From positions 1 through 64,000 of the forward strand of contig JAFECJ010000004.1 in the NCBI GenBank assembly GCA_018242205.1: a DNA stretch of 64,000 nucleotides, written 5' to 3'. Source of the stretch: Pseudomonadota bacterium (lineage in GTDB: Bacteria; Pseudomonadota; Alphaproteobacteria; Rhizobiales; Xanthobacteraceae). Position 1 is the first letter of the stretch; each line of letters begins with the position of its first letter. The notes beneath the pieces were generated by a model. It did not search any database. It was not told the origin of the DNA and saw nothing but the letters and a program-made list of their open reading frames with translations. A program made the position numbers and the translations under genes. Of the stretch, positions 1 to 64,000 are shown in pieces.

Positions 1-429
1 CTCACCGTCGCCCAGATGCAGCAGCTGCGCAGGCAGATGCGGCAGGCTGGCGGCAGCGTGAAGGTCGCGAAAAACCGTCTCGCCCAAATCGCTCTCAAGG
101 ACACCGACGTCGCTTCGATCGCGCCCCTGCTGAAGGGGCCGACGGTTCTTGCTTACTCCAAGGACCCGATCGCCGCGCCGAAGGTTGCAACCGATTTCGC
201 CAAGGCGAACGAACAGTTCGTCATTCTCGGCGGATCGATGGGCAAGACTGCCCTGGACCAGAACGGCGTGAAGGCGCTCGCCTCGCTGCCGTCGCTGGAC
301 GAACTGCGTGCCAAGATCCTCGGCCTCCTCGTGGCGCCGGCGACCAAGATCGCGCAGCTCACCAACGCTCCCGCGGCCAAGGTCGCGCGCGTTGTCCAGG
401 CTTATGCCTCCAAGGGCGAAGCGGCCTGA
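1..429 (+). CDS. rplJ: 50S ribosomal protein L10 (5' end outside window)
   Basis: L10 is the base of the ribosomal stalk and binds L7/L12 dimers and 23S rRNA. The frame is open from base 1, so the start lies upstream; the 142 visible codons cover most of the ~172-residue family. Typical segments are the KVAKNRL stretch, the [11 protein letters not shown] segment and the Ala/Lys-rich C-terminal helix that recruits L7/L12 (last ~35 residues, ending in ASKGEAA). It lies 49 nt before rplL, the usual rplJL pairing. The identification is secure; only the 5' end is missing. Confidence 0.96.
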
Positions 430-478
430 CGGCCTACTCCAACAACCCAACTGGTTCGAACCTAATAGGAATTGAAAA

Positions 479-856
<378 letters not shown>

Positions 857-870
857 CCGCAGGTTACTTG

Positions 871-912
871 AGCGAAATCCCCGGGCGAGCACTTCGCGAG
901 ACCCGGGGATCG
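871..912 (+). repeat. 42-bp palindromic repeat, copy 1
   Basis: This matches 976-1017 at 40 of 42 positions. ATCCCCGGG and CCCGGGGAT form the stem, with a TTCGCG-containing loop. It begins 14 nt after the rplL stop codon, so it would form a hairpin at the 3' end of the rplL message. Confidence 0.85.
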
Positions 913-933
913 CCAACCGCTCTGACTTAAGAC

Positions 934-963
934 GTGGATGGCCGGGACAAGCCCGGCCATGAC
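934..963 (+). repeat. Dispersed palindrome (ggccggg-acaag-cccggcc)
   Basis: The core atggccggg / cccggccat flanks a short acaag loop. I recognise this as a very abundant intergenic element in Bradyrhizobium and Rhodopseudomonas-type genomes. A half copy occurs near 47313-47326. It sits between the two 42-bp repeats of the rplL-rpoB spacer. Confidence 0.75.
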
Positions 964-975
964 GAGGAGAGAAAG

Positions 976-1017
976 AGCGAAATCCCCGGGCGAACACTTC
1001 GCGAAACCCGGGGATCG
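976..1017 (+). repeat. 42-bp palindromic repeat, copy 2
   Basis: This is a direct-orientation copy of 871-912 with two G-to-A differences in the loop region; both stem arms are intact. The 105-bp period between copies includes the dispersed palindrome, so the array is composite rather than a simple tandem repeat. Confidence 0.85.
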
Positions 1018-1420
1018 TCAAAGGCTTGAGACTACCGGGGTGGGGCGTTCGCGCCACCCCGGGGGTCGCAAAAGTCCGAAAGCTGCTTATCTACCGGGAG
1101 TGCCGGGTTCCCTGAAGCCCGCCGTTTCCGACAAAACAGGTGACTTTCCCGGTACTTAAGGTCCCGGGGCGTCACAGGACCCGGTGAAACCAGCCTTCAT
1201 TGATTGAGGCGGGTGCCGGCAACAGCGCGAACCGCCCCCAAGAGCGGACACGGCCTGACTTAAGAATTCGACGGTTCGGTAACCGGGCTTCGGCCCTCAG
1301 GTTCCGAATCGCATAGAAGAACCGGGTAGCCCCCGACGCCTGTCCTGATTGCCGCGATGGAATGCGGCTTTTCGGAGAGGCGCCCGCGCTTACCCCCGAA
1401 AACATTGAGAGAAAGAAACG

Positions 1421-5551
<4,131 letters not shown>

Positions 5552-5648
5552 CAAGTGCGATAGCCGGGCCCGTCACGGACGCGGCCCGGCCTTCACGCCT
5601 TTGTTTTGAATTTGCGGCCGGCGGCATGCCGGCATAGCGGAGAAGAAT

Positions 5649-9851
<4,203 letters not shown>

Positions 9852-9890
9852 GTCGCCGCTCAGCCGGCGTTTGCCGGTTCGGACAAGATC

Positions 9891-9918
9891 AAAGGCCGCC
9901 CTCCGGGGCGGCCTTTTT
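9891..9918 (+). terminator. Rho-independent terminator after rpoC
   Basis: GGCCGCC pairs with GGCGGCC across a short tccg-type loop, followed by five T residues. It starts 39 nt after the rpoC stop codon and precedes the unrelated small secreted protein gene. Confidence 0.9.
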
Positions 9919-10065
9919 GCGTGCGATGCGGCAAGGCGCGCATCCCGGCGCCGGCAAACCGCCTTTCAGAAAGATTTCAGAATGGCTGCACCGGAATTCA
10001 GGTCCGTTCTCAGGACTTTTGCCGGCGCCCGGTCGAGGATAGCGGTCCCGATCAGGAGAGAGTCG

Positions 10066-10344
10066 ATGAGACACGCCATTCTTGCCCTCGCTGCCGTGGC
10101 CACCTTTGCCGCCGTTCTGAGCAGCGGGCCCGCCCGCGCCGATTCCGACGACATCAAGTGGATCGGCCAATGCGTCACGGACAACAAGGACGAAGGTCAG
10201 ACCGCACAAGTGATCATGTCGTACTGCACTTGCATGAATAACAAAATGTCGTCGAGCGAAACACGCACCATCACGCAGTGGGAGAAGACCCATAAGCGCG
10301 AGATGGAAGCCTGCGCGACTCAGGCTGGATGGAAGGGGCGCTGA
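10066..10344 (+). CDS. Small exported Cys-containing protein, unknown function
   Basis: The product has 92 residues. The ATG at 10066 was chosen because CAGGAGAG lies 7-8 nt upstream and the product then begins with a clean signal peptide (MRHAILALAAVATFAAV... cleaved near ARA-DS). The mature part has four cysteines, including a CTC motif, and an amphipathic region rich in Lys and Glu. Cysteine spacing and size suggest a small disulfide-bonded periplasmic protein. It stands alone between the rpoC terminator and the GH13 gene. I do not recognise a family and assign no function. Confidence 0.72.
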   Translation: MRHAILALAAVATFAAVLSSGPARADSDDIKWIGQCVTDNKDEGQTAQVIMSYCTCMNNKMSSSETRTITQWEKTHKREMEACATQAGWKGR

Positions 10345-10377
10345 CCGGCGCCGCCGCTCCGCTGTCACACGGCGGTC

Positions 10378-11988
10378 ATGCATGAGCCGCAAGAGCGGCT
10401 CATGCACTGGTGGCAAACCGGCATTCTCTACCAGGTCTATCCGCGCTCGTTCCAGGACACGAACGGCGACGGCGTCGGCGATCTCGCCGGCGTGACGCAA
10501 CGGCTGCCTTATCTCGCCGAACTCGGCGTCGATGCGGTCTGGCTGTCGCCGGTGTTCGTCTCACCGATGGCGGATTTCGGCTACGACATCGCCGATTACA
10601 CCGCGATCGATCCGCTGTTCGGCCGGCTTGCCGATTTCGACGCGCTGGTGGCGCGGGCGCATGACCTCGGGCTGAAGGTGCTGCTCGATCTGGTGCCGAA
10701 CCACACCTCGATCGAGCACCCATGGTTCAAGGAAAGCCGGACGTCGCGCGAGAGCGCCAGGCGCGACTGGTATCTGTGGCGCGACCCGGCGCCGGGCGGC
10801 GGTCCGCCGAACAACTGGCTGTCGGAATTCGGCGGTTCGGCGTGGCAGTACGAGGCGGCGACCGGGCAGTATTACTATCATGCCTTCCTGCGCGAGCAGC
10901 CGGACCTGAACTGGCGCAACGCCGACGTCCGCCGCGCCATGCACAACGTCATGCGGTTCTGGCTCGGCCGTGGTGTCGACGGCTTTCGCGTCGATGTGAT
11001 GTGGCATCTCATCAAGGACGCAGCCTTCCGCGACAACCCGCCCAATCCGGCGTGGCGCGAAGGCGAGGCGGACTATGGCCGGCTGCTGCCGGTCTATTCG
11101 ACCGATCGGCCGGAGGTGCAAGAGGTGGTCTGCGAACTGCGGGCGGTGATCGACGAATTTCCGGACCGGGTCCTGATCGGCGAAATCTACCTGCCGGTGG
11201 ACAAGCTCGTGGCTTATTACGGCGACGAACTGCTCGGGGCGCATCTGCCGTTCAATTTCTCGCTGATCGGCGTGCCGTGGCGGGCCGACGCCATTGCCGC
11301 GCTGGTCGATCGCTATGAGGCGGCGCTGCCGCCCGGCGCCTGGCCGAACTGGGTGCTCGGCAACCATGACCGGCCGCGGATCGTCAGCCGGGTGGGTGAG
11401 GCGCAGGCGAAGGTGGCGGCGATGCTGCTCCTGACCCTGCGCGGTACCCCAAGCCTCTATTACGGCGACGAACTCGGTCTGCCGCAGGTCGCGATCGCCC
11501 CCGATCGGGTCCGGGATCCCTGGGAGCGCAATCTGCCGGGGCAGGGGCTCGGCCGCGATGGCTGCCGCACGCCGATGCCGTGGGACAGTGGGCCGCTGGC
11601 CGGGTTCTCGACCGTCGAGCCGTGGCTGCCCCTCAATGCCGATGCCGGGATTCGCAACGTCGCCGCCGAGTCGGCCAAATCGACGTCGACCCTGACCTTT
11701 TACCGTCGTCTGATCGCCTTGCGGCGGGCGCATCCCGCCCTCAGTGCCGGCGTCTATCGGCCACTGGCCCAGTCCGGTAGCGGGTTCGCCTATGAACGGA
11801 CCGCGGGCGGCGAGATCTTGGCCGTGGCGCTGAATTTCGCCAGTGTTTCAGTCGAATTATCTTTGGAATCAATGCCCTATGGCAGCCGGGTGCTGTTCGG
11901 CACGAGGCCGGGGAGGGATGGCGAGGCCGTCGGTACGCGGCTCGTCTTGCATCCGGACGAGGGCGTGATCATATCATGCGAGAGCTAA
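10378..11988 (+). CDS. GH13 alpha-glucosidase (oligo-1,6-glucosidase / maltase type)
   Basis: This is a cytoplasmic glycoside hydrolase family 13 enzyme acting on alpha-glucosides. Signature segments are QVYPRSFQDTNGDG (start of the barrel), DLVPNHTS, GFRVDVMW with nucleophile D206, LIGEIYL with acid/base E269, and NHDRPR with D331. A small C-terminal beta domain follows. Its 536 residues are typical. Two starts are possible, ATG 10378 and ATG 10402 (MHWWQTG); family alignment favours the latter, and neither has a strong ribosome binding site. A perfect 12-bp inverted repeat covers both. No sugar transporter lies nearby, so the substrate is not inferable. Confidence 0.9.
   Translation: MHEPQERLMHWWQTGILYQVYPRSFQDTNGDGVGDLAGVTQRLPYLAELGVDAVWLSPVFVSPMADFGYDIADYTAIDPLFGRLADFDALVARAHDLGLKVLLDLVPNHTSIEHPWFKESRTSRESARRDWYLWRDPAPGGGPPNNWLSEFGGSAWQYEAATGQYYYHAFLREQPDLNWRNADVRRAMHNVMRFWLGRGVDGFRVDVMWHLIKDAAFRDNPPNPAWREGEADYGRLLPVYSTDRPEVQEVVCELRAVIDEFPDRVLIGEIYLPVDKLVAYYGDELLGAHLPFNFSLIGVPWRADAIAALVDRYEAALPPGAWPNWVLGNHDRPRIVSRVGEAQAKVAAMLLLTLRGTPSLYYGDELGLPQVAIAPDRVRDPWERNLPGQGLGRDGCRTPMPWDSGPLAGFSTVEPWLPLNADAGIRNVAAESAKSTSTLTFYRRLIALRRAHPALSAGVYRPLAQSGSGFAYERTAGGEILAVALNFASVSVELSLESMPYGSRVLFGTRPGRDGEAVGTRLVLHPDEGVIISCES
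10379..10406 (+). repeat. Perfect 12-bp inverted repeat over the GH13 start codons
   Basis: Arms 10379-10390 and 10395-10406 are exact reverse complements separated by the tetraloop AAGA. No T tract follows, so it is not a standard terminator. In RNA it would occlude both candidate start codons of the glucosidase gene. Confidence 0.8.
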
Positions 11989-12436
11989 CCATGCCGCGAT
12001 GCAAAGCTGCGCCAGAGCCGCTGTTTTCAAGGCTTTTTCGCCTTGACTTCATCTGACCCTACCGATACACACGCCCCACTTTTCGACAGGCGGTGAGCTT
12101 CGTCTGATCGGAACGGCCGCCCGGGCATTCCTTTGAAATCCCATCTGGTTTTTCACGGAATCCTGGCGCCTTCGCCTCGATCAAAGAAGCTCAAACGCTG
12201 TCGCTGACAGCCACTGTCAGTTCATGGTGCGGTGCTGATCGCTCACGCGATCTGGCTGCCGTCAGAACGGGAAAAGCGCCCCCGCTGATTTATAGCGGAT
12301 GGCGCGATTTCGTTTTGCGTGCGGCGAACGCACGGAAGAAGAACGCGCGGCCTCGGCCGCGTGATGAGACTGATGCCGGGCCTCACGGCTCACTTAATTC
12401 CGGACCTGTTGGTCCATCACGTAACGAAGGCGAACG
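11989..12436 (+). other. Intergenic leader region upstream of rpsL
   Basis: These 448 nt contain no credible gene. A candidate promoter lies at 12043-12071 and small hairpins near 12197-12220 and 12318-12334. If that promoter is used, the rpsL message would carry a leader of roughly 360 nt. No ribosomal-protein autoregulatory site could be identified by eye. Confidence 0.6.
12043..12071 (+). promoter_or_regulatory. Candidate sigma-70-type promoter for the str operon
   Basis: TTGACT (12043-12048), 17 nt, then TACACA (12066-12071). The -35 is close to the alphaproteobacterial TTGAC consensus and the spacing is ideal; the -10 is only moderate. It is the best match found in the rpsL upstream gap. 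Confidence 0.45.
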
Positions 12437-12808
12437 ATGCCGACGATCAACCAGTTGATTGCGAACCCGCGCCACCCGCTCAAGGCGCGCAACAAGGTGC
12501 CGGCGCTGCAGGCGTCCCCGCAGAAGCGTGGCGTTTGCACCCGCGTCTATACGACCACTCCGAAGAAGCCGAACTCGGCGCTTCGCAAGGTCGCCAAGGT
12601 TCGCCTGACCAACGGTTTCGAGGTGATCGGCTACATCCCGGGTGAAGGCCATAACCTTCAGGAGCACTCGGTGGTCATGATCCGCGGCGGCCGCGTCAAG
12701 GACTTGCCGGGCGTCCGCTATCACATCCTGCGCGGCGTGCTCGACACGCAGGGCGTCAAGAACCGCAAGCAGCGCCGTTCGAAGTACGGCGCCAAGCGTC
12801 CGAAATAA
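12437..12808 (+). CDS. rpsL: 30S ribosomal protein S12
   Basis: S12 sits in the decoding centre of the small subunit. The 123-residue product contains the [12 protein letters not shown] loop and the [13 protein letters not shown] loop. Both lysines linked to streptomycin resistance in other bacteria are wild type. It is the first gene of the str operon (rpsL-rpsG-fusA-tuf), with 11 nt before rpsG. Confidence 0.99.
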
Positions 12809-12816
12809 GGGTCTGA

Positions 12817-13290
<474 letters not shown>

Positions 13291-13323
13291 CGGCGTCGAA
13301 CCGCATTCAGGACGAGATTACTT

Positions 13324-15399
<2,076 letters not shown>

Positions 15400-15439
15400 C
15401 GGCGACAGAGAAACCTGAAAGTTCTGAACGGAGAGCTCC

Positions 15440-16630
<1,191 letters not shown>

Positions 16631-16643
16631 CAACTTCGCTGGG

Positions 16644-16668
16644 GCCCCCGTCCGAACAGGGCGGGGGC
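16644..16668 (+). terminator. GC-rich hairpin after tuf, no T tract
   Basis: GCCCCCG (16644-16650) pairs with CGGGGGC (16662-16668) around an 11-nt loop, starting 14 nt after the tuf stop codon. No U run follows, so it may act as an mRNA 3' stabiliser or a weak terminator at the str/S10 boundary. Confidence 0.5.
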
Positions 16669-16743
16669 TCGGCACTCCTGGATTGGCGCGGGTGAGTTGC
16701 TTCCCGGGTCCGGACAGGACAACGAGCAGGTAGCGAATACTGG

Positions 16744-16765
16744 ATCATCCGTTTGAACGGATGAT
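16744..16765 (+). promoter_or_regulatory. Perfect hairpin in the rpsJ (S10) leader
   Basis: Arms atcatccgtt and aacggatgat are exact complements with a 2-nt centre and end 21 nt before the rpsJ ATG, just upstream of its ribosome binding region. In E. coli the S10 leader is the target of L4 autoregulation. The position invites that comparison but no homology to the E. coli leader is claimed. Confidence 0.5.
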
Positions 16766-16786
16766 GACAGTCAGAGAGACAAACAA

Positions 16787-17095
16787 ATGAACGGCCAGAA
16801 TATTCGGATCCGGCTCAAGGCGTTCGATCATCGTGTGCTCGATGCTTCGACGCGCGAGATCGTCAATACCGCCAAGCGCACCGGCGCGCAGGTGCGTGGG
16901 CCGATTCCGCTGCCGACGCGTATCGAGAAGTTCACCGTGAACCGCTCGCCTCACGTCGACAAGAAGAGCCGCGAACAGTTCGAGATGCGCACGCACAAGC
17001 GTCTCTTGGACATCGTCGACCCGACGCCTCAGACCGTGGACGCGCTGATGAAGCTCGACCTCGCTGCGGGTGTCGACGTCGAGATCAAGCTGTAA
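16787..17095 (+). CDS. rpsJ: 30S ribosomal protein S10
   Basis: S10 is a 30S head protein and, as NusE, a partner of NusB in transcription antitermination. It has 102 residues, beginning [15 protein letters not shown] with [14 protein letters not shown] in the middle. It opens the S10 cluster rpsJ-rplC-rplD-rplW-rplB-rpsS-rplV-rpsC-rplP-rpmC-rpsQ. The gap to rplC is 20 nt. Confidence 0.99.
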
Positions 17096-17115
17096 GGCCG
17101 GGTGAGGTATTAAAG

Positions 17116-17847
17116 ATGCGCACGGGTGTCGTCGCACAGAAAATGGGTATGACCCGGCTGTTCACCGATGGAGGTGAACATGTGCCGGTGACGGTGCTGC
17201 GCCTGGCGCAGTGCCAGGTCGTGGCCCATCGCGTTAAGGACAAGGACGGTTACGTCGCGCTGCAGCTCGGCGCGGGTCCGCGCCGTGCCGGCAACATGAG
17301 CAAGGCCGACCGCGGATACTTCGCCAAAGCGAAGGTGGAGCCGAAGCGCAAGCTCGCGGAGTTCCGCGTCACCGACGACGCGATGATCCCGGTGGGCGCG
17401 GAAATTACCGCCGACCACTTCGTCGAGGGCCAGTTCGTCGACGTTGCCGGCATCACCATCGGTAAAGGCTTTGCCGGCGGCATGAAGCGCTGGAATTTCG
17501 GCGGTCTGCGCGCCTCGCACGGCGTGTCGATCTCGCACCGTTCGATCGGTTCGACCGGCGGCCGTCAGGATCCGGGAAAGACCTTCAAGAACAAGAAGAT
17601 GCCGGGCCATATGGGTGTCGAGCGTGTCACCACGCTCAACCTCAAGGTCGCCAAGATCGATGTCGAACGCGGCCTGATCATGGTTCACGGCGCGGTGCCG
17701 GGTGCCAAGGGCGGCTGGATCACCGTGCGCGACGCCATCAAGAAGCCGCTGCCGAAGGACGCCGCCAAGCCGGGCAAGTTCCGTCTGGCCGAAGCTGCTG
17801 CCGAAGCGCCGGCCGCTGAAGCCCCCGCCGCGAAGGAGGGCGCATAA
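17116..17847 (+). CDS. rplC: 50S ribosomal protein L3
   Basis: L3 is an early-assembly 50S protein reaching toward the peptidyl transferase centre. It has 243 residues, starting [16 protein letters not shown]. The [20 protein letters not shown] loop, whose Gln is the PrmB methylation site in other bacteria, is intact. The last ~20 residues are an Ala/Glu/Pro tail ([15 protein letters not shown]) beyond the globular fold. It stops 1 nt before the rplD ATG. Confidence 0.98.
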
Positions 17848-17848
17848 C

Positions 17849-18469
17849 ATGGACATGAAGATCACCACTTTCGAAGGCAAGGATGCCGGTTCGGTGAAGC
17901 TGTCGGACGAGATCTTCGGTCTCGAGCCGCGCGCCGACATCATCCAGCGCTGCGTCAACTGGCAGCTGGCGCGCCGTCAGCGCGGCACGCACAAGACCAA
18001 GGACCGCTCGGAAGTCTGGCGGACCGGCAAGAAGATGTACGCGCAGAAGGGCACCGGTGGCGCTCGTCACGGCTCGGCGCGCGTGCCGCAGTTCCGCGGC
18101 GGCGGTCGTGCTTTCGGTCCGGTCGTGCGCAGCCATGCCATCGACCTGCCGAAGAAGGTGCGGGCGCTGGCGCTCAAGCACGCCCTGTCGTCGAAGGCCA
18201 AGGACGGCGCCATCGTCGTCGTCGACAAGGCGTCGGTGAAGGAAGCCAAAACCAAGGCGCTTGCCACCCAGTTCGGCAAGATGTCGCTGGCCAATGCGCT
18301 GATCATCGACGGCGCCGAGCTCGAGGCGAACTTCGCCATCGCGGCGCGCAACATTCCGAACATCGACGTGCTGCCGATCCAGGGCATCAACGTTTACGAC
18401 ATCATGCGGCGTAAGACCCTTGTCCTGACCAAGGCGGCGGTCGACGCGCTGGAGGCGCGGTTCAAATGA
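17849..18469 (+). CDS. rplD: 50S ribosomal protein L4
   Basis: L4 lines the nascent-peptide exit tunnel and represses the S10 operon in enterobacteria. The ATG at 17849 ([14 protein letters not shown]) follows CGAAGGAGGG and gives 206 residues, the normal size. An in-frame upstream extension is rejected because it overlaps rplC. The tunnel loop [19 protein letters not shown] is present. The last 4 nt overlap the rplW start (ATGA). Confidence 0.97.
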
Positions 18470-18765
18470 GCACCAGCGATCCCCGTCATTACGACGTCAT
18501 CGTCTCTCCCGTGATCACGGAAAAGGCGACCATGGCGTCGGAGTTCAACAAGGTGACCTTCAAGGTCCGTCGCAACGCCACGAAGCCGCAGATCAAGGAA
18601 GCGGTCGAGAAGCTGTTCGACGTCAAGGTCAAGAGCGTCAACACGCTTGTCCGTCAGGGCAAGATCAAGGCGTTCAAGAACAAGCTCGGACAGCAGTCCG
18701 ACGTGAAGCGCGCGGTCGTGACCCTCGAAGAGGGCCACCGCATCGACGTGACCACGGGTCTGTAA
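18466..18765 (+). CDS. rplW: 50S ribosomal protein L23
   Basis: L23 lies at the tunnel exit and docks trigger factor and SRP. It has 99 residues with [19 protein letters not shown] at the N terminus and a conserved [12 protein letters not shown] segment. It starts within the rplD stop codon (ATGA overlap), suggesting translational coupling. Confidence 0.98.
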
Positions 18766-18775
18766 GAGGTCGGCG

Positions 18776-19609
18776 ATGGCACTCAAGACATACAATCCGA
18801 CGACCCCGAGCCAGCGGCACCTGATCAGCGTCGATCGCTCGACGTTGTACAAGGGCGCGCCGGTGAAGGCGCTGACCGAAGGTCAGCACTCGACCGGTGG
18901 CCGCAACAATTCGGGCCGCATCACCTCGCGTTTCCGCGGTGGCGGCCACAAGCAGGCGTATCGCAAGATCGACTTCCGCCGTGCCAAGAAGGACATGGTG
19001 GCGACGGTCGAGCGTCTGGAATATGACCCGAACCGCACCGCGTTCATCGCGCTGATCAAGTACGAGGACGGCGAGCTCGCCTACATCCTGGCGCCGCAGC
19101 GTCTGGCCGCCGGCGACAAGGTGATCTCGGCCGACCAGGCCGACGTCAAGCCGGGCAACGCGATGCCGCTGTCGGCGATCCCGGTCGGCACCATCGTGCA
19201 CAATGTCGAACTGAAGATCGGCAAGGGCGGCCAACTCGCGCGTTCGGCCGGCACCTACGTGCAGATCGTCGGCCGCGATGGCGAATACGTCATCATCCGA
19301 CTGTCGACGTCTGAGCAGCGTCTCATTCACGGACGCTGCATGGCGACCATCGGCGCGGTGTCGAACCCCGACAACATGAACACGACGATCGCCAAGGCGG
19401 GCCGTCAGCGTTGGCGCGGTCGCATGCCGCACAACCGCGGCATCGTCATGAACCCGGTCGATCATCCGCACGGCGGTCGTACCAAGGGCGGCAAGCACTG
19501 GGTCACTCCGTGGGGCAAGCCGACCAAGGGCGCCAAGACGCGCAAGAACAAGCGCACCAACAAGTTCATTATGGTCAGCCGTCACGACCGTAAGAAGCAG
19601 CAGCAGTAG
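18776..19609 (+). CDS. rplB: 50S ribosomal protein L2
   Basis: L2 is required for subunit association and peptidyl transfer. Its 277 residues are standard. N-terminal [19 protein letters not shown] and C-terminal [18 protein letters not shown], containing the conserved functional His, are both intact. It lies 10 nt after rplW and 11 nt before rpsS. Confidence 0.99.
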
Positions 19610-19620
19610 GATTTGCAGCG

Positions 19621-19899
19621 ATGACCCGTTCAGCCTGGAAAGGCCCGTTCGTTGACGGCTTTCTGCTCAAGAAAGCGGAAGCCGCGCGCACGTCCGGCCG
19701 CCACGACATGATCAAGATCTGGAGCCGTCGCTCGACGATCCTGCCGCAGTTCGTCGGTCTGCACTTCACCGTCTACAACGGCCAGAAGCACGTGCCGGTG
19801 ATGGTCACGGAAGAAATGGTCGGCCACAAGTTCGGCGAGTTCTCGCCGAGCCGGACGTTCCACGGCCACAGCGCCGACCGCAAGGCGAAGAAGGCCTGA
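19621..19899 (+). CDS. rpsS: 30S ribosomal protein S19
   Basis: S19 is a 30S head protein that contacts S13 and the A-site tRNA. It has 92 residues, beginning [16 protein letters not shown] with the motif [17 protein letters not shown]. The gap to rplV is 10 nt. Confidence 0.99.
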
Positions 19900-19909
19900 G
19901 GATAGAGAA

Positions 19910-20296
19910 ATGGGCAAGCGTTCACGCGATCGGGATCTCCCGAACAACGAAGCCAAGGCAGTCACCCGGAACATCCGGATCTCGCCGCAGAAGCTCAATC
20001 TCGTCGCGCAGATGATCCGCGGCAAGAAGGTCGCCGGCGCGCTCGCCGACCTCGAATTCTCGCGCAAGCGCATCGCCAAGGATGTGCGCAAGTGCCTGGA
20101 ATCGGCGATCGCCAACGCCGAGAATAATCACGACCTCGACGTCGACGATCTCATCGTCGCCGAGGCTCACGTCGGAAAGTCGCTCGTAATGAAGCGCTTT
20201 TCCCCGCGCGGCCGCGGCCGTGTCGGTCAAATCCTGAAGCCGTTTTCGCATCTGACGATCGTCGTTCGTCAGGTCGAAGCCGCGGCCGAAGCCTGA
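19910..20296 (+). CDS. rplV: 50S ribosomal protein L22
   Basis: L22 is a globular protein with a hairpin that lines the exit tunnel. It has 128 residues; the conserved [21 protein letters not shown] and the tunnel loop [13 protein letters not shown] are intact, with no deletion of the macrolide-associated type. It ends 11 nt before rpsC. Confidence 0.99.
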
Positions 20297-20307
20297 GGAG
20301 GCTTTCA

Positions 20308-21009
20308 GTGGGTCAAAAAATCAATCCGATCGGTCTGCGCCTCGGCATCAACCGCACCTGGGATTCGCGCTGGTTCGCCAATAAGACCGAGTACGGCACG
20401 CTGCTGCACGAGGACATCAAGATCCGCGAGGCTCTGATGAAGGAGCTGAAGCAGGCCGCCGTTTCGAAGATCATCATCGAGCGCCCGCACAAGAAGTGCC
20501 GCGTCACCGTTCACTCGGCCCGTCCGGGCGTCGTGATCGGCAAGAAGGGCGCCGACATCGAGAAGCTGCGCAAGACGGTGTCGAAGCTGACCGACAGCGA
20601 TGTCGTCATCAACATCGTCGAAATCCGCAAGCCTGAACTCGACGCGCAGCTAGTCGCCGAATCGATCGCGCAGCAGCTGGAACGCCGCGTTGCGTTCCGC
20701 CGCGCCATGAAGCGCGCCGTGCAGTCGGCGATGCGTCTCGGTGCCGAAGGCATCCGCATCAACTGCTCGGGCCGTCTCGGCGGTTCGGAAATCGCGCGTA
20801 TGGAGTGGTACCGCGAAGGTCGCGTGCCGCTGCACACCTTGCGCGCCGACGTCGACTACGGCGTCGCCACCGCGTTCACCACGTTCGGCACCTGCGGCGT
20901 CAAGGTCTGGATCTTCAAGGGCGAAATCCTGGAGCACGATCCGATGGCGCAGGACAAGAAGCTCGCCGAGGGCGATTCGGGCCGTCCGCGCCGCGATAAT
21001 GCGGCCTAA
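20308..21009 (+). CDS. rpsC: 30S ribosomal protein S3
   Basis: S3 is a 30S protein at the mRNA entry channel with helicase function. It has 233 residues. The start is GTG ([13 protein letters not shown]) behind GAGGAGG, a strong ribosome binding site that fixes the non-ATG start. The KH domain [12 protein letters not shown] and C-terminal [16 protein letters not shown] are normal. Confidence 0.99.
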
Positions 21010-21029
21010 CAGGACGACAGAGTTCAATC

Positions 21030-21443
21030 ATGCTGCAGCCAAAGAAAACCAAGTTCCGCAAGGCCTTCAAGGGCCGTATCCACGGCGTCGCCTCGTCGGG
21101 AGCGACGCTGGCCTACGGCCAGTACGGCCTGAAGGCTCTCGAGCCGGAGCGCGTCACCGCGCGCCAGATCGAGGCCGCCCGCCGTGCCCTCACGCGCTTC
21201 ATGAAGCGCGCCGGCCGCGTCTGGATCCGCGTGTTCCCCGACGTGCCGGTGTCGAAGAAGCCGATCGAAGTCCGCATGGGTAAAGGCAAGGGCTCGCCCG
21301 AACTCTGGGTCGTGCGCGTCAAGCCGGGCAAGATTCTTTTCGAGGTCGATGGCATCAGCCAGGCCGTCGCCAAGGAAGCCCTGACGCTCGCCGCCGCGAA
21401 GCTGCCGGTCAAGACCCGTTTCATCGAACGCATCGTTGAGTGA
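21030..21443 (+). CDS. rplP: 50S ribosomal protein L16
   Basis: L16 organises the A-site region of the 50S subunit. It has 137 residues, beginning [16 protein letters not shown], with [18 protein letters not shown] and the GKGSPELWV loop. The rpmC ATG is only 5 nt past its stop codon. Confidence 0.99.
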
Positions 21444-21447
21444 CGCC

Positions 21448-21780
21448 ATGAAATCCGCCGACGCACGAGCGATGACGCTCGACCAGATCGATGACGAGGT
21501 CCTCAAGCTCAAGAAGGAGCAGTTCAATCTGCGCTTTCAACGGGCCACCGGGCAGCTCGAGAACACCGCGCGCGTGCGCGTCATCCGCCGCGATATCGCG
21601 CGGCTGAAGACCATCGCCGCGCAGAAGCGGGCAGGCGAAGCTCCGGCCGTCAAGGCCGAGGCGCCGAAGTCCGCCAAGCCCGCCGCGAAATCGCGCCGCC
21701 TGAAGGCGTCGCGTCCGTCGCCGGCGCGTGAACCGGCTCGTGCGATCGCGCACAAGTCGAACAAGACCAAGAAGAAGTAA
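21448..21780 (+). CDS. rpmC: 50S ribosomal protein L29 with long C-terminal extension
   Basis: L29 lies beside L23 at the tunnel exit. The first ~66 residues are canonical ([31 protein letters not shown]). ATG 21448 gives 110 residues, whereas the family is usually 60-70. The additional ~45 residues are Lys/Ala/Pro/Arg-rich, ending KSNKTKKK, and look disordered. An upstream in-frame TTG would overlap rplP and is not favoured. The frame is clean through the extension, so it is not an obvious frameshift artefact. Confidence 0.93.
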
Positions 21781-21790
21781 GGGGTCAAAG

Positions 21791-22039
21791 ATGCCGAAGC
21801 GTACCCTTCAGGGTGTCGTCGTCAGCGACAAGCAGGCCAAGACCATTGTCGTTCAGGTCGACCGGCGCTTTGCCCATCCCACCATGGGCAAGGTCGTGCG
21901 CCGTTCGAAGAAGTACCACGCCCACGACGAGAAGAACGAGTTCAAGGTCGGCGACAAGGTGTGGATCGAAGAGCGCCGCCCGCTGTCCAAGCTCAAGTGC
22001 TGGGAAGTGATCCGCGGCGAGAAGCGCGCCAAAGTTTGA
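21791..22039 (+). CDS. rpsQ: 30S ribosomal protein S17
   Basis: S17 is a primary 16S rRNA binding protein with an OB fold. The ATG at 21791 ([15 protein letters not shown]) follows GGGGTC and gives 82 residues; an in-frame upstream extension would run back into rpmC and is rejected. It is the last gene of the S10 cluster. The 98-nt gap downstream marks the S10/spc boundary. Confidence 0.97.
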
Positions 22040-22041
22040 AG

Positions 22042-22062
22042 CGAAGCGCCGCCGGCGCTTCG
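22042..22062 (+). promoter_or_regulatory. Perfect 9-bp hairpin at the S10/spc junction
   Basis: cgaagcgcc and ggcgcttcg flank a gcc triloop, beginning 2 nt after the rpsQ stop codon. No T tract follows. It sits at the classical boundary between the S10 and spc operons and could stabilise or process the S10 transcript. Confidence 0.5.
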
Positions 22063-22137
22063 TCGATGAGAGACGAACAAGTTTAACGGCGTCCGCGGCA
22101 CGAGAGCCGCCCGCCCGCAAGGAATGAGAGCCGCATC

Positions 22138-22506
22138 ATGATTCAGATGCAAACCAACCTGGACGTTGCCGACAATTCCGGCGCGCGCCGCGTCATGTGC
22201 ATCAAGGTGCTCGGCGGATCGAAGCGTAAGTACGCCACCATCGGCGACGTCATCGTCGTCTCGGTGAAGGAAGCGATCCCGCGCGGGCGCGTGAAGAAGG
22301 GCGAGGTCATGAAGGCCGTCGTCGTGCGCATCCGCAAGGACATCAAGCGCGCCGACGGTTCGGTGATCCGCTTCGACCGCAACGCCGCGGTGCTGATCAA
22401 CGCTCAGTCGGAGCCGGTCGGCACCCGTATCTTCGGGCCGGTGCCGCGCGAGTTGCGCGCCAAGAACCACATGAAGATTCTCTCGCTCGCCCCGGAGGTG
22501 CTGTGA
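22138..22506 (+). CDS. rplN: 50S ribosomal protein L14
   Basis: L14 contacts 16S helix 14 in an inter-subunit bridge and binds the silencing factor RsfS in other bacteria. It has 122 residues, starting [18 protein letters not shown], with [15 protein letters not shown]. It opens the spc cluster. Its stop codon overlaps the rplX ATG by one nucleotide. Confidence 0.99.
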
Positions 22507-22832
22507 TGGCTGCCAAGATCCGTAAAGGCGACAAGGTGATCGTGCTCACCGGCCGCGACAAGGGTCGCACCGGAGAGGTGATCGAGGTTCGTCCCGGCGA
22601 CAACCGCGCTCTGGTGCGCGGCATCGCGATGGTCAAGCGCCACCAGCGCCAGACCGCGCAGAGCCAGGGCGGCATCATCTCCAAGGAAAGCGCGGTCGAC
22701 CTGTCGAACCTGGCGATCGCGGACCCGAAGGACGGCAAGCCGACCCGGGTTGGTTTCAAATTCATCGGCGAGGGTGCTGACCGCAAGAAAGTGCGTGTCG
22801 CCAAGCGCTCGGGAGCGGAAATCGATGGCTGA
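22506..22832 (+). CDS. rplX: 50S ribosomal protein L24
   Basis: L24 initiates 50S assembly. ATG 22506 ([20 protein letters not shown]), overlapping the rplN stop codon, is preferred to a GTG directly upstream. It has 108 residues with a complete KOW motif and the GGIISKE segment. Its last 8 nt overlap the start of rplE. Confidence 0.97.
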
Positions 22833-23463
22833 TACTCAGACTGAACAGAAGAAGCCGAAGGCCGCGAAGCCGGCCGGCGACGAAGCGCCGAAGGCCAAGA
22901 AGGCCAAGGTGGCGTCGGACTATACCGCGCGTCTGCGCACGCACTACGACAAGGTCGTGCGTGAGAAGATGTCGAAGGAGTTCGGCTACGCGAACCCGAT
23001 GCAGATCCCGCAGATCACCAAGGTCGTGCTCAATATGGGCATCGGCGAGGGTGTCGCGGATCGCAAGAAGGTCGAGAACGCGGCCGCCGATCTGGCGCTG
23101 ATCGCCGGTCAGAAGCCGGTCGTCACCCGCTCGCGCAAGTCGATCGCGAACTACAAGCTGCGCGACGGCCAGGCGATCGGCTGTAAGGTCACGCTGCGCA
23201 AGGCCCGCATGTACGATTTCATCGATCGTCTGGTGAACATCGCGCTGCCGCGTATCCGCGACTTCCGCGGCCTCAACCCGAAGAGCTTCGATGGCATGGG
23301 CAACTACAGCCTTGGCATCAAAGAATACACCGTGTTCCCGGAAATCGACTTCGACAAGGTCACCGATACCTGGGGCATGGACATCACCGTGTGCACCACA
23401 GCGCGTAACGACGACGAAGCGCGCGCGTTGCTCGCGGCATTCAACTTCCCGTTCCGGCAGTGA
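22825..23463 (+). CDS. rplE: 50S ribosomal protein L5 with N-terminal extension
   Basis: L5 binds 5S rRNA and contacts the P-site tRNA. The globular part (from about [14 protein letters not shown]) is canonical through [15 protein letters not shown] 22825 gives 212 residues; the family is usually 178-186. The extra ~30 N-terminal residues are Lys/Ala/Pro-rich ([20 protein letters not shown]). No internal ATG or GTG fits the canonical start closely, so the extension looks real. It overlaps rplX by 8 nt. Confidence 0.94.
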
Positions 23464-23512
23464 GGGACGATTAACGTCCTCTCATACGCGGAACCGCAAG
23501 GAGCAGACCTAG

Positions 23513-23818
23513 ATGGCTAAGACGAGTTCGGTCGAGAAGAACAAGCGCCGGCGCAGAATGGCGAAGAAATTCGGGCCGCGTCGCGCGCGCCTGAAGGCGA
23601 TCGTGCAGAACAAGGAGCTGCCGATGGAGGAGCGCTTTGCCGCGACCCTCAAGCTCGCTGAGCTGCCGCGCAATTCGGCGAAGGTGCGTATCCATAACCG
23701 TTGCGAGCTGACGGGTCGTCCGCACGCGTTCTATCGCAAGCACAAACTGAGCCGTATCGCGCTCCGCGACCTCGGCAACAAGGGCCTGATCCCGGGCCTT
23801 GTGAAGTCGAGCTGGTAA
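23513..23818 (+). CDS. rpsN: 30S ribosomal protein S14 (long, zinc-free form)
   Basis: S14 is a 30S head protein. Its 101 residues, single Cys and absence of a CxxC pair show the zinc-independent form. It contains [18 protein letters not shown] and [14 protein letters not shown]. The ATG is preceded by AAGGAGCAG. It lies 10 nt before rpsH. Confidence 0.98.
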
Positions 23819-23828
23819 GGGGGCCGAG

Positions 23829-24224
23829 ATGGTGAACGATCCGATCGGCGATATGATCACGCGCATCCGCAATGCGCAGATGCGCGCCAAGTCCAAGGTT
23901 TCGATGCCGGGCTCCAAGCAGCGCGAGCGCGTTGCCGAAGTGCTCAAGGCGGAAGGCTATGTCCGCGGCTATGCCGTGGTCGCCCACGCTAACGGCCGCA
24001 GCGAGCTCGAAATCGAACTCAAGTATTTCGACGGCGCCCCGGTGATCCGCGAAATCGAACGCGTCTCGAAGCCTGGCCGCCGCGTCTATGCGTCGGTCAA
24101 GAATCTGCCGCGCATCAACAACGGTCTCGGCGTGGCCATCGTCTCGACGCCGAAGGGCGTCATGGCCGACCACGCCGCTCGCGATGCCAATGTCGGCGGC
24201 GAAATTCTCTGCACGGTGTTCTGA
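23829..24224 (+). CDS. rpsH: 30S ribosomal protein S8
   Basis: S8 is a primary 16S rRNA binder and the spc-operon translational repressor in E. coli. It has 131 residues, beginning [17 protein letters not shown], with the C-terminal [20 protein letters not shown]. Its stop codon overlaps the rplF ATG by 1 nt. Confidence 0.99.
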
Positions 24225-24757
24225 TGTCTCGTATTGGCAAAAAACCGGTCGCTGTTCCGTCTGGCGTCACCGCCAGCGTCGAAGGTCAGACCGTCAAGGT
24301 GAAGGGCGCCAAGGGCGCGCTCCAGGTCGCCTTGCCGGACGATATCGTCGTCACGATGGACAAGGGCGCCATCAAGGTGGCGCCGCGTTCCGAGACCAAG
24401 CGGGCGCGGTCGATGTACGGCACGGCGCGCACGCTGGTGTCGAACCTGATGACGGGCGTTTCGAAGGGCTTCGAAGAGAAGCTCGAGATCAACGGCGTCG
24501 GTTACCGCGCCGCGGTGCAGGGCAAGAACCTGCAGCTGCAGCTCGGCTACTCGCATGACGTCGTATTCCCGATCCCGGCCGGCATCGCCATCGCGACGCC
24601 GAAGCCGACGGAAATCGTGATCACCGGCATCGACAAGCAGGCCGTCGGCCAGGTCGCCGCCGAGATCCGCGGCTTCCGCGGTCCGGAACCGTACAAGGGC
24701 AAGGGCGTCAAGTACGCCGATGAATTCATCTTCCGCAAGGAAGGCAAGAAGAAGTAA
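24224..24757 (+). CDS. rplF: 50S ribosomal protein L6
   Basis: L6 lies near the sarcin-ricin loop and the factor-binding site. It has 177 residues, [15 protein letters not shown] at the N terminus and the C-terminal [19 protein letters not shown] signature. It is coupled to rpsH by a 1-nt overlap. Confidence 0.99.
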
Positions 24758-24769
24758 AGGGCTCGAGCC

Positions 24770-25132
24770 ATGTCGAAAGCTAATGTCCGGACCGCGCGGC
24801 GGACGGCGTCGGTTCGGCGCAAGATCAAGCAGGTCGCCAGCGGGCGCGCGCGCCTCTCAGTGTTCCGCTCGTCGAAGCACATGCACGTGCAGCTCATCGA
24901 TGACGAGAAGGGCGTGACCGTCGCGTCCGCCTCGACGCTCGAGAAGGATGTGCGCGGCAACCTGAAGACCGGTGCCAATATCGAGGCCGCCAAGACGATC
25001 GGCAAGCTGATCGCCGAGCGCGCCAAGAAGCAGGGCATCAAGGACGTCGTGTTCGATCGCGGCGGCTACATCTATCACGGCCGTATCAAGGCCCTGGCTG
25101 AGGCTGCCCGCGAGGGCGGGCTCAACTTCTAA
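24770..25132 (+). CDS. rplR: 50S ribosomal protein L18
   Basis: L18 binds 5S rRNA together with L5. It has 120 residues, with [21 protein letters not shown] and C-terminal [21 protein letters not shown]. It is followed by a 31-nt gap carrying a small hairpin (cattcgt / acgaacg, about 25136-25154) before rpsE. Confidence 0.99.
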
Positions 25133-25163
25133 ACGCATTCGTACAGACGAACGGATTTATTAG

Positions 25164-25736
25164 ATGGCACAAGAACCCCGCAGAGACCGCGAGCGTGGCC
25201 ACGGTCGTGAAGAGCGCGATAGCGAGTTCACCGACAAGCTGGTGCACATCAATCGCGTCGCCAAGGTCGTCAAGGGCGGCAAGCGCTTCGGGTTCGCGGC
25301 GCTGGTCGTCGTCGGCGACCAGAAGGGCCGCGTCGGTTTCGGGCACGGCAAGGCGCGCGAAGTGCCGGAAGCGATCCGCAAGGCGACCGATGCCGCCAAG
25401 CGCGGTCTGACCCGCGTCGCGCTGCGCGAAGGCCGCACGCTGCATCATGACGTGTTCGGCCGCCACGGCGCCGGCAAGGTCTACCTGCGCGCGGCGCCTC
25501 CCGGCACCGGCATCATCGCCGGCGGCCCGATGCGCGCCGTGTTCGAAACGCTCGGCATGCAGGATATCGTAGCGAAGTCGATCGGTTCGTCGAACCCGTA
25601 CAACGTCGTGCGCGCGACCTTCGATGCACTCAAGCATCAGGACTCGCCGCGTTCCGTCGCCGGGCGCCGCAACCTCAAGGTCTCGACCTTGCAGGCCCGC
25701 CGCCGCGAAGGCGCCGACGAAGCTGTCGCCGATTAA
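25164..25736 (+). CDS. rpsE: 30S ribosomal protein S5
   Basis: S5 contributes to decoding fidelity and mRNA unwinding. It has 190 residues. The N-terminal ~20 residues are charged ([16 protein letters not shown]); then come [19 protein letters not shown], the GVGFGHGKA-like loop and [15 protein letters not shown]. The normal alphaproteobacterial layout. Confidence 0.98.
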
Positions 25737-25768
25737 TTTGGCCGACTGATCAGGTAAGGAATTAGGCC

Positions 25769-25966
25769 ATGGCCACCGCGAAGAAGACCATCAAGGTGCA
25801 GCAGATCGCCAGCCCGCTGCGCTGCCATTTCGACCAGCGCCAGACCCTGATCGGTCTCGGCCTCAACAAGGTCGGCCGCGTCAAGGAGCTTCCGGATACG
25901 CCGCAAACGCACGGCATGATCCGCAAGCTGCCGCACCTGGTGCGGATCGTCGAAGAGGCGAAGTAA
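25769..25966 (+). CDS. rpmD: 50S ribosomal protein L30
   Basis: L30 is a small 50S protein on the 5S side. It has 65 residues, with [28 protein letters not shown]. The ATG follows TAAGGAATT. It is flanked by rpsE and rplO, the canonical spc order. Confidence 0.97.
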
Positions 25967-26017
25967 TTTCATTCGTCGTCGCGACAGGCGGCGAGGGACG
26001 ATCGAAGGACTAGAACG

Positions 26018-26548
26018 ATGAAACTCAACCAGATCGCCGACAATCCCGGCGCCCGCAAGAAGCGCATGCGCATCGGCCGCGGTATCGGCTCGGGCATGGG
26101 CAAGACCGGCGGCCGCGGCGGCAAGGGCCAGACCGCGCGTTCAGGCGTGCGCATCAAGGGCTTCGAAGGCGGCCAGATGCCGCTGCATCGCCGCCTGCCG
26201 AAGCGCGGCTTCCGCAACACCGCCTTCCAGGCCAAGCTGAACGAGATCAGCATCGGCAAGCTGCAGGCCGCGATCGACGCCGGCAAGCTCGACGCCAAGT
26301 CGGCGATCGACGTCGACGCGATGGTCAAGGCCGGCCTGATGCGCCGCGCCAAGGCCGGCGTGAAGGTGCTCGGTAACGGCGAACTGAAGGCCAAGATCGA
26401 ACTCGCCGTCTACGGCGCCACCAAGTCGGCGGTCGAGGCGATCGAGAAGGCCGGTGGTTCGGTGAAGATCCTGAAGCCGGCCGTCACCGAAGACGCCGAG
26501 CCGCGCGGCAAGAACAAGCGCAAGGCCGCCAAGGAAGCGCAGAAATAA
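26018..26548 (+). CDS. rplO: 50S ribosomal protein L15
   Basis: L15 is a late-assembly 50S protein. It has 176 residues, with the basic N-terminal [19 protein letters not shown] region and [19 protein letters not shown]. The last ~25 residues are a Lys/Ala/Glu-rich tail ([15 protein letters not shown]), making it longer than the usual 145-160. It precedes secY with a 165-nt gap. Confidence 0.97.
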
Positions 26549-26561
26549 GAGGCTCTGGCCT

Positions 26562-26580
26562 CGTCCGCCACCGGCGGACG
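26562..26580 (+). promoter_or_regulatory. Hairpin in the rplO-secY gap
   Basis: cgtccgcc and ggcggacg pair perfectly around an acc triloop, with an outer ggcc / ggcc extension. It lies 14 nt after the rplO stop codon and lacks a T tract; it may be an mRNA 3' stabiliser or processing site. Confidence 0.45.
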
Positions 26581-26713
26581 GGGCCGTCGCCTGACTACCG
26601 GTTTCGCCGTCAGCGCCTATCTAAAGGCTCAGGGGCGGGACCTACGTAAAAAACGCCGCGCCGCTCCTCTTGCGACCCGGGGAGTGGATCGCAGCGGCGG
26701 CAGGAGCGAGCGA

Positions 26714-28045
26714 ATGGTTTCGGCAGCGGAACAACTGGCAGCCAATCTCAATTTCGGCGCGCTCGCCAAAGCCGACGAGCTGAAAAAGCGTATCTGGTTC
26801 ACCGTCGGTGCGCTGCTCGTCTACCGTCTGGGCACCTACATCCCGCTGCCCGGCATCGATCCCAATGCCTGGGCGCAGCTCTTCAACACCCAGTCGGGTG
26901 GCATTCTCGGCATGTTCAACATGTTCTCCGGTGGCGGTATCCACCGGATGGCAATCTTCGCCCTGAACATCATGCCGTACATCTCGGCTTCGATCATCAT
27001 TCAGCTGATGACGACGGTGTCGCCGCAGCTCGAAGCGCTGAAGAAGGAAGGCGAGGCCGGCCGCAAGATCATGAACCAGTACACGCGGTATCTCACCGTG
27101 GTGCTGGCGGCGTTCCAGTCCTACGGCATCGCCGTGGGTCTGCAGGGCACCGGCAATGTCGTCAGCCAACCCGGCTTCTTCTTCCTGATCTCGACCACGA
27201 TCACGCTGACCGGCGGCACCATGTTCCTGATGTGGCTCGGCGAGCAGATCACCGCGCGCGGCATCGGTAACGGCATTTCGCTGATCATCCTGTCGGGCAT
27301 CGTTGCGGAGTTGCCGGCGGCGATCGCCAACACCCTCGAGCTCGGCCGTCAGGGCGCGATCTCGACCGGTCTCATCCTGGTGGTGCTCGTGATGGCGGTC
27401 GCTGTGATCGCCTTCATCGTGTTTATGGAGCGTGCGCAGCGCCGTCTGCTGATCCAGTATCCCAAGCGCCAGGTCGGCAACCGCATGTTCGAGGGCCAAT
27501 CCTCGCATCTGCCGCTCAAGCTCAACACCTCGGGCGTCATCCCGCCGATCTTCGCGTCGTCGCTGCTGCTGCTGCCGACGACGGTCGCCAATTTCAACGC
27601 CGGCTCCGGCCCCGGATGGCTGACCACGGTGACGACGCTGCTCGGCCACGGCCGGCCGCTGTTCCTGGTGCTGTATCTGGCGCTGATCCTGTTCTTCTCG
27701 TTCTTCTATACGGCGGTGGTGTTCAACCCGACCGAAACCGCCGACAATCTGAAGAAGCACGGCGGCTTCATTCCCGGCATCCGTCCGGGCGAGCGCACGG
27801 CCGAGTACATCGACTATGTGCTGTCTCGCATCACGGTGGTCGGCGCCATCTATCTCGCCATCGTCTGTCTGATTCCGGAAATCCTGATCTCCTACGCCGC
27901 GGTGCCGTTCTATTTCGGCGGCACCTCGCTGCTGATCGTCGTCTCCGTGACCATGGACACGGTGGCGCAGATCCAGGGCTACCTGCTGGCGCATCAATAC
28001 GAAGGCCTGATCAAGAAATCGAAATTGCGGGGGCGCAATAGATGA
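26714..28045 (+). CDS. secY: Preprotein translocase subunit SecY
   Basis: SecY is the central channel of the Sec translocon in the inner membrane. ATG 26714 ([15 protein letters not shown]) was chosen because CAGGAG lies 7 nt upstream; an in-frame GTG further upstream adds an unconserved peptide. It has 443 residues and about ten membrane helices; the plug-region motif [18 protein letters not shown] and the cytosolic loop [16 protein letters not shown]-like (here [19 protein letters not shown]) are intact. Its stop codon overlaps the adk start (ATGA). Confidence 0.98.
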
Positions 28046-28659
28046 GACTGATCCTGCTCGGCCCGCCGGGGGCGGGGAAGGGCACGCAGGCGCAGCGGCT
28101 GGTCGACAAGCACGGCATCGTGCAGCTCTCGACCGGCGACATGCTGCGCGCCGCTGTCGCGGCCGGCACGCCGGTCGGTTTGAAGGCAAAGAGCATCATG
28201 GAGGCCGGGCAGCTGGTGCCGGATGAGGTGGTGGTGGCGATCATCGCCGACCGCATCGACCAGCCCGACGCGCGGAAGGGCTTCGTGCTTGACGGCTTCC
28301 CGCGGACGGTTCCGCAGGCCGAGGCGCTGGACAAGCTGCTGGCCGAGCGGGGCCTCAAGCTCGACGCCGTGATCGAGTTGAAGGTCGACGAGGGAATCCT
28401 GATCAAGCGGATCGAGACCCGCGTCGCCGAGATGACCGCCCGTGGCGAGAAGGTGCGGTCGGACGACAACCCGGAGGTCCTGAAGGGCCGCCTGGCCGCC
28501 TACCGCGCCCAAACGGCGCCGCTGGCGGGGTATTACGATGCCAGGGGCGCCCTGAGGGGCGTTGACGGCATGGCCCCGGTGGACGCGGTGACCGCGGCCA
28601 TCGACGGTATCCTAAAACCATCCGGTTCGACCGCTGCGGCGGCCGGGCGGGGCGTCTAG
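28042..28659 (+). CDS. adk: Adenylate kinase (short LID type)
   Basis: It catalyses ATP + AMP = 2 ADP in the cytoplasm. It has 205 residues; the P-loop [12 protein letters not shown] is at the N terminus, followed by [10 protein letters not shown] and [13 protein letters not shown]. The LID is the short form without the zinc-binding insertion ([13 protein letters not shown]). secY-adk coupling by a 4-nt overlap is standard. rpmJ and infA do not follow, as is usual in this class. Confidence 0.98.
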
Positions 28660-28665
28660 CAGAGG

Positions 28666-28694
28666 TTGACGAAGCCCTCATGAATCCCTTAATA
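28666..28694 (+). promoter_or_regulatory. Candidate promoter for the rpsM-rpsK-rpoA unit
   Basis: TTGACG (28666-28671), 17 nt, TTAATA (28689-28694), in the 178-nt gap between adk and rpsM, where the alpha operon promoter is expected. The -35 matches the alphaproteobacterial TTGAC core and the spacing is ideal. Confidence 0.55.
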
Positions 28695-28837
28695 GAATGC
28701 GTATCCAAGAGTTTGGCGCGATGCCGGTTCCCCGGAGGGCGGGGGACGGGTGTCGTCTTACGCTTTGCCTAACCCTTTCTATGGAAACAAGAATTCGCTG
28801 CCGTGAGGCGGCTGGCCGGTAACAGGAGAGAGCATCC

Positions 28838-29212
28838 GTGGCTCGTATCGCGGGCGTCAATTTGCCCACCAATAAGCGCGTCGTCATCGCGCTCCAGTAC
28901 ATTCATGGCATCGGTCAGAAGATCGCCAAGGATATCGTCACCAAGCTGAACCTGCCGGCCGAGCGCCGCGTGTCGCAGCTGACCGACGCCGAGGTGCTTC
29001 AGATCCGCGAACTCATCGACCAGGAATATCTGGTCGAGGGCGATCTGCGTCGCGAGACGGCGATGAACATCAAGCGTTTGATGGATCTCGGCTGCTACCG
29101 CGGCCTGCGTCACCGCAAGGGCCTGCCGGTCCGCGGTCAGCGCACGCACACCAATGCGCGCACGCGCAAAGGCCCGGCGAAGACCATCGCCGGCAAGAAG
29201 AAGACCGCCTAA
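28838..29212 (+). CDS. rpsM: 30S ribosomal protein S13
   Basis: S13 is a 30S head protein forming bridges to the 50S subunit and contacting the P-site tRNA. It has 124 residues. The start is GTG ([14 protein letters not shown]), positioned by the upstream AGGAGAG. Contains YIHGIG and [15 protein letters not shown]. First gene of the alpha-operon-like unit. Confidence 0.98.
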
Positions 29213-29290
29213 CCGAGCTGAACGCGCCCGCGCCGCGTAACGGCTGGCGGGCTTCAACGGGCCAACAGGCCACAAAAGGACTGACTGACT

Positions 29291-29683
29291 ATGGCGAAAG
29301 AAGCCACCGCCCGCGTCCGCCGACGCGAACGCAAGAACATCGCGTCGGGCGTCGCGCACGTCAACGCGTCGTTCAACAACACCATGATCACCATCACCGA
29401 CGCGCAGGGCAACGCGATTGCCTGGTCGTCGGCCGGCACCATGGGTTTCAAGGGTTCGCGCAAGTCGACGCCCTACGCCGCGCAGATGGCGGCGGAAGAT
29501 GCCTCGAAGAAAGCGCAGGAACATGGCATGCGCACTCTCGAGGTCGAAGTGTCCGGTCCGGGTTCGGGCCGTGAGTCGGCGTTGCGTGCGTTGCAGGCTT
29601 CGGGCTTCACCATCACCTCGATCCGCGATGTGACGTCGATCCCGCACAATGGTTGCCGGCCGCGCAAGCGCCGCCGGGTGTAA
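29291..29683 (+). CDS. rpsK: 30S ribosomal protein S11
   Basis: S11 lies on the 30S platform and contacts mRNA near the E site. It has 130 residues, with [36 protein letters not shown] and C-terminal [13 protein letters not shown]. It is followed by a 119-nt gap with a GC hairpin before rpoA. Confidence 0.98.
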
Positions 29684-29802
29684 TTGATTTTGTCAGGCGG
29701 ACGCGCGCGAGGCGTGCGCGTTCGTTGCCGCCGGTAATTTCCCCCACGCGGCGGGTGGGGTTGCGCTGGGCAGGCTCAGCGACGCTCTCAACGGGTGAAC
29801 AC

Positions 29803-30819
29803 GTGATCCAGAAAAATTGGCAGGAATTGATCAGGCCGAACAAGCTCCAGGTGACCGCAGGGTCCGACCCGGCGCGGTTCGCCACCGTGGTGGCCGAACC
29901 GCTCGAGCGCGGCTTCGGCGTGACTTTGGGCAACGCCCTGCGCCGCATCTTGCTGTCGTCGCTGCAAGGCGCGGCGGTGCAGTCGGTGCACATCGACGGC
30001 GTGCTGCATGAATTCTCCTCGATCGCCGGCGTGCGCGAGGACGTCACCGACATGGTCCTCAATATCAAGGACATCGCCATCAAGATGCAGGGCGAAGGCC
30101 CCAAGCGCATGGTGGTGAAGAAACAGGGTCCTGGCACCGTCACCGCCGGCGACATCCAGACCGTCGGCGACATCACCGTGCTCAATCCCGAGCTGATCCT
30201 GTGCACCCTCGACGAGGGCGCCGAGATCCGCATGGAGTTCACGGTCAACACCGGCAAGGGTTATGTCGCCGCCGAGCGTAACCGCCCGGAAGATGCGCCG
30301 ATCGGCCTGATCCCGGTCGACTCGCTGTACTCGCCGGTGCGCAAGGTCTCGTACAAGGTCGAGAACACCCGCGAGGGCCAGATTCTCGATTACGACAAGC
30401 TGACCATGACCATCGAGACCAACGGCGCGGTGACGCCCGAGGATTCGCTCGCTTACGCCGCGCGCATCCTGCAGGACCAGCTCAACGTGTTCGTGAACTT
30501 CGAAGAACCCCGCAAGGAGCAGGCTGCGGAGACGATCCCGGACCTCGCCTTCAACCCGGCGTTCCTCAAGAAGGTCGACGAGCTCGAACTTTCGGTGCGT
30601 TCGGCCAACTGTCTCAAGAACGACAACATCGTCTATATCGGCGATCTCGTTCAGAAGACCGAAGCCGAGATGCTGCGTACGCCGAACTTCGGCCGCAAGT
30701 CGCTCAACGAGATCAAGGAAGTGTTGGCGCAGATGGGCCTCCACCTCGGCATGGAAGTGCCGGGCTGGCCGCCGGAAAACATCGAAGAGCTCGCCAAGCG
30801 CTTCGAAGATCACTACTAG
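29803..30819 (+). CDS. rpoA: DNA-directed RNA polymerase subunit alpha
   Basis: The alpha subunit nucleates core assembly and contacts activators and UP elements. GTG 29803 ([15 protein letters not shown]) is the start that matches the family; further upstream codons in frame read over rpsK. It has 338 residues, the alphaproteobacterial norm. The N-terminal dimerisation domain has [17 protein letters not shown]; the C-terminal DNA-binding domain has [14 protein letters not shown] and [12 protein letters not shown]. It is followed by a T-tailed terminator. Confidence 0.97.
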
Positions 30820-30832
30820 GTTCAACGGTTAG

Positions 30833-30866
30833 CCGGAGCGGGCCATCGAGCTCGCTCCGGTTTTTT
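30833..30866 (+). terminator. Rho-independent terminator after rpoA
   Basis: CCGGAGCG (30833-30840) pairs with CGCTCCGG (30853-30860), followed by six T. It begins 14 nt after the rpoA stop codon and separates rplQ from the alpha operon. Confidence 0.9.
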
Positions 30867-30931
30867 ATGCCGCCTTCCGCGGCGTGCCGGAATGGTCCGG
30901 TGCAAACAGGATAGAGGCAGGGAGTTACGCG

Positions 30932-31360
30932 ATGCGTCACGGTAAAGTTTATCGCAAGTTGGGAAGGCACTCTTCGCATCGCATGGCGATGCTGGCGAAC
31001 ATGGCCGCCTCCCTGATCAAGCACGAGCAGATCGTCACGACTCTGCCGAAGGCCAAGGAACTGCGCCCGATCGTCGAGAAGCTGATCACGCTCGGCAAGA
31101 AGGGCGATCTCGCCGCCCGCCGCCAGGCCATCTCCGAGCTGCGCGACGTCGACATGGTCAAGAAGCTCTTCGACACGCTGGCGCCGCGCTACAAGGATCG
31201 CCAGGGCGGCTATTGCCGTATCATGAAGGCCGGCTTCCGCTACGGCGACAACGCCGCGCAGGCGGTGATCGAATTCGTCGATCGCGACGTCGATGCCAAG
31301 GGCCTCGATTCGGGTCCCGTGCAGGCGACCGCGAACGAAGAAGCCAACGCCTCGGCGTAA
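30932..31360 (+). CDS. rplQ: 50S ribosomal protein L17
   Basis: L17 is a 50S protein at the tunnel exit. ATG 30932 ([17 protein letters not shown]) follows GGCAGGGAG and is the family start; an in-frame extension upstream overlaps the rpoA terminator. It has 142 residues, with the core to about 120 and a short Ala/Glu/Asn-rich tail. Its stop codon overlaps a possible ATG of the ankyrin gene, and its own terminator lies inside that gene. Confidence 0.97.
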
Positions 31361-31383
31361 TGGCGGCCGCGCTGACGACGGTT

Positions 31384-32049
31384 ATGAGGGCGGTGCTGAG
31401 CACCGCCCTTTTTCTTTGCGCCCTGGGTGTCGCGATGGCCGATCCGAAAGCCGACCAGGCGTTGATCGACGCGGCCGGCCGGGGCGATGCCGCGGCAGTG
31501 CAGCGGCTGCTGGGTGAGGGCGCCAGCGTGGCGGCGCGGGACGGGCAGGGCCGCACGGCGTTGCTCGCCGCTACCCATGCCCCGCCCGGCGTCGGCACCG
31601 AAGCGGCGCGGCTGCTGATCGCGGCGGGCGCCGACGTCAACGCCAAGGACCGGATCGAGGACAGCCCTTACCTTTACGCCGCCGCCGAGGGCCGCAACGA
31701 CATCCTCAAACTGACGCTCGCCAATGGCGCCGACCTTGCGAGCACCAATCGCTATGGCGGCACCGGGCTGATCCCGGCCGCCCACCATGGACACCTTGAG
31801 ACGGTGCGCATCCTGCTCGGCACGAAAATCGACAAGGACCACGTCAATAAGCTGGGCTGGACGGCGCTGCTCGAGGCCGTCGTCCTCGGCGACGGCGGTC
31901 CGGTTCACACCGAGATCGTCCGCGAACTGGTGAGGGCCGGTGCGGATTTAACCATCGCCGACCGCGACGGCGTGACCCCGCTCGTCCATGCGCGCCGGCG
32001 CGGCTACGCCGCCATGGCCACGGTTCTCGCGGCCGCCGGCGCCCGCTGA
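31384..32049 (+). CDS. Exported ankyrin-repeat protein
   Basis: The protein is predicted to be exported, probably to the periplasm, and to act through protein-protein contacts; its partner is unknown. ATG 31384 gives a signal peptide of typical layout (MRAVLSTALFLCALGVAMA). ATG 31360, overlapping the rplQ stop codon, adds eight residues and is the alternative. Four to five ankyrin repeats follow, with the motifs DGQGRTALLAAT, AARLLIAAGADVNAKD, GHLETVRILLG and DGVTPLVHARRRG. It has 221 residues. A terminator hairpin lies within the signal-peptide codons. Confidence 0.82.
   Translation: MRAVLSTALFLCALGVAMADPKADQALIDAAGRGDAAAVQRLLGEGASVAARDGQGRTALLAATHAPPGVGTEAARLLIAAGADVNAKDRIEDSPYLYAAAEGRNDILKLTLANGADLASTNRYGGTGLIPAAHHGHLETVRILLGTKIDKDHVNKLGWTALLEAVVLGDGGPVHTEIVRELVRAGADLTIADRDGVTPLVHARRRGYAAMATVLAAAGAR
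31388..31417 (+). terminator. T-tailed hairpin inside the ankyrin signal-peptide codons
   Basis: GGGCGGTGC (31388-31396), triloop TGA, GCACCGCCC (31400-31408), then TTTTTCTTT. It has all features of an intrinsic terminator and starts 28 nt after the rplQ stop codon, but every base is also in frame in the ankyrin gene, encoding Ala-Val-Leu-Ser-Thr-Ala-Leu-Phe-Leu. Confidence 0.85.
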
Positions 32050-32086
32050 ACCGCCGGCCGCATCTTGTTTGTTAATGCCGTCGCCC

Positions 32087-32102
32087 TGTGATGGCGATCA
32101 CA
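32087..32102. promoter_or_regulatory. CRP/FNR-family-like operator
   Basis: tgtgat-ggcg-atcaca is a perfect 6-4-6 inverted repeat that matches the TGTGA-N6-TCACA consensus of CRP in both halves. It lies 70 nt upstream of the diheme cytochrome c gene. A weak -10-like TAGTAT (32115-32120) lies downstream. Confidence 0.6.
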
Positions 32103-32171
32103 TCAGCAACCCGGTAGTATGGTATCCGACGCGCACGCAAGAAGGCGTTTGATTCACTTCGGGGGATACCA

Positions 32172-33041
32172 ATGACTGTCATCAAGGCGCGGCGCGCGAT
32201 CGGCGCGGCCGCCGTGTTTGTTCTATCCGCATTGACGGCTTCGACGCTGCGGGCGCAGGCGAACGATGACCTCGTCGCGCGCGGCGGTTATCTCGTCAAC
32301 ACGATCATGACCTGCCAGAACTGTCATACGCCGATCGGACCGAAAGGGCCGGATTTCTCCAAGGCGTTCTCCGGCGGCCTGTCGTGGGACGAGCCGCCGT
32401 TCAAGGTGACGGCCGCCAACATCACGCAGGACAAGGAGACCGGCATCGGCTCCTGGACCGATGCGCAGATCAAACATCTGCTGCGCACCGGCGAACGGCC
32501 GAACGGCGTGCACATCGCCGCGGTGATGCCGACCGGCTTCTACAAGATCATGACCGAGCGCGACATGGACGCGGTCGTCGCCTATCTGCGCACCATCAAG
32601 CCGATCAAGAACAAGGTGCCGGACCCGGTCTACAAATTCCCGGCGCAGCCGCAGACGCCGCCGGGTGCAGAGAAGCCTTTCACAGAAGACATGCTCAAGG
32701 ACAAGGTGAAGAGCGGCTTCTATCTCGCCACCATCGGCCACTGCTTCGAGTGCCACACGCCGATGGGGCCGAAGGGCCACGACTGGGCGACCTACGGCAT
32801 GGGCGGGATGGAATTCCCCGGGCCGTGGGGCAAGTCGGTGTCGCGCAACATCACCTCGAGCAAAGCCAAGGGCCTCGGCGACTGGACTGACGCGCAGATC
32901 AAGACCGCGATCACCAAGGGCATCGCCAAGGACGGCTCACATCTCAAGCCGCCGATGGGCTTTCCCTATTACGATCACATGAAAGGCGAAGACGTCGACG
33001 CCGTGGTCGCATATCTGCGTACGGTGCCGGCGAAGGAATAG
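32172..33041 (+). CDS. Exported diheme c-type cytochrome
   Basis: This is a periplasmic electron carrier with two covalent hemes. Its 289 residues start with a signal peptide cleaved near LRA-QA. The heme sites are C48-Q-N-C51-H52 and C191-F-E-C194-H195; each domain ends in a Met-containing helix repeated as DMDAVVAYLRT and DVDAVVAYLRT. The two-domain plan resembles cytochrome subunits of membrane-anchored alcohol/aldehyde dehydrogenases and nicotinate dehydrogenase. No dehydrogenase gene is adjacent, so the donor is unknown. A CRP-like palindrome lies upstream. Confidence 0.88.
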   Translation: MTVIKARRAIGAAAVFVLSALTASTLRAQANDDLVARGGYLVNTIMTCQNCHTPIGPKGPDFSKAFSGGLSWDEPPFKVTAANITQDKETGIGSWTDAQIKHLLRTGERPNGVHIAAVMPTGFYKIMTERDMDAVVAYLRTIKPIKNKVPDPVYKFPAQPQTPPGAEKPFTEDMLKDKVKSGFYLATIGHCFECHTPMGPKGHDWATYGMGGMEFPGPWGKSVSRNITSSKAKGLGDWTDAQIKTAITKGIAKDGSHLKPPMGFPYYDHMKGEDVDAVVAYLRTVPAKE

Positions 33042-33050
33042 CGGTCTTCA

Positions 33051-33208
33051 CCTCTCCCCGCATTGCGGGGAGAGGTCGGATCGCCGTCCACGTCAATTTG
33101 GAAATTCTGCCTGAAATGGCGATCCGGGTGAAGGGCGTCCATTGCCCCTCACCCGGCTCGGACCGACCGGTCCTCGCCACCCTCTCCCCGTAAACGGGAG
33201 AGGGGAAG
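33051..33208. repeat. Dispersed palindromic repeat cluster
   Basis: cctctccccgc-attgc-ggggagagg at the left and ccaccctctcccc...gggagagggg at the right flank a central segment with gggtgaagg and cccctcacccgg. This is the element family also found at 40440-40526, 59989-60014 and 62315-62530. It lies between the convergent cytochrome and regulator genes and could serve both as a transcript end. Confidence 0.75.
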
Positions 33209-33214
33209 AAGCGT

Positions 33215-34072
33215 TCAGCGCCGCCTATCTTTATTCAAATCCCGCACCAGTTTCCTGATCTTGTCGGCGTCCTTCGGCGTCGCCGGGCTGTAAACGACGA
33301 GGCCGAGATCGGGTCGGCAATCGACCGTGAAGGATGAGAATTCCAGGCCGACCGTGCCGCCGCGCGGCAGCGTCAAACGTTTGGTACCTTCGCCGAAACT
33401 GCGCACGTCGTTCTCGCGCCACATTGCCGCGAACTCGTCGCTTGAAGCACTCAGTTCGGCGACCAGCGTTTTGACCCGTTCGGAAGCACCGTGGCGTGTC
33501 GCGTCGGCGCGGAACGCCGCGACGACGAAACGCGCCACGTCCTCCCAACTCGACTGCCGGGCGCGGCTCTTTGGATCGCCGAAGATGATGCGCAAAATGT
33601 TGCGCCTGTCGGGCGGCAGTTTGCTGTAGTCGGTCAGCACCGCGGCCGCGGCCGCATTCCAGGCGACGACATCCCAGGTCGCGGTCCTGACGATGGCCGG
33701 GTTCAATTCGAGCGCGTCGAGCACTTTTTGTAGGCGCGGTGAAACGCCTTCGCTCGCCTGGTATTGCACCTCGGGCGGCCGGCCGAGGCCGATGAGAAAC
33801 AGGTGTTCACGTTCGACCTCTGTCAGCATCAGCGCGCCGGCGATGCGGTCGAGCACGTCGGCCGACGGCGCGCCGCCACGGCCTTGCTCCAGCCAGGTGT
33901 ACCAGGTGGCGCTGACATGGGCGCGCTGCGCCACTTCCTCGCGGCGCAGGCCCGGTGTGCGGCGGCGATTGAGCGGCAGGCCGAAGGCGGCCGGATCGAG
34001 CCTGGCACGCCGGTCCTTCAGGTAGTTGCCCAGGCGATTATCGGTGTCTGCGATTGTCATCCTGTTAGCCAT
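33215..34072 (-). CDS. MmyB-type XRE family transcriptional regulator
   Basis: A DNA-binding regulator. The N-terminal XRE helix-turn-helix spans about residues 38-85 (RREEVAQRAHVSATWYTWLEQGR); a MmyB-like ligand-binding domain follows (VVAWNAAAAAVLTDYSKLP and the C-terminal PRGGTVGLEFSSF). It has 285 residues. The start is ATG 34072; ATG 34060 is an alternative because a TATAAT lies across the first ATG. It is divergent from the SDR gene, with a TTATAC/GTATAA palindrome between them. By analogy with this family it probably controls that neighbour. Confidence 0.85.
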   Translation of the reverse strand: MANRMTIADTDNRLGNYLKDRRARLDPAAFGLPLNRRRTPGLRREEVAQRAHVSATWYTWLEQGRGGAPSADVLDRIAGALMLTEVEREHLFLIGLGRPPEVQYQASEGVSPRLQKVLDALELNPAIVRTATWDVVAWNAAAAAVLTDYSKLPPDRRNILRIIFGDPKSRARQSSWEDVARFVVAAFRADATRHGASERVKTLVAELSASSDEFAAMWRENDVRSFGEGTKRLTLPRGGTVGLEFSSFTVDCRPDLGLVVYSPATPKDADKIRKLVRDLNKDRRR

Positions 34073-34085
34073 TATACCTGTATAA
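34072..34085. promoter_or_regulatory. Perfect palindrome TTATAC-CT-GTATAA between divergent genes
   Basis: A 6-2-6 inverted repeat overlapping the first candidate start codon of the MmyB-type regulator and 66 nt upstream of the SDR gene. It contains TATAAT on the minus strand. It is well placed for an autoregulatory operator. Confidence 0.6.
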
Positions 34086-34151
34086 GGTCACGTATTTACC
34101 CCGATATTGATACGCCCATATTGCTCTTCGGACAAATCTGGAGAGCTTCCC

Positions 34152-35024
34152 ATGCGTGTTTTCGTCACTGGCGCCACCGGCTTCGTCGGCGCCGCCGTCG
34201 TCAATGAACTGATCGCCAACGGCCATCAGGTGCTCGGCCTCGCCCGCTCGGAGACCGGCGCCGCGGCGCTCAAGGCCGCGGGCGCCGAGGTGCAGCAGGG
34301 CTCGCTGGAAGATCTCGGCAGCCTCCAGCGCGGCGCCAAAGCTGCCGATGCCGTGATCCACACGGCATTCAATCACGACTTTTCGCGCTTCGTTCAAAGC
34401 TGCGAGGACGACCGCCGCGTCGTCGAGGCTATGGGCGAGGCCTTGGCTGGCACCAATAAGCCGTTGATCGTCACCTCAGCCACCGGTGTCGTTCATGGGT
34501 TCGCCACCGAAGACAGCGAGCCGGGACAGCATCCGCGCGCGACGTCGGAGCACGCAGCTGCTGCCGCGAAGTCGCGCGGCGTGCGCGCGATGATTATACG
34601 CCTGCCGCAGGTGCATGGCGACGGCGATCACGCTTTCGTGCCGCTGCTGATCAACTTGGCACGCGAGAAGGGCGTCGTCGCCTATGTTGGCGACGGCGCC
34701 AACCGCTGGCCGGGCGTGCACCGTTTCGATGCGGCGCGGCTCTATCGTCTGGCGCTGGAGAAGGGCCGTGCGTTCCGCTACCACGCCGTCGCGGACGAAG
34801 GCGTGCCGATGCGCGACATCGCCGAGGTCATCAGCCGCCGCCTAAATCTGCCGACGGCGAGTCTGTCGGCGGAGCAGGCGGCGGCGCATTTCGGCTGGTT
34901 CGCGCATTTCGCTGCCGCCGACATGCCGGCGTCAGCTACGAAAACGCGGGCCGAGCTCGGCTGGCAGCCGAGCGGGCCCGCGTTGCTGCCGGATATCGAC
35001 CGGCCGATCTATTTCCGGACCTGA
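34152..35024 (+). CDS. NAD(P)-dependent extended/atypical SDR oxidoreductase
   Basis: A cytoplasmic nucleotide-binding oxidoreductase or epimerase-like protein. ATG 34152 (MRVFVTGATGFVGAAVVNEL) follows GGAGAGC and gives 290 residues. The Rossmann motif GATGFVG is complete. The usual catalytic Tyr of YxxxK is absent; TSEHAAAAAKS occupies that site, as in an atypical SDR subfamily I know from proteobacteria. The substrate is unknown. It is divergent from the MmyB-type regulator, a common pairing. Confidence 0.85.
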   Translation: MRVFVTGATGFVGAAVVNELIANGHQVLGLARSETGAAALKAAGAEVQQGSLEDLGSLQRGAKAADAVIHTAFNHDFSRFVQSCEDDRRVVEAMGEALAGTNKPLIVTSATGVVHGFATEDSEPGQHPRATSEHAAAAAKSRGVRAMIIRLPQVHGDGDHAFVPLLINLAREKGVVAYVGDGANRWPGVHRFDAARLYRLALEKGRAFRYHAVADEGVPMRDIAEVISRRLNLPTASLSAEQAAAHFGWFAHFAAADMPASATKTRAELGWQPSGPALLPDIDRPIYFRT

Positions 35025-35040
35025 GGCCCGGAGGGATCTC

Positions 35041-36057
35041 TTACCAATCCTTGAGCACGATCTTGCCGATCGTCGTGCCGCTTTCGATCTGGGCGTGTGC
35101 CTTGATCAAATTGGCGGCATTGATCGGCGAGATTTCCTGCCCCGCGGTCGTGACGATGAGGCCGCCGTCGATCATCGCCGACACCTCATTGAGCAGCTTG
35201 TGCTGGCCGATCATGTCCGGCGTCTGGAAGACGGCGCGCGTGAACATCAACTCCCAGTGCACCGAAGCCGACTTGCGCTTGAACGGCGTGACCTCGAGCG
35301 GGCCCGGATCGTCGATCAGACAAAGCTTGCCGAATGGCGCGATGAAGTCGGGCATCTGCGGCACGCTCTTGGCCGAGCCGGTGACGCCGGCGATCAGCGC
35401 CACCTCGGCATGGCCGATGGCTTTGAGTTGTTCGGCCAGCGGCTTGGAATGATCGATGACGTGGTCGGCCCCGAGCTTGAGGCACCAGTCGCGCGTCTCC
35501 GGTCGAGAGGCGGTGGCGATGATGGTCAGCGCCGTCAGCTTGCGGGCGAGCTGGATCAGGATCGAGCCGACGCCGCCGGCGCCGCCGATGACCAGGAGCG
35601 CGCGGCCATCCGGCGTCTTGCCCGGCACCACGCCGAAGCGGTCGAACAGCATTTCCCAGGCGGTGATACTGGTCAGCGGTAGCGCCGCCGCCCGGGCAAA
35701 AGACAGTGACTTCGGCTTCCTGCCGACGATGCGCTCATCGACCAGGTGGAATTCCGAGTTGGTGCCGGGGCGGGCGATCGAGCCGGCATAGAACACCTCG
35801 TCGCCCGGTCGGAACAAGGTGACCTCGGCACCGACCGCCTCGACGACGCCGGCGGCGTCATAGCCCAGCACCTTGGGCGGCTCACCGGGGCCGGGCTGGC
35901 CGCGCATCCGCACCTTGGTGTCGACCGGGTTGACCGAAATCGCCTTCACTGCGACCAGGAGGTCGCGCGGGCCGGGCACCGGCTTGTCGGTGGTGAAATC
36001 GATCAGGCAATCGGGGGCGCTGACGGGGAGGGATTTCTGGTAGCCGACGGCTTTCAT
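35041..36057 (-). CDS. Zinc-independent MDR family NADPH:quinone reductase-like protein
   Basis: A medium-chain dehydrogenase/reductase, probably using NADPH. ATG 36057 (MKAVGYQKSLPV) follows GGAG on the minus strand and gives 338 residues; the in-frame upstream residues are not conserved in character. The N-terminal GroES-like domain has VKAISVNPVDTKVR and VLGYDAAGVVEAVG. The Rossmann domain has LLVIGGAGGVGSILIQLA. No structural or catalytic Zn ligands are seen, consistent with the quinone-oxidoreductase branch (YhdH/zinc-binding-ADH-like annotation). It is divergent from the protease gene. Confidence 0.9.
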   Translation of the reverse strand: MKAVGYQKSLPVSAPDCLIDFTTDKPVPGPRDLLVAVKAISVNPVDTKVRMRGQPGPGEPPKVLGYDAAGVVEAVGAEVTLFRPGDEVFYAGSIARPGTNSEFHLVDERIVGRKPKSLSFARAAALPLTSITAWEMLFDRFGVVPGKTPDGRALLVIGGAGGVGSILIQLARKLTALTIIATASRPETRDWCLKLGADHVIDHSKPLAEQLKAIGHAEVALIAGVTGSAKSVPQMPDFIAPFGKLCLIDDPGPLEVTPFKRKSASVHWELMFTRAVFQTPDMIGQHKLLNEVSAMIDGGLIVTTAGQEISPINAANLIKAHAQIESGTTIGKIVLKDW

Positions 36058-36230
36058 GGGGGAGGCTCCGGGGCGGTGCTGATACCTACCCAATGGGCCA
36101 TCGGGCGCTCCGGCGCAAGGTTGGGCTGAAGGGGCAGCACTCGCAAAATCGGCCTATTTCACAACGATATCTTCATTAGGGGCGCGGGGCGGCCTATATC
36201 GGGGATGGTCCCCGCCGGAGAGATTCGCCG

Positions 36231-37649
36231 ATGATTTCAAGTCCGTCCGTTCGTGCCCTGATGACGCTTTGCCTCGGAGCCCTGGCGCTGGCCATGGCCC
36301 ATCCGGCGGCCGCCCAGACCCCGCAGCGGCGCGTCCCGATGGCCAGCGATCTGCGGCTGTCCTACGCGCCGGTGGTCAAGCACGTCTCGCCGGCGGTGGT
36401 GAACGTCTATGCCGCGCGCGTCGTCCGCAACCGCAACCCGTTCTTCGACGATCCGGTGTTCCGCCGCTTCTTCGGCGTGCCGGACGGCGCCGGCGGCAGC
36501 CAGGTGCAGCGCGCGCTCGGCTCCGGCGTCATCGTCGACCCCGAAGGCCTCATCGTTACCAATGTGCACGTCATCGACGGCGCCGACGAGATCAAGGTCG
36601 CGCTTGCCGACAAGCGCGAGTTCGAAGCCAAGGTCGTGCTCAAGGATCCGCGCACCGATCTCGCGGTGCTGCGCATCAAGCACAACAATGATCGCTTTCC
36701 GTTTCTCGAACTCGGCAATTCCGACGCGCTCGAAGTCGGCGACGTCGTGCTCGCCGTCGGCAATCCGTTCGGCGTCGGCCAGACGGTGACGCACGGCATC
36801 GTCTCGGCGCTGGCGCGCACCGACGTCGGCTCGAGCAACTACCAGTTCTTCATCCAAACCGATGCCGCCATCAATCCCGGCAATTCCGGCGGTGCGCTGG
36901 TCGATCTCGACGGCAAGCTGATCGGCATCAACAACATGATCCTGTCGCGCTCCGGCGGTTCGCAGGGGATCGGCTTCGCGATCCCGTCCAACATGGTTCG
37001 CGTCGTCGTCGCTTCGGCCAAGAATGGCGGCGGTGCGGTGCGCCGGCCGTGGCTCGGCGCGACCTTGCAACCGGTGACGCCTGATATCGCCGACAGCATG
37101 AGCCTCAAACGCCCGAGCGGCGCGCTGGTCTCCAGCGTCATGCGCGACGGGCCGGCTGCGCGCGCCGGCCTGAAGGCCGGCGACGTGATCGTCTCGATCG
37201 ACGGTCTGCCGGTCGACGACAGCAACGCCTTCGACTATCGCTTTGCCACCAAGCCGCTCGGCGGCAGCGCCAAGCTCGGCGTCATTCGTGGCGGACGCGA
37301 CATGATGGCGACCGTGGCACTTGAAACCGCGCCGGATTATCCGCGCGATGAGATCACCATCCAGTCACGTTCGCCATTGTCGGGCGCGCGGGTGGCGAAC
37401 TTGTCGCCGGCCTTGGCTGACGAACTGCAGTTGCAGAACATCGACCAGGGCGTCGTCATCCTCGATACCGACAACGGCTCCTACGCCAGCAATCTCGGCT
37501 TCCAGCGCGGCGACGTCATCGCCGAGGTCAACGGCACGCATATCGCCAAGACGCGCGATCTGGAGAGCGCCACCAAGTCACCGAACCGATCGTGGCGCAT
37601 CGTCATCGTGCGCCGCGGGCAGAAGATTTCCGCGGTGTTCGGCGGCTAG
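36231..37649 (+). CDS. Periplasmic Deg-type serine protease with two PDZ domains
   Basis: A DegP/DegQ (HtrA) family protease for envelope quality control. Its 472 residues begin with a signal peptide ending AAA-QT near residue 29. The catalytic triad is H113 (TNVHVI), D143 (TDLAVLRI) and S219 (NPGNSGGALVD). PDZ1 starts near PWLGATLQPV (about 270) and PDZ2 near GARVANLSP (about 385). It is shorter than DegP, closer to a DegQ or DegS-with-signal form. It is followed 25 nt later by rarA; the protease-rarA adjacency recurs in Hyphomicrobiales. Confidence 0.94.
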   Translation: MISSPSVRALMTLCLGALALAMAHPAAAQTPQRRVPMASDLRLSYAPVVKHVSPAVVNVYAARVVRNRNPFFDDPVFRRFFGVPDGAGGSQVQRALGSGVIVDPEGLIVTNVHVIDGADEIKVALADKREFEAKVVLKDPRTDLAVLRIKHNNDRFPFLELGNSDALEVGDVVLAVGNPFGVGQTVTHGIVSALARTDVGSSNYQFFIQTDAAINPGNSGGALVDLDGKLIGINNMILSRSGGSQGIGFAIPSNMVRVVVASAKNGGGAVRRPWLGATLQPVTPDIADSMSLKRPSGALVSSVMRDGPAARAGLKAGDVIVSIDGLPVDDSNAFDYRFATKPLGGSAKLGVIRGGRDMMATVALETAPDYPRDEITIQSRSPLSGARVANLSPALADELQLQNIDQGVVILDTDNGSYASNLGFQRGDVIAEVNGTHIAKTRDLESATKSPNRSWRIVIVRRGQKISAVFGG

Positions 37650-37674
37650 CATGACGAGGAAGGACCTAACCTAG

Positions 37675-39009
37675 GTGCCCACGCGCTCCAAAAACACCGG
37701 GCAATCGCTGTTCGCTGCGGCCGGCCTCGACAAGGAAGCGCCGCGGCCGCTGGCCGATCGTCTGCGTCCGCAAATGCTCGACGAGGTGGTGGGTCAGGAT
37801 CATCTGCTCGGGCCCGACGGCGTGCTCACCCGCATGCTCGGCACCCGCTCGCTCGGCTCGCTGATCTTCTGGGGCCCGCCCGGCACCGGCAAGACCACGG
37901 TGGCGCGACTGCTGGCGCAGGCGACCGACCTGCATTTCGAACAGATCTCGGCGATCTTTACCGGCGTCGCCGATCTCAAGAAAGTATTCGAGGAAGCGCG
38001 CCGCCGCCGCGAACTGGGGCAGGGCACGCTGCTGTTCGTCGACGAGGTGCACCGCTTCAACCGCGCCCAGCAGGACAGTTTCCTGCCGGTGATGGAAGAC
38101 GGCACCATCATCCTGGTCGGTGCCACCACCGAGAACCCTTCCTTCGAGCTCAACGCCGCGTTGTTGTCGCGCGCGCGGGTGCTGGTGTTCAAATCGCTCG
38201 GGCCCGACGCCGTCGAGAAACTCCTCGAACGCGCCGAACACATCGAAGGCAGGCCGCTGCCGCTCGACGAGAATGCGCGGCTGATGCTCGCCGGCATGGC
38301 TGACGGCGATGGCCGCGCGTCGCTGACGTTGGCCGAGGAAGTCTGGCGCGCCGCGCGGCGGGGCGAAATCTTCGACAGCGTCAAGCTGCAGGAGATCGTG
38401 CAGCGGCGCGCGCCGATCTACGACAAGTCGCAGGACGGCCATTATAATCTGATCTCGGCGCTGCATAAGTCGGTGCGCGGCTCCGATCCGGACGCGGCGC
38501 TCTATTATCTGGCGCGCATGTTGGACGCCGGCGAACCGCCGCTCTACATTGCGCGCCGCGTCGTGCGCATGGCGATCGAAGATATCGGGCTGGCCGATCC
38601 GCAAGCGCTGATCATTGCCAATGCCGCCAAGGACGCCTTCGACTTCTTAGGGTCACCCGAGGGCGAACTGGCGATCGCGCAGGCGGTGATCTATTGCGCC
38701 ACCGCGCCGAAATCGAACGCCGGCTACAAGGCCTACGGCGCCGCCAAGGCGGTCGCCAAGTCGGCGGGCTCGCTGGTGCCGCCCAAGCACATCCTCAATG
38801 CCCCGACTAACCTGATGAAGAACGAGGGCTACGGTCGCGGCTATGCCTACGACCACGACACCGAGGACGCTTTCTCGGGGCAGAACTACTTTCCCGATGC
38901 GCTGCCGCGCCAGCAGTTCTACAACCCGCCGGAACGCGGATTCGAGCGCGAGATCAGGAAGCGGCTGGACTATTGGGCGAAGCTTCGCTGGGACAAATCT
39001 GGGGAATGA
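37675..39009 (+). CDS. rarA: Replication-associated recombination protein A (MgsA/RarA AAA+ ATPase)
   Basis: An AAA+ ATPase acting at stalled replication forks. The start is GTG behind AGGAAGGA (11-nt spacing); a TAG immediately precedes it in frame, which excludes a longer form. It has 444 residues. Walker A is GPPGTGKTTVA (about residues 64-74), Walker B LLFVDEVHRFN, sensor ATTENPSFELN. The C-terminal tetramerisation domain has SIEDIGLADPQAL-type sequence (AIEDIGLADPQAL) and GYKAYGAAKA. It overlaps or abuts the small exported gene downstream. Confidence 0.97.
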   Translation: MPTRSKNTGQSLFAAAGLDKEAPRPLADRLRPQMLDEVVGQDHLLGPDGVLTRMLGTRSLGSLIFWGPPGTGKTTVARLLAQATDLHFEQISAIFTGVADLKKVFEEARRRRELGQGTLLFVDEVHRFNRAQQDSFLPVMEDGTIILVGATTENPSFELNAALLSRARVLVFKSLGPDAVEKLLERAEHIEGRPLPLDENARLMLAGMADGDGRASLTLAEEVWRAARRGEIFDSVKLQEIVQRRAPIYDKSQDGHYNLISALHKSVRGSDPDAALYYLARMLDAGEPPLYIARRVVRMAIEDIGLADPQALIIANAAKDAFDFLGSPEGELAIAQAVIYCATAPKSNAGYKAYGAAKAVAKSAGSLVPPKHILNAPTNLMKNEGYGRGYAYDHDTEDAFSGQNYFPDALPRQQFYNPPERGFEREIRKRLDYWAKLRWDKSGE

Positions 39010-39020
39010 TTGGGCGGGAA

Positions 39021-39365
39021 ATGAGGTTGTTCGGGGGGCTCATGATCGCGGCGCTTGTGCTGGCGTCGGCGCCGGCCGTCGCGGCTGAAACCATCACCGG
39101 GCGCTGGGGCGATGACGCTTCCTGCGGTGCGCTGTTCTTTTCCGCCAACGCCCCTCTGACTGTGACCGATTATGCCGTGCGCTGGCAGGGCGACTCCTGC
39201 CGAGTCGGGCGCATGTACAAGACCGGCGATACGGTGCACATCCAAGCTCTGTGCTGGGATCTGGCCGGCGAACGCTCGGTGCCGGTGTCGCTGCGGCCAC
39301 ATGGCGGCCGGATCGCGGTGACCTGGGATCGGGTGCGCCGCGCCGACCTGAAACGCTGTCCGTGA
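39021..39365 (+). CDS. Small exported protein, unknown function
   Basis: Predicted periplasmic protein of 114 residues. ATG 39021 gives a signal peptide MRLFGGLMIAALVLASAPAV cut near VAA-ET; ATG 39006, overlapping the rarA stop codon, adds five residues and is possible. The mature part is about 92 residues with four Cys and beta-rich character (ITGRWGDDASCGALFF, KTGDTVHIQALCWDL). I do not recognise a family. It lies in a co-directional run between rarA and the N-acetyltransferase gene, 7 nt before the latter. Confidence 0.7.
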   Translation: MRLFGGLMIAALVLASAPAVAAETITGRWGDDASCGALFFSANAPLTVTDYAVRWQGDSCRVGRMYKTGDTVHIQALCWDLAGERSVPVSLRPHGGRIAVTWDRVRRADLKRCP

Positions 39366-39372
39366 GGAACTG

Positions 39373-40203
39373 ATGAGCGCGCCTGCGATCGACCTCGACG
39401 CTTATTTCAAACGCGTCGGCTATGACGGCCCGCGCGACAAATCGCTTGCGACCTTGCGCCGGCTGCACGAGCTGCATCCGCAGACGATCCCCTTCGAGAA
39501 TCTCGATCCGCTGCTCGGCCGGCCGGTTCGGCTGGATCTTGCTTCGCTCCAGGACAAATTGGTTCAGAGTGGCCGTGGTGGCTATTGCTTCGAACATAAT
39601 ACGCTGCTCGCGGCGGTGCTGCGCGCGCTCGGCTACGCAGTTAAGGAAGCGACCGGGCGCGTGCGCTGGGGCATAGCGCCGGAGGTGCGCATGCCGCGGA
39701 CGCATTGTCTGCTGATCGTCGAGGCCGAGGGCGAGCGCTATCTGGCCGATGTCGGCTTCGGCGGGAACACGCTGACCGGGCCGCTCAAACTCGAGGCGCG
39801 CGAGGCGCAGGCGACGCCGCACGAGGAGTTCCGCCTGGTCGATGAGGATAATGGCATCGTCGCCCAGGAAGCACTGGTCGGCGGGCAGTGGCTGGCTACG
39901 TATGCCTTCGATTTCACCGAGACGTATCCGGCGGATTTCGAACTCGGCAACTGGTACACCTCGGCGCATCCGAATTCGCTGTTCGTCAACGGCATCCTCG
40001 GCGCGCGCGCCGACCGGGGCCGGCGCTATGGATTGCGCGACAACCAGCTTTCGGTGCACACGCTGGGCGGCAAGACCGAGAAGACCACGTTGGCGAGCGC
40101 GCGCGAGTTGCGCGATGCGCTCACCGATCTGTTGAAACTGAGGCTCGATGGCCTCACCGGGCTCGATGACAAGCTGGCCCGCCTTGCGGAGAGAACGCCA
40201 TGA
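39373..40203 (+). CDS. nat: Arylamine N-acetyltransferase
   Basis: It transfers acetyl from acetyl-CoA to arylamines, arylhydroxylamines or hydrazines. It has 276 residues. The Cys-His-Asp triad is C72 (RGGYCFEHN), H111 (PRTHCLLIV) and D126 (YLADVGFGG). PFENLDPLLGRP near the N terminus is a family signature. The start is ATG behind GAGGAACTG. Its stop codon overlaps the next gene's ATG (ATGA). Its link to the neighbouring pseudouridine synthase is positional only. Confidence 0.95.
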   Translation: MSAPAIDLDAYFKRVGYDGPRDKSLATLRRLHELHPQTIPFENLDPLLGRPVRLDLASLQDKLVQSGRGGYCFEHNTLLAAVLRALGYAVKEATGRVRWGIAPEVRMPRTHCLLIVEAEGERYLADVGFGGNTLTGPLKLEAREAQATPHEEFRLVDEDNGIVAQEALVGGQWLATYAFDFTETYPADFELGNWYTSAHPNSLFVNGILGARADRGRRYGLRDNQLSVHTLGGKTEKTTLASARELRDALTDLLKLRLDGLTGLDDKLARLAERTP

Positions 40204-41615
40204 AACGCGGCGGTAAAGGCGGTCCCCGACAGCCGGGTGGCGGCAAGCAGACGGCGGGCCCGCGCAAAGGCGGCCGTCCGCCACAAGGCCGCGGCGGACG
40301 CAAGGATCGCTTCGGCGGCCGCAACGAGAATGCGCGGTTCGTGGATGACGAGCGCGGGCCGCGCGGCAAGTTTGGCGGTGAGCGCAGCGGGCGTCCGCGC
40401 GCGAAATACGGTAAGCGCGATGAGCAGCACTCGGCCCGCCACCCCGAGGTTCGCACGCCGCGCAGCAGCGGAGCGAAGCGCGCTCCCTCTTCCCGCGCGC
40501 GGGGAGAGGGTTGGGGTGAGGGGGCGTCTCGTCACGTTGAGCCGAATCGTTATTCTCCTATCCTCGACCAGGCGGAAAGGTCTGAGAAGGAGGCAATCTC
40601 GCCGGCTTTGCTCGCCGCCACCAAGGTGCAGACCGTCACGGTCACGCCCGACGAGAACGGCATGCGCGTCGATCGCTTCTTCGAGGCGCGCTTTCCCGGG
40701 TTGTCGTTCAGTCACATACAGCGCATCGTCCGCAAGGGCGAGGTGCGGGTGAACGGCAAGCGCATCGAAACAAAATCCCGCCTCGAGGCCGGCCAGCAAG
40801 TCCGCATTCCACCGCTGCAACTCGCCGCGCCGCGGGTGCGCGAGGATTCACCGCAGGTGCTCAAGGATCGTGACTACCTGCACTCGATCACCTTGGCGGA
40901 GGACGACGATGTGCTCATCCTCAACAAGCCGATGGGGCTCGCAGTGCAGGGCGGCTCCGGTACGACGCGCCATGTCGACGGTCTGCTCGAAGCGCTGCGC
41001 GGGCCTGGAAGGGACGCGCAAAAGCCGCGGCTGGTGCACCGCCTCGACAAGGACACCGCCGGCTGCCTGCTGATCGCCAAGACGCGCTTTGCCGCCGCGG
41101 CGCTCGCCAAGACCTTCCGCACCCGTTCGGCGCGCAAGATCTACTGGGCGCTGGTCGCCGGCGTGCCGAAGCCTAAGCAGGGCCGCATCTCGACCTATCT
41201 CGCCAAGCAGGAGATGGAGGAGGATTCCTTCATGCGCGTCGCCAAGCACGGCGAGAAGGATGCCGTGCACGCGGTGACCTATTACGCGGTGGTCGAGACC
41301 TCGGCGCAGAAGCTCGCCTGGATTTCGCTGAAGCCGGTGACCGGCCGCACGCATCAGCTCCGCGCCCATATGGCGCATATCGGGCACCCCATCGTCGGTG
41401 ATCCGAAATACTTCAATATCGAGAATTGGGAATTGCCCGGCGGCATCCAGAACAAGCTGCATCTCTTGGCGCGGCGCATCGTCGTGCCGCATCCGCGCGG
41501 CGGCACCATCGACGTCTCGGCGCCATTGCCCCCGCACATGCAGCAATCGTGGAATCTGCTCGGCCTCGACGCCGAACGGTTCGATCCGATCGTCGATGCG
41601 CCGGACGAGGACTGA
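40200..41615 (+). CDS. RluC/RluD-family large-subunit pseudouridine synthase with repeat-bearing tail
   Basis: It converts specific uridines of 23S rRNA to pseudouridine. It has 471 residues. An S4 RNA-binding domain (MRVDRFFEARFPG ... GEVRVNGKRIE, about 156-205) precedes the catalytic domain with RLVHRLDKDTAG, catalytic D283, and GRTHQLRAHMAHIGHPIVGDPKY. The N-terminal ~150 residues are Gly/Arg/Lys-rich and disordered-looking. Within them residues about 81-109 are encoded by a dispersed palindromic element. Starts by 4-nt overlap with nat. Specificity (RluC versus RluD type) is not resolved. Confidence 0.93.
   Translation: MKRGGKGGPRQPGGGKQTAGPRKGGRPPQGRGGRKDRFGGRNENARFVDDERGPRGKFGGERSGRPRAKYGKRDEQHSARHPEVRTPRSSGAKRAPSSRARGEGWGEGASRHVEPNRYSPILDQAERSEKEAISPALLAATKVQTVTVTPDENGMRVDRFFEARFPGLSFSHIQRIVRKGEVRVNGKRIETKSRLEAGQQVRIPPLQLAAPRVREDSPQVLKDRDYLHSITLAEDDDVLILNKPMGLAVQGGSGTTRHVDGLLEALRGPGRDAQKPRLVHRLDKDTAGCLLIAKTRFAAAALAKTFRTRSARKIYWALVAGVPKPKQGRISTYLAKQEMEEDSFMRVAKHGEKDAVHAVTYYAVVETSAQKLAWISLKPVTGRTHQLRAHMAHIGHPIVGDPKYFNIENWELPGGIQNKLHLLARRIVVPHPRGGTIDVSAPLPPHMQQSWNLLGLDAERFDPIVDAPDED
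40440..40526 (+). repeat. Dispersed palindromic repeat inside a coding region
   Basis: The block has the same ccctc-tccc-gcgcgc-ggggagaggg core and ggggtgaggggg tail as intergenic elements at 33051-33208 and 62315-62530. Here it is read in frame without stops in the linker ahead of the S4 domain of the pseudouridine synthase. Confidence 0.8.
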
Positions 41616-41669
41616 CACGACACGGTGAGGCACCTTCCGTGGAGGCCCGCGCGTGCTTAAGTATCCGTT

Positions 41670-42104
41670 ATGCGACGCCAGACGATCGCCACGGTTTTGC
41701 TGTTGTCCGCGCTGCTTGCCGCATTGCCGCTGGCGGCGCGCGCGCAGACCATCGACAATCCATACAACATCCTGAAGCCCGAACCAGGTGCGACGCCGCG
41801 CCACAAGGCGCAGCCGCGGCCGGAGCCCTGGCTGCCGCCGAAATACCAGTCGCCGCGTAGTTCACGGCTTCACCCGACGCCGCCGGCCGTCGTGCCGCCG
41901 GCGCCGCGCGGCGGTGTTCCGCCGGCGATCGCGGTTCCTGAAACCGGCCGCGTGCTGCCGAATATGCCGACGCTGTCGCCGTCCGGCCCGAACGGCAGCG
42001 AAACCGGTCAGGACCGCGCGGTGCGCTGCGCCAACCAGCTCGGCACCTACGGCGCGCAGGCCGGAAATCCGTCGGCCTATCTCGGCTCCTGCGTGACGCA
42101 GTAA
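41670..42104 (+). CDS. Proline-rich exported protein, unknown function
   Basis: The product has 144 residues: a signal peptide MRRQTIATVLLLSALLAALP cut near ARA-QT, a central Pro-rich stretch of about 70 residues (PPAVVPPAPRGGVPPA), and a C-terminal segment with two cysteines (AVRCANQLGTYG, GSCVTQ) that could form one disulfide. The layout is that of a small periplasmic or surface-associated protein. No family recognised. It is convergent with the transporter gene, ending 3 nt before it. Confidence 0.75.
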   Translation: MRRQTIATVLLLSALLAALPLAARAQTIDNPYNILKPEPGATPRHKAQPRPEPWLPPKYQSPRSSRLHPTPPAVVPPAPRGGVPPAIAVPETGRVLPNMPTLSPSGPNGSETGQDRAVRCANQLGTYGAQAGNPSAYLGSCVTQ

Positions 42105-42107
42105 ACA

Positions 42108-42944
42108 CTAAATCTCGTCCTTGACCTGCGCGTAAGACAGCACCGCGAACAGCGCCGTGCCGCCGACCACATTGCCGGCCAGCACCGGCATCAGGAATTG
42201 GACAATGGCCTGCCACCATATCCAGTCGCCGGCGACGACCAGCAGATAGGCTTCGAACGACCCGGCGATGACGTGGGTGAATCCGCCGGCGGCGATGAGA
42301 TAGGTCATCAGCGTGATGACGATGAACTTGGCGCTTTCCGCGCTCGGGATCATCCACACCATTGCGGCGATCAGAAAGCCCGAGGCGATGCCGGCGAAGA
42401 ACATGCGCGGCACGTCGATGTCGAGCAGGCTGCGGCTGACAGCGATCATGCCGCCATAGAGTTCGGGCGTAAGCACCGGCGTGAAGCTGCAGAACAGCGC
42501 CGCGAACAAGGTGCCGACGAGATTGGCCGCGAGCACGATCGCCCACAGCCGGCCCATGCGCCACAACATTGCCGGCGACAGATCCTTGAGCACCGGGAGC
42601 ACCACCGTAATCGTACTTTCGGTGAACAGTTGCTGGCGCGCCATGATCACCATGAGGAAGCCGACGCTATAGCCGAGGTCGGCGACCAGCGGTCGCCAGG
42701 GGGCGTCGGGCAGGCGGGTCAGCAGGATGGCCTCGGCCAGCACCGAGAAGCTGATCGACAGCCCGGCGGCGACGCCCGACCACCACAGCGACGAGGCCGG
42801 CCGCCGCATCTCTTCGTCGCCGAGGCGGCGTACCACCTCGTAGATCACCGGCGTGCGTGGTGCCGACAGTTCTTCGATGTCGTGGACTTCGCTGTCGCTG
42901 ATGCCACGGCTGGTCTTCGCAGCCGGGCTCTTCCGCTTCGCCAT
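42108..42944 (-). CDS. Formate/nitrite transporter (FNT) family protein, YfdC-like
   Basis: An inner-membrane channel-type protein of 278 residues. ATG 42944 (MAKRKSPAAKTS) was chosen; longer in-frame versions read through the divergent arsR promoter. A ~60-residue charged cytosolic N terminus precedes about six membrane segments, with ARQQLFTESTITVVLPVL matching the TEN/TES loop of FNT proteins. The long N-terminal part resembles the YfdC branch, whose substrate is unresolved, rather than FocA/NirC. Confidence 0.85.
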   Translation of the reverse strand: MAKRKSPAAKTSRGISDSEVHDIEELSAPRTPVIYEVVRRLGDEEMRRPASSLWWSGVAAGLSISFSVLAEAILLTRLPDAPWRPLVADLGYSVGFLMVIMARQQLFTESTITVVLPVLKDLSPAMLWRMGRLWAIVLAANLVGTLFAALFCSFTPVLTPELYGGMIAVSRSLLDIDVPRMFFAGIASGFLIAAMVWMIPSAESAKFIVITLMTYLIAAGGFTHVIAGSFEAYLLVVAGDWIWWQAIVQFLMPVLAGNVVGGTALFAVLSYAQVKDEI

Positions 42945-43022
42945 GATCGACCTGGGTTGGAGGACGTCGGACAACGCGGCGGGGGAGCCTCGAGTTCCGG
43001 GCGGGGAACCCCACTGCGTGCC

Positions 43023-43050
43023 TTGACAGGCAACCAAAAGGTTGCATATT
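43023..43050 (+). promoter_or_regulatory. Compact promoter with embedded operator ahead of arsR-SRPBCC
   Basis: TTGACA (43023-43028), 16 nt, CATATT (43045-43050). Inside the spacer lies the inverted repeat gcaacc-aaaa-ggttgc (43030-43045). The regulator ATG at 43057 begins 7 nt after the -10, about where transcription should start, so the mRNA may be leaderless. An ArsR dimer on the repeat would block polymerase binding. Confidence 0.72.
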
Positions 43051-43056
43051 GTCGTC

Positions 43057-43374
43057 ATGGATCTGGTGTTCAAAGCGCTAGCGGATGCGAGCCGACGGGA
43101 TCTGCTCGACCGGCTGCGTGCCGATAACGGCCAGACCTTGAACCAGCTCTGCGCCGGCCTGTCCGGCATGAGCCGCCAGGCGGTGAGCAAACATCTCGCC
43201 ATACTGGAGGAGGCGAACCTGATCGCGACCGTCAAGCGCGGCCGCGAGAAGCTGCATTATCTCAATCCGGTGCCGATCCACGAGATCGCCGAGCGCTGGA
43301 TCGGCAAATTCGAGCGAACGCGGCTCGACGCGTTGAGTGACCTCAAGAAGGCGTTGGAGAGTTCGGATGAGTAA
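43057..43374 (+). CDS. ArsR-family transcriptional repressor
   Basis: A winged-helix repressor of 105 residues. ATG 43057 (MDLVFKALADASRRDLLDRL) is the conserved family start. The recognition helix is GMSRQAVSKHLAILEEANL (about 43-61). The metal-binding ELCVC-type motif is absent (LNQLCAGLSGMS), so it probably does not sense metals. ArsR regulators of this subtype commonly accompany SRPBCC genes, as here, where three follow with overlapping or very short junctions. Confidence 0.92.
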   Translation: MDLVFKALADASRRDLLDRLRADNGQTLNQLCAGLSGMSRQAVSKHLAILEEANLIATVKRGREKLHYLNPVPIHEIAERWIGKFERTRLDALSDLKKALESSDE

Positions 43375-43828
43375 ACCGACATTTGTCTACGTCACCTATA
43401 TCCGCACCACGCCCGATCGATTGTGGGCGGCGCTGACCGATCCGAAGACCGTCGAGCGATTCTGGTTCGGCATGACGGTCGAATGCGAATTCGAGACCGG
43501 TTCGTCCTGGGCGCTCAAATTCAAGGATGGCCGCACGGCCGACACCGGAGAAATTCTCGAAGCCATTCCGCCAAAACGGCTCGTCATTCATTGGCGCAAC
43601 GAGTTCAAGCCGGAGCTCAAAGCCGCCGGTTTCACGCGCTGCACGATGGAGATCGAACTGGCCGACTATTACCCGGACTTCGGCGGTAGGGCGGTGAAGC
43701 TGACGATCACCCACGAAGCCAATGCGGACACGGGCGCGCCGATGATCGACGCCGTATCCGGCGGCTGGCCGAAAGTCGTCGCCAATCTCAAGTCTCTGCT
43801 TGAGACCGGCGACATCGCGTTTGCATGA
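43367..43828 (+). CDS. SRPBCC (AHSA1-like) protein 1
   Basis: A START-like helix-grip protein with a hydrophobic cavity; its ligand is unknown. ATG 43367 (MSKPTFVYVTYIRTTPDRLW) overlaps arsR by 8 nt and gives 153 residues. Family marks are VTYIRTTPDRLWAALTDP, GEILEAIPPKRLVIHW and C-terminal GWPKVVANLKSLLETG. It is the first of three tandem paralogs, which share the VYVTYI...P(D/E)(R/K)(L/V)W start. Confidence 0.9.
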   Translation: MSKPTFVYVTYIRTTPDRLWAALTDPKTVERFWFGMTVECEFETGSSWALKFKDGRTADTGEILEAIPPKRLVIHWRNEFKPELKAAGFTRCTMEIELADYYPDFGGRAVKLTITHEANADTGAPMIDAVSGGWPKVVANLKSLLETGDIAFA

Positions 43829-43839
43829 AAGGTTTAGTC

Positions 43840-44331
43840 ATGAGCCGATCAGCAAACCCAATGCCGACCTTCGTCTATGTCACCTATATCGCCGCCAGCC
43901 CGGAGAAAGTCTGGGAGGCGCTGACCAAGCCCGAGCTGAGCGAGCAATACTGGTTCGGCTATCGCGTTCAGGCCGATGGCGGCAAGGGTGGGCGCATGAC
44001 GGCGCACAATTCCGCCGGAAAGCTCGCCCATGACGATCCGATCATCGAAAGCGATCCGCCGAAGAGGCTCGTCTATGGCTGGAAGCCGCTTTACAGGGAT
44101 CTGTTGGACGAGCGGCCGTCGCGGGTCACGTTCACGCTCGAGCCGTTCAAAGGCCAGACCAAGCTCACCGTTATGCACGACGAATTCGACGAGGGCTCCA
44201 GGATGTTCGAGATGATCTCGGCTGGCTGGCCGGCGGTGCTGTCTTCGCTGAAGAGCTATCTGGAGACCGGCAGGGGACTCAAGTCGTCCTGGAACGACGA
44301 AGCCCAGAAGCGCGCCGCGGCGGAGGTCTGA
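43840..44331 (+). CDS. SRPBCC (AHSA1-like) protein 2
   Basis: Second of three tandem SRPBCC proteins, 163 residues from ATG 43840 behind AAAGG; ATG 43825, overlapping the previous stop codon, is the alternative. It shares FVYVTYIAASPEKVWEALTKP and SAGWPAVLSSLKSYLETG with its neighbours. The central part differs from copy 1 (AHNSAGKLAHDDPIIES), suggesting a different ligand or partner. The gene is in the arsR operon. Confidence 0.88.
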   Translation: MSRSANPMPTFVYVTYIAASPEKVWEALTKPELSEQYWFGYRVQADGGKGGRMTAHNSAGKLAHDDPIIESDPPKRLVYGWKPLYRDLLDERPSRVTFTLEPFKGQTKLTVMHDEFDEGSRMFEMISAGWPAVLSSLKSYLETGRGLKSSWNDEAQKRAAAEV

Positions 44332-44334
44332 ATC

Positions 44335-44865
44335 ATGGTGGATGTTGCCCGGTTCAAGCCCAAGACAGTTTACGTCATCTACATTGCCGCCACGCCGGAG
44401 AAGGTGTGGCAGGCGCTGGTCGATCCAGCATTTTCGAAGCGTTATTTCTTCGGCTTCGCCGTCTCGGTAGAGCCGCGCACCGGCGGCGCCTTTCGCATTC
44501 TCTATCCCGACGGCCGCGTCCACGGCCGCGGCGAAGTGCTCGACTGGTCGCCGCCACGCCGCCTGTCCTGTACCTGGCTGATCGAGGGTATGCCGCCCTT
44601 CGACCAGATGCCGGAATGTATCGTTACCTACGATATCGAGCCGGCCGGCGAGGCGGTGCGCCTGACCATGACCGAGGCCCATTCCTGGGACGTGCCGGAC
44701 GCCATTCTGGCCGGCGGCCGTTCGGGCTGGCCGGCGGTGCTGTCCAATCTGAAATCGCTGTTGGAAACCGGGGCCACGCTGACCCTGGATAAACAGGGTC
44801 CGCCGCCGGGCATGATCGAGGCGGTCGAGAAAGCCGTCGCCGAAAAGCCTTGGCGTAAGGAATAG
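44335..44865 (+). CDS. SRPBCC (AHSA1-like) protein 3
   Basis: Third tandem SRPBCC protein, 176 residues, beginning 4 nt after copy 2. Conserved parts are VYVIYIAATPEKVWQALVDP, GEVLDWSPPRRLSCTW and GWPAVLSNLKSLLETG. It has an additional ~25-residue C-terminal helix (PPPGMIEAVEKAVAEKPW). Its position suggests it ends the arsR operon; no T-tailed terminator was found before the diguanylate cyclase gene. Confidence 0.9.
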   Translation: MVDVARFKPKTVYVIYIAATPEKVWQALVDPAFSKRYFFGFAVSVEPRTGGAFRILYPDGRVHGRGEVLDWSPPRRLSCTWLIEGMPPFDQMPECIVTYDIEPAGEAVRLTMTEAHSWDVPDAILAGGRSGWPAVLSNLKSLLETGATLTLDKQGPPPGMIEAVEKAVAEKPWRKE

Positions 44866-44956
44866 AGTACCTTCAAGGGCTCGCCGCCGCCGAACGCCGC
44901 TAGGACTTTGTCAACGGCTCACTCCTATACCGTGCGGAGGGACCGGCTGGGGATTC

Positions 44957-46171
44957 ATGGACGCAGCAGCAAGCCGCACGATCGACGATATCGCCGCCGC
45001 GATGGCGGCGCCGCGACCCGTCGCCGTGACCCGCTGGACCGCGCGGCTGGCCGATCCCGACCACGAACGCGCCTTTCGCCTGCAACGCTTTGCCGATGAT
45101 CGCAGACGGCTGTTCATCGTCATGTCGCTGGCCTCGGCCACCGGCGCGCTGATCTTCCTCGGCCGGCTCTACGCGCTTGTTATGCAGGGCGACCCGACCG
45201 AGGCTCTCTATCCGCCACTGGTCTCCGCCATCATGCCGCTGATTTCGATGGCGATCTTCTATCGCATGCGCACGCCAGAGAAACTCGAGATCACGGTGCT
45301 CTGCGTCTGCACCTGCGGGATCATGATTCGCCTCATGCTGCTGACGCTGCAGCCCGGGACGCTGGCGATGTGGCTGCCGCTGATGGTCACGATCATCTTC
45401 ATCATTTATCTCTACCTGCCGGTGCGGTTTGTCCTGGCGGTGGTACTGGCCAGTCTGTTCTCGATCGTGGCGCCGGTGTGGTGGGGACTACTGGCGCAGA
45501 CGGCGGTACCGGGCGTCGAAATCTATCGCGGCATTCTGTGGATGCTGCTGGCCAACGCGCTCGGTCTCACAGCCGCCAACACGCTGCACCGCAGCCAGCG
45601 CTCCGAATTCGCGCAGAGGATTGTCCTGCATAAGCTCCTGTCGACCGATGCCATGACCGGCATTGCCAACCGGCGCCGCTTCGACGAGACGCTGGCCGAC
45701 GAATGGCGTCGTTGCCAGCGCGGCGGCGTGCCGCTGTCGTTGCTGATGATCGATGTCGACCACTTCAAGGCCTACAACGATCAGTGCGGCCATCCGCAGG
45801 GCGATGCCTGTCTGCGGCAAGTCGCACGATTGCTGACCGCCGTGGTCGGTCCCCCCGGTGATCTCGTCGCCCGCTACGGCGGCGAGGAGTTCGTATGTCT
45901 GTTGCCGGAGATCGGATCGGCCGGTGCGCTGGCGCTCGCCACCAAGATCGCCACGGCGCTCAAGGACGCCTCAATCGATCACCCGCGTTCGCCGGCGGGG
46001 CCGCGGCTCACTCTGAGCATCGGCGTGGCGACGGCCCGGCAATTCTCGGGCGTGCCGGAAAACCTCGTCGCCTTCGCCGACAAGCTGCTCTACGCCGCCA
46101 AGGCGGCCGGCCGTAATCAGATCAAGGTCGGACAACTGGAGCCCCGACCGGCCATCGCCCGCGCGGCTTAA
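44957..46171 (+). CDS. Membrane-bound diguanylate cyclase (GGDEF)
   Basis: It makes cyclic di-GMP from two GTP. It has 404 residues: a cytosolic N-terminal ~45, about six membrane helices (about 50-215) that form the sensor, then a GGDEF domain. The active-site motif is GGEEF at 308-312. The inhibitory I-site RxxD five residues upstream is replaced by PPGD, so product feedback inhibition is not expected. The start is ATG 44957 behind a GGGGAT site. It has its own upstream gap of 91 nt and no clear operon partner. Confidence 0.92.
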   Translation: MDAAASRTIDDIAAAMAAPRPVAVTRWTARLADPDHERAFRLQRFADDRRRLFIVMSLASATGALIFLGRLYALVMQGDPTEALYPPLVSAIMPLISMAIFYRMRTPEKLEITVLCVCTCGIMIRLMLLTLQPGTLAMWLPLMVTIIFIIYLYLPVRFVLAVVLASLFSIVAPVWWGLLAQTAVPGVEIYRGILWMLLANALGLTAANTLHRSQRSEFAQRIVLHKLLSTDAMTGIANRRRFDETLADEWRRCQRGGVPLSLLMIDVDHFKAYNDQCGHPQGDACLRQVARLLTAVVGPPGDLVARYGGEEFVCLLPEIGSAGALALATKIATALKDASIDHPRSPAGPRLTLSIGVATARQFSGVPENLVAFADKLLYAAKAAGRNQIKVGQLEPRPAIARAA

Positions 46172-46186
46172 ATCGTCACATGTCGA

Positions 46187-47140
46187 TCACGCGGAAGCGC
46201 TTGCCGCGTCGAGCGTGGCGATCTCGTTCTTCGACAGGTTGAGCTTGGCAGCGCCGAGGATGTCGGTGAGCTGTTCGAGCTTGGTCGCCGAAGCGATCGG
46301 CGCCGTGATCGTCGGCCGCCCCATCAGCCAGGCGAGCGCGACCTGGGCGGACGTCGCCGATTTCGCTCGAGCGACGTTGGCGAGCGCCATGAGGATGGCG
46401 GCGCCGCGGGCGTCGAAATAGTTCTTCACCGTGCCGCCGCGCGTCTTGCTCTTCTCGGCATCGTCTTTTGAGCGATACTTGCCGGTGAGGAAGCCGGCCG
46501 CCAGCCCGTAATAGGGAATGACGCCGATCTTTTCCGCCGCAACGATCGGCGCGTAATCGCGTTCGTAGACGCCGCGGTCGTGCAGATTGTATTTCGGCTG
46601 GAGGCTTTCGTAGCGCGGCACGCCGTGCTTGCGGCTGGCGTCGAACGAGGCGGTGAGCCGCGCCGGCGACAGGTTCGAGGCGCCGATGGCGCGGACCTTG
46701 CCGGCCTTGATGAGCTGGCCATAGGCCTCCAGCGTTTCCTCGACCGGCGTCGTCTCGTCGTCGAAATGGCTCTGATAGAGATCGATGGTCTCGATGCCGA
46801 GCCGCTTCAGCGAAGCGTCGGCGGATTTGAGGATGTAGTCCTTCTTCAGGCATTTGCCCTGTCCCATATCGGAGCCAACCTTGGTGGCGATGACGACCTT
46901 GCCGCGCTTGCCGGATGTCTTCAGCCAACGGCCGATCACGGTCTCGGATTCGCCGCCGCTATGGCCCGGCACCCAGCGCGAATAGCTGTCGGCGGTGTCG
47001 ATGGCGTTGAAGCCGGCATCGACGAAGGCATCGAGCAGGCGGAACGAGGTCGCCTCGTCGGCGCTCCAGCCGAACACATTGCCGCCGAGCATCAGCGGCG
47101 CGATGGCAAGGCCGGATCGGCCGAGGGGACGATGTTGCAT
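46187..47140 (-). CDS. Aldo/keto reductase
   Basis: An NADPH-dependent carbonyl reductase of the AKR (beta/alpha)8 family. It has 317 residues. The catalytic tetrad is D48, Y53 (FNAIDTADSYS), K87 (VVIATKVG) and H125 (DLYQSHFDDE). The ATG at 47140 (MQHRPLGRSGLAIAP) is preceded by GGACTCCCC. Substrate not predictable. It is on the same strand as the kor operon but separated from it by a 206-nt repeat region, so probably independent. Confidence 0.93.
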   Translation of the reverse strand: MQHRPLGRSGLAIAPLMLGGNVFGWSADEATSFRLLDAFVDAGFNAIDTADSYSRWVPGHSGGESETVIGRWLKTSGKRGKVVIATKVGSDMGQGKCLKKDYILKSADASLKRLGIETIDLYQSHFDDETTPVEETLEAYGQLIKAGKVRAIGASNLSPARLTASFDASRKHGVPRYESLQPKYNLHDRGVYERDYAPIVAAEKIGVIPYYGLAAGFLTGKYRSKDDAEKSKTRGGTVKNYFDARGAAILMALANVARAKSATSAQVALAWLMGRPTITAPIASATKLEQLTDILGAAKLNLSKNEIATLDAASASA

Positions 47141-47157
47141 GGGGAGTCCTTCTTCCG

Positions 47158-47326
47158 CCTCATCCTGAGGAGGCCGCGAAGTGGCCGTCTCGAAGGATGG
47201 GCCTGCCCGATATCGGCATTTGATATTAGGAAGTCGGCTTAGCCGACTTCCGGTGGTTCGAGGCGCGCTCCTACGGAGCGCTCCTCACCATGAGGCAGAT
47301 AAGGTGCCGAAAACAAGCCCGGCCAT
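47158..47326. repeat. Composite cluster of dispersed palindromes
   Basis: It contains cctcatcctgagga...tctcgaaggatg (47158-47200), a perfect 9-3-9 hairpin gaagtcggc/gccgacttc (47230-47250), an inverted unit ggttcgag...tcctcaccatgagg (about 47255-47294) and a partial acaagcccggccat (47313-47326). The two outer units are related and face each other. These match element types I know from Bradyrhizobiaceae. The cluster lies downstream of korB. Confidence 0.75.
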
Positions 47327-47346
47327 AACAGAGGAGAGTTGTCGTA

Positions 47347-48402
47347 TCAACGCAATCCGGCGTTGATCTGATCGAGCACCGCGGAGCCCGGGCACAGTTC
47401 CTTCACCTCGAGCTTATTCAGCGGCGCTTCGACGGTGCCGAGATGGGCGTGCAGATCCTGCGCTTCCTTCTCGACAAACAGGAGGCCGGTGACGATCTGG
47501 CCCTTGGCGGCGTGATGCTGCAGGAAGCCGAGCGCGGCGGCGCGGTCGTGCACCTCGTAGTCGGCGTCGAGCTTGCGCAGCGCCAGCTTCGAGCCGTCGT
47601 GCTGCTCCACGATCTCGACCGTGCCGGGCTCCTGTTGCAGGCCGATCGGCATTCGCGTCGAGATGAAATCGAGCCGGTTGACCGCCTCGTTGTGCTCGCG
47701 GACGAAATCGAAGCTCTTGGTCGAGCCGAGATGGTTGTTGAAGGCGACGCATGGCGAGATCACGTCGATGAAGGCCGCGCCCTGATGCGCGATGGCCGCC
47801 TTGATAATCGGTACGAGCTGCTCCTTATCACCGGAGAATGAGCGGGCGACGAAGGTGGCCCCTAACTGCAGCGCCATCGCCACCATGTCGATCGAGTTGT
47901 CGGTGTTGGTGACGCCGCGCTTCGACTTCGAGCCGCGGTCGGCGGTGGCCGAGAACTGGCCCTTGGTGAGGCCGTAGACGCCGTTGTTCTCGACGATATA
48001 GGTCATGTTGACGCCGCGCCGCAGACAATGCGCGAACTGGCCGAGCCCGATCGATGCTGAATCTCCGTCGCCGGAAACGCCGAGATAGATCAGGTCGCGG
48101 TTGGCGAGATTGGCGCCGGTCAGCACCGACGGCATGCGGCCGTGCACCGAATTGAAGCCGTGCGAATTGCCGAGAAAATAGGTCGGCGTCTTCGACGAGC
48201 AGCCGATGCCGGAGATCTTGGCGACGCGGTGCGGCTCGATGGCGAGTTCGAAACAGGCCTGGATGATGGCGCCGGTGATCGAGTCATGCCCGCAGCCGGC
48301 GCACAAAGTCGACACCGTGCCTTCGTAATCGCGGTGCGTATAGCCGAGCTCGTTCTTCGGCAGGCCCGGATGGTGGAATTTCGGTTTGGCGAGATAGGTC
48401 AT
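47347..48402 (-). CDS. korB: 2-oxoacid (2-oxoglutarate) oxidoreductase subunit beta
   Basis: The thiamine-diphosphate-binding beta subunit that oxidatively decarboxylates a 2-oxoacid to the acyl-CoA. ATG 48402 (MTYLAKPKFHHPGL) overlaps the korA stop codon (ATGA) and gives 351 residues. C34 and C37 (CAGCGHDS) and a later Cys (GCSSK) contribute to the 4Fe-4S site. The TPP motif spans SGDGDSASIGLG to ENNGVYGLTKGQ. Order korC-korA-korB on the minus strand. 2-Oxoglutarate is inferred from the three-subunit context. Confidence 0.9.
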   Translation of the reverse strand: MTYLAKPKFHHPGLPKNELGYTHRDYEGTVSTLCAGCGHDSITGAIIQACFELAIEPHRVAKISGIGCSSKTPTYFLGNSHGFNSVHGRMPSVLTGANLANRDLIYLGVSGDGDSASIGLGQFAHCLRRGVNMTYIVENNGVYGLTKGQFSATADRGSKSKRGVTNTDNSIDMVAMALQLGATFVARSFSGDKEQLVPIIKAAIAHQGAAFIDVISPCVAFNNHLGSTKSFDFVREHNEAVNRLDFISTRMPIGLQQEPGTVEIVEQHDGSKLALRKLDADYEVHDRAAALGFLQHHAAKGQIVTGLLFVEKEAQDLHAHLGTVEAPLNKLEVKELCPGSAVLDQINAGLR

Positions 48403-50243
48403 GAGGCCACCTTTGCGGGCTTCATCGTCATCTGGTCGAGGTGGTCGCCGATCGCCTTGGCGATGAAGCGGGCGGTGATAGGCGTGCCGTCGAAATGCAG
48501 GATCGGCACCAGCCGCACCGGGTCGATGCCGCATTCGTTGACGATCAGCGAGCGCATCTGCGCATCGCGGTTCTGCTCGACGACGAAGATGAAATCGTGG
48601 TCGGCGACGAAGGAATTGACCGAGGAGTGGAACGGGAAGCCGCGCAGCCGCATGCGGTCGATGGTGTGGCCGCGGCCCTCGATCATGTGGATGGCTTCGT
48701 CCATCGCCGGCGCGGTCGAACCGAAATAGAGAACGCCATATTTGGTCGGCTTGGCCGCGTTGGCGATCAGCGGCTTTGGCACGATGTCCTTGGCCGTCTC
48801 GAACTTGCGCAGCAGGCGCTGCATGTTGTCGACGTAAGGCGCGCCTTCCTCGGTGTATTTGGCGTAGCGGTCGCGCGAGGTACCGCGGGTGAAGAACGAT
48901 CCCTTGGTCGGATGCGTGCCGGGATAGGTGCGATAGGGGATGCCATCGCCGTCGACGTCGAGATAACGGCCGAAGTCCTTGCCGGCTTCCAGATCCTCGT
49001 AGGTCATCACCTTGCCGCGGTCATAGACCTTGGTGTCGTCCCAGGTGAAGGGCCGGGTCAGGTGGTGGTTCATACCGATCTCGAGATCGAGCATGACGAA
49101 AACCGGTGTCTGCAAGCGGTCGGCGAGGTCGAAGGCCTGAGCGCCCATCTCGAAGGCTTCCGCCGGGTTCTCGGGAAACACCATGATGTGCTTGGTGTCG
49201 CCATGCGAGGCATAGGCGCAGGAGATGAGATCGCATTGCTGCGTGCGCGTTGGCATGCCGGTTGACGGCCCGGCGCGCTGCACGTTGAAGATAACCGCCG
49301 GAATCTCGGCGAAGTAGGCGAGCCCGATGAACTCCTGCATCAGCGAGATGCCGGGACCGGAGGTCGCGGTGAATGAGCGGGCGCCGTTCCACGCCGCGCC
49401 AATCACCATACCGATGGAGGCGAGTTCGTCCTCGGCCTGGACGATGGCGTATTTGGCTTTCTTCGTGACCGGATCGACGCGCAGTTTGGCGCAGTGCTTG
49501 GTGAAGGCATCGGCCAGTGACGACGACGGCGTGATCGGATACCAGGCGCACACCGTGGCGCCGCCATAGACCGCGCCTAGCGCCGCTGCAGAATTGCCCT
49601 CGACGAAGATCTTGTCGCCGACCTTGTCTGCCTGGTGCAGCTTCAACCCGATCGGATGCGCCAGGTTGAGGATGGCGTAGTCGCGGCCGATATGCAGCGC
49701 CTTGACGTTCGGCGCGATCAGCTTGTCCTTCCCCTTGTACTGCTCGGCGATCAGCGTCTCGACGACAGCGACGTCCATGTCGATCAGCGCGGTCAGCACG
49801 CCGATATAGATGATGTTCTTGAATAGCTGGCGCTGCCGCGGGTCGGTGTATTCGCGATTGCAGATCGCGGTCAGCGGCACGCCGATGACGGTGATGTCGT
49901 CGCGGAATTTCGAGGCGGGGTAGGGCTTGGTGGAATCGTAGAGCAGGTAGCCGCCGGGTTCGATCGTGGCGATGTCCTTGTCGAAGGTCTGCGGGTTCAT
50001 CGCCACCATCAAATCGGTGCCGCCGCGGGCGCCGAGATGGCCGTCCTCGGATACGCGGACTTCGTACCAGGTCGGCAAGCCCTGAATGTTCGAGGGGAAG
50101 ATGTTGCGCGGCGCCACGGGAATGCCCATGCGCATGATGGCGCGTGCGAACATCTCGTTGGCGCTGGCCGATCCCGAGCCGTTGACGTTGGCGAAGCGGA
50201 CGACGAAGTCGTTTATGCGGCTGAGCGGCGCGGCGGTCGGCAT
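48399..50243 (-). CDS. korA: 2-oxoacid (2-oxoglutarate) oxidoreductase subunit alpha
   Basis: A fused gamma-alpha subunit of the ferredoxin-type 2-oxoacid oxidoreductases. ATG 50243 (MPTAAPLSRINDFVVRFAN) gives 614 residues. The gamma-like domain (about 1-185, VNGSGSASANEMFARAIMRMG) binds CoA-related parts; the pyrimidine-binding domain carries TSGPGISLMQEFIGLA and QRAGPSTGMPTRTQQ. Its start overlaps the end of korC by 31 nt and its end overlaps korB by 4 nt, so all three are translationally linked. Confidence 0.9.
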   Translation of the reverse strand: MPTAAPLSRINDFVVRFANVNGSGSASANEMFARAIMRMGIPVAPRNIFPSNIQGLPTWYEVRVSEDGHLGARGGTDLMVAMNPQTFDKDIATIEPGGYLLYDSTKPYPASKFRDDITVIGVPLTAICNREYTDPRQRQLFKNIIYIGVLTALIDMDVAVVETLIAEQYKGKDKLIAPNVKALHIGRDYAILNLAHPIGLKLHQADKVGDKIFVEGNSAAALGAVYGGATVCAWYPITPSSSLADAFTKHCAKLRVDPVTKKAKYAIVQAEDELASIGMVIGAAWNGARSFTATSGPGISLMQEFIGLAYFAEIPAVIFNVQRAGPSTGMPTRTQQCDLISCAYASHGDTKHIMVFPENPAEAFEMGAQAFDLADRLQTPVFVMLDLEIGMNHHLTRPFTWDDTKVYDRGKVMTYEDLEAGKDFGRYLDVDGDGIPYRTYPGTHPTKGSFFTRGTSRDRYAKYTEEGAPYVDNMQRLLRKFETAKDIVPKPLIANAAKPTKYGVLYFGSTAPAMDEAIHMIEGRGHTIDRMRLRGFPFHSSVNSFVADHDFIFVVEQNRDAQMRSLIVNECGIDPVRLVPILHFDGTPITARFIAKAIGDHLDQMTMKPAKVAS

Positions 50244-52015
50244 GACGATCCTGCGTGAGTCATTTCCAGCAAATACTTCTGCATATCCCAGGCGCCGGTC
50301 GGACACCGCTCGGCGCACAGGCCGCAGTGCAGGCAGACGTCTTCATCCTTGACCATGACGCGGCCTGTCTTGAGCCCGTCCTGGACGTAGAGATCCTGCG
50401 TGAGGTTGAGCGCCGGCGCCTTGAGGTGCTGGCGCAGTTCCTTCTCGTCGGCGTTCGGCGTGAAGGTGATGCAGTCCATCGGGCAGATATCGACGCAGGC
50501 ATCGCACTCGATGCAGAGCTGGGCCGAAAATACCGTCTGCACGTCACAGTTCAGGCAGCGGCCGGCTTCCTTCAGCGCCAGATTGACGTCGAAGCCGAGC
50601 TCGACCTCGGCCTTGATGTCCTTGAGCGCGATCACCTTGTCGCGCAGCGGCACCTTGTAGCGGTGGTCGTTCTCGATGGCGTTGTCATAGGACCATTCAT
50701 GGATGCCCATCTTCTGGCTGACCACCTCGACGGCGGGTAGGGGCCGGTCGGCGATGTCCTCGCCGTTGAGCATCTTGTCGATCGACACCGCGGCCTCGTG
50801 GCCATGCGCCACCGCCCAGATGATGTTCTTCGGCCCGAAGGCGGCGTCGCCGCCGAAGAACACCTTGGGGTGCGTCGAACGGAAGGTCTTCTCGTCGACC
50901 TTCGGCATGTCCCAGTCGCCGAATTCGATGCCGACGTCGCGTTCGATCCAGGGGAACGCATTTTCCTGGCCGACCGCGACCAGCACGTCATCGCACAGGA
51001 AATGCTGGTCCGGTTCGCCGGCATGCACCAGCTTGCGGCGGCCCTTGGCATCGTACTCGGCCTTCACCTTCTCGAAGGTGATGCCGGTCAGCTTGCCGTT
51101 GTCGTGCGTGAAGCTCTTCGGCACGAGGTAATTGTGGATCGGGATGCCCTCGTGCATGGCGTCTTCCTTTTCCCAGGGCGACGCCTTCATCTCCTCGAAG
51201 CCGGAGCGCACGACGACCTGCACGTCCTCGCCGCCGAGGCGGCGCGCCGAGCGGCAGCAGTCCATCGCCGTGTTGCCGCCGCCGAGCACGATCACGCGCT
51301 TGCCGATCTTGCTGATGTGCCCGAACGACACCGACGACAGCCAGTCGATGCCGATATGGACGTTGGCGGCGGCTTCCTTGCGACCGGTAATGTCGAGATC
51401 GCGGCCGCGCGGCGCGCCGGTGCCGACGAAGATGGCGTCCCAGCTTTCTGCCAGCAGCGTCTTCATCGACGAGATGGTGGTGCCGCCGCGGAACTCGACG
51501 CCGAGACCCAGGATATAACCGGTCTCTTCGTCGATGACGCTGTCGGGCAGGCGGAATTTCGGGATCTGTGTGCGGATCATGCCGCCGGCTTTGGGATCGC
51601 CGTCGAACACCACGCATTCATAGCCAAGCGGGGCAAGGTCGCGCGCCACGGTGAGCGACGCGGGGCCGCCGCCGACCAGCGCGATGCGTTTGCCGTTCTT
51701 TCTCTGCGCGGGCTTCGGCAGCCGCGCCGTGATGTCGTCCTTGAAGTCGGCGGCGACGCGCTTCAAGCGGCAGATCGCGACCGGATCGTTCTCGACGCGG
51801 CCGCGCCGGCAGGCCGGTTCGCAAGGGCGGTCGCAGGTGCGCCCGAGCACGCCGGGAAATACGTTCGACTGCCAATTGATCATGTAGGCGTCGGAATAAC
51901 GCCCGTGTGCGATCAACCGGATGTATTCGGGAACGGGCGTGTGCGCCGGGCAGGCATACTGGCAATCCACGACCTTGTGGAAGTACTGCGGATCGGAAAT
52001 GTCCGTGCTCTTCAT
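50213..52015 (-). CDS. korC: FAD- and Fe-S-containing NAD(P) oxidoreductase subunit of the Kor complex
   Basis: A GltD-like flavoprotein that couples the KorAB centre to NADP(H). ATG 52015 (MKSTDISDPQYFHKVVDCQ) gives 600 residues (~67 kDa). The N-terminal Cys domain (CQYACPAHTP, CDRPCEPAC) is followed by an FAD motif (ALVGGGPASL), an NADPH motif (IVLGGGNTAMDC) and a C-terminal two-cluster ferredoxin domain (CIECDACVDICPMDC, CLHCGLCAERCPTG). Size and domain order match the gamma subunit of the NADP-linked 2-oxoglutarate oxidoreductase described in the aromatic-degrading Azoarcus evansii. That assignment is by architecture. Confidence 0.85.
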   Translation of the reverse strand: MKSTDISDPQYFHKVVDCQYACPAHTPVPEYIRLIAHGRYSDAYMINWQSNVFPGVLGRTCDRPCEPACRRGRVENDPVAICRLKRVAADFKDDITARLPKPAQRKNGKRIALVGGGPASLTVARDLAPLGYECVVFDGDPKAGGMIRTQIPKFRLPDSVIDEETGYILGLGVEFRGGTTISSMKTLLAESWDAIFVGTGAPRGRDLDITGRKEAAANVHIGIDWLSSVSFGHISKIGKRVIVLGGGNTAMDCCRSARRLGGEDVQVVVRSGFEEMKASPWEKEDAMHEGIPIHNYLVPKSFTHDNGKLTGITFEKVKAEYDAKGRRKLVHAGEPDQHFLCDDVLVAVGQENAFPWIERDVGIEFGDWDMPKVDEKTFRSTHPKVFFGGDAAFGPKNIIWAVAHGHEAAVSIDKMLNGEDIADRPLPAVEVVSQKMGIHEWSYDNAIENDHRYKVPLRDKVIALKDIKAEVELGFDVNLALKEAGRCLNCDVQTVFSAQLCIECDACVDICPMDCITFTPNADEKELRQHLKAPALNLTQDLYVQDGLKTGRVMVKDEDVCLHCGLCAERCPTGAWDMQKYLLEMTHAGSSCRPPRRSAA

Positions 52016-52140
52016 TGCGTCCTCGATACGCGCTTCACGCGACGTCACCCTGGCGCCGCACCCACGCGCAGCCGCTCGCTGCGGCCGTCTCCCCCGGGCC
52101 GGTCTCGTTAGCTTGGCCAGTGGCCGGGACCGACTCCGTA

Positions 52141-52157
52141 AAGTCATCATATGACTT
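52141..52157. promoter_or_regulatory. 7-3-7 palindrome upstream of korC
   Basis: aagtcat-cat-atgactt is a perfect inverted repeat 126 nt upstream of the korC ATG, next to an AT-rich stretch. It does not match the TTGAT-N4-ATCAA FNR box. Confidence 0.5.
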
Positions 52158-52218
52158 AGAATAAATTTAGGCTACGGGTTCCGGCGCGGTGTCTGGGGGC
52201 AACGTAAAGCATGGCGGG

Positions 52219-52235
52219 CGTTTCGCTGCGAAACG
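52219..52235. promoter_or_regulatory. 8-1-8 palindrome cgtttcgc-t-gcgaaacg
   Basis: A perfect inverted repeat in the middle of the korC/HAD divergent region. The single-base centre makes it more operator-like than hairpin-like. Confidence 0.4.
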
Positions 52236-52261
52236 GCCGACCGGCAGGGGATCAGCCCTGT

Positions 52262-52277
52262 ATTTGCCGTGGCAAAT
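52262..52277. promoter_or_regulatory. 7-2-7 palindrome atttgcc-gt-ggcaaat
   Basis: A perfect inverted repeat 115 nt upstream of the HAD gene. No regulator is assigned. Confidence 0.4.
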
Positions 52278-52391
52278 GCCTATTTATGCAGTGCGAGAGC
52301 GCTGTTTTTCTTGGCCTGGCTGGGTTAAGGGGAGCCTTCCGTTGCGTTGCACAAATATGGCGCCCGATCTCACAATCTTGTTAGACCGACG

Positions 52392-53102
52392 ATGAAGCTG
52401 ATCCTGTTCGATGTCGATGGAACGCTGGTCGATAGCCAGCACATTATCGTCGCCGCCATGACGCATGCCTATGCGGCGCACGGCCTCGCTGGTCCGCCGC
52501 CGGAAGCGGTGCGGGCCATCATCGGTCTGTCGCTGCCGCACGCCATCGGGAAACTCTCGGCCGGGCAGGATCACCCGATCGACGCGCTGGTCGCGGCCTA
52601 CAAGGAAGCCTTCTCGGTCATGCGCGCCGCCGGTGAGTGGACCCCGGCGCTGTATCCCGGCGCCCGCGCGGCGATCGACGCCTTGCGCCAGCGCGACGAC
52701 GTTGTGCTCGGCGTCGCCACCGGCAAGTCGCGTCGCGGCGTTGCGGCGATGATCGAGCAGCACGGTCTGGAGAATGTGTTCTTCACCATCCAGACCGCCG
52801 ATACGTCGCCGTCAAAGCCGCACCCCGGCATGGTGCTGACGGCGATGAGCGAGACCGGCATCGCGCCCGAAGACACCGTGGTCGTCGGCGACACCGTGTT
52901 CGACATGTCGATGGCGCGCGCCGCCGGCGCCCATGCCATTGGTGTCGCCTGGGGCTATCACCCGGTCGCCGACCTGCACGAGGCCGGTGCGCATCACGTG
53001 GTCGACGATTTCGCCGCGCTCGATCCGGCGCTGACCGCATTGTGGCCGGACGCAGCTCTCTTATCGGTGCCTGTCGCCAAGACGAGTACCAGTCATGCGT
53101 GA
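52392..53102 (+). CDS. HAD superfamily phosphatase (phosphoglycolate phosphatase-like)
   Basis: A cytoplasmic Mg-dependent phosphatase of 236 residues from ATG 52392. The nucleophile motif FDVDGTLVDS has D7 and D9; motif II is GVATGKSRRG, motif III Lys in SKPHPGM, and motif IV VVGDTVFDMSMA. The cap is the small helical C1 type. Phosphoglycolate is a possible but unproved substrate. It overlaps atp12 by 8 nt; HAD-atp12 pairing is common in Hyphomicrobiales. Confidence 0.9.
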   Translation: MKLILFDVDGTLVDSQHIIVAAMTHAYAAHGLAGPPPEAVRAIIGLSLPHAIGKLSAGQDHPIDALVAAYKEAFSVMRAAGEWTPALYPGARAAIDALRQRDDVVLGVATGKSRRGVAAMIEQHGLENVFFTIQTADTSPSKPHPGMVLTAMSETGIAPEDTVVVGDTVFDMSMARAAGAHAIGVAWGYHPVADLHEAGAHHVVDDFAALDPALTALWPDAALLSVPVAKTSTSHA

Positions 53103-53871
53103 TCTGCTCGAGGACATTTTCGAGAACCAGCCGAAGGATCCGATGCTGTCGGCGCGGCAGGGCGCGAAGGTGTCGCTGCGCAAGCGCTTCTATCGGCAAG
53201 CCAGCCGCGGCGAGGCGACAGACGAGGGCCACCCGTTGTTGCTTGACGGCAAACCGGTGAAGACGCCGGCGCGGCGTACGCTGGTCGCGCCGTCGGCGGC
53301 GCTAGCCGATGCGCTGGCGCACGAATGGGAGGCGCAGGCGAGTGAGATCGATCCGGCGCGCATGCCGCTGACCCGGCTCGCCAATGTCGTGATCGACGGC
53401 ATCGCCGGCGAACCGCAACCAGTGATCGACGAGATTGCCAGATATCTCGGCTCCGATCTGCTCTGCTATCGCGCCGACGAGCCGCAAGGCCTGATCGCGC
53501 AGCAGAACGAGTTGTGGAATCCGGTGCTCGACTGGGCGCGCGATGAGCTCGGCGCGCGTTTCGTATTGGTCGAGGGCATCATGTTTGCCGAGCAGCCGAC
53601 CGGAGCCATCGCTGTCGCGCGCGCGGCGATCCCGAGCGAACCGTGGCGGCTGGGCGCAGCCGCATCGATCACCAGCATCACCGGTTCGGCGCTCATCGCG
53701 CTGGCGCTTAACGCTGGTGCCTTCGAGGCTGACAAATTATGGGCCGCCGCGCATGTCGACGAGGATTGGCAGGCGTCGCAATGGGGCCATGATGCGATGG
53801 CGGTTGAACGCCGCGCCGCGCGCTTTGCCGAATACGAAGCCGCGGCGAGCGTGTTGCGCCTCGCGCCGTAG
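53095..53871 (+). CDS. ATP12-family F1-ATPase assembly chaperone
   Basis: Alphaproteobacterial homolog of mitochondrial Atp12, which chaperones the F1 alpha subunit. It has 258 residues. Recognisable parts are RKRFYRQASRGEA, LDGKPVKTPARRTLVAPS, MPLTRLANVVIDG, DLLCYRADEPQGL and C-terminal DEDWQASQWGHDAMA. Overlaps the HAD gene by 8 nt, indicating coupling. Restriction of the family to alphaproteobacteria and mitochondria supports the taxonomic reading. Confidence 0.94.
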   Translation: MRDLLEDIFENQPKDPMLSARQGAKVSLRKRFYRQASRGEATDEGHPLLLDGKPVKTPARRTLVAPSAALADALAHEWEAQASEIDPARMPLTRLANVVIDGIAGEPQPVIDEIARYLGSDLLCYRADEPQGLIAQQNELWNPVLDWARDELGARFVLVEGIMFAEQPTGAIAVARAAIPSEPWRLGAAASITSITGSALIALALNAGAFEADKLWAAAHVDEDWQASQWGHDAMAVERRAARFAEYEAAASVLRLAP

Positions 53872-54192
53872 TGGCTTGTTTCGCTGCGGGCCTCGGATAC
53901 CGTACGAACGTTATTGATTTTACAAATATCGCTTATTGAGCAATCCAATTTGTCGTGTCGGCTTGGCGATTTTGCCGCAGGAAGTTTCAGCTCATCTCAT
54001 ATTTCGCGGACCGGTCGTTATAGACAGCTCCGTCCAAACACAATCCAATTTAGTGGTGTAATTAAACCGCTTTTAAGATGACGGGTGATACACGGCTTTT
54101 CGCGTCGAGGTCGACGTGGTCGCGATGGGGGGCGATGGCGGGGCGGCGCGGTGCGGTGCGGCACGGGCGCGTGCTGGAAGTTGGAGTTCAAT
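53872..54192. other. AT-rich promoter region upstream of the DUF2336 gene
   Basis: These 321 nt are noticeably richer in A and T than the surroundings and lack a gene. They contain an 11-bp direct repeat caatccaattt at 53941-53951 and 54041-54051, exactly 100 bp apart, and a perfect TTAA-N7-TTAA at 54062-54076. Confidence 0.65.
54062..54076. promoter_or_regulatory. Candidate CtrA binding site
   Basis: TTAA-accgctt-TTAA matches the full TTAA-N7-TTAA consensus of the alphaproteobacterial cell-cycle regulator CtrA. It lies 117 nt upstream of the DUF2336 start codon, within an AT-rich promoter-like region in an otherwise GC-rich window. Confidence 0.6.
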
Positions 54193-55305
54193 ATGCCCTT
54201 ATTGGCCAACTCGCTTCTCGGAGACCTTGAGGACGCCTTGACGACCGGGACGCCGGAACGACGGACCGAAACTCTGCGACGTGTCACCGATCTGTTTCTT
54301 GGCCAAGCCGATCGACTCAATGACGAGCAGGTTCGCGTCTTCGACGACGTTCTGGTGCACCTGATCAACCGCGTCGAGACCAGAGCATTGGTCCGCCTCG
54401 GTGGCCAGATGGCGCATATAGAGAATGCGCCACTGGAGATGGTCCGCAATCTGGCCCGCCATGACGAAATCGCGGTCGCCGGACCGGTACTGACTCATTC
54501 GCCGCGCCTCGACGACGCCGATCTGATCGACGTCGCCAGATCGCGTGGCCAGGACCATCTGCTCGCCATCTCTCACCGGACCGCGCTTTCGGCGAATCTC
54601 ACCGACGTGCTGCTGGAGCGCGGGCAGGTCGCGGTGGCCCATGCGCTGGCGCAGAACCGTGGCGCGCGCTTCTCGGAGGAGGGCATTGCCGATCTCGTCA
54701 AGCGTTCGGAAGGTGATGACTCGCTCGCCGAATGGGTCGGCAAACGACTCGATATTCCGCTCAATCTGCTGCGCCGTTTGTTGGCGCAGGCCACCGCGAT
54801 CGTGCGCTCCAAACTTCTCGCCGCCGCGCCGCCGGAACGACGCGCCGACATTCAGGAGGCGCTGGACGGGATCGCCAGCCACATTGCGCGCGAAGCCGAG
54901 AAGCCGCGCGATTACACCGTGGCAAATAGCACGGTGTTCGAGCTCAATCGCCAGGGGCAATTGACCGAAGCCGCCTTGCTTGGTTTTGCCGGCAACGGGC
55001 ATCACGAAGAAGTGGTCGCGACCCTTGCATTGTTCTGCGGAGTGTCGGCGCAGATCATCGAAAAGCTCATGCAGGGCGTCAGCGCCGAAGGTCTCATTGT
55101 CGCCTGCAAGGCGGCCAAGCTGGGTTGGCCGACCGTGGCGGCCATTCTAAGAACGCGCTTCAGCCATCATGCGCTGACCGACGAAGAACTGGCCGAAGCC
55201 AAGACCTCGTTCTTGCGCGTTTCGCAAAGCGCGGCGCAGCGAACGATCCGTTTCATGAAGGTGCGTGACGTTGCCGGCGCGACGCCGAGCGCCGCAGCAA
55301 GCTAA
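54193..55305 (+). CDS. DUF2336 domain protein
   Basis: The protein has 370 residues and appears soluble and almost wholly helical. ATG 54193 (MPLLANSLLGDLEDAL) follows TTGGAG with 6-nt spacing; an in-frame Arg-rich extension upstream is rejected. Helical repeats with the pattern LARHDEIAVAGPVLTHSPRLDDADLIDVAR identify DUF2336, a family seen mainly in alphaproteobacteria with no established function. The upstream CtrA-type site hints at cell-cycle control. Ends at a bidirectional terminator. Confidence 0.88.
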   Translation: MPLLANSLLGDLEDALTTGTPERRTETLRRVTDLFLGQADRLNDEQVRVFDDVLVHLINRVETRALVRLGGQMAHIENAPLEMVRNLARHDEIAVAGPVLTHSPRLDDADLIDVARSRGQDHLLAISHRTALSANLTDVLLERGQVAVAHALAQNRGARFSEEGIADLVKRSEGDDSLAEWVGKRLDIPLNLLRRLLAQATAIVRSKLLAAAPPERRADIQEALDGIASHIAREAEKPRDYTVANSTVFELNRQGQLTEAALLGFAGNGHHEEVVATLALFCGVSAQIIEKLMQGVSAEGLIVACKAAKLGWPTVAAILRTRFSHHALTDEELAEAKTSFLRVSQSAAQRTIRFMKVRDVAGATPSAAAS

Positions 55306-55340
55306 AAAATAGGGCGGATGCTCGTCGCATCCGCCCTTTG
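55304..55340. terminator. Bidirectional terminator between DUF2336 and DoxX genes
   Basis: agggcggatg (55311-55320) pairs with catccgccct (55328-55337). On the minus strand it is followed by six T (plus-strand A run at 55304-55309), a strong terminator for the DoxX gene. On the plus strand it follows the DUF2336 stop codon with only a short T run. Confidence 0.85.
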
Positions 55341-55363
55341 TCATTCTCAAGTTTACTCAGCGC

Positions 55364-55846
55364 TTAGAACTCGCGGGCGATCGCCGCATCGACCGAGTAG
55401 CGGCCGCCGCCGCGCAGCACAAACGACAGCGCGACGATGCCCCACAGCAGCGGGTATTCGTAGCCGCCATTGGTCCAGAAGTAGCCGGCCGGAATGTGGA
55501 CCGCGACCACGGCGACCGCCATCAGGCCGGTCACCAGAGCCGCCACCGGGCGGGTCAGGAAGCCGACGGCCAGCAGAATGCCGCCGACGAATTCGATCAG
55601 GCCGGCGATGAGCGCCAGCGAAGCGGGCAGGCCGAGCTTGGCGGCAAAGAACTGCCCGGTCGCCTCGACGCCGTAGCCGCCGAAAGCGCCGAACAGCTTC
55701 TGCGCGCCATGCGGCACCAGAGCGAGGCCGGCGGCGACGCGCACCAGGGGCTCACCGAGCGGCGCCAGCGCGTTGGTCAGGGGCGCCAGCGCCGGGATGA
55801 TCGGGCGGGCGGACGAGGGAGCGTTCGAATAGGTCGCGGTGGTCAT
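55364..55846 (-). CDS. DoxX family membrane protein
   Basis: A small inner-membrane protein of 160 residues with about four helices. EPLVRVAAGLALVPHGAQKLFG and the third helix LIEFVGGILLAVGFLTRPVAA are DoxX-family marks. Proteins of this family are often linked to redox or thiol stress. It is divergent from a LysR regulator, and the shared 132-nt region carries a palindrome, so LysR control is likely. Confidence 0.9.
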   Translation of the reverse strand: MTTATYSNAPSSARPIIPALAPLTNALAPLGEPLVRVAAGLALVPHGAQKLFGAFGGYGVEATGQFFAAKLGLPASLALIAGLIEFVGGILLAVGFLTRPVAALVTGLMAVAVVAVHIPAGYFWTNGGYEYPLLWGIVALSFVLRGGGRYSVDAAIAREF

Positions 55847-55928
55847 AGTTGCCTCCAGGGTCTGAATTCGGGGACCGGGGCCGGAGTGGCCCGGTTCGTG
55901 AGCCGAGATTTAGGGCTTCTTCCGAAAT

Positions 55929-55962
55929 GCAACAATCAGTGTTATAAGAACAATACTGTTGC
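55929..55962. promoter_or_regulatory. Dyad between DoxX and LysR genes
   Basis: gcaaca (55929-55934) and tgttgc (55957-55962) are inverted around an AT-rich centre that itself contains related caat...att words. It ends 16 nt before the LysR ATG, a typical place for an autoregulatory LysR-type site. Confidence 0.55.
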
Positions 55963-55978
55963 GTAATACGGGACAATC

Positions 55979-56908
55979 ATGGATCGGCTCGCCACCCTCG
56001 ATACCTTCGCCAAGGTCGCGGAAACACAGTCTTTTTCCGAGGCCGCCCGGCGGCTGCGGTCGTCCAAATCGGCCGTCAGCCGCCATGTCGCGGCGCTGGA
56101 GGCCGAACTCGGCGCCCGGCTGTTCCACCGCACCACGCGGTCGCTGACGCTGACGGAAGCCGGCCGCGGCTATTACGAGCGCGCCAGCCGCATCCTTGCC
56201 GACCTTGCCGACGCCGATGCCTCGGTCAGCCAGTTGCAGGCCGCGCCGCGCGGCCGGCTGCGCGTCAACGCGCCGATGAGCTTCGGCTTCCTGCATCTCG
56301 CCCCGGCGCTCGGCGACTTCCTTGCGCTTTATCCGGAAATCGAACTCGACGTCACGCTGACCGACCGTTTCGTCGATCTGATCGACGAGGGCGTCGACGT
56401 CGCGGTGCGCATCGGCAGCCTGACCGATTCAAGCCTGGTGGCGCGGCGGCTCGCCGTCATCCGCCGCGTGCTCTGTGCCAGTCCGGATTATCTCAAAGCG
56501 CGCGGCGTGCCGGCGACGCCCGACGCCCTCAAGGCGCACGACTGCCTGAGCAACACCAACATCACCGTTACGCGGGAATGGCGTTTCATCCATCCGGACG
56601 GCACGCCTTCTGCCGGCGCCGCTTGGCCGGTCGAGGTTAAGGGCCGCATGAGCGCCAATAATGGCGACATGCTGCGCGTCGCGGCGTTGCGCGGCCACGG
56701 CTTCGTGCATCTCCCGACCTTCATCGTCGGCGAGGATCTCAGGGCCGGGACGCTCGTCAGCGTACTGGACCCCTATATCGCGCAGGACCTGACTTTGAAT
56801 GCGGTCTATCCGACGGCGCGGCATCTGTCGCCCAAGGTGCGCGCCTTCGTCGACTTCCTCGCCGGACGCTTCGGCGGACCGAAGCCGTACTGGGACGCGT
56901 CGGCCTAA
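55979..56908 (+). CDS. LysR-family transcriptional regulator
   Basis: A 309-residue regulator. The N-terminal HTH is FAKVAETQSFSEAARRLRSSKSAVSRHVAALE (about residues 10-41), and the effector domain has a type-2 periplasmic-binding fold (RLRVNAPMSFGFLHLAPAL, EGVDVAVRIGSLTDSSLVAR). The sequence resembles the DsdC/CrgA-like subgroup. It is divergent from DoxX, its likely target. The effector is unknown. Confidence 0.92.
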   Translation: MDRLATLDTFAKVAETQSFSEAARRLRSSKSAVSRHVAALEAELGARLFHRTTRSLTLTEAGRGYYERASRILADLADADASVSQLQAAPRGRLRVNAPMSFGFLHLAPALGDFLALYPEIELDVTLTDRFVDLIDEGVDVAVRIGSLTDSSLVARRLAVIRRVLCASPDYLKARGVPATPDALKAHDCLSNTNITVTREWRFIHPDGTPSAGAAWPVEVKGRMSANNGDMLRVAALRGHGFVHLPTFIVGEDLRAGTLVSVLDPYIAQDLTLNAVYPTARHLSPKVRAFVDFLAGRFGGPKPYWDASA

Positions 56909-56910
56909 GC

Positions 56911-57744
56911 TTAAGGCTGCGGCCGTTTCAGCATGGGCTTGGCGAAGATACCGAGCGTGATGGCGCGCGCCACGTATTGCGCCAGGCAATTATAGCCGGC
57001 CTCGCTACGCTCGAATTCGTCGGTGACCGGCAGCGGCGCGCCGCTCTGCGCCTGTTCGATGATCTGCATCGCCTCGAAGAAGCGAATGACCATGACATTT
57101 TCCGAGGCCGCGACCTCGCGCAAGGTGTCGCGGATTTTCTTGTAGTGATCGTCGCGAAGCATTTGCGGCGCGAACTGCAGGCCGACCAGAACGACATCGA
57201 TCTTGTGCGCCTTCAGCCAGACGATCTGCCGTGTGACGATCTCGGCGAAGTCCTGCGGGTCGACATAAGCCAGCGCGTCGTTGGTGCCGACCTGCCAGAG
57301 TACGAGATCGGGCGTTTCGAGTGCGACCTCGTTCTTCATGCGGACCACGGCGCCCGCCGCCAGTTCGCCGGAAACGCCGCGATTGATCATGACGACATCG
57401 ACACCCTTCAGGGCGCTTTCGAGAATATTCTCGATCAGGTCGGTATAGCCGCCGCGCCGCGTGGCGACGCGGCCGGGTGCGGCGCCCATGGCGAGTATGC
57501 GCAATGTCTTGCGCTGCGCCAGATCGGCGGCGAGGTTCGGCAGCGGCGATTCCGCGCCGATCGCCGCCGCGCCGCCTTCGCAGCTCTTCGACAGCGGTGA
57601 CGGCGGCGCGGCCGCGTTCTGCGCGCGCGCCGGCGTGGCGAATGCCCCAGCCACGAGTGCAGCGGCGATGAGCGCGCTTATGCCTGACGCGACGCCGCCG
57701 CCGCGGGGGCGGGGCGCCAGCGCTCTCTGATTTCGGCAAGCCAT
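56911..57744 (-). CDS. SGNH/GDSL-type hydrolase, exported
   Basis: Predicted exported esterase/acyl-hydrolase-like protein of 277 residues. No ATG is available after the upstream gene's stop codon; ATG 57744 (MACRNQRALAPRPRGGG) gives an Arg-rich n-region then a hydrophobic helix cut near ARA-QN, and overlaps the OpgC-like gene by 67 nt. SGNH blocks are ILAMGAAPG (block I, with Gly-Ala instead of the usual Gly-Asp-Ser), MINRGVSGE and LVLWQVGTND. The changed block I leaves catalytic competence open. It is probably coupled to the OpgC-like gene. Confidence 0.75.
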   Translation of the reverse strand: MACRNQRALAPRPRGGGVASGISALIAAALVAGAFATPARAQNAAAPPSPLSKSCEGGAAAIGAESPLPNLAADLAQRKTLRILAMGAAPGRVATRRGGYTDLIENILESALKGVDVVMINRGVSGELAAGAVVRMKNEVALETPDLVLWQVGTNDALAYVDPQDFAEIVTRQIVWLKAHKIDVVLVGLQFAPQMLRDDHYKKIRDTLREVAASENVMVIRFFEAMQIIEQAQSGAPLPVTDEFERSEAGYNCLAQYVARAITLGIFAKPMLKRPQP

Positions 57745-58820
57745 GCGGTGAATGCCATGATGATGATACCAAGGATGACCACGGCCGTGTCGATGGTGAC
57801 AGAGCCCCGGTAGTAGAAGCGAAAGATCTGGCCCATGAGGCTGAGCAGCGAGCCGACGCAGAACACGTACAGCGAATTGCGCCCGAGCATGGCCAGCATG
57901 CCGATCAGACGTCCGATCGCCGCGCCGATATAAGGCAGGTCGGCTGCCTTGCGGATAGTGGGAAAGGCCAGCGAGAACACGGCCACCAGCGACAAGAACT
58001 GGATCAGCCGGATCGGCGTCACATAGGTCTTGTCGGCGATGAAGAACAGCTTCGGCTCCGGCATGTTGGTCGGATCGGGCCACCAGTCGAACACCGCAAC
58101 CAGCACGCCGAGGATGACGATGGGCACTGCAACGATACGTAGCGTGCGGATGTGGCGACGCGCGAGAGCTCCAATGCCGTCGTCAGGCCGGGCCATCGTG
58201 AATCCCAACACCAGGAGAACCTGCCAGGCGAGCGGATTGAAGAACCAGGTGCCGGCCACCGGCCAGGTCGGCAGCGTCAGCCGGAACGCCAGCACCACGA
58301 CGTAGAGCGCGAGCGACACCGGCAGGGTCCAGGCCGGTGCGGTGCGGTCGATGAGGGCGAAGAACGGCGCCATCAGCATCAAGACGACATAGAGCGGCAG
58401 GATGTCGAAATAGCCGAGCTGATGCGTCAGCACCGCGAGCCCGATATGGGTCGGCACCGGGTCGTCGAAAATGGCGGCGGCGTTGTGCCACTGCAGCAGC
58501 AGCGGATTGGCGAGTTCGATCGCGGTGAAGGCGAGCACGGCGATGGCCAGCATGGTGATCAGCACCTGTGCGGCATAGAGTTCGAGTGCGCGGGCGAACA
58601 GCCGCATCATGATATCGCGTGTCGCCATGTGCTGCCGGCCGCTGTCCGCCATCAGGCGGATCGACCAGCCGGCGAGGAACACGAACAGGTCGGCGGCATC
58701 GGCGATGGAGAAATTGATCAGTGTGTAGCGGGAGTAGAGCAGGCCCGGAATGTGGTCGATGAAGATGGTGATCAGCGCGAAGCCGCGCCAGAAATCGACG
58801 GCGTTCGGCGCCCTTGGCAT
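57678..58820 (-). CDS. OpgC-like membrane acyltransferase
   Basis: A polytopic inner-membrane protein with about ten helices and 380 residues from ATG 58820 (MPRAPNAVDFWRGFALITIF), which has AGGTAG upstream; ATG 58889 is an alternative adding 23 residues. AVDFWRGFALITIFIDHIPG is the OpgC/acyltransferase-3-like signature with the first-helix Arg and His. OpgC succinylates osmoregulated periplasmic glucans. The overlapping SGNH hydrolase gene downstream suggests the two act together on a surface or periplasmic glycan. Confidence 0.88.
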   Translation of the reverse strand: MPRAPNAVDFWRGFALITIFIDHIPGLLYSRYTLINFSIADAADLFVFLAGWSIRLMADSGRQHMATRDIMMRLFARALELYAAQVLITMLAIAVLAFTAIELANPLLLQWHNAAAIFDDPVPTHIGLAVLTHQLGYFDILPLYVVLMLMAPFFALIDRTAPAWTLPVSLALYVVVLAFRLTLPTWPVAGTWFFNPLAWQVLLVLGFTMARPDDGIGALARRHIRTLRIVAVPIVILGVLVAVFDWWPDPTNMPEPKLFFIADKTYVTPIRLIQFLSLVAVFSLAFPTIRKAADLPYIGAAIGRLIGMLAMLGRNSLYVFCVGSLLSLMGQIFRFYYRGSVTIDTAVVILGIIIMAFTAWLAEIRERWRPAPAAAASRQA

Positions 58821-59024
58821 GGCTACCTGCGAACCGCCGCGCGCGTTCGGCGCGGCCACGTAAGTGTGATAGTGGCTGTCACGCGGCATTCTCCCGACGT
58901 GGGAGCGTAGTGAAGTTCGGGCGGGCTGCCAAGGCGCGGCGCCGGCAACAGGCTGTGGCCGCCGGCTGGATGGGGTGGCGTGCCGTCGTCGGGCACGGCG
59001 TGCCACGATTGACGAGGGGCGAAT

Positions 59025-59981
59025 ATGAAAATCACACTCGATCTGTCCAAGCTGGTCGAAGACGGCAAGCTGACGGCCGAGGAGGCCGCGCGGCTCAAGG
59101 AACTGGCCTCGCACGAAACCGGCTCGCTCGCGGTCAACATTCTCATTGGCTTCGGCGTCATTTCCATCGCCGCCGGCGCGGTGGCACTGCTGCCGTCGGC
59201 GCCGACCGTGATCGCTGTCGGTCTCGTCGTGTTCGCGCTCGGCCTGGCGGTGGTGCTTAACAAGGTGGCGCAGTGGGCGGTGTTCGGCCAGATCTGTCTC
59301 GTCACCGGCGCGCTGATGTTTGCCGGCGGCGTCATCGGCCAGGCGGAAGGTTCGGTGGCGTCGATGCTGATCGTCACCGCGGCGCTGGCGCTGGCGTCGA
59401 TTGCTGCGCGATCGAGTCTGCTCGCAGCGCTCGCCGTCATGGCGCTGTCGGCGACGCTCGGCGCGCGCACCGGCTATGAGCACGCGACCTATTCGCTGGC
59501 CATCTTCGAGCCGACGCTGACCGTCGTTCTCTTCGCCGCGCTGGCGCTGGTCGCCTATTGGGGCTCGCTGCGGCTCAAGGCGGATTACGAGCGGCTCGCC
59601 ATCATGGTGGCGCGCACCTCGATCCTGCTCGTCAATTTTGGCTTCTGGGTCGGCTCGCTGTGGGGCGATCCGTTGTTCCTGCTGCGCGGCTTCAAGGAGC
59701 ACAACACGGTCGAGATGATGCGCAGCATCGTCATTCCGCCTTATGTCTTCAGCATCGGCTGGGCCATAGTGCTGATCGGCGCTGCGATCTGGGCGGTGAC
59801 GGTCAACCGGCGCTGGCTCGTCAACATCGCCGCCGCCTTCGGCGCCATCTACTTCTATACGCAGTGGTTCGAGCGCCTTGGCGCGACGCCTTTGTCTGTG
59901 CTGCTCGGCGGCGTGCTGATGCTGGCCATCGCCTTCTTCCTGTGGTTGTTCAACAAGAAGATGGCGGCGGCGAAAGCGTAG
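59025..59981 (+). CDS. DUF2157-like polytopic membrane protein
   Basis: The product has 318 residues: a soluble N-terminal helix pair (LVEDGKLTAEEAARLKELA) followed by about nine to ten hydrophobic helices. The short N-terminal domain ahead of a membrane domain with GFGVISIAAGAVALLP resembles DUF2157. Function unknown. The start is ATG behind GAGGGGC. Convergent with dps, with a perfect 12-bp hairpin between. Confidence 0.75.
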   Translation: MKITLDLSKLVEDGKLTAEEAARLKELASHETGSLAVNILIGFGVISIAAGAVALLPSAPTVIAVGLVVFALGLAVVLNKVAQWAVFGQICLVTGALMFAGGVIGQAEGSVASMLIVTAALALASIAARSSLLAALAVMALSATLGARTGYEHATYSLAIFEPTLTVVLFAALALVAYWGSLRLKADYERLAIMVARTSILLVNFGFWVGSLWGDPLFLLRGFKEHNTVEMMRSIVIPPYVFSIGWAIVLIGAAIWAVTVNRRWLVNIAAAFGAIYFYTQWFERLGATPLSVLLGGVLMLAIAFFLWLFNKKMAAAKA

Positions 59982-59988
59982 GTTTTCA

Positions 59989-60014
59989 CCTCTCCCCGCC
60001 GGGGCGGGGAGAGG
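59989..60014. repeat. Perfect 12-2-12 palindrome between convergent genes
   Basis: cctctccccgcc and ggcggggagagg around gg. This is the core of the dispersed repeat family also present at 33051, 40440 and 62315. It lies between two converging genes and can act as a transcript end for both. Confidence 0.8.
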
Positions 60015-60023
60015 GAAGCAGGT

Positions 60024-60539
60024 TCAATGCCCGTCGGGCGAACCCTTGCGGCCGATCTCGTAGAGGAACCAGACGCGCTTTTCGGCGGCGTCGATGTAGT
60101 TCTCCAGCAAGCTAGCGGTGGCGACGTCGTTATGCTCGTCGCACAGGTCGTGCGCCTCGCGCATCGCCGTGACCACGCGCTGGGTGTCGTCGCGCAGTTC
60201 GGCGATCATGTCTTCCGGCGACACGTAGGCGGCGTCGTTGTCGGCGATGCGGCTCTTCTTCGCGATGTCGCCGATCGAGCGGATGGTGTTGCCGCCGATC
60301 TTGCGCACGCGCTCGGCGAGCTCATCGGTGGTGGCGAAGATTTCGGCTGCCTGCTCGTCGAGCAACAGATGATAGTCGCGGAAGTGCGGGCCGCTGACGT
60401 GCCAGTGGAAATTCTTGGTCTTCACATAGAGCGCGAAACTGTCGGCGAGCAGAGCATTGAGGGCGCCGGCAATGTCCTTGCGGGCGTTGTCACCAAGATC
60501 GCTCGGGGTTCTCAGGCGCGGGGTGGTCGGAGGAGCCAT
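60024..60539 (-). CDS. dps: Dps-family DNA-protecting ferritin
   Basis: A mini-ferritin that stores iron with peroxide as oxidant and can shield DNA; it assembles as a dodecamer. It has 171 residues. The ferroxidase signature is NFHWHVSGPHFRDYHLLLDEQ (about 43-63), with H45, H47, D61 and nearby E66 as likely ligands. No long Lys-rich N-terminal DNA-binding tail is present (MAPPTTPRLRTPSDLG). It is monocistronic by context. No OxyR or Irr site was identified. Confidence 0.95.
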   Translation of the reverse strand: MAPPTTPRLRTPSDLGDNARKDIAGALNALLADSFALYVKTKNFHWHVSGPHFRDYHLLLDEQAAEIFATTDELAERVRKIGGNTIRSIGDIAKKSRIADNDAAYVSPEDMIAELRDDTQRVVTAMREAHDLCDEHNDVATASLLENYIDAAEKRVWFLYEIGRKGSPDGH

Positions 60540-60639
60540 GGCGTCGATCCTTATCGATTTGGGGCAGGAACCACGGCGATAATGGTCGGGAACCGGGAAA
60601 GTTCCATTCCGACGGTTGGACGGGAGAATTACACGCCGC

Positions 60640-62268
60640 CTAGCTGCGTAATTCCGCCGCCGACGCCGCGACCCTTGTCATCAGCTTGGCCCAGTCGCCA
60701 CTGGCGTCCTGCCGAAACACGCGCATGGCTTCGTACCACGGCGTGTCGTCGCGCGAGGTCATCCAGCGCCAGTCCGAAATCACCGGCAACACCGTAAACA
60801 CCGGCACCGCCAGCGCGCCGGCGAGATGTACGATCGAGGTGTCGCAGCCGATCACCAGATCGAGGTTCTTAATGATCGCCGCGGTGTCGAGAAACAGCGG
60901 CGCCTTGGCGTCATTGTCGGCGTCGACCTGGCGGATCTGGTCGCGGAACGCGACGCCGCGGATCTCACCGAGCGGCGCGCCTTTCTGCAGCGCGATCAAT
61001 TCGACGCCGGGAATGTCGGCGATCGCCTTGAAGGCGGCGAGCGGGATATCGCGGCGCGACGTCATGGTGCGGTCGGCGTGGCCCGGCGCCCAGTTGATGC
61101 CGATGCGCAAACCTTTCTTCGGCCCCAGCGTCTCGCGCCACTGCGCGACCCGCGCCGGCTCGGCGGAAAGATAAGGCGTCTCGCCCGGCATGGTGTCCGG
61201 CGTGATCTTCATCAGGCCCGGCACGCTCATCAGCGGCGCCCAGCGGATCGGCTTATCGCCGGTGCGCAGTTCGTCCTCGCTGGTCGCGATGCTGACGCCC
61301 TTCAAGGTCGACAGCAGCGCCTTGAGGCCCGGCCGCACCAAGAGCGTCACGTCATGGCCTTGGGCAGCCAGCCACGGCGCCAGCCGCGCGAACTGGATGG
61401 CGTCGCCGAGGCCTTGTTCCGTGATCAGCACGATGCGCTCGCCGTCGCGCTTCTCGCCGTGCCAGCGCGGATCGGGTAGGGCCTGGTAGGTCGGCTTCGC
61501 CAACTGGCCGCGATGGTCGTAATCGGCAAAGCCGCCCGCCCAGTCGCCAATCATCATCTTGATCTGGCCGCGCGCGGCATAGGCCTCGTGCATGCGCGCC
61601 GCGTATTTGAGCGCCTTGTCGTAGGAGGCGATGGCCTCGGCGAAGCGGCGGCTCTCGGCGGCGCCTTCGGCGAGTTCGATGAGGCCGAGATCCTTCAGCA
61701 CCTGGCCGCGGTTCATGTAGATGCTCGGCTCGCCCGGCGCGCAGACGATGGCCTTGTCGTAGTCCTTGAGCGCGTCGGCCGGACGGCCGAGCGCCTCGTA
61801 GAGCGCGCCGCGGTTGATGAGGTCGGCGGCCGAGGCCGGGTCGAGCGCGAGCGCGCGGTCGAAGCTCTTCAGAGCCTCCATCGGCAGCCCGGCATCGACC
61901 AGGATATTGGCGCGGTTGCCGTGGGCGGCGGCGAGGTTGGGGTCGAGCGCGATGGCCTGGTCGATCGCCTTGATGGCCTCGAGCGGCTCGCCCATGCGGT
62001 CCAGCGCCTGGCCGAGCGCGTTGTACATCTTGGCGGTGGCCGGGCCGAACTTGATGGCGCGGCGCAGGACGTCGACGCCTTCCTTGAACTGGCCCTCGGC
62101 GCAGGCGATCACGGCGCAGTAATACAGCGTCTCGGCGTGCTCGGGATTGATCCGCAGCACCTCCATATACCGCTCCATCGCCGGGCGGAATTCGCCCTGG
62201 CGGTGGTGAAACAGGCCCTGTTGCAGGATCTGGGCGATGGTCTGCGGGGAGGTCTTCGGCTCGGTCAT
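60640..62268 (-). CDS. TPR protein with C-terminal GT9-like glycosyltransferase domain
   Basis: Cytoplasmic protein of 542 residues from ATG 62268 (MTEPKTSPQTIAQIL); in-frame codons further upstream translate a palindromic repeat and are rejected. Residues about 10-300 form seven or so TPR units (LGQALDRMGEPLEAIKAIDQAIALDP). The rest has ADP-heptosyltransferase-like fold marks (RIVLITEQGLGDAIQFARLAPWLAAQG; IGCDTSIVHLAGALAVPVF). Similar fusions occur near flagellar or polysaccharide genes; donor and acceptor are unknown here. Confidence 0.88.
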   Translation of the reverse strand: MTEPKTSPQTIAQILQQGLFHHRQGEFRPAMERYMEVLRINPEHAETLYYCAVIACAEGQFKEGVDVLRRAIKFGPATAKMYNALGQALDRMGEPLEAIKAIDQAIALDPNLAAAHGNRANILVDAGLPMEALKSFDRALALDPASAADLINRGALYEALGRPADALKDYDKAIVCAPGEPSIYMNRGQVLKDLGLIELAEGAAESRRFAEAIASYDKALKYAARMHEAYAARGQIKMMIGDWAGGFADYDHRGQLAKPTYQALPDPRWHGEKRDGERIVLITEQGLGDAIQFARLAPWLAAQGHDVTLLVRPGLKALLSTLKGVSIATSEDELRTGDKPIRWAPLMSVPGLMKITPDTMPGETPYLSAEPARVAQWRETLGPKKGLRIGINWAPGHADRTMTSRRDIPLAAFKAIADIPGVELIALQKGAPLGEIRGVAFRDQIRQVDADNDAKAPLFLDTAAIIKNLDLVIGCDTSIVHLAGALAVPVFTVLPVISDWRWMTSRDDTPWYEAMRVFRQDASGDWAKLMTRVAASAAELRS

Positions 62269-62314
62269 GGGCGCGCTTCTAGGGGGGATTGGCGGGGATG
62301 TGAAGGCTTCCTTT

Positions 62315-62530
62315 CTTCCCCTCTCCCCATAGGCGAACGAACGCTCGCCGTCCGGCGAGCTATGTGGGAGAGGGTGCCTGAGTGCAGCGAAGCCGCGCGA
62401 AGGCGGGTGAGGGGGCGGATTTAGACGCTGCGTTGACCCCTCACCCGGCTCAGCCCTTCGGGCTTCGCCACCCTCTCCCACATAAGGGCGTTCACGCCCG
62501 TCTTCGACGGGCTATGGGGAGAGGGAAAGA
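62315..62530. repeat. Two head-to-head copies of the dispersed palindromic element
   Basis: The outer ends ttcccctctccccatag and ctatggggagagggaa are inverted, as are the inner gggtgaggggg and ccctcacccgg and gtgggagaggg and ccctctcccac. Together they form an imperfect inverted repeat over about 215 bp. It fills the divergent gap between the TPR-glycosyltransferase and the carboxylase gene (62269-62609). No other signal was recognised there. Confidence 0.8.
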
Positions 62531-62609
62531 AGAGCCCTTTTGCAGCGCACCCAAGGCTGTGACATTCTGCGGCCGAGACAAGAACCGGGCAGGGGCCGAG
62601 ACGACCACC

Positions 62610-64000
62610 ATGAAAGACATCCTCGACAAACTCGACGAGCGGCGCGCCGAGGCCCGCCTGGGCGGCGGCGACAAGCGCATCGAGGCGCAGCACAAGCGCG
62701 GCAAGCTGACCGCCCGCGAGCGCATCGAACTCCTGCTCGACAAGGGCTCGTTCGAGGAAATCGATATGTTCGTCGAGCACCGCTCGGCCGACTTCGGCAT
62801 GGAGAAGACCAAGATCCCCGGCGACGGCGTGGTCACCGGCTGGGGCACCATCAACGGCCGCACCGTCTACCTGTTCTCTAAGGACTTCACCGTGTTCGGA
62901 GGAAGCCTCAGCGAGGCGCATGCGCAGAAGATCATGAAGGTGCAGGACATGGCGATGAAGGCGCGCTGCCCGATCATCGGCGTGTTCGACGCCGGCGGCG
63001 CGCGCATCCAGGAGGGCGTCGCCGCGCTCGGCGGCTATGGCGAGGTGTTCAAGCGCAACGTCATGGCCTCCGGCGTCATCCCGCAGATCTCGGTGATCAT
63101 GGGCCCGTGCGCCGGCGGCGACGTCTATTCGCCGGCCATGACCGACTTCATCTTCATGGTGCGCGACACCTCCTACATGTTCGTCACCGGGCCTGACGTC
63201 GTAAAGACCGTGACCAACGAGGTCGTCACCGCCGAAGAACTCGGCGGCGCCAGCGTGCACACCGCCAAGTCCGGCGTCGCCGACGGTTCGTTCGAGAACG
63301 ACGTGGACTGCCTTCTTCAAATGCGCCGGCTGATGGATTTCCTGCCGTCGAACTTCGAGGCCGGCCCGCCGGCCTGGCCGACCTTCGACGACATCGAGAG
63401 CATCGATGAATCGCTCGACACCTTGGTGCCGGACAATCCGAACAAGCCCTATGACATCAAGGAGCTCATTACGAAGGTTGTCGATGAGGGCGACTTCTTC
63501 GAACTGTCGGCGGCCTATGCCAAGAACATCGTCATCGGCTTCGGCCGCGTGGCGGGCTCGACGGTCGGCTTCGTCGCCAACCAGCCGATGGTGCTGGCCG
63601 GCGTGCTCGACAGTGACGCCTCACGCAAGGCGGCGCGCTTCGTGCGCTTCTGTGATGCCTTCAACATCCCGATCGTCACCTTCGTCGATGTGCCCGGCTT
63701 CCTGCCCGGCACCGACCAGGAATATGGCGGCCTGATCAAGCACGGCGCCAAATTGTTGTTCGCCTACTCGCAGTGCACCGTGCCGCTGGTCACCGTCATC
63801 ACGCGCAAGGCCTTCGGCGGCGCCTATGACGTGATGGCGTCGAAGCATGTCGGCGGCGATTTGAACTATGCCTGGCCGACGGCGCAGATCGCGGTGATGG
63901 GCGCCAAGGGCGCGGTCGAGATCATCTTCCGCGGCGGCACGCCCGAGCAGATCGCGGCGCAGACCAAACAATACGAAGACCGCTTCCTGTCACCCTTCGT
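62610..64000 (+). CDS. pccB: Propionyl-CoA carboxylase beta subunit (3' end outside window)
   Basis: Carboxyltransferase subunit of a biotin-dependent acyl-CoA carboxylase, converting propionyl-CoA to methylmalonyl-CoA. The frame is open from ATG 62610 ([20 protein letters not shown]) to the window end, ~464 of about 510 codons. Marks are [57 protein letters not shown] and [16 protein letters not shown]. The last two contribute oxyanion and biotin/CoA contacts. The closest family is PccB; a related acyl-CoA specificity is possible. Confidence 0.95.

Follow-up and report, generated by a model that had tools for sequence, protein, structure and literature searches.

Dispersed hairpin repeats in the putatively translated tail of an RluC/D-type pseudouridine synthase gene of Pseudolabrys

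A segment near the 5' end of an RluC/D-type pseudouridine synthase gene resembles repeats that lie between genes of the same genome, which raises the question of whether a dispersed repeat has become part of a protein. The gene lies in the window, the 64,000-nucleotide stretch of DNA analysed here, on contig C80 of a Pseudolabrys (Xanthobacteraceae) genome (G000; 4.6 Mb, 99.4% complete). In this study, we report that the segment very probably consists of dispersed hairpin repeats inserted in frame into the putatively translated N-terminal tail of the enzyme.

The gene (40200..41615, + strand) encodes 471 aa with an S4 domain (residues 155-201) and a PseudoU_synth_2 domain (237-393). The codons of the N-terminal tail (40200..40625, +; residues ~1-142) are G+C-rich and specify a basic, low-complexity sequence (25% K/R, 11% hydrophobic) that is hypervariable in length among orthologs. 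The AlphaFold model of the protein was poor (mean pLDDT 51, shallow alignment) and too weak for statements about the protein core, and its pLDDT of <50 over nearly all of residues 1-134 suggests disorder only weakly; the tail is probably a dispensable, disordered, basic extension of the S4 domain.

Repeat families in the segment

F1, a dispersed hairpin-forming repeat of the form CCCTCTCCC..GGGAGAGGG, is scattered through the genome of this soil bacterium and is present in 40 of 43 genomes in the genus. The 4.6 Mb genome holds 78 exact copies of the strict F1 hairpin word, CCTCTCCC..GGGAGAGG, against 0 for the reversed control, and a BLAST search of positions 40420-40546 against the same genome returned 64 places, mostly on the hairpin-plus-tail part. 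Own-genome BLAST, exact copies and shuffle-tested alignment identified F1 in the RluC/D-type gene as a single arm (40482..40524, +), which comprises a 26-nt hairpin, CCCTCTTCCCGCGCGCGGGGAGAGGG (40485..40510, +), and the tail TTGGGGTGAGGGGG, and is read as APSSRARGEGWGEG. This arm aligned over its full length with an intergenic copy (L002), and 0/300 shuffles aligned as well. Full intergenic copies are inverted pairs, in the order hairpin, GGGTGAGGGG, spacer, CCCCTCACCC, hairpin. Comparison of fetched copies placed intergenic F1 in the window as a dimer of two inverted arms (33050..33206), a single hairpin (59989..60014), and a dimer whose two hairpin loops each contain additional stem-loops (62319..62525). 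An Rfam search of the window gave no match.

The preliminary description of this locus had proposed that about 87 bp of the gene share core and tail with intergenic repeats. Those intergenic sites (33051, 59989 and 62321) do exist, but only about half of the length is F1 and the rest resembles a second family, F2. It had also noted that the insertion keeps the frame without a stop codon; the frame is indeed kept, but the absence of a stop is unremarkable and weak evidence, because F1 arms were open in 267 of the 318 frames tested (84%).

F2 is a CGTC-tagged family, CGTCACCCTGAGG..CTCAGGATGACG, with 40 strict matches in the source genome, both strands counted, and a clean control. Tag statistics were taken from fetched stretches holding 62 distinct F1 and 32 F2 hairpins, a subset of all copies. 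The GTAG tag was found beside the hairpin in 0/62 F1 and 0/32 F2 copies; as to a terminal CGTC/TGTC tag, CGTC was carried by 18/32 F2 copies, fitting the tag feature of the CGTC superfamily, and by 1/62 F1 copies, which does not fit it.

Within the gene, positions 40435..40481 (+) hold a probable F2 remnant (CGTC-type, CGTCACCCTGAGG..), and clearer F2 copies occupy the equivalent position in the sister genomes G010 and G033, G010 and G000 having GCGYAGYAGCGGAGCGA in common. When the remnant was aligned with F2, as high a score was reached by 1/300 shuffles for G010 and by 4/300 for G033; because these scores are borderline, derivation of 40435-40481 from F2 is likely, not proven. In the sister alignment, a second F2-like start word, CGTCACGTTGAG, stands right after F1 (40530..40541, +). 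The segment is probably a composite of F2 and F1 rather than the single 87-bp insertion of the preliminary description.

The whole composite, with identical boundaries, is common to G000 and G032 (0/300 shuffles as good), and the end-to-end alignment of boundaries and flanks makes independent gain of F1 in the two genomes less likely. F1 is absent from the nearer G010 and G029, so that its presence in G032 needs losses, convergence or gene exchange. In the tail of G032 (L012), a 14/15 direct repeat, TCCCGTCGCCC[T/C]GAG, stands on either side of the F1 insert and may represent a duplicated target or two F2 starts.

The F2 word search found an intergenic arm, CCTTCGAGACGGCCACTTCGCGGCCTCCTCAGGATGA (47160..47196, -), and the surrounding positions 47155-47290 of the window hold this arm, then a AAGTCGGCTTAGCCGACTT hairpin and then a second, degenerate F2-like arm. 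As a possible coding case, an F2 arm also lies near the N-terminus of a GNAT gene (L167).

The tail among orthologs and other coding sites

In the genus orthologs G027 and G008 the segment is missing and the flanks are conserved, as the preliminary description had expected of sister species, and other orthologs carry a different repeat at this place, so that sisters differ by lineage-specific repeats. The opposite pattern which it had named, a segment common to all orthologs and without likeness elsewhere in the genome, was not what was found.

The scan covered 83 distinct tails, obtained from a genome search and from named genome contigs, the genomes being mostly draft metagenome assemblies. 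Signatures of F1 (4 tails), F2 (7) or F3 (CCCTCCCC..GGGGAGGG; 3) were detected in 13 tails in all, where dinucleotide shuffles gave an expectation of 0.08. Exact F1/F2 words numbered 7, one of them spanning two N, against ~0.5 expected from whole-genome density. BLAST in chosen genomes showed that the inserts of G033, L128 and G004 match further places in the genomes of the group; for the G033 insert these places lie in relatives, only the tail passing the cut-off in G033 itself, a genome with 47 occurrences of the strict F2 word. The repeat-bearing tails required at least 7 changes, 4 of which are forced by well-supported branches, on a tree of 82 core proteins. The excess of repeats, together with these changes, indicates that the RluC/D tail has been repeatedly colonised.

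Other coding genes show the pattern as well. Pfam-supported genes with F1 inside them numbered three among the loci examined, namely the RluC/D-type gene, a UvrD/PcrA helicase gene and an RsuA/RluB-type gene; the remaining copies lie mostly outside such genes, between genes or over unsupported ORFs. The search for further in-frame copies that the preliminary description had recommended was therefore productive, with two in the helicase and one in the RsuA/RluB-type enzyme. ORFs overlying repeats without Pfam support were set aside as antisense or spurious (L156, L003, L158, L048, L150, L151, L164, L169, L173, L176, L187, L224, L225, L234 and others). An ATP-dependent DNA ligase gene (L149:298-2100, -) has an F1 arm immediately 5' of the probable start codon; since the repeat precedes MNRFAEL, it was taken as leader and not counted as coding.

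The RsuA/RluB-type pseudouridine synthase (L153:1882-3051, -; G000:C69) carries F1 in its C-terminal basic tail, and is the second pseudouridine synthase of the source genome with a repeat.

The strongest extension of the RluC/D case is the UvrD/PcrA helicase gene (G000:C69:112373-115126; L154:2138-4894, -), in which two complete F1 dimers stand in frame: the first immediately precedes the motif VGDDDQSIYGWRG and the second the tudor domain. The linker from QYLWLRLL to NICCVGDDDQSIY is mostly ~5 residues long in other families of the order and ranges from 9 to 132 in Pseudolabrys. Across 20 genomes, the arm pairs in this linker were F1 in 7, F4 (CGTCATTCCGGG..) in 8 and F2 in 2, with none in 3. 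The family labels need 11 changes on the UvrD tree, as many as shuffled labels, which implies that family turnover outpaces speciation at present sampling. F1 and F4 pairs lie, in several genomes, on either side of a homologous spacer core, L[E/A][D/A]T[W/F]D, which is also found in the repeat-free G007. A further family, F5 (AAGTCGGATATATCCGACTT), is nested inside the F1 hairpin loop in the UvrD genes of G010 and G012 (L191, L194).

Translation and selection of the tail

The F2 inserts in tails are read in one hydrophilic frame, RHPE.., and one of the two other F2 frames is already closed by the TGA of the start word (TCA CCC TGA). This shared frame, the basic, hydrophilic peptide encoded by the insert (24% K/R) and the occurrence of inserts in two pseudouridine synthases and a helicase of one genome would all suit co-option of the tail, either as a basic peptide for RNA binding or as an mRNA hairpin retained by selection. 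We consider this improbable, as family, length and sequence turn over among close relatives, tail-less orthologs exist, and stop avoidance with purging of hydrophobic frames also accounts for the choice of frame.

Somewhat less probable again is an untranslated leader as the site of the repeat: the true start would be downstream (for example, the GTG near 40626), and the repeat would influence expression as a hairpin in the mRNA. PMC3733652 warns of many extragenic REPs at annotated 5' ends, the orthologs L038 and L113 are nearly tail-less and start beside the core, and the RNA of the segment has a stable fold (-60.7 kcal/mol, z -2.4). However, the annotated ATG shares bases with the stop codon of the preceding N-acetyltransferase gene and follows GGAGAG just 5' of it; the start MKRGG..GPRQPGGGKQ is kept in the close clade, and many genus members keep both the start and the GPRQPGGGKQ motif, despite differing DNA before the start. 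Over the 82 codons upstream of the insert, G000 and G029 differ at 6, 10 and 31 sites in codon positions 1, 2 and 3, respectively (P = 5e-6), and a similar third-position bias was obtained for G000 against G027 and against G033. This bias places the start of translation upstream, at the conserved MKRGG..GPRQPGGGKQ, and, as judged from codon comparison, shows the tail upstream of the insert to be under protein-level selection. Inside the insert, 11/21 differences fall at third positions (P = 0.056), a weak protein-level signal. Every repeat-bearing tail whose start could be read has a single open frame through to the core, and the repeat segment itself is open and in frame within a putatively translated tail.

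That no insertion took place, the low-complexity, G+C- and R/G/P-rich simple tail resembling the repeat by chance or convergence, is highly improbable given the 13 tails found against 0.08 expected, and for F1 was refuted by the shuffle controls, the intergenic alignment beating 300/300 of them.

Proposed route and known systems

For the in-frame insertion of dispersed repeats, the following order of events is proposed. An F2 (CGTC-type) element would have inserted first, in an ancestor that G000 shares with G010, G033 and G032, and an F1 arm, which G032 also has, would then have been placed in or beside the F2 remnant. Repeats would land widely, and those in coding DNA would persist only at flexible, dispensable segments whose frame they leave open. 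Frame-keeping insertions would be tolerated because the tail is dispensable and probably disordered, and each may widen the harmless target for the next, as a landing pad; the insertions are presumably neutral and would not have to benefit the enzyme. F1 and F2 would be mobile. REPINs are mobilised by RAYT (IS200/IS605-like) transposases, and F1 recalls them in being dispersed both as inverted hairpin pairs and as single hairpins, but differs in that the GTAG tag was found in none of the 62 copies examined and that no Y1_Tnp (PF01797)/RAYT gene was found in G000 or 23 genus mates (24 genus genomes), in a search that detected the positive controls. This absence agrees with CGTC repeats having been reported without a dedicated transposase.

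More tentatively, and as a proposal that we consider rather improbable, certain protein segments in the genus could be standing landing pads where the turnover of whole hairpin families is quicker than the splitting of species, arm pairs being built up around a retained host spacer; REP dimers would then arise on site through inverted copying, with no dedicated transposase. The turnover in the UvrD linker, together with its shared spacer core, offers the strongest support for this wider proposal.

In-frame palindromes within ORFs are known from Rickettsia as RPEs of 105-146 bp (PMC2229807), and a passage of PMC3733652 cites them as sitting in frame in conserved protein genes including the pseudouridine synthase TruB. 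GTAG/CGTC REPs have been described in ORFs of many bacteria, with targets that include DNA-repair and RNA-binding genes, UvrD/Rep helicase and TruA/TruB, as have head-to-head REP dimers and different REPs at about the same recB site of two Xanthomonas species (PMC3733652). The RluC/D case belongs to this known phenomenon: the repeats are multicopy palindromes, mostly intergenic, and stand in frame in a conserved gene while being absent from orthologs. With RPEs they share short palindromic form, dispersal and in-frame position in conserved genes including a pseudouridine synthase; host order and sequence differ, F1 is without the CGTC tag reported for RPE-4 and RPE-6 (PMC3733652), and F1 is here a single 43-bp arm beside an F2 remnant. 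The resemblance to RPEs that the preliminary description had drawn holds as an analogy, but F1 may belong to another family, GTAG occurring in 0/62 and CGTC in 1/62 F1 copies; it is F2, not F1, that carries the tag of the CGTC superfamily (RPE-4/RPE-6, dRS3). GTAG/CGTC REPs are likewise found in frame in UvrD helicase and pseudouridine synthase genes and as head-to-head dimers, whereas F1 has neither tag and one site has been traced here through ~80 orthologs and several families. Of MITE features (terminal inverted repeats shared with a full transposon, and target-site duplication), a 14/15 direct repeat was observed around the G032 insert, though it may represent two F2 starts. It is unusually clear here that families recur and turn over at a single coding site.

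The locus adds a case outside Rickettsia, with families for which no transposase was found, and the RluC/D tail and UvrD linker make the movement of tagged and untagged REPs testable through close strains. It offers a clear comparative case of non-coding repeats becoming putative protein sequence, in which the many lineages of one genus serve as natural replicates.
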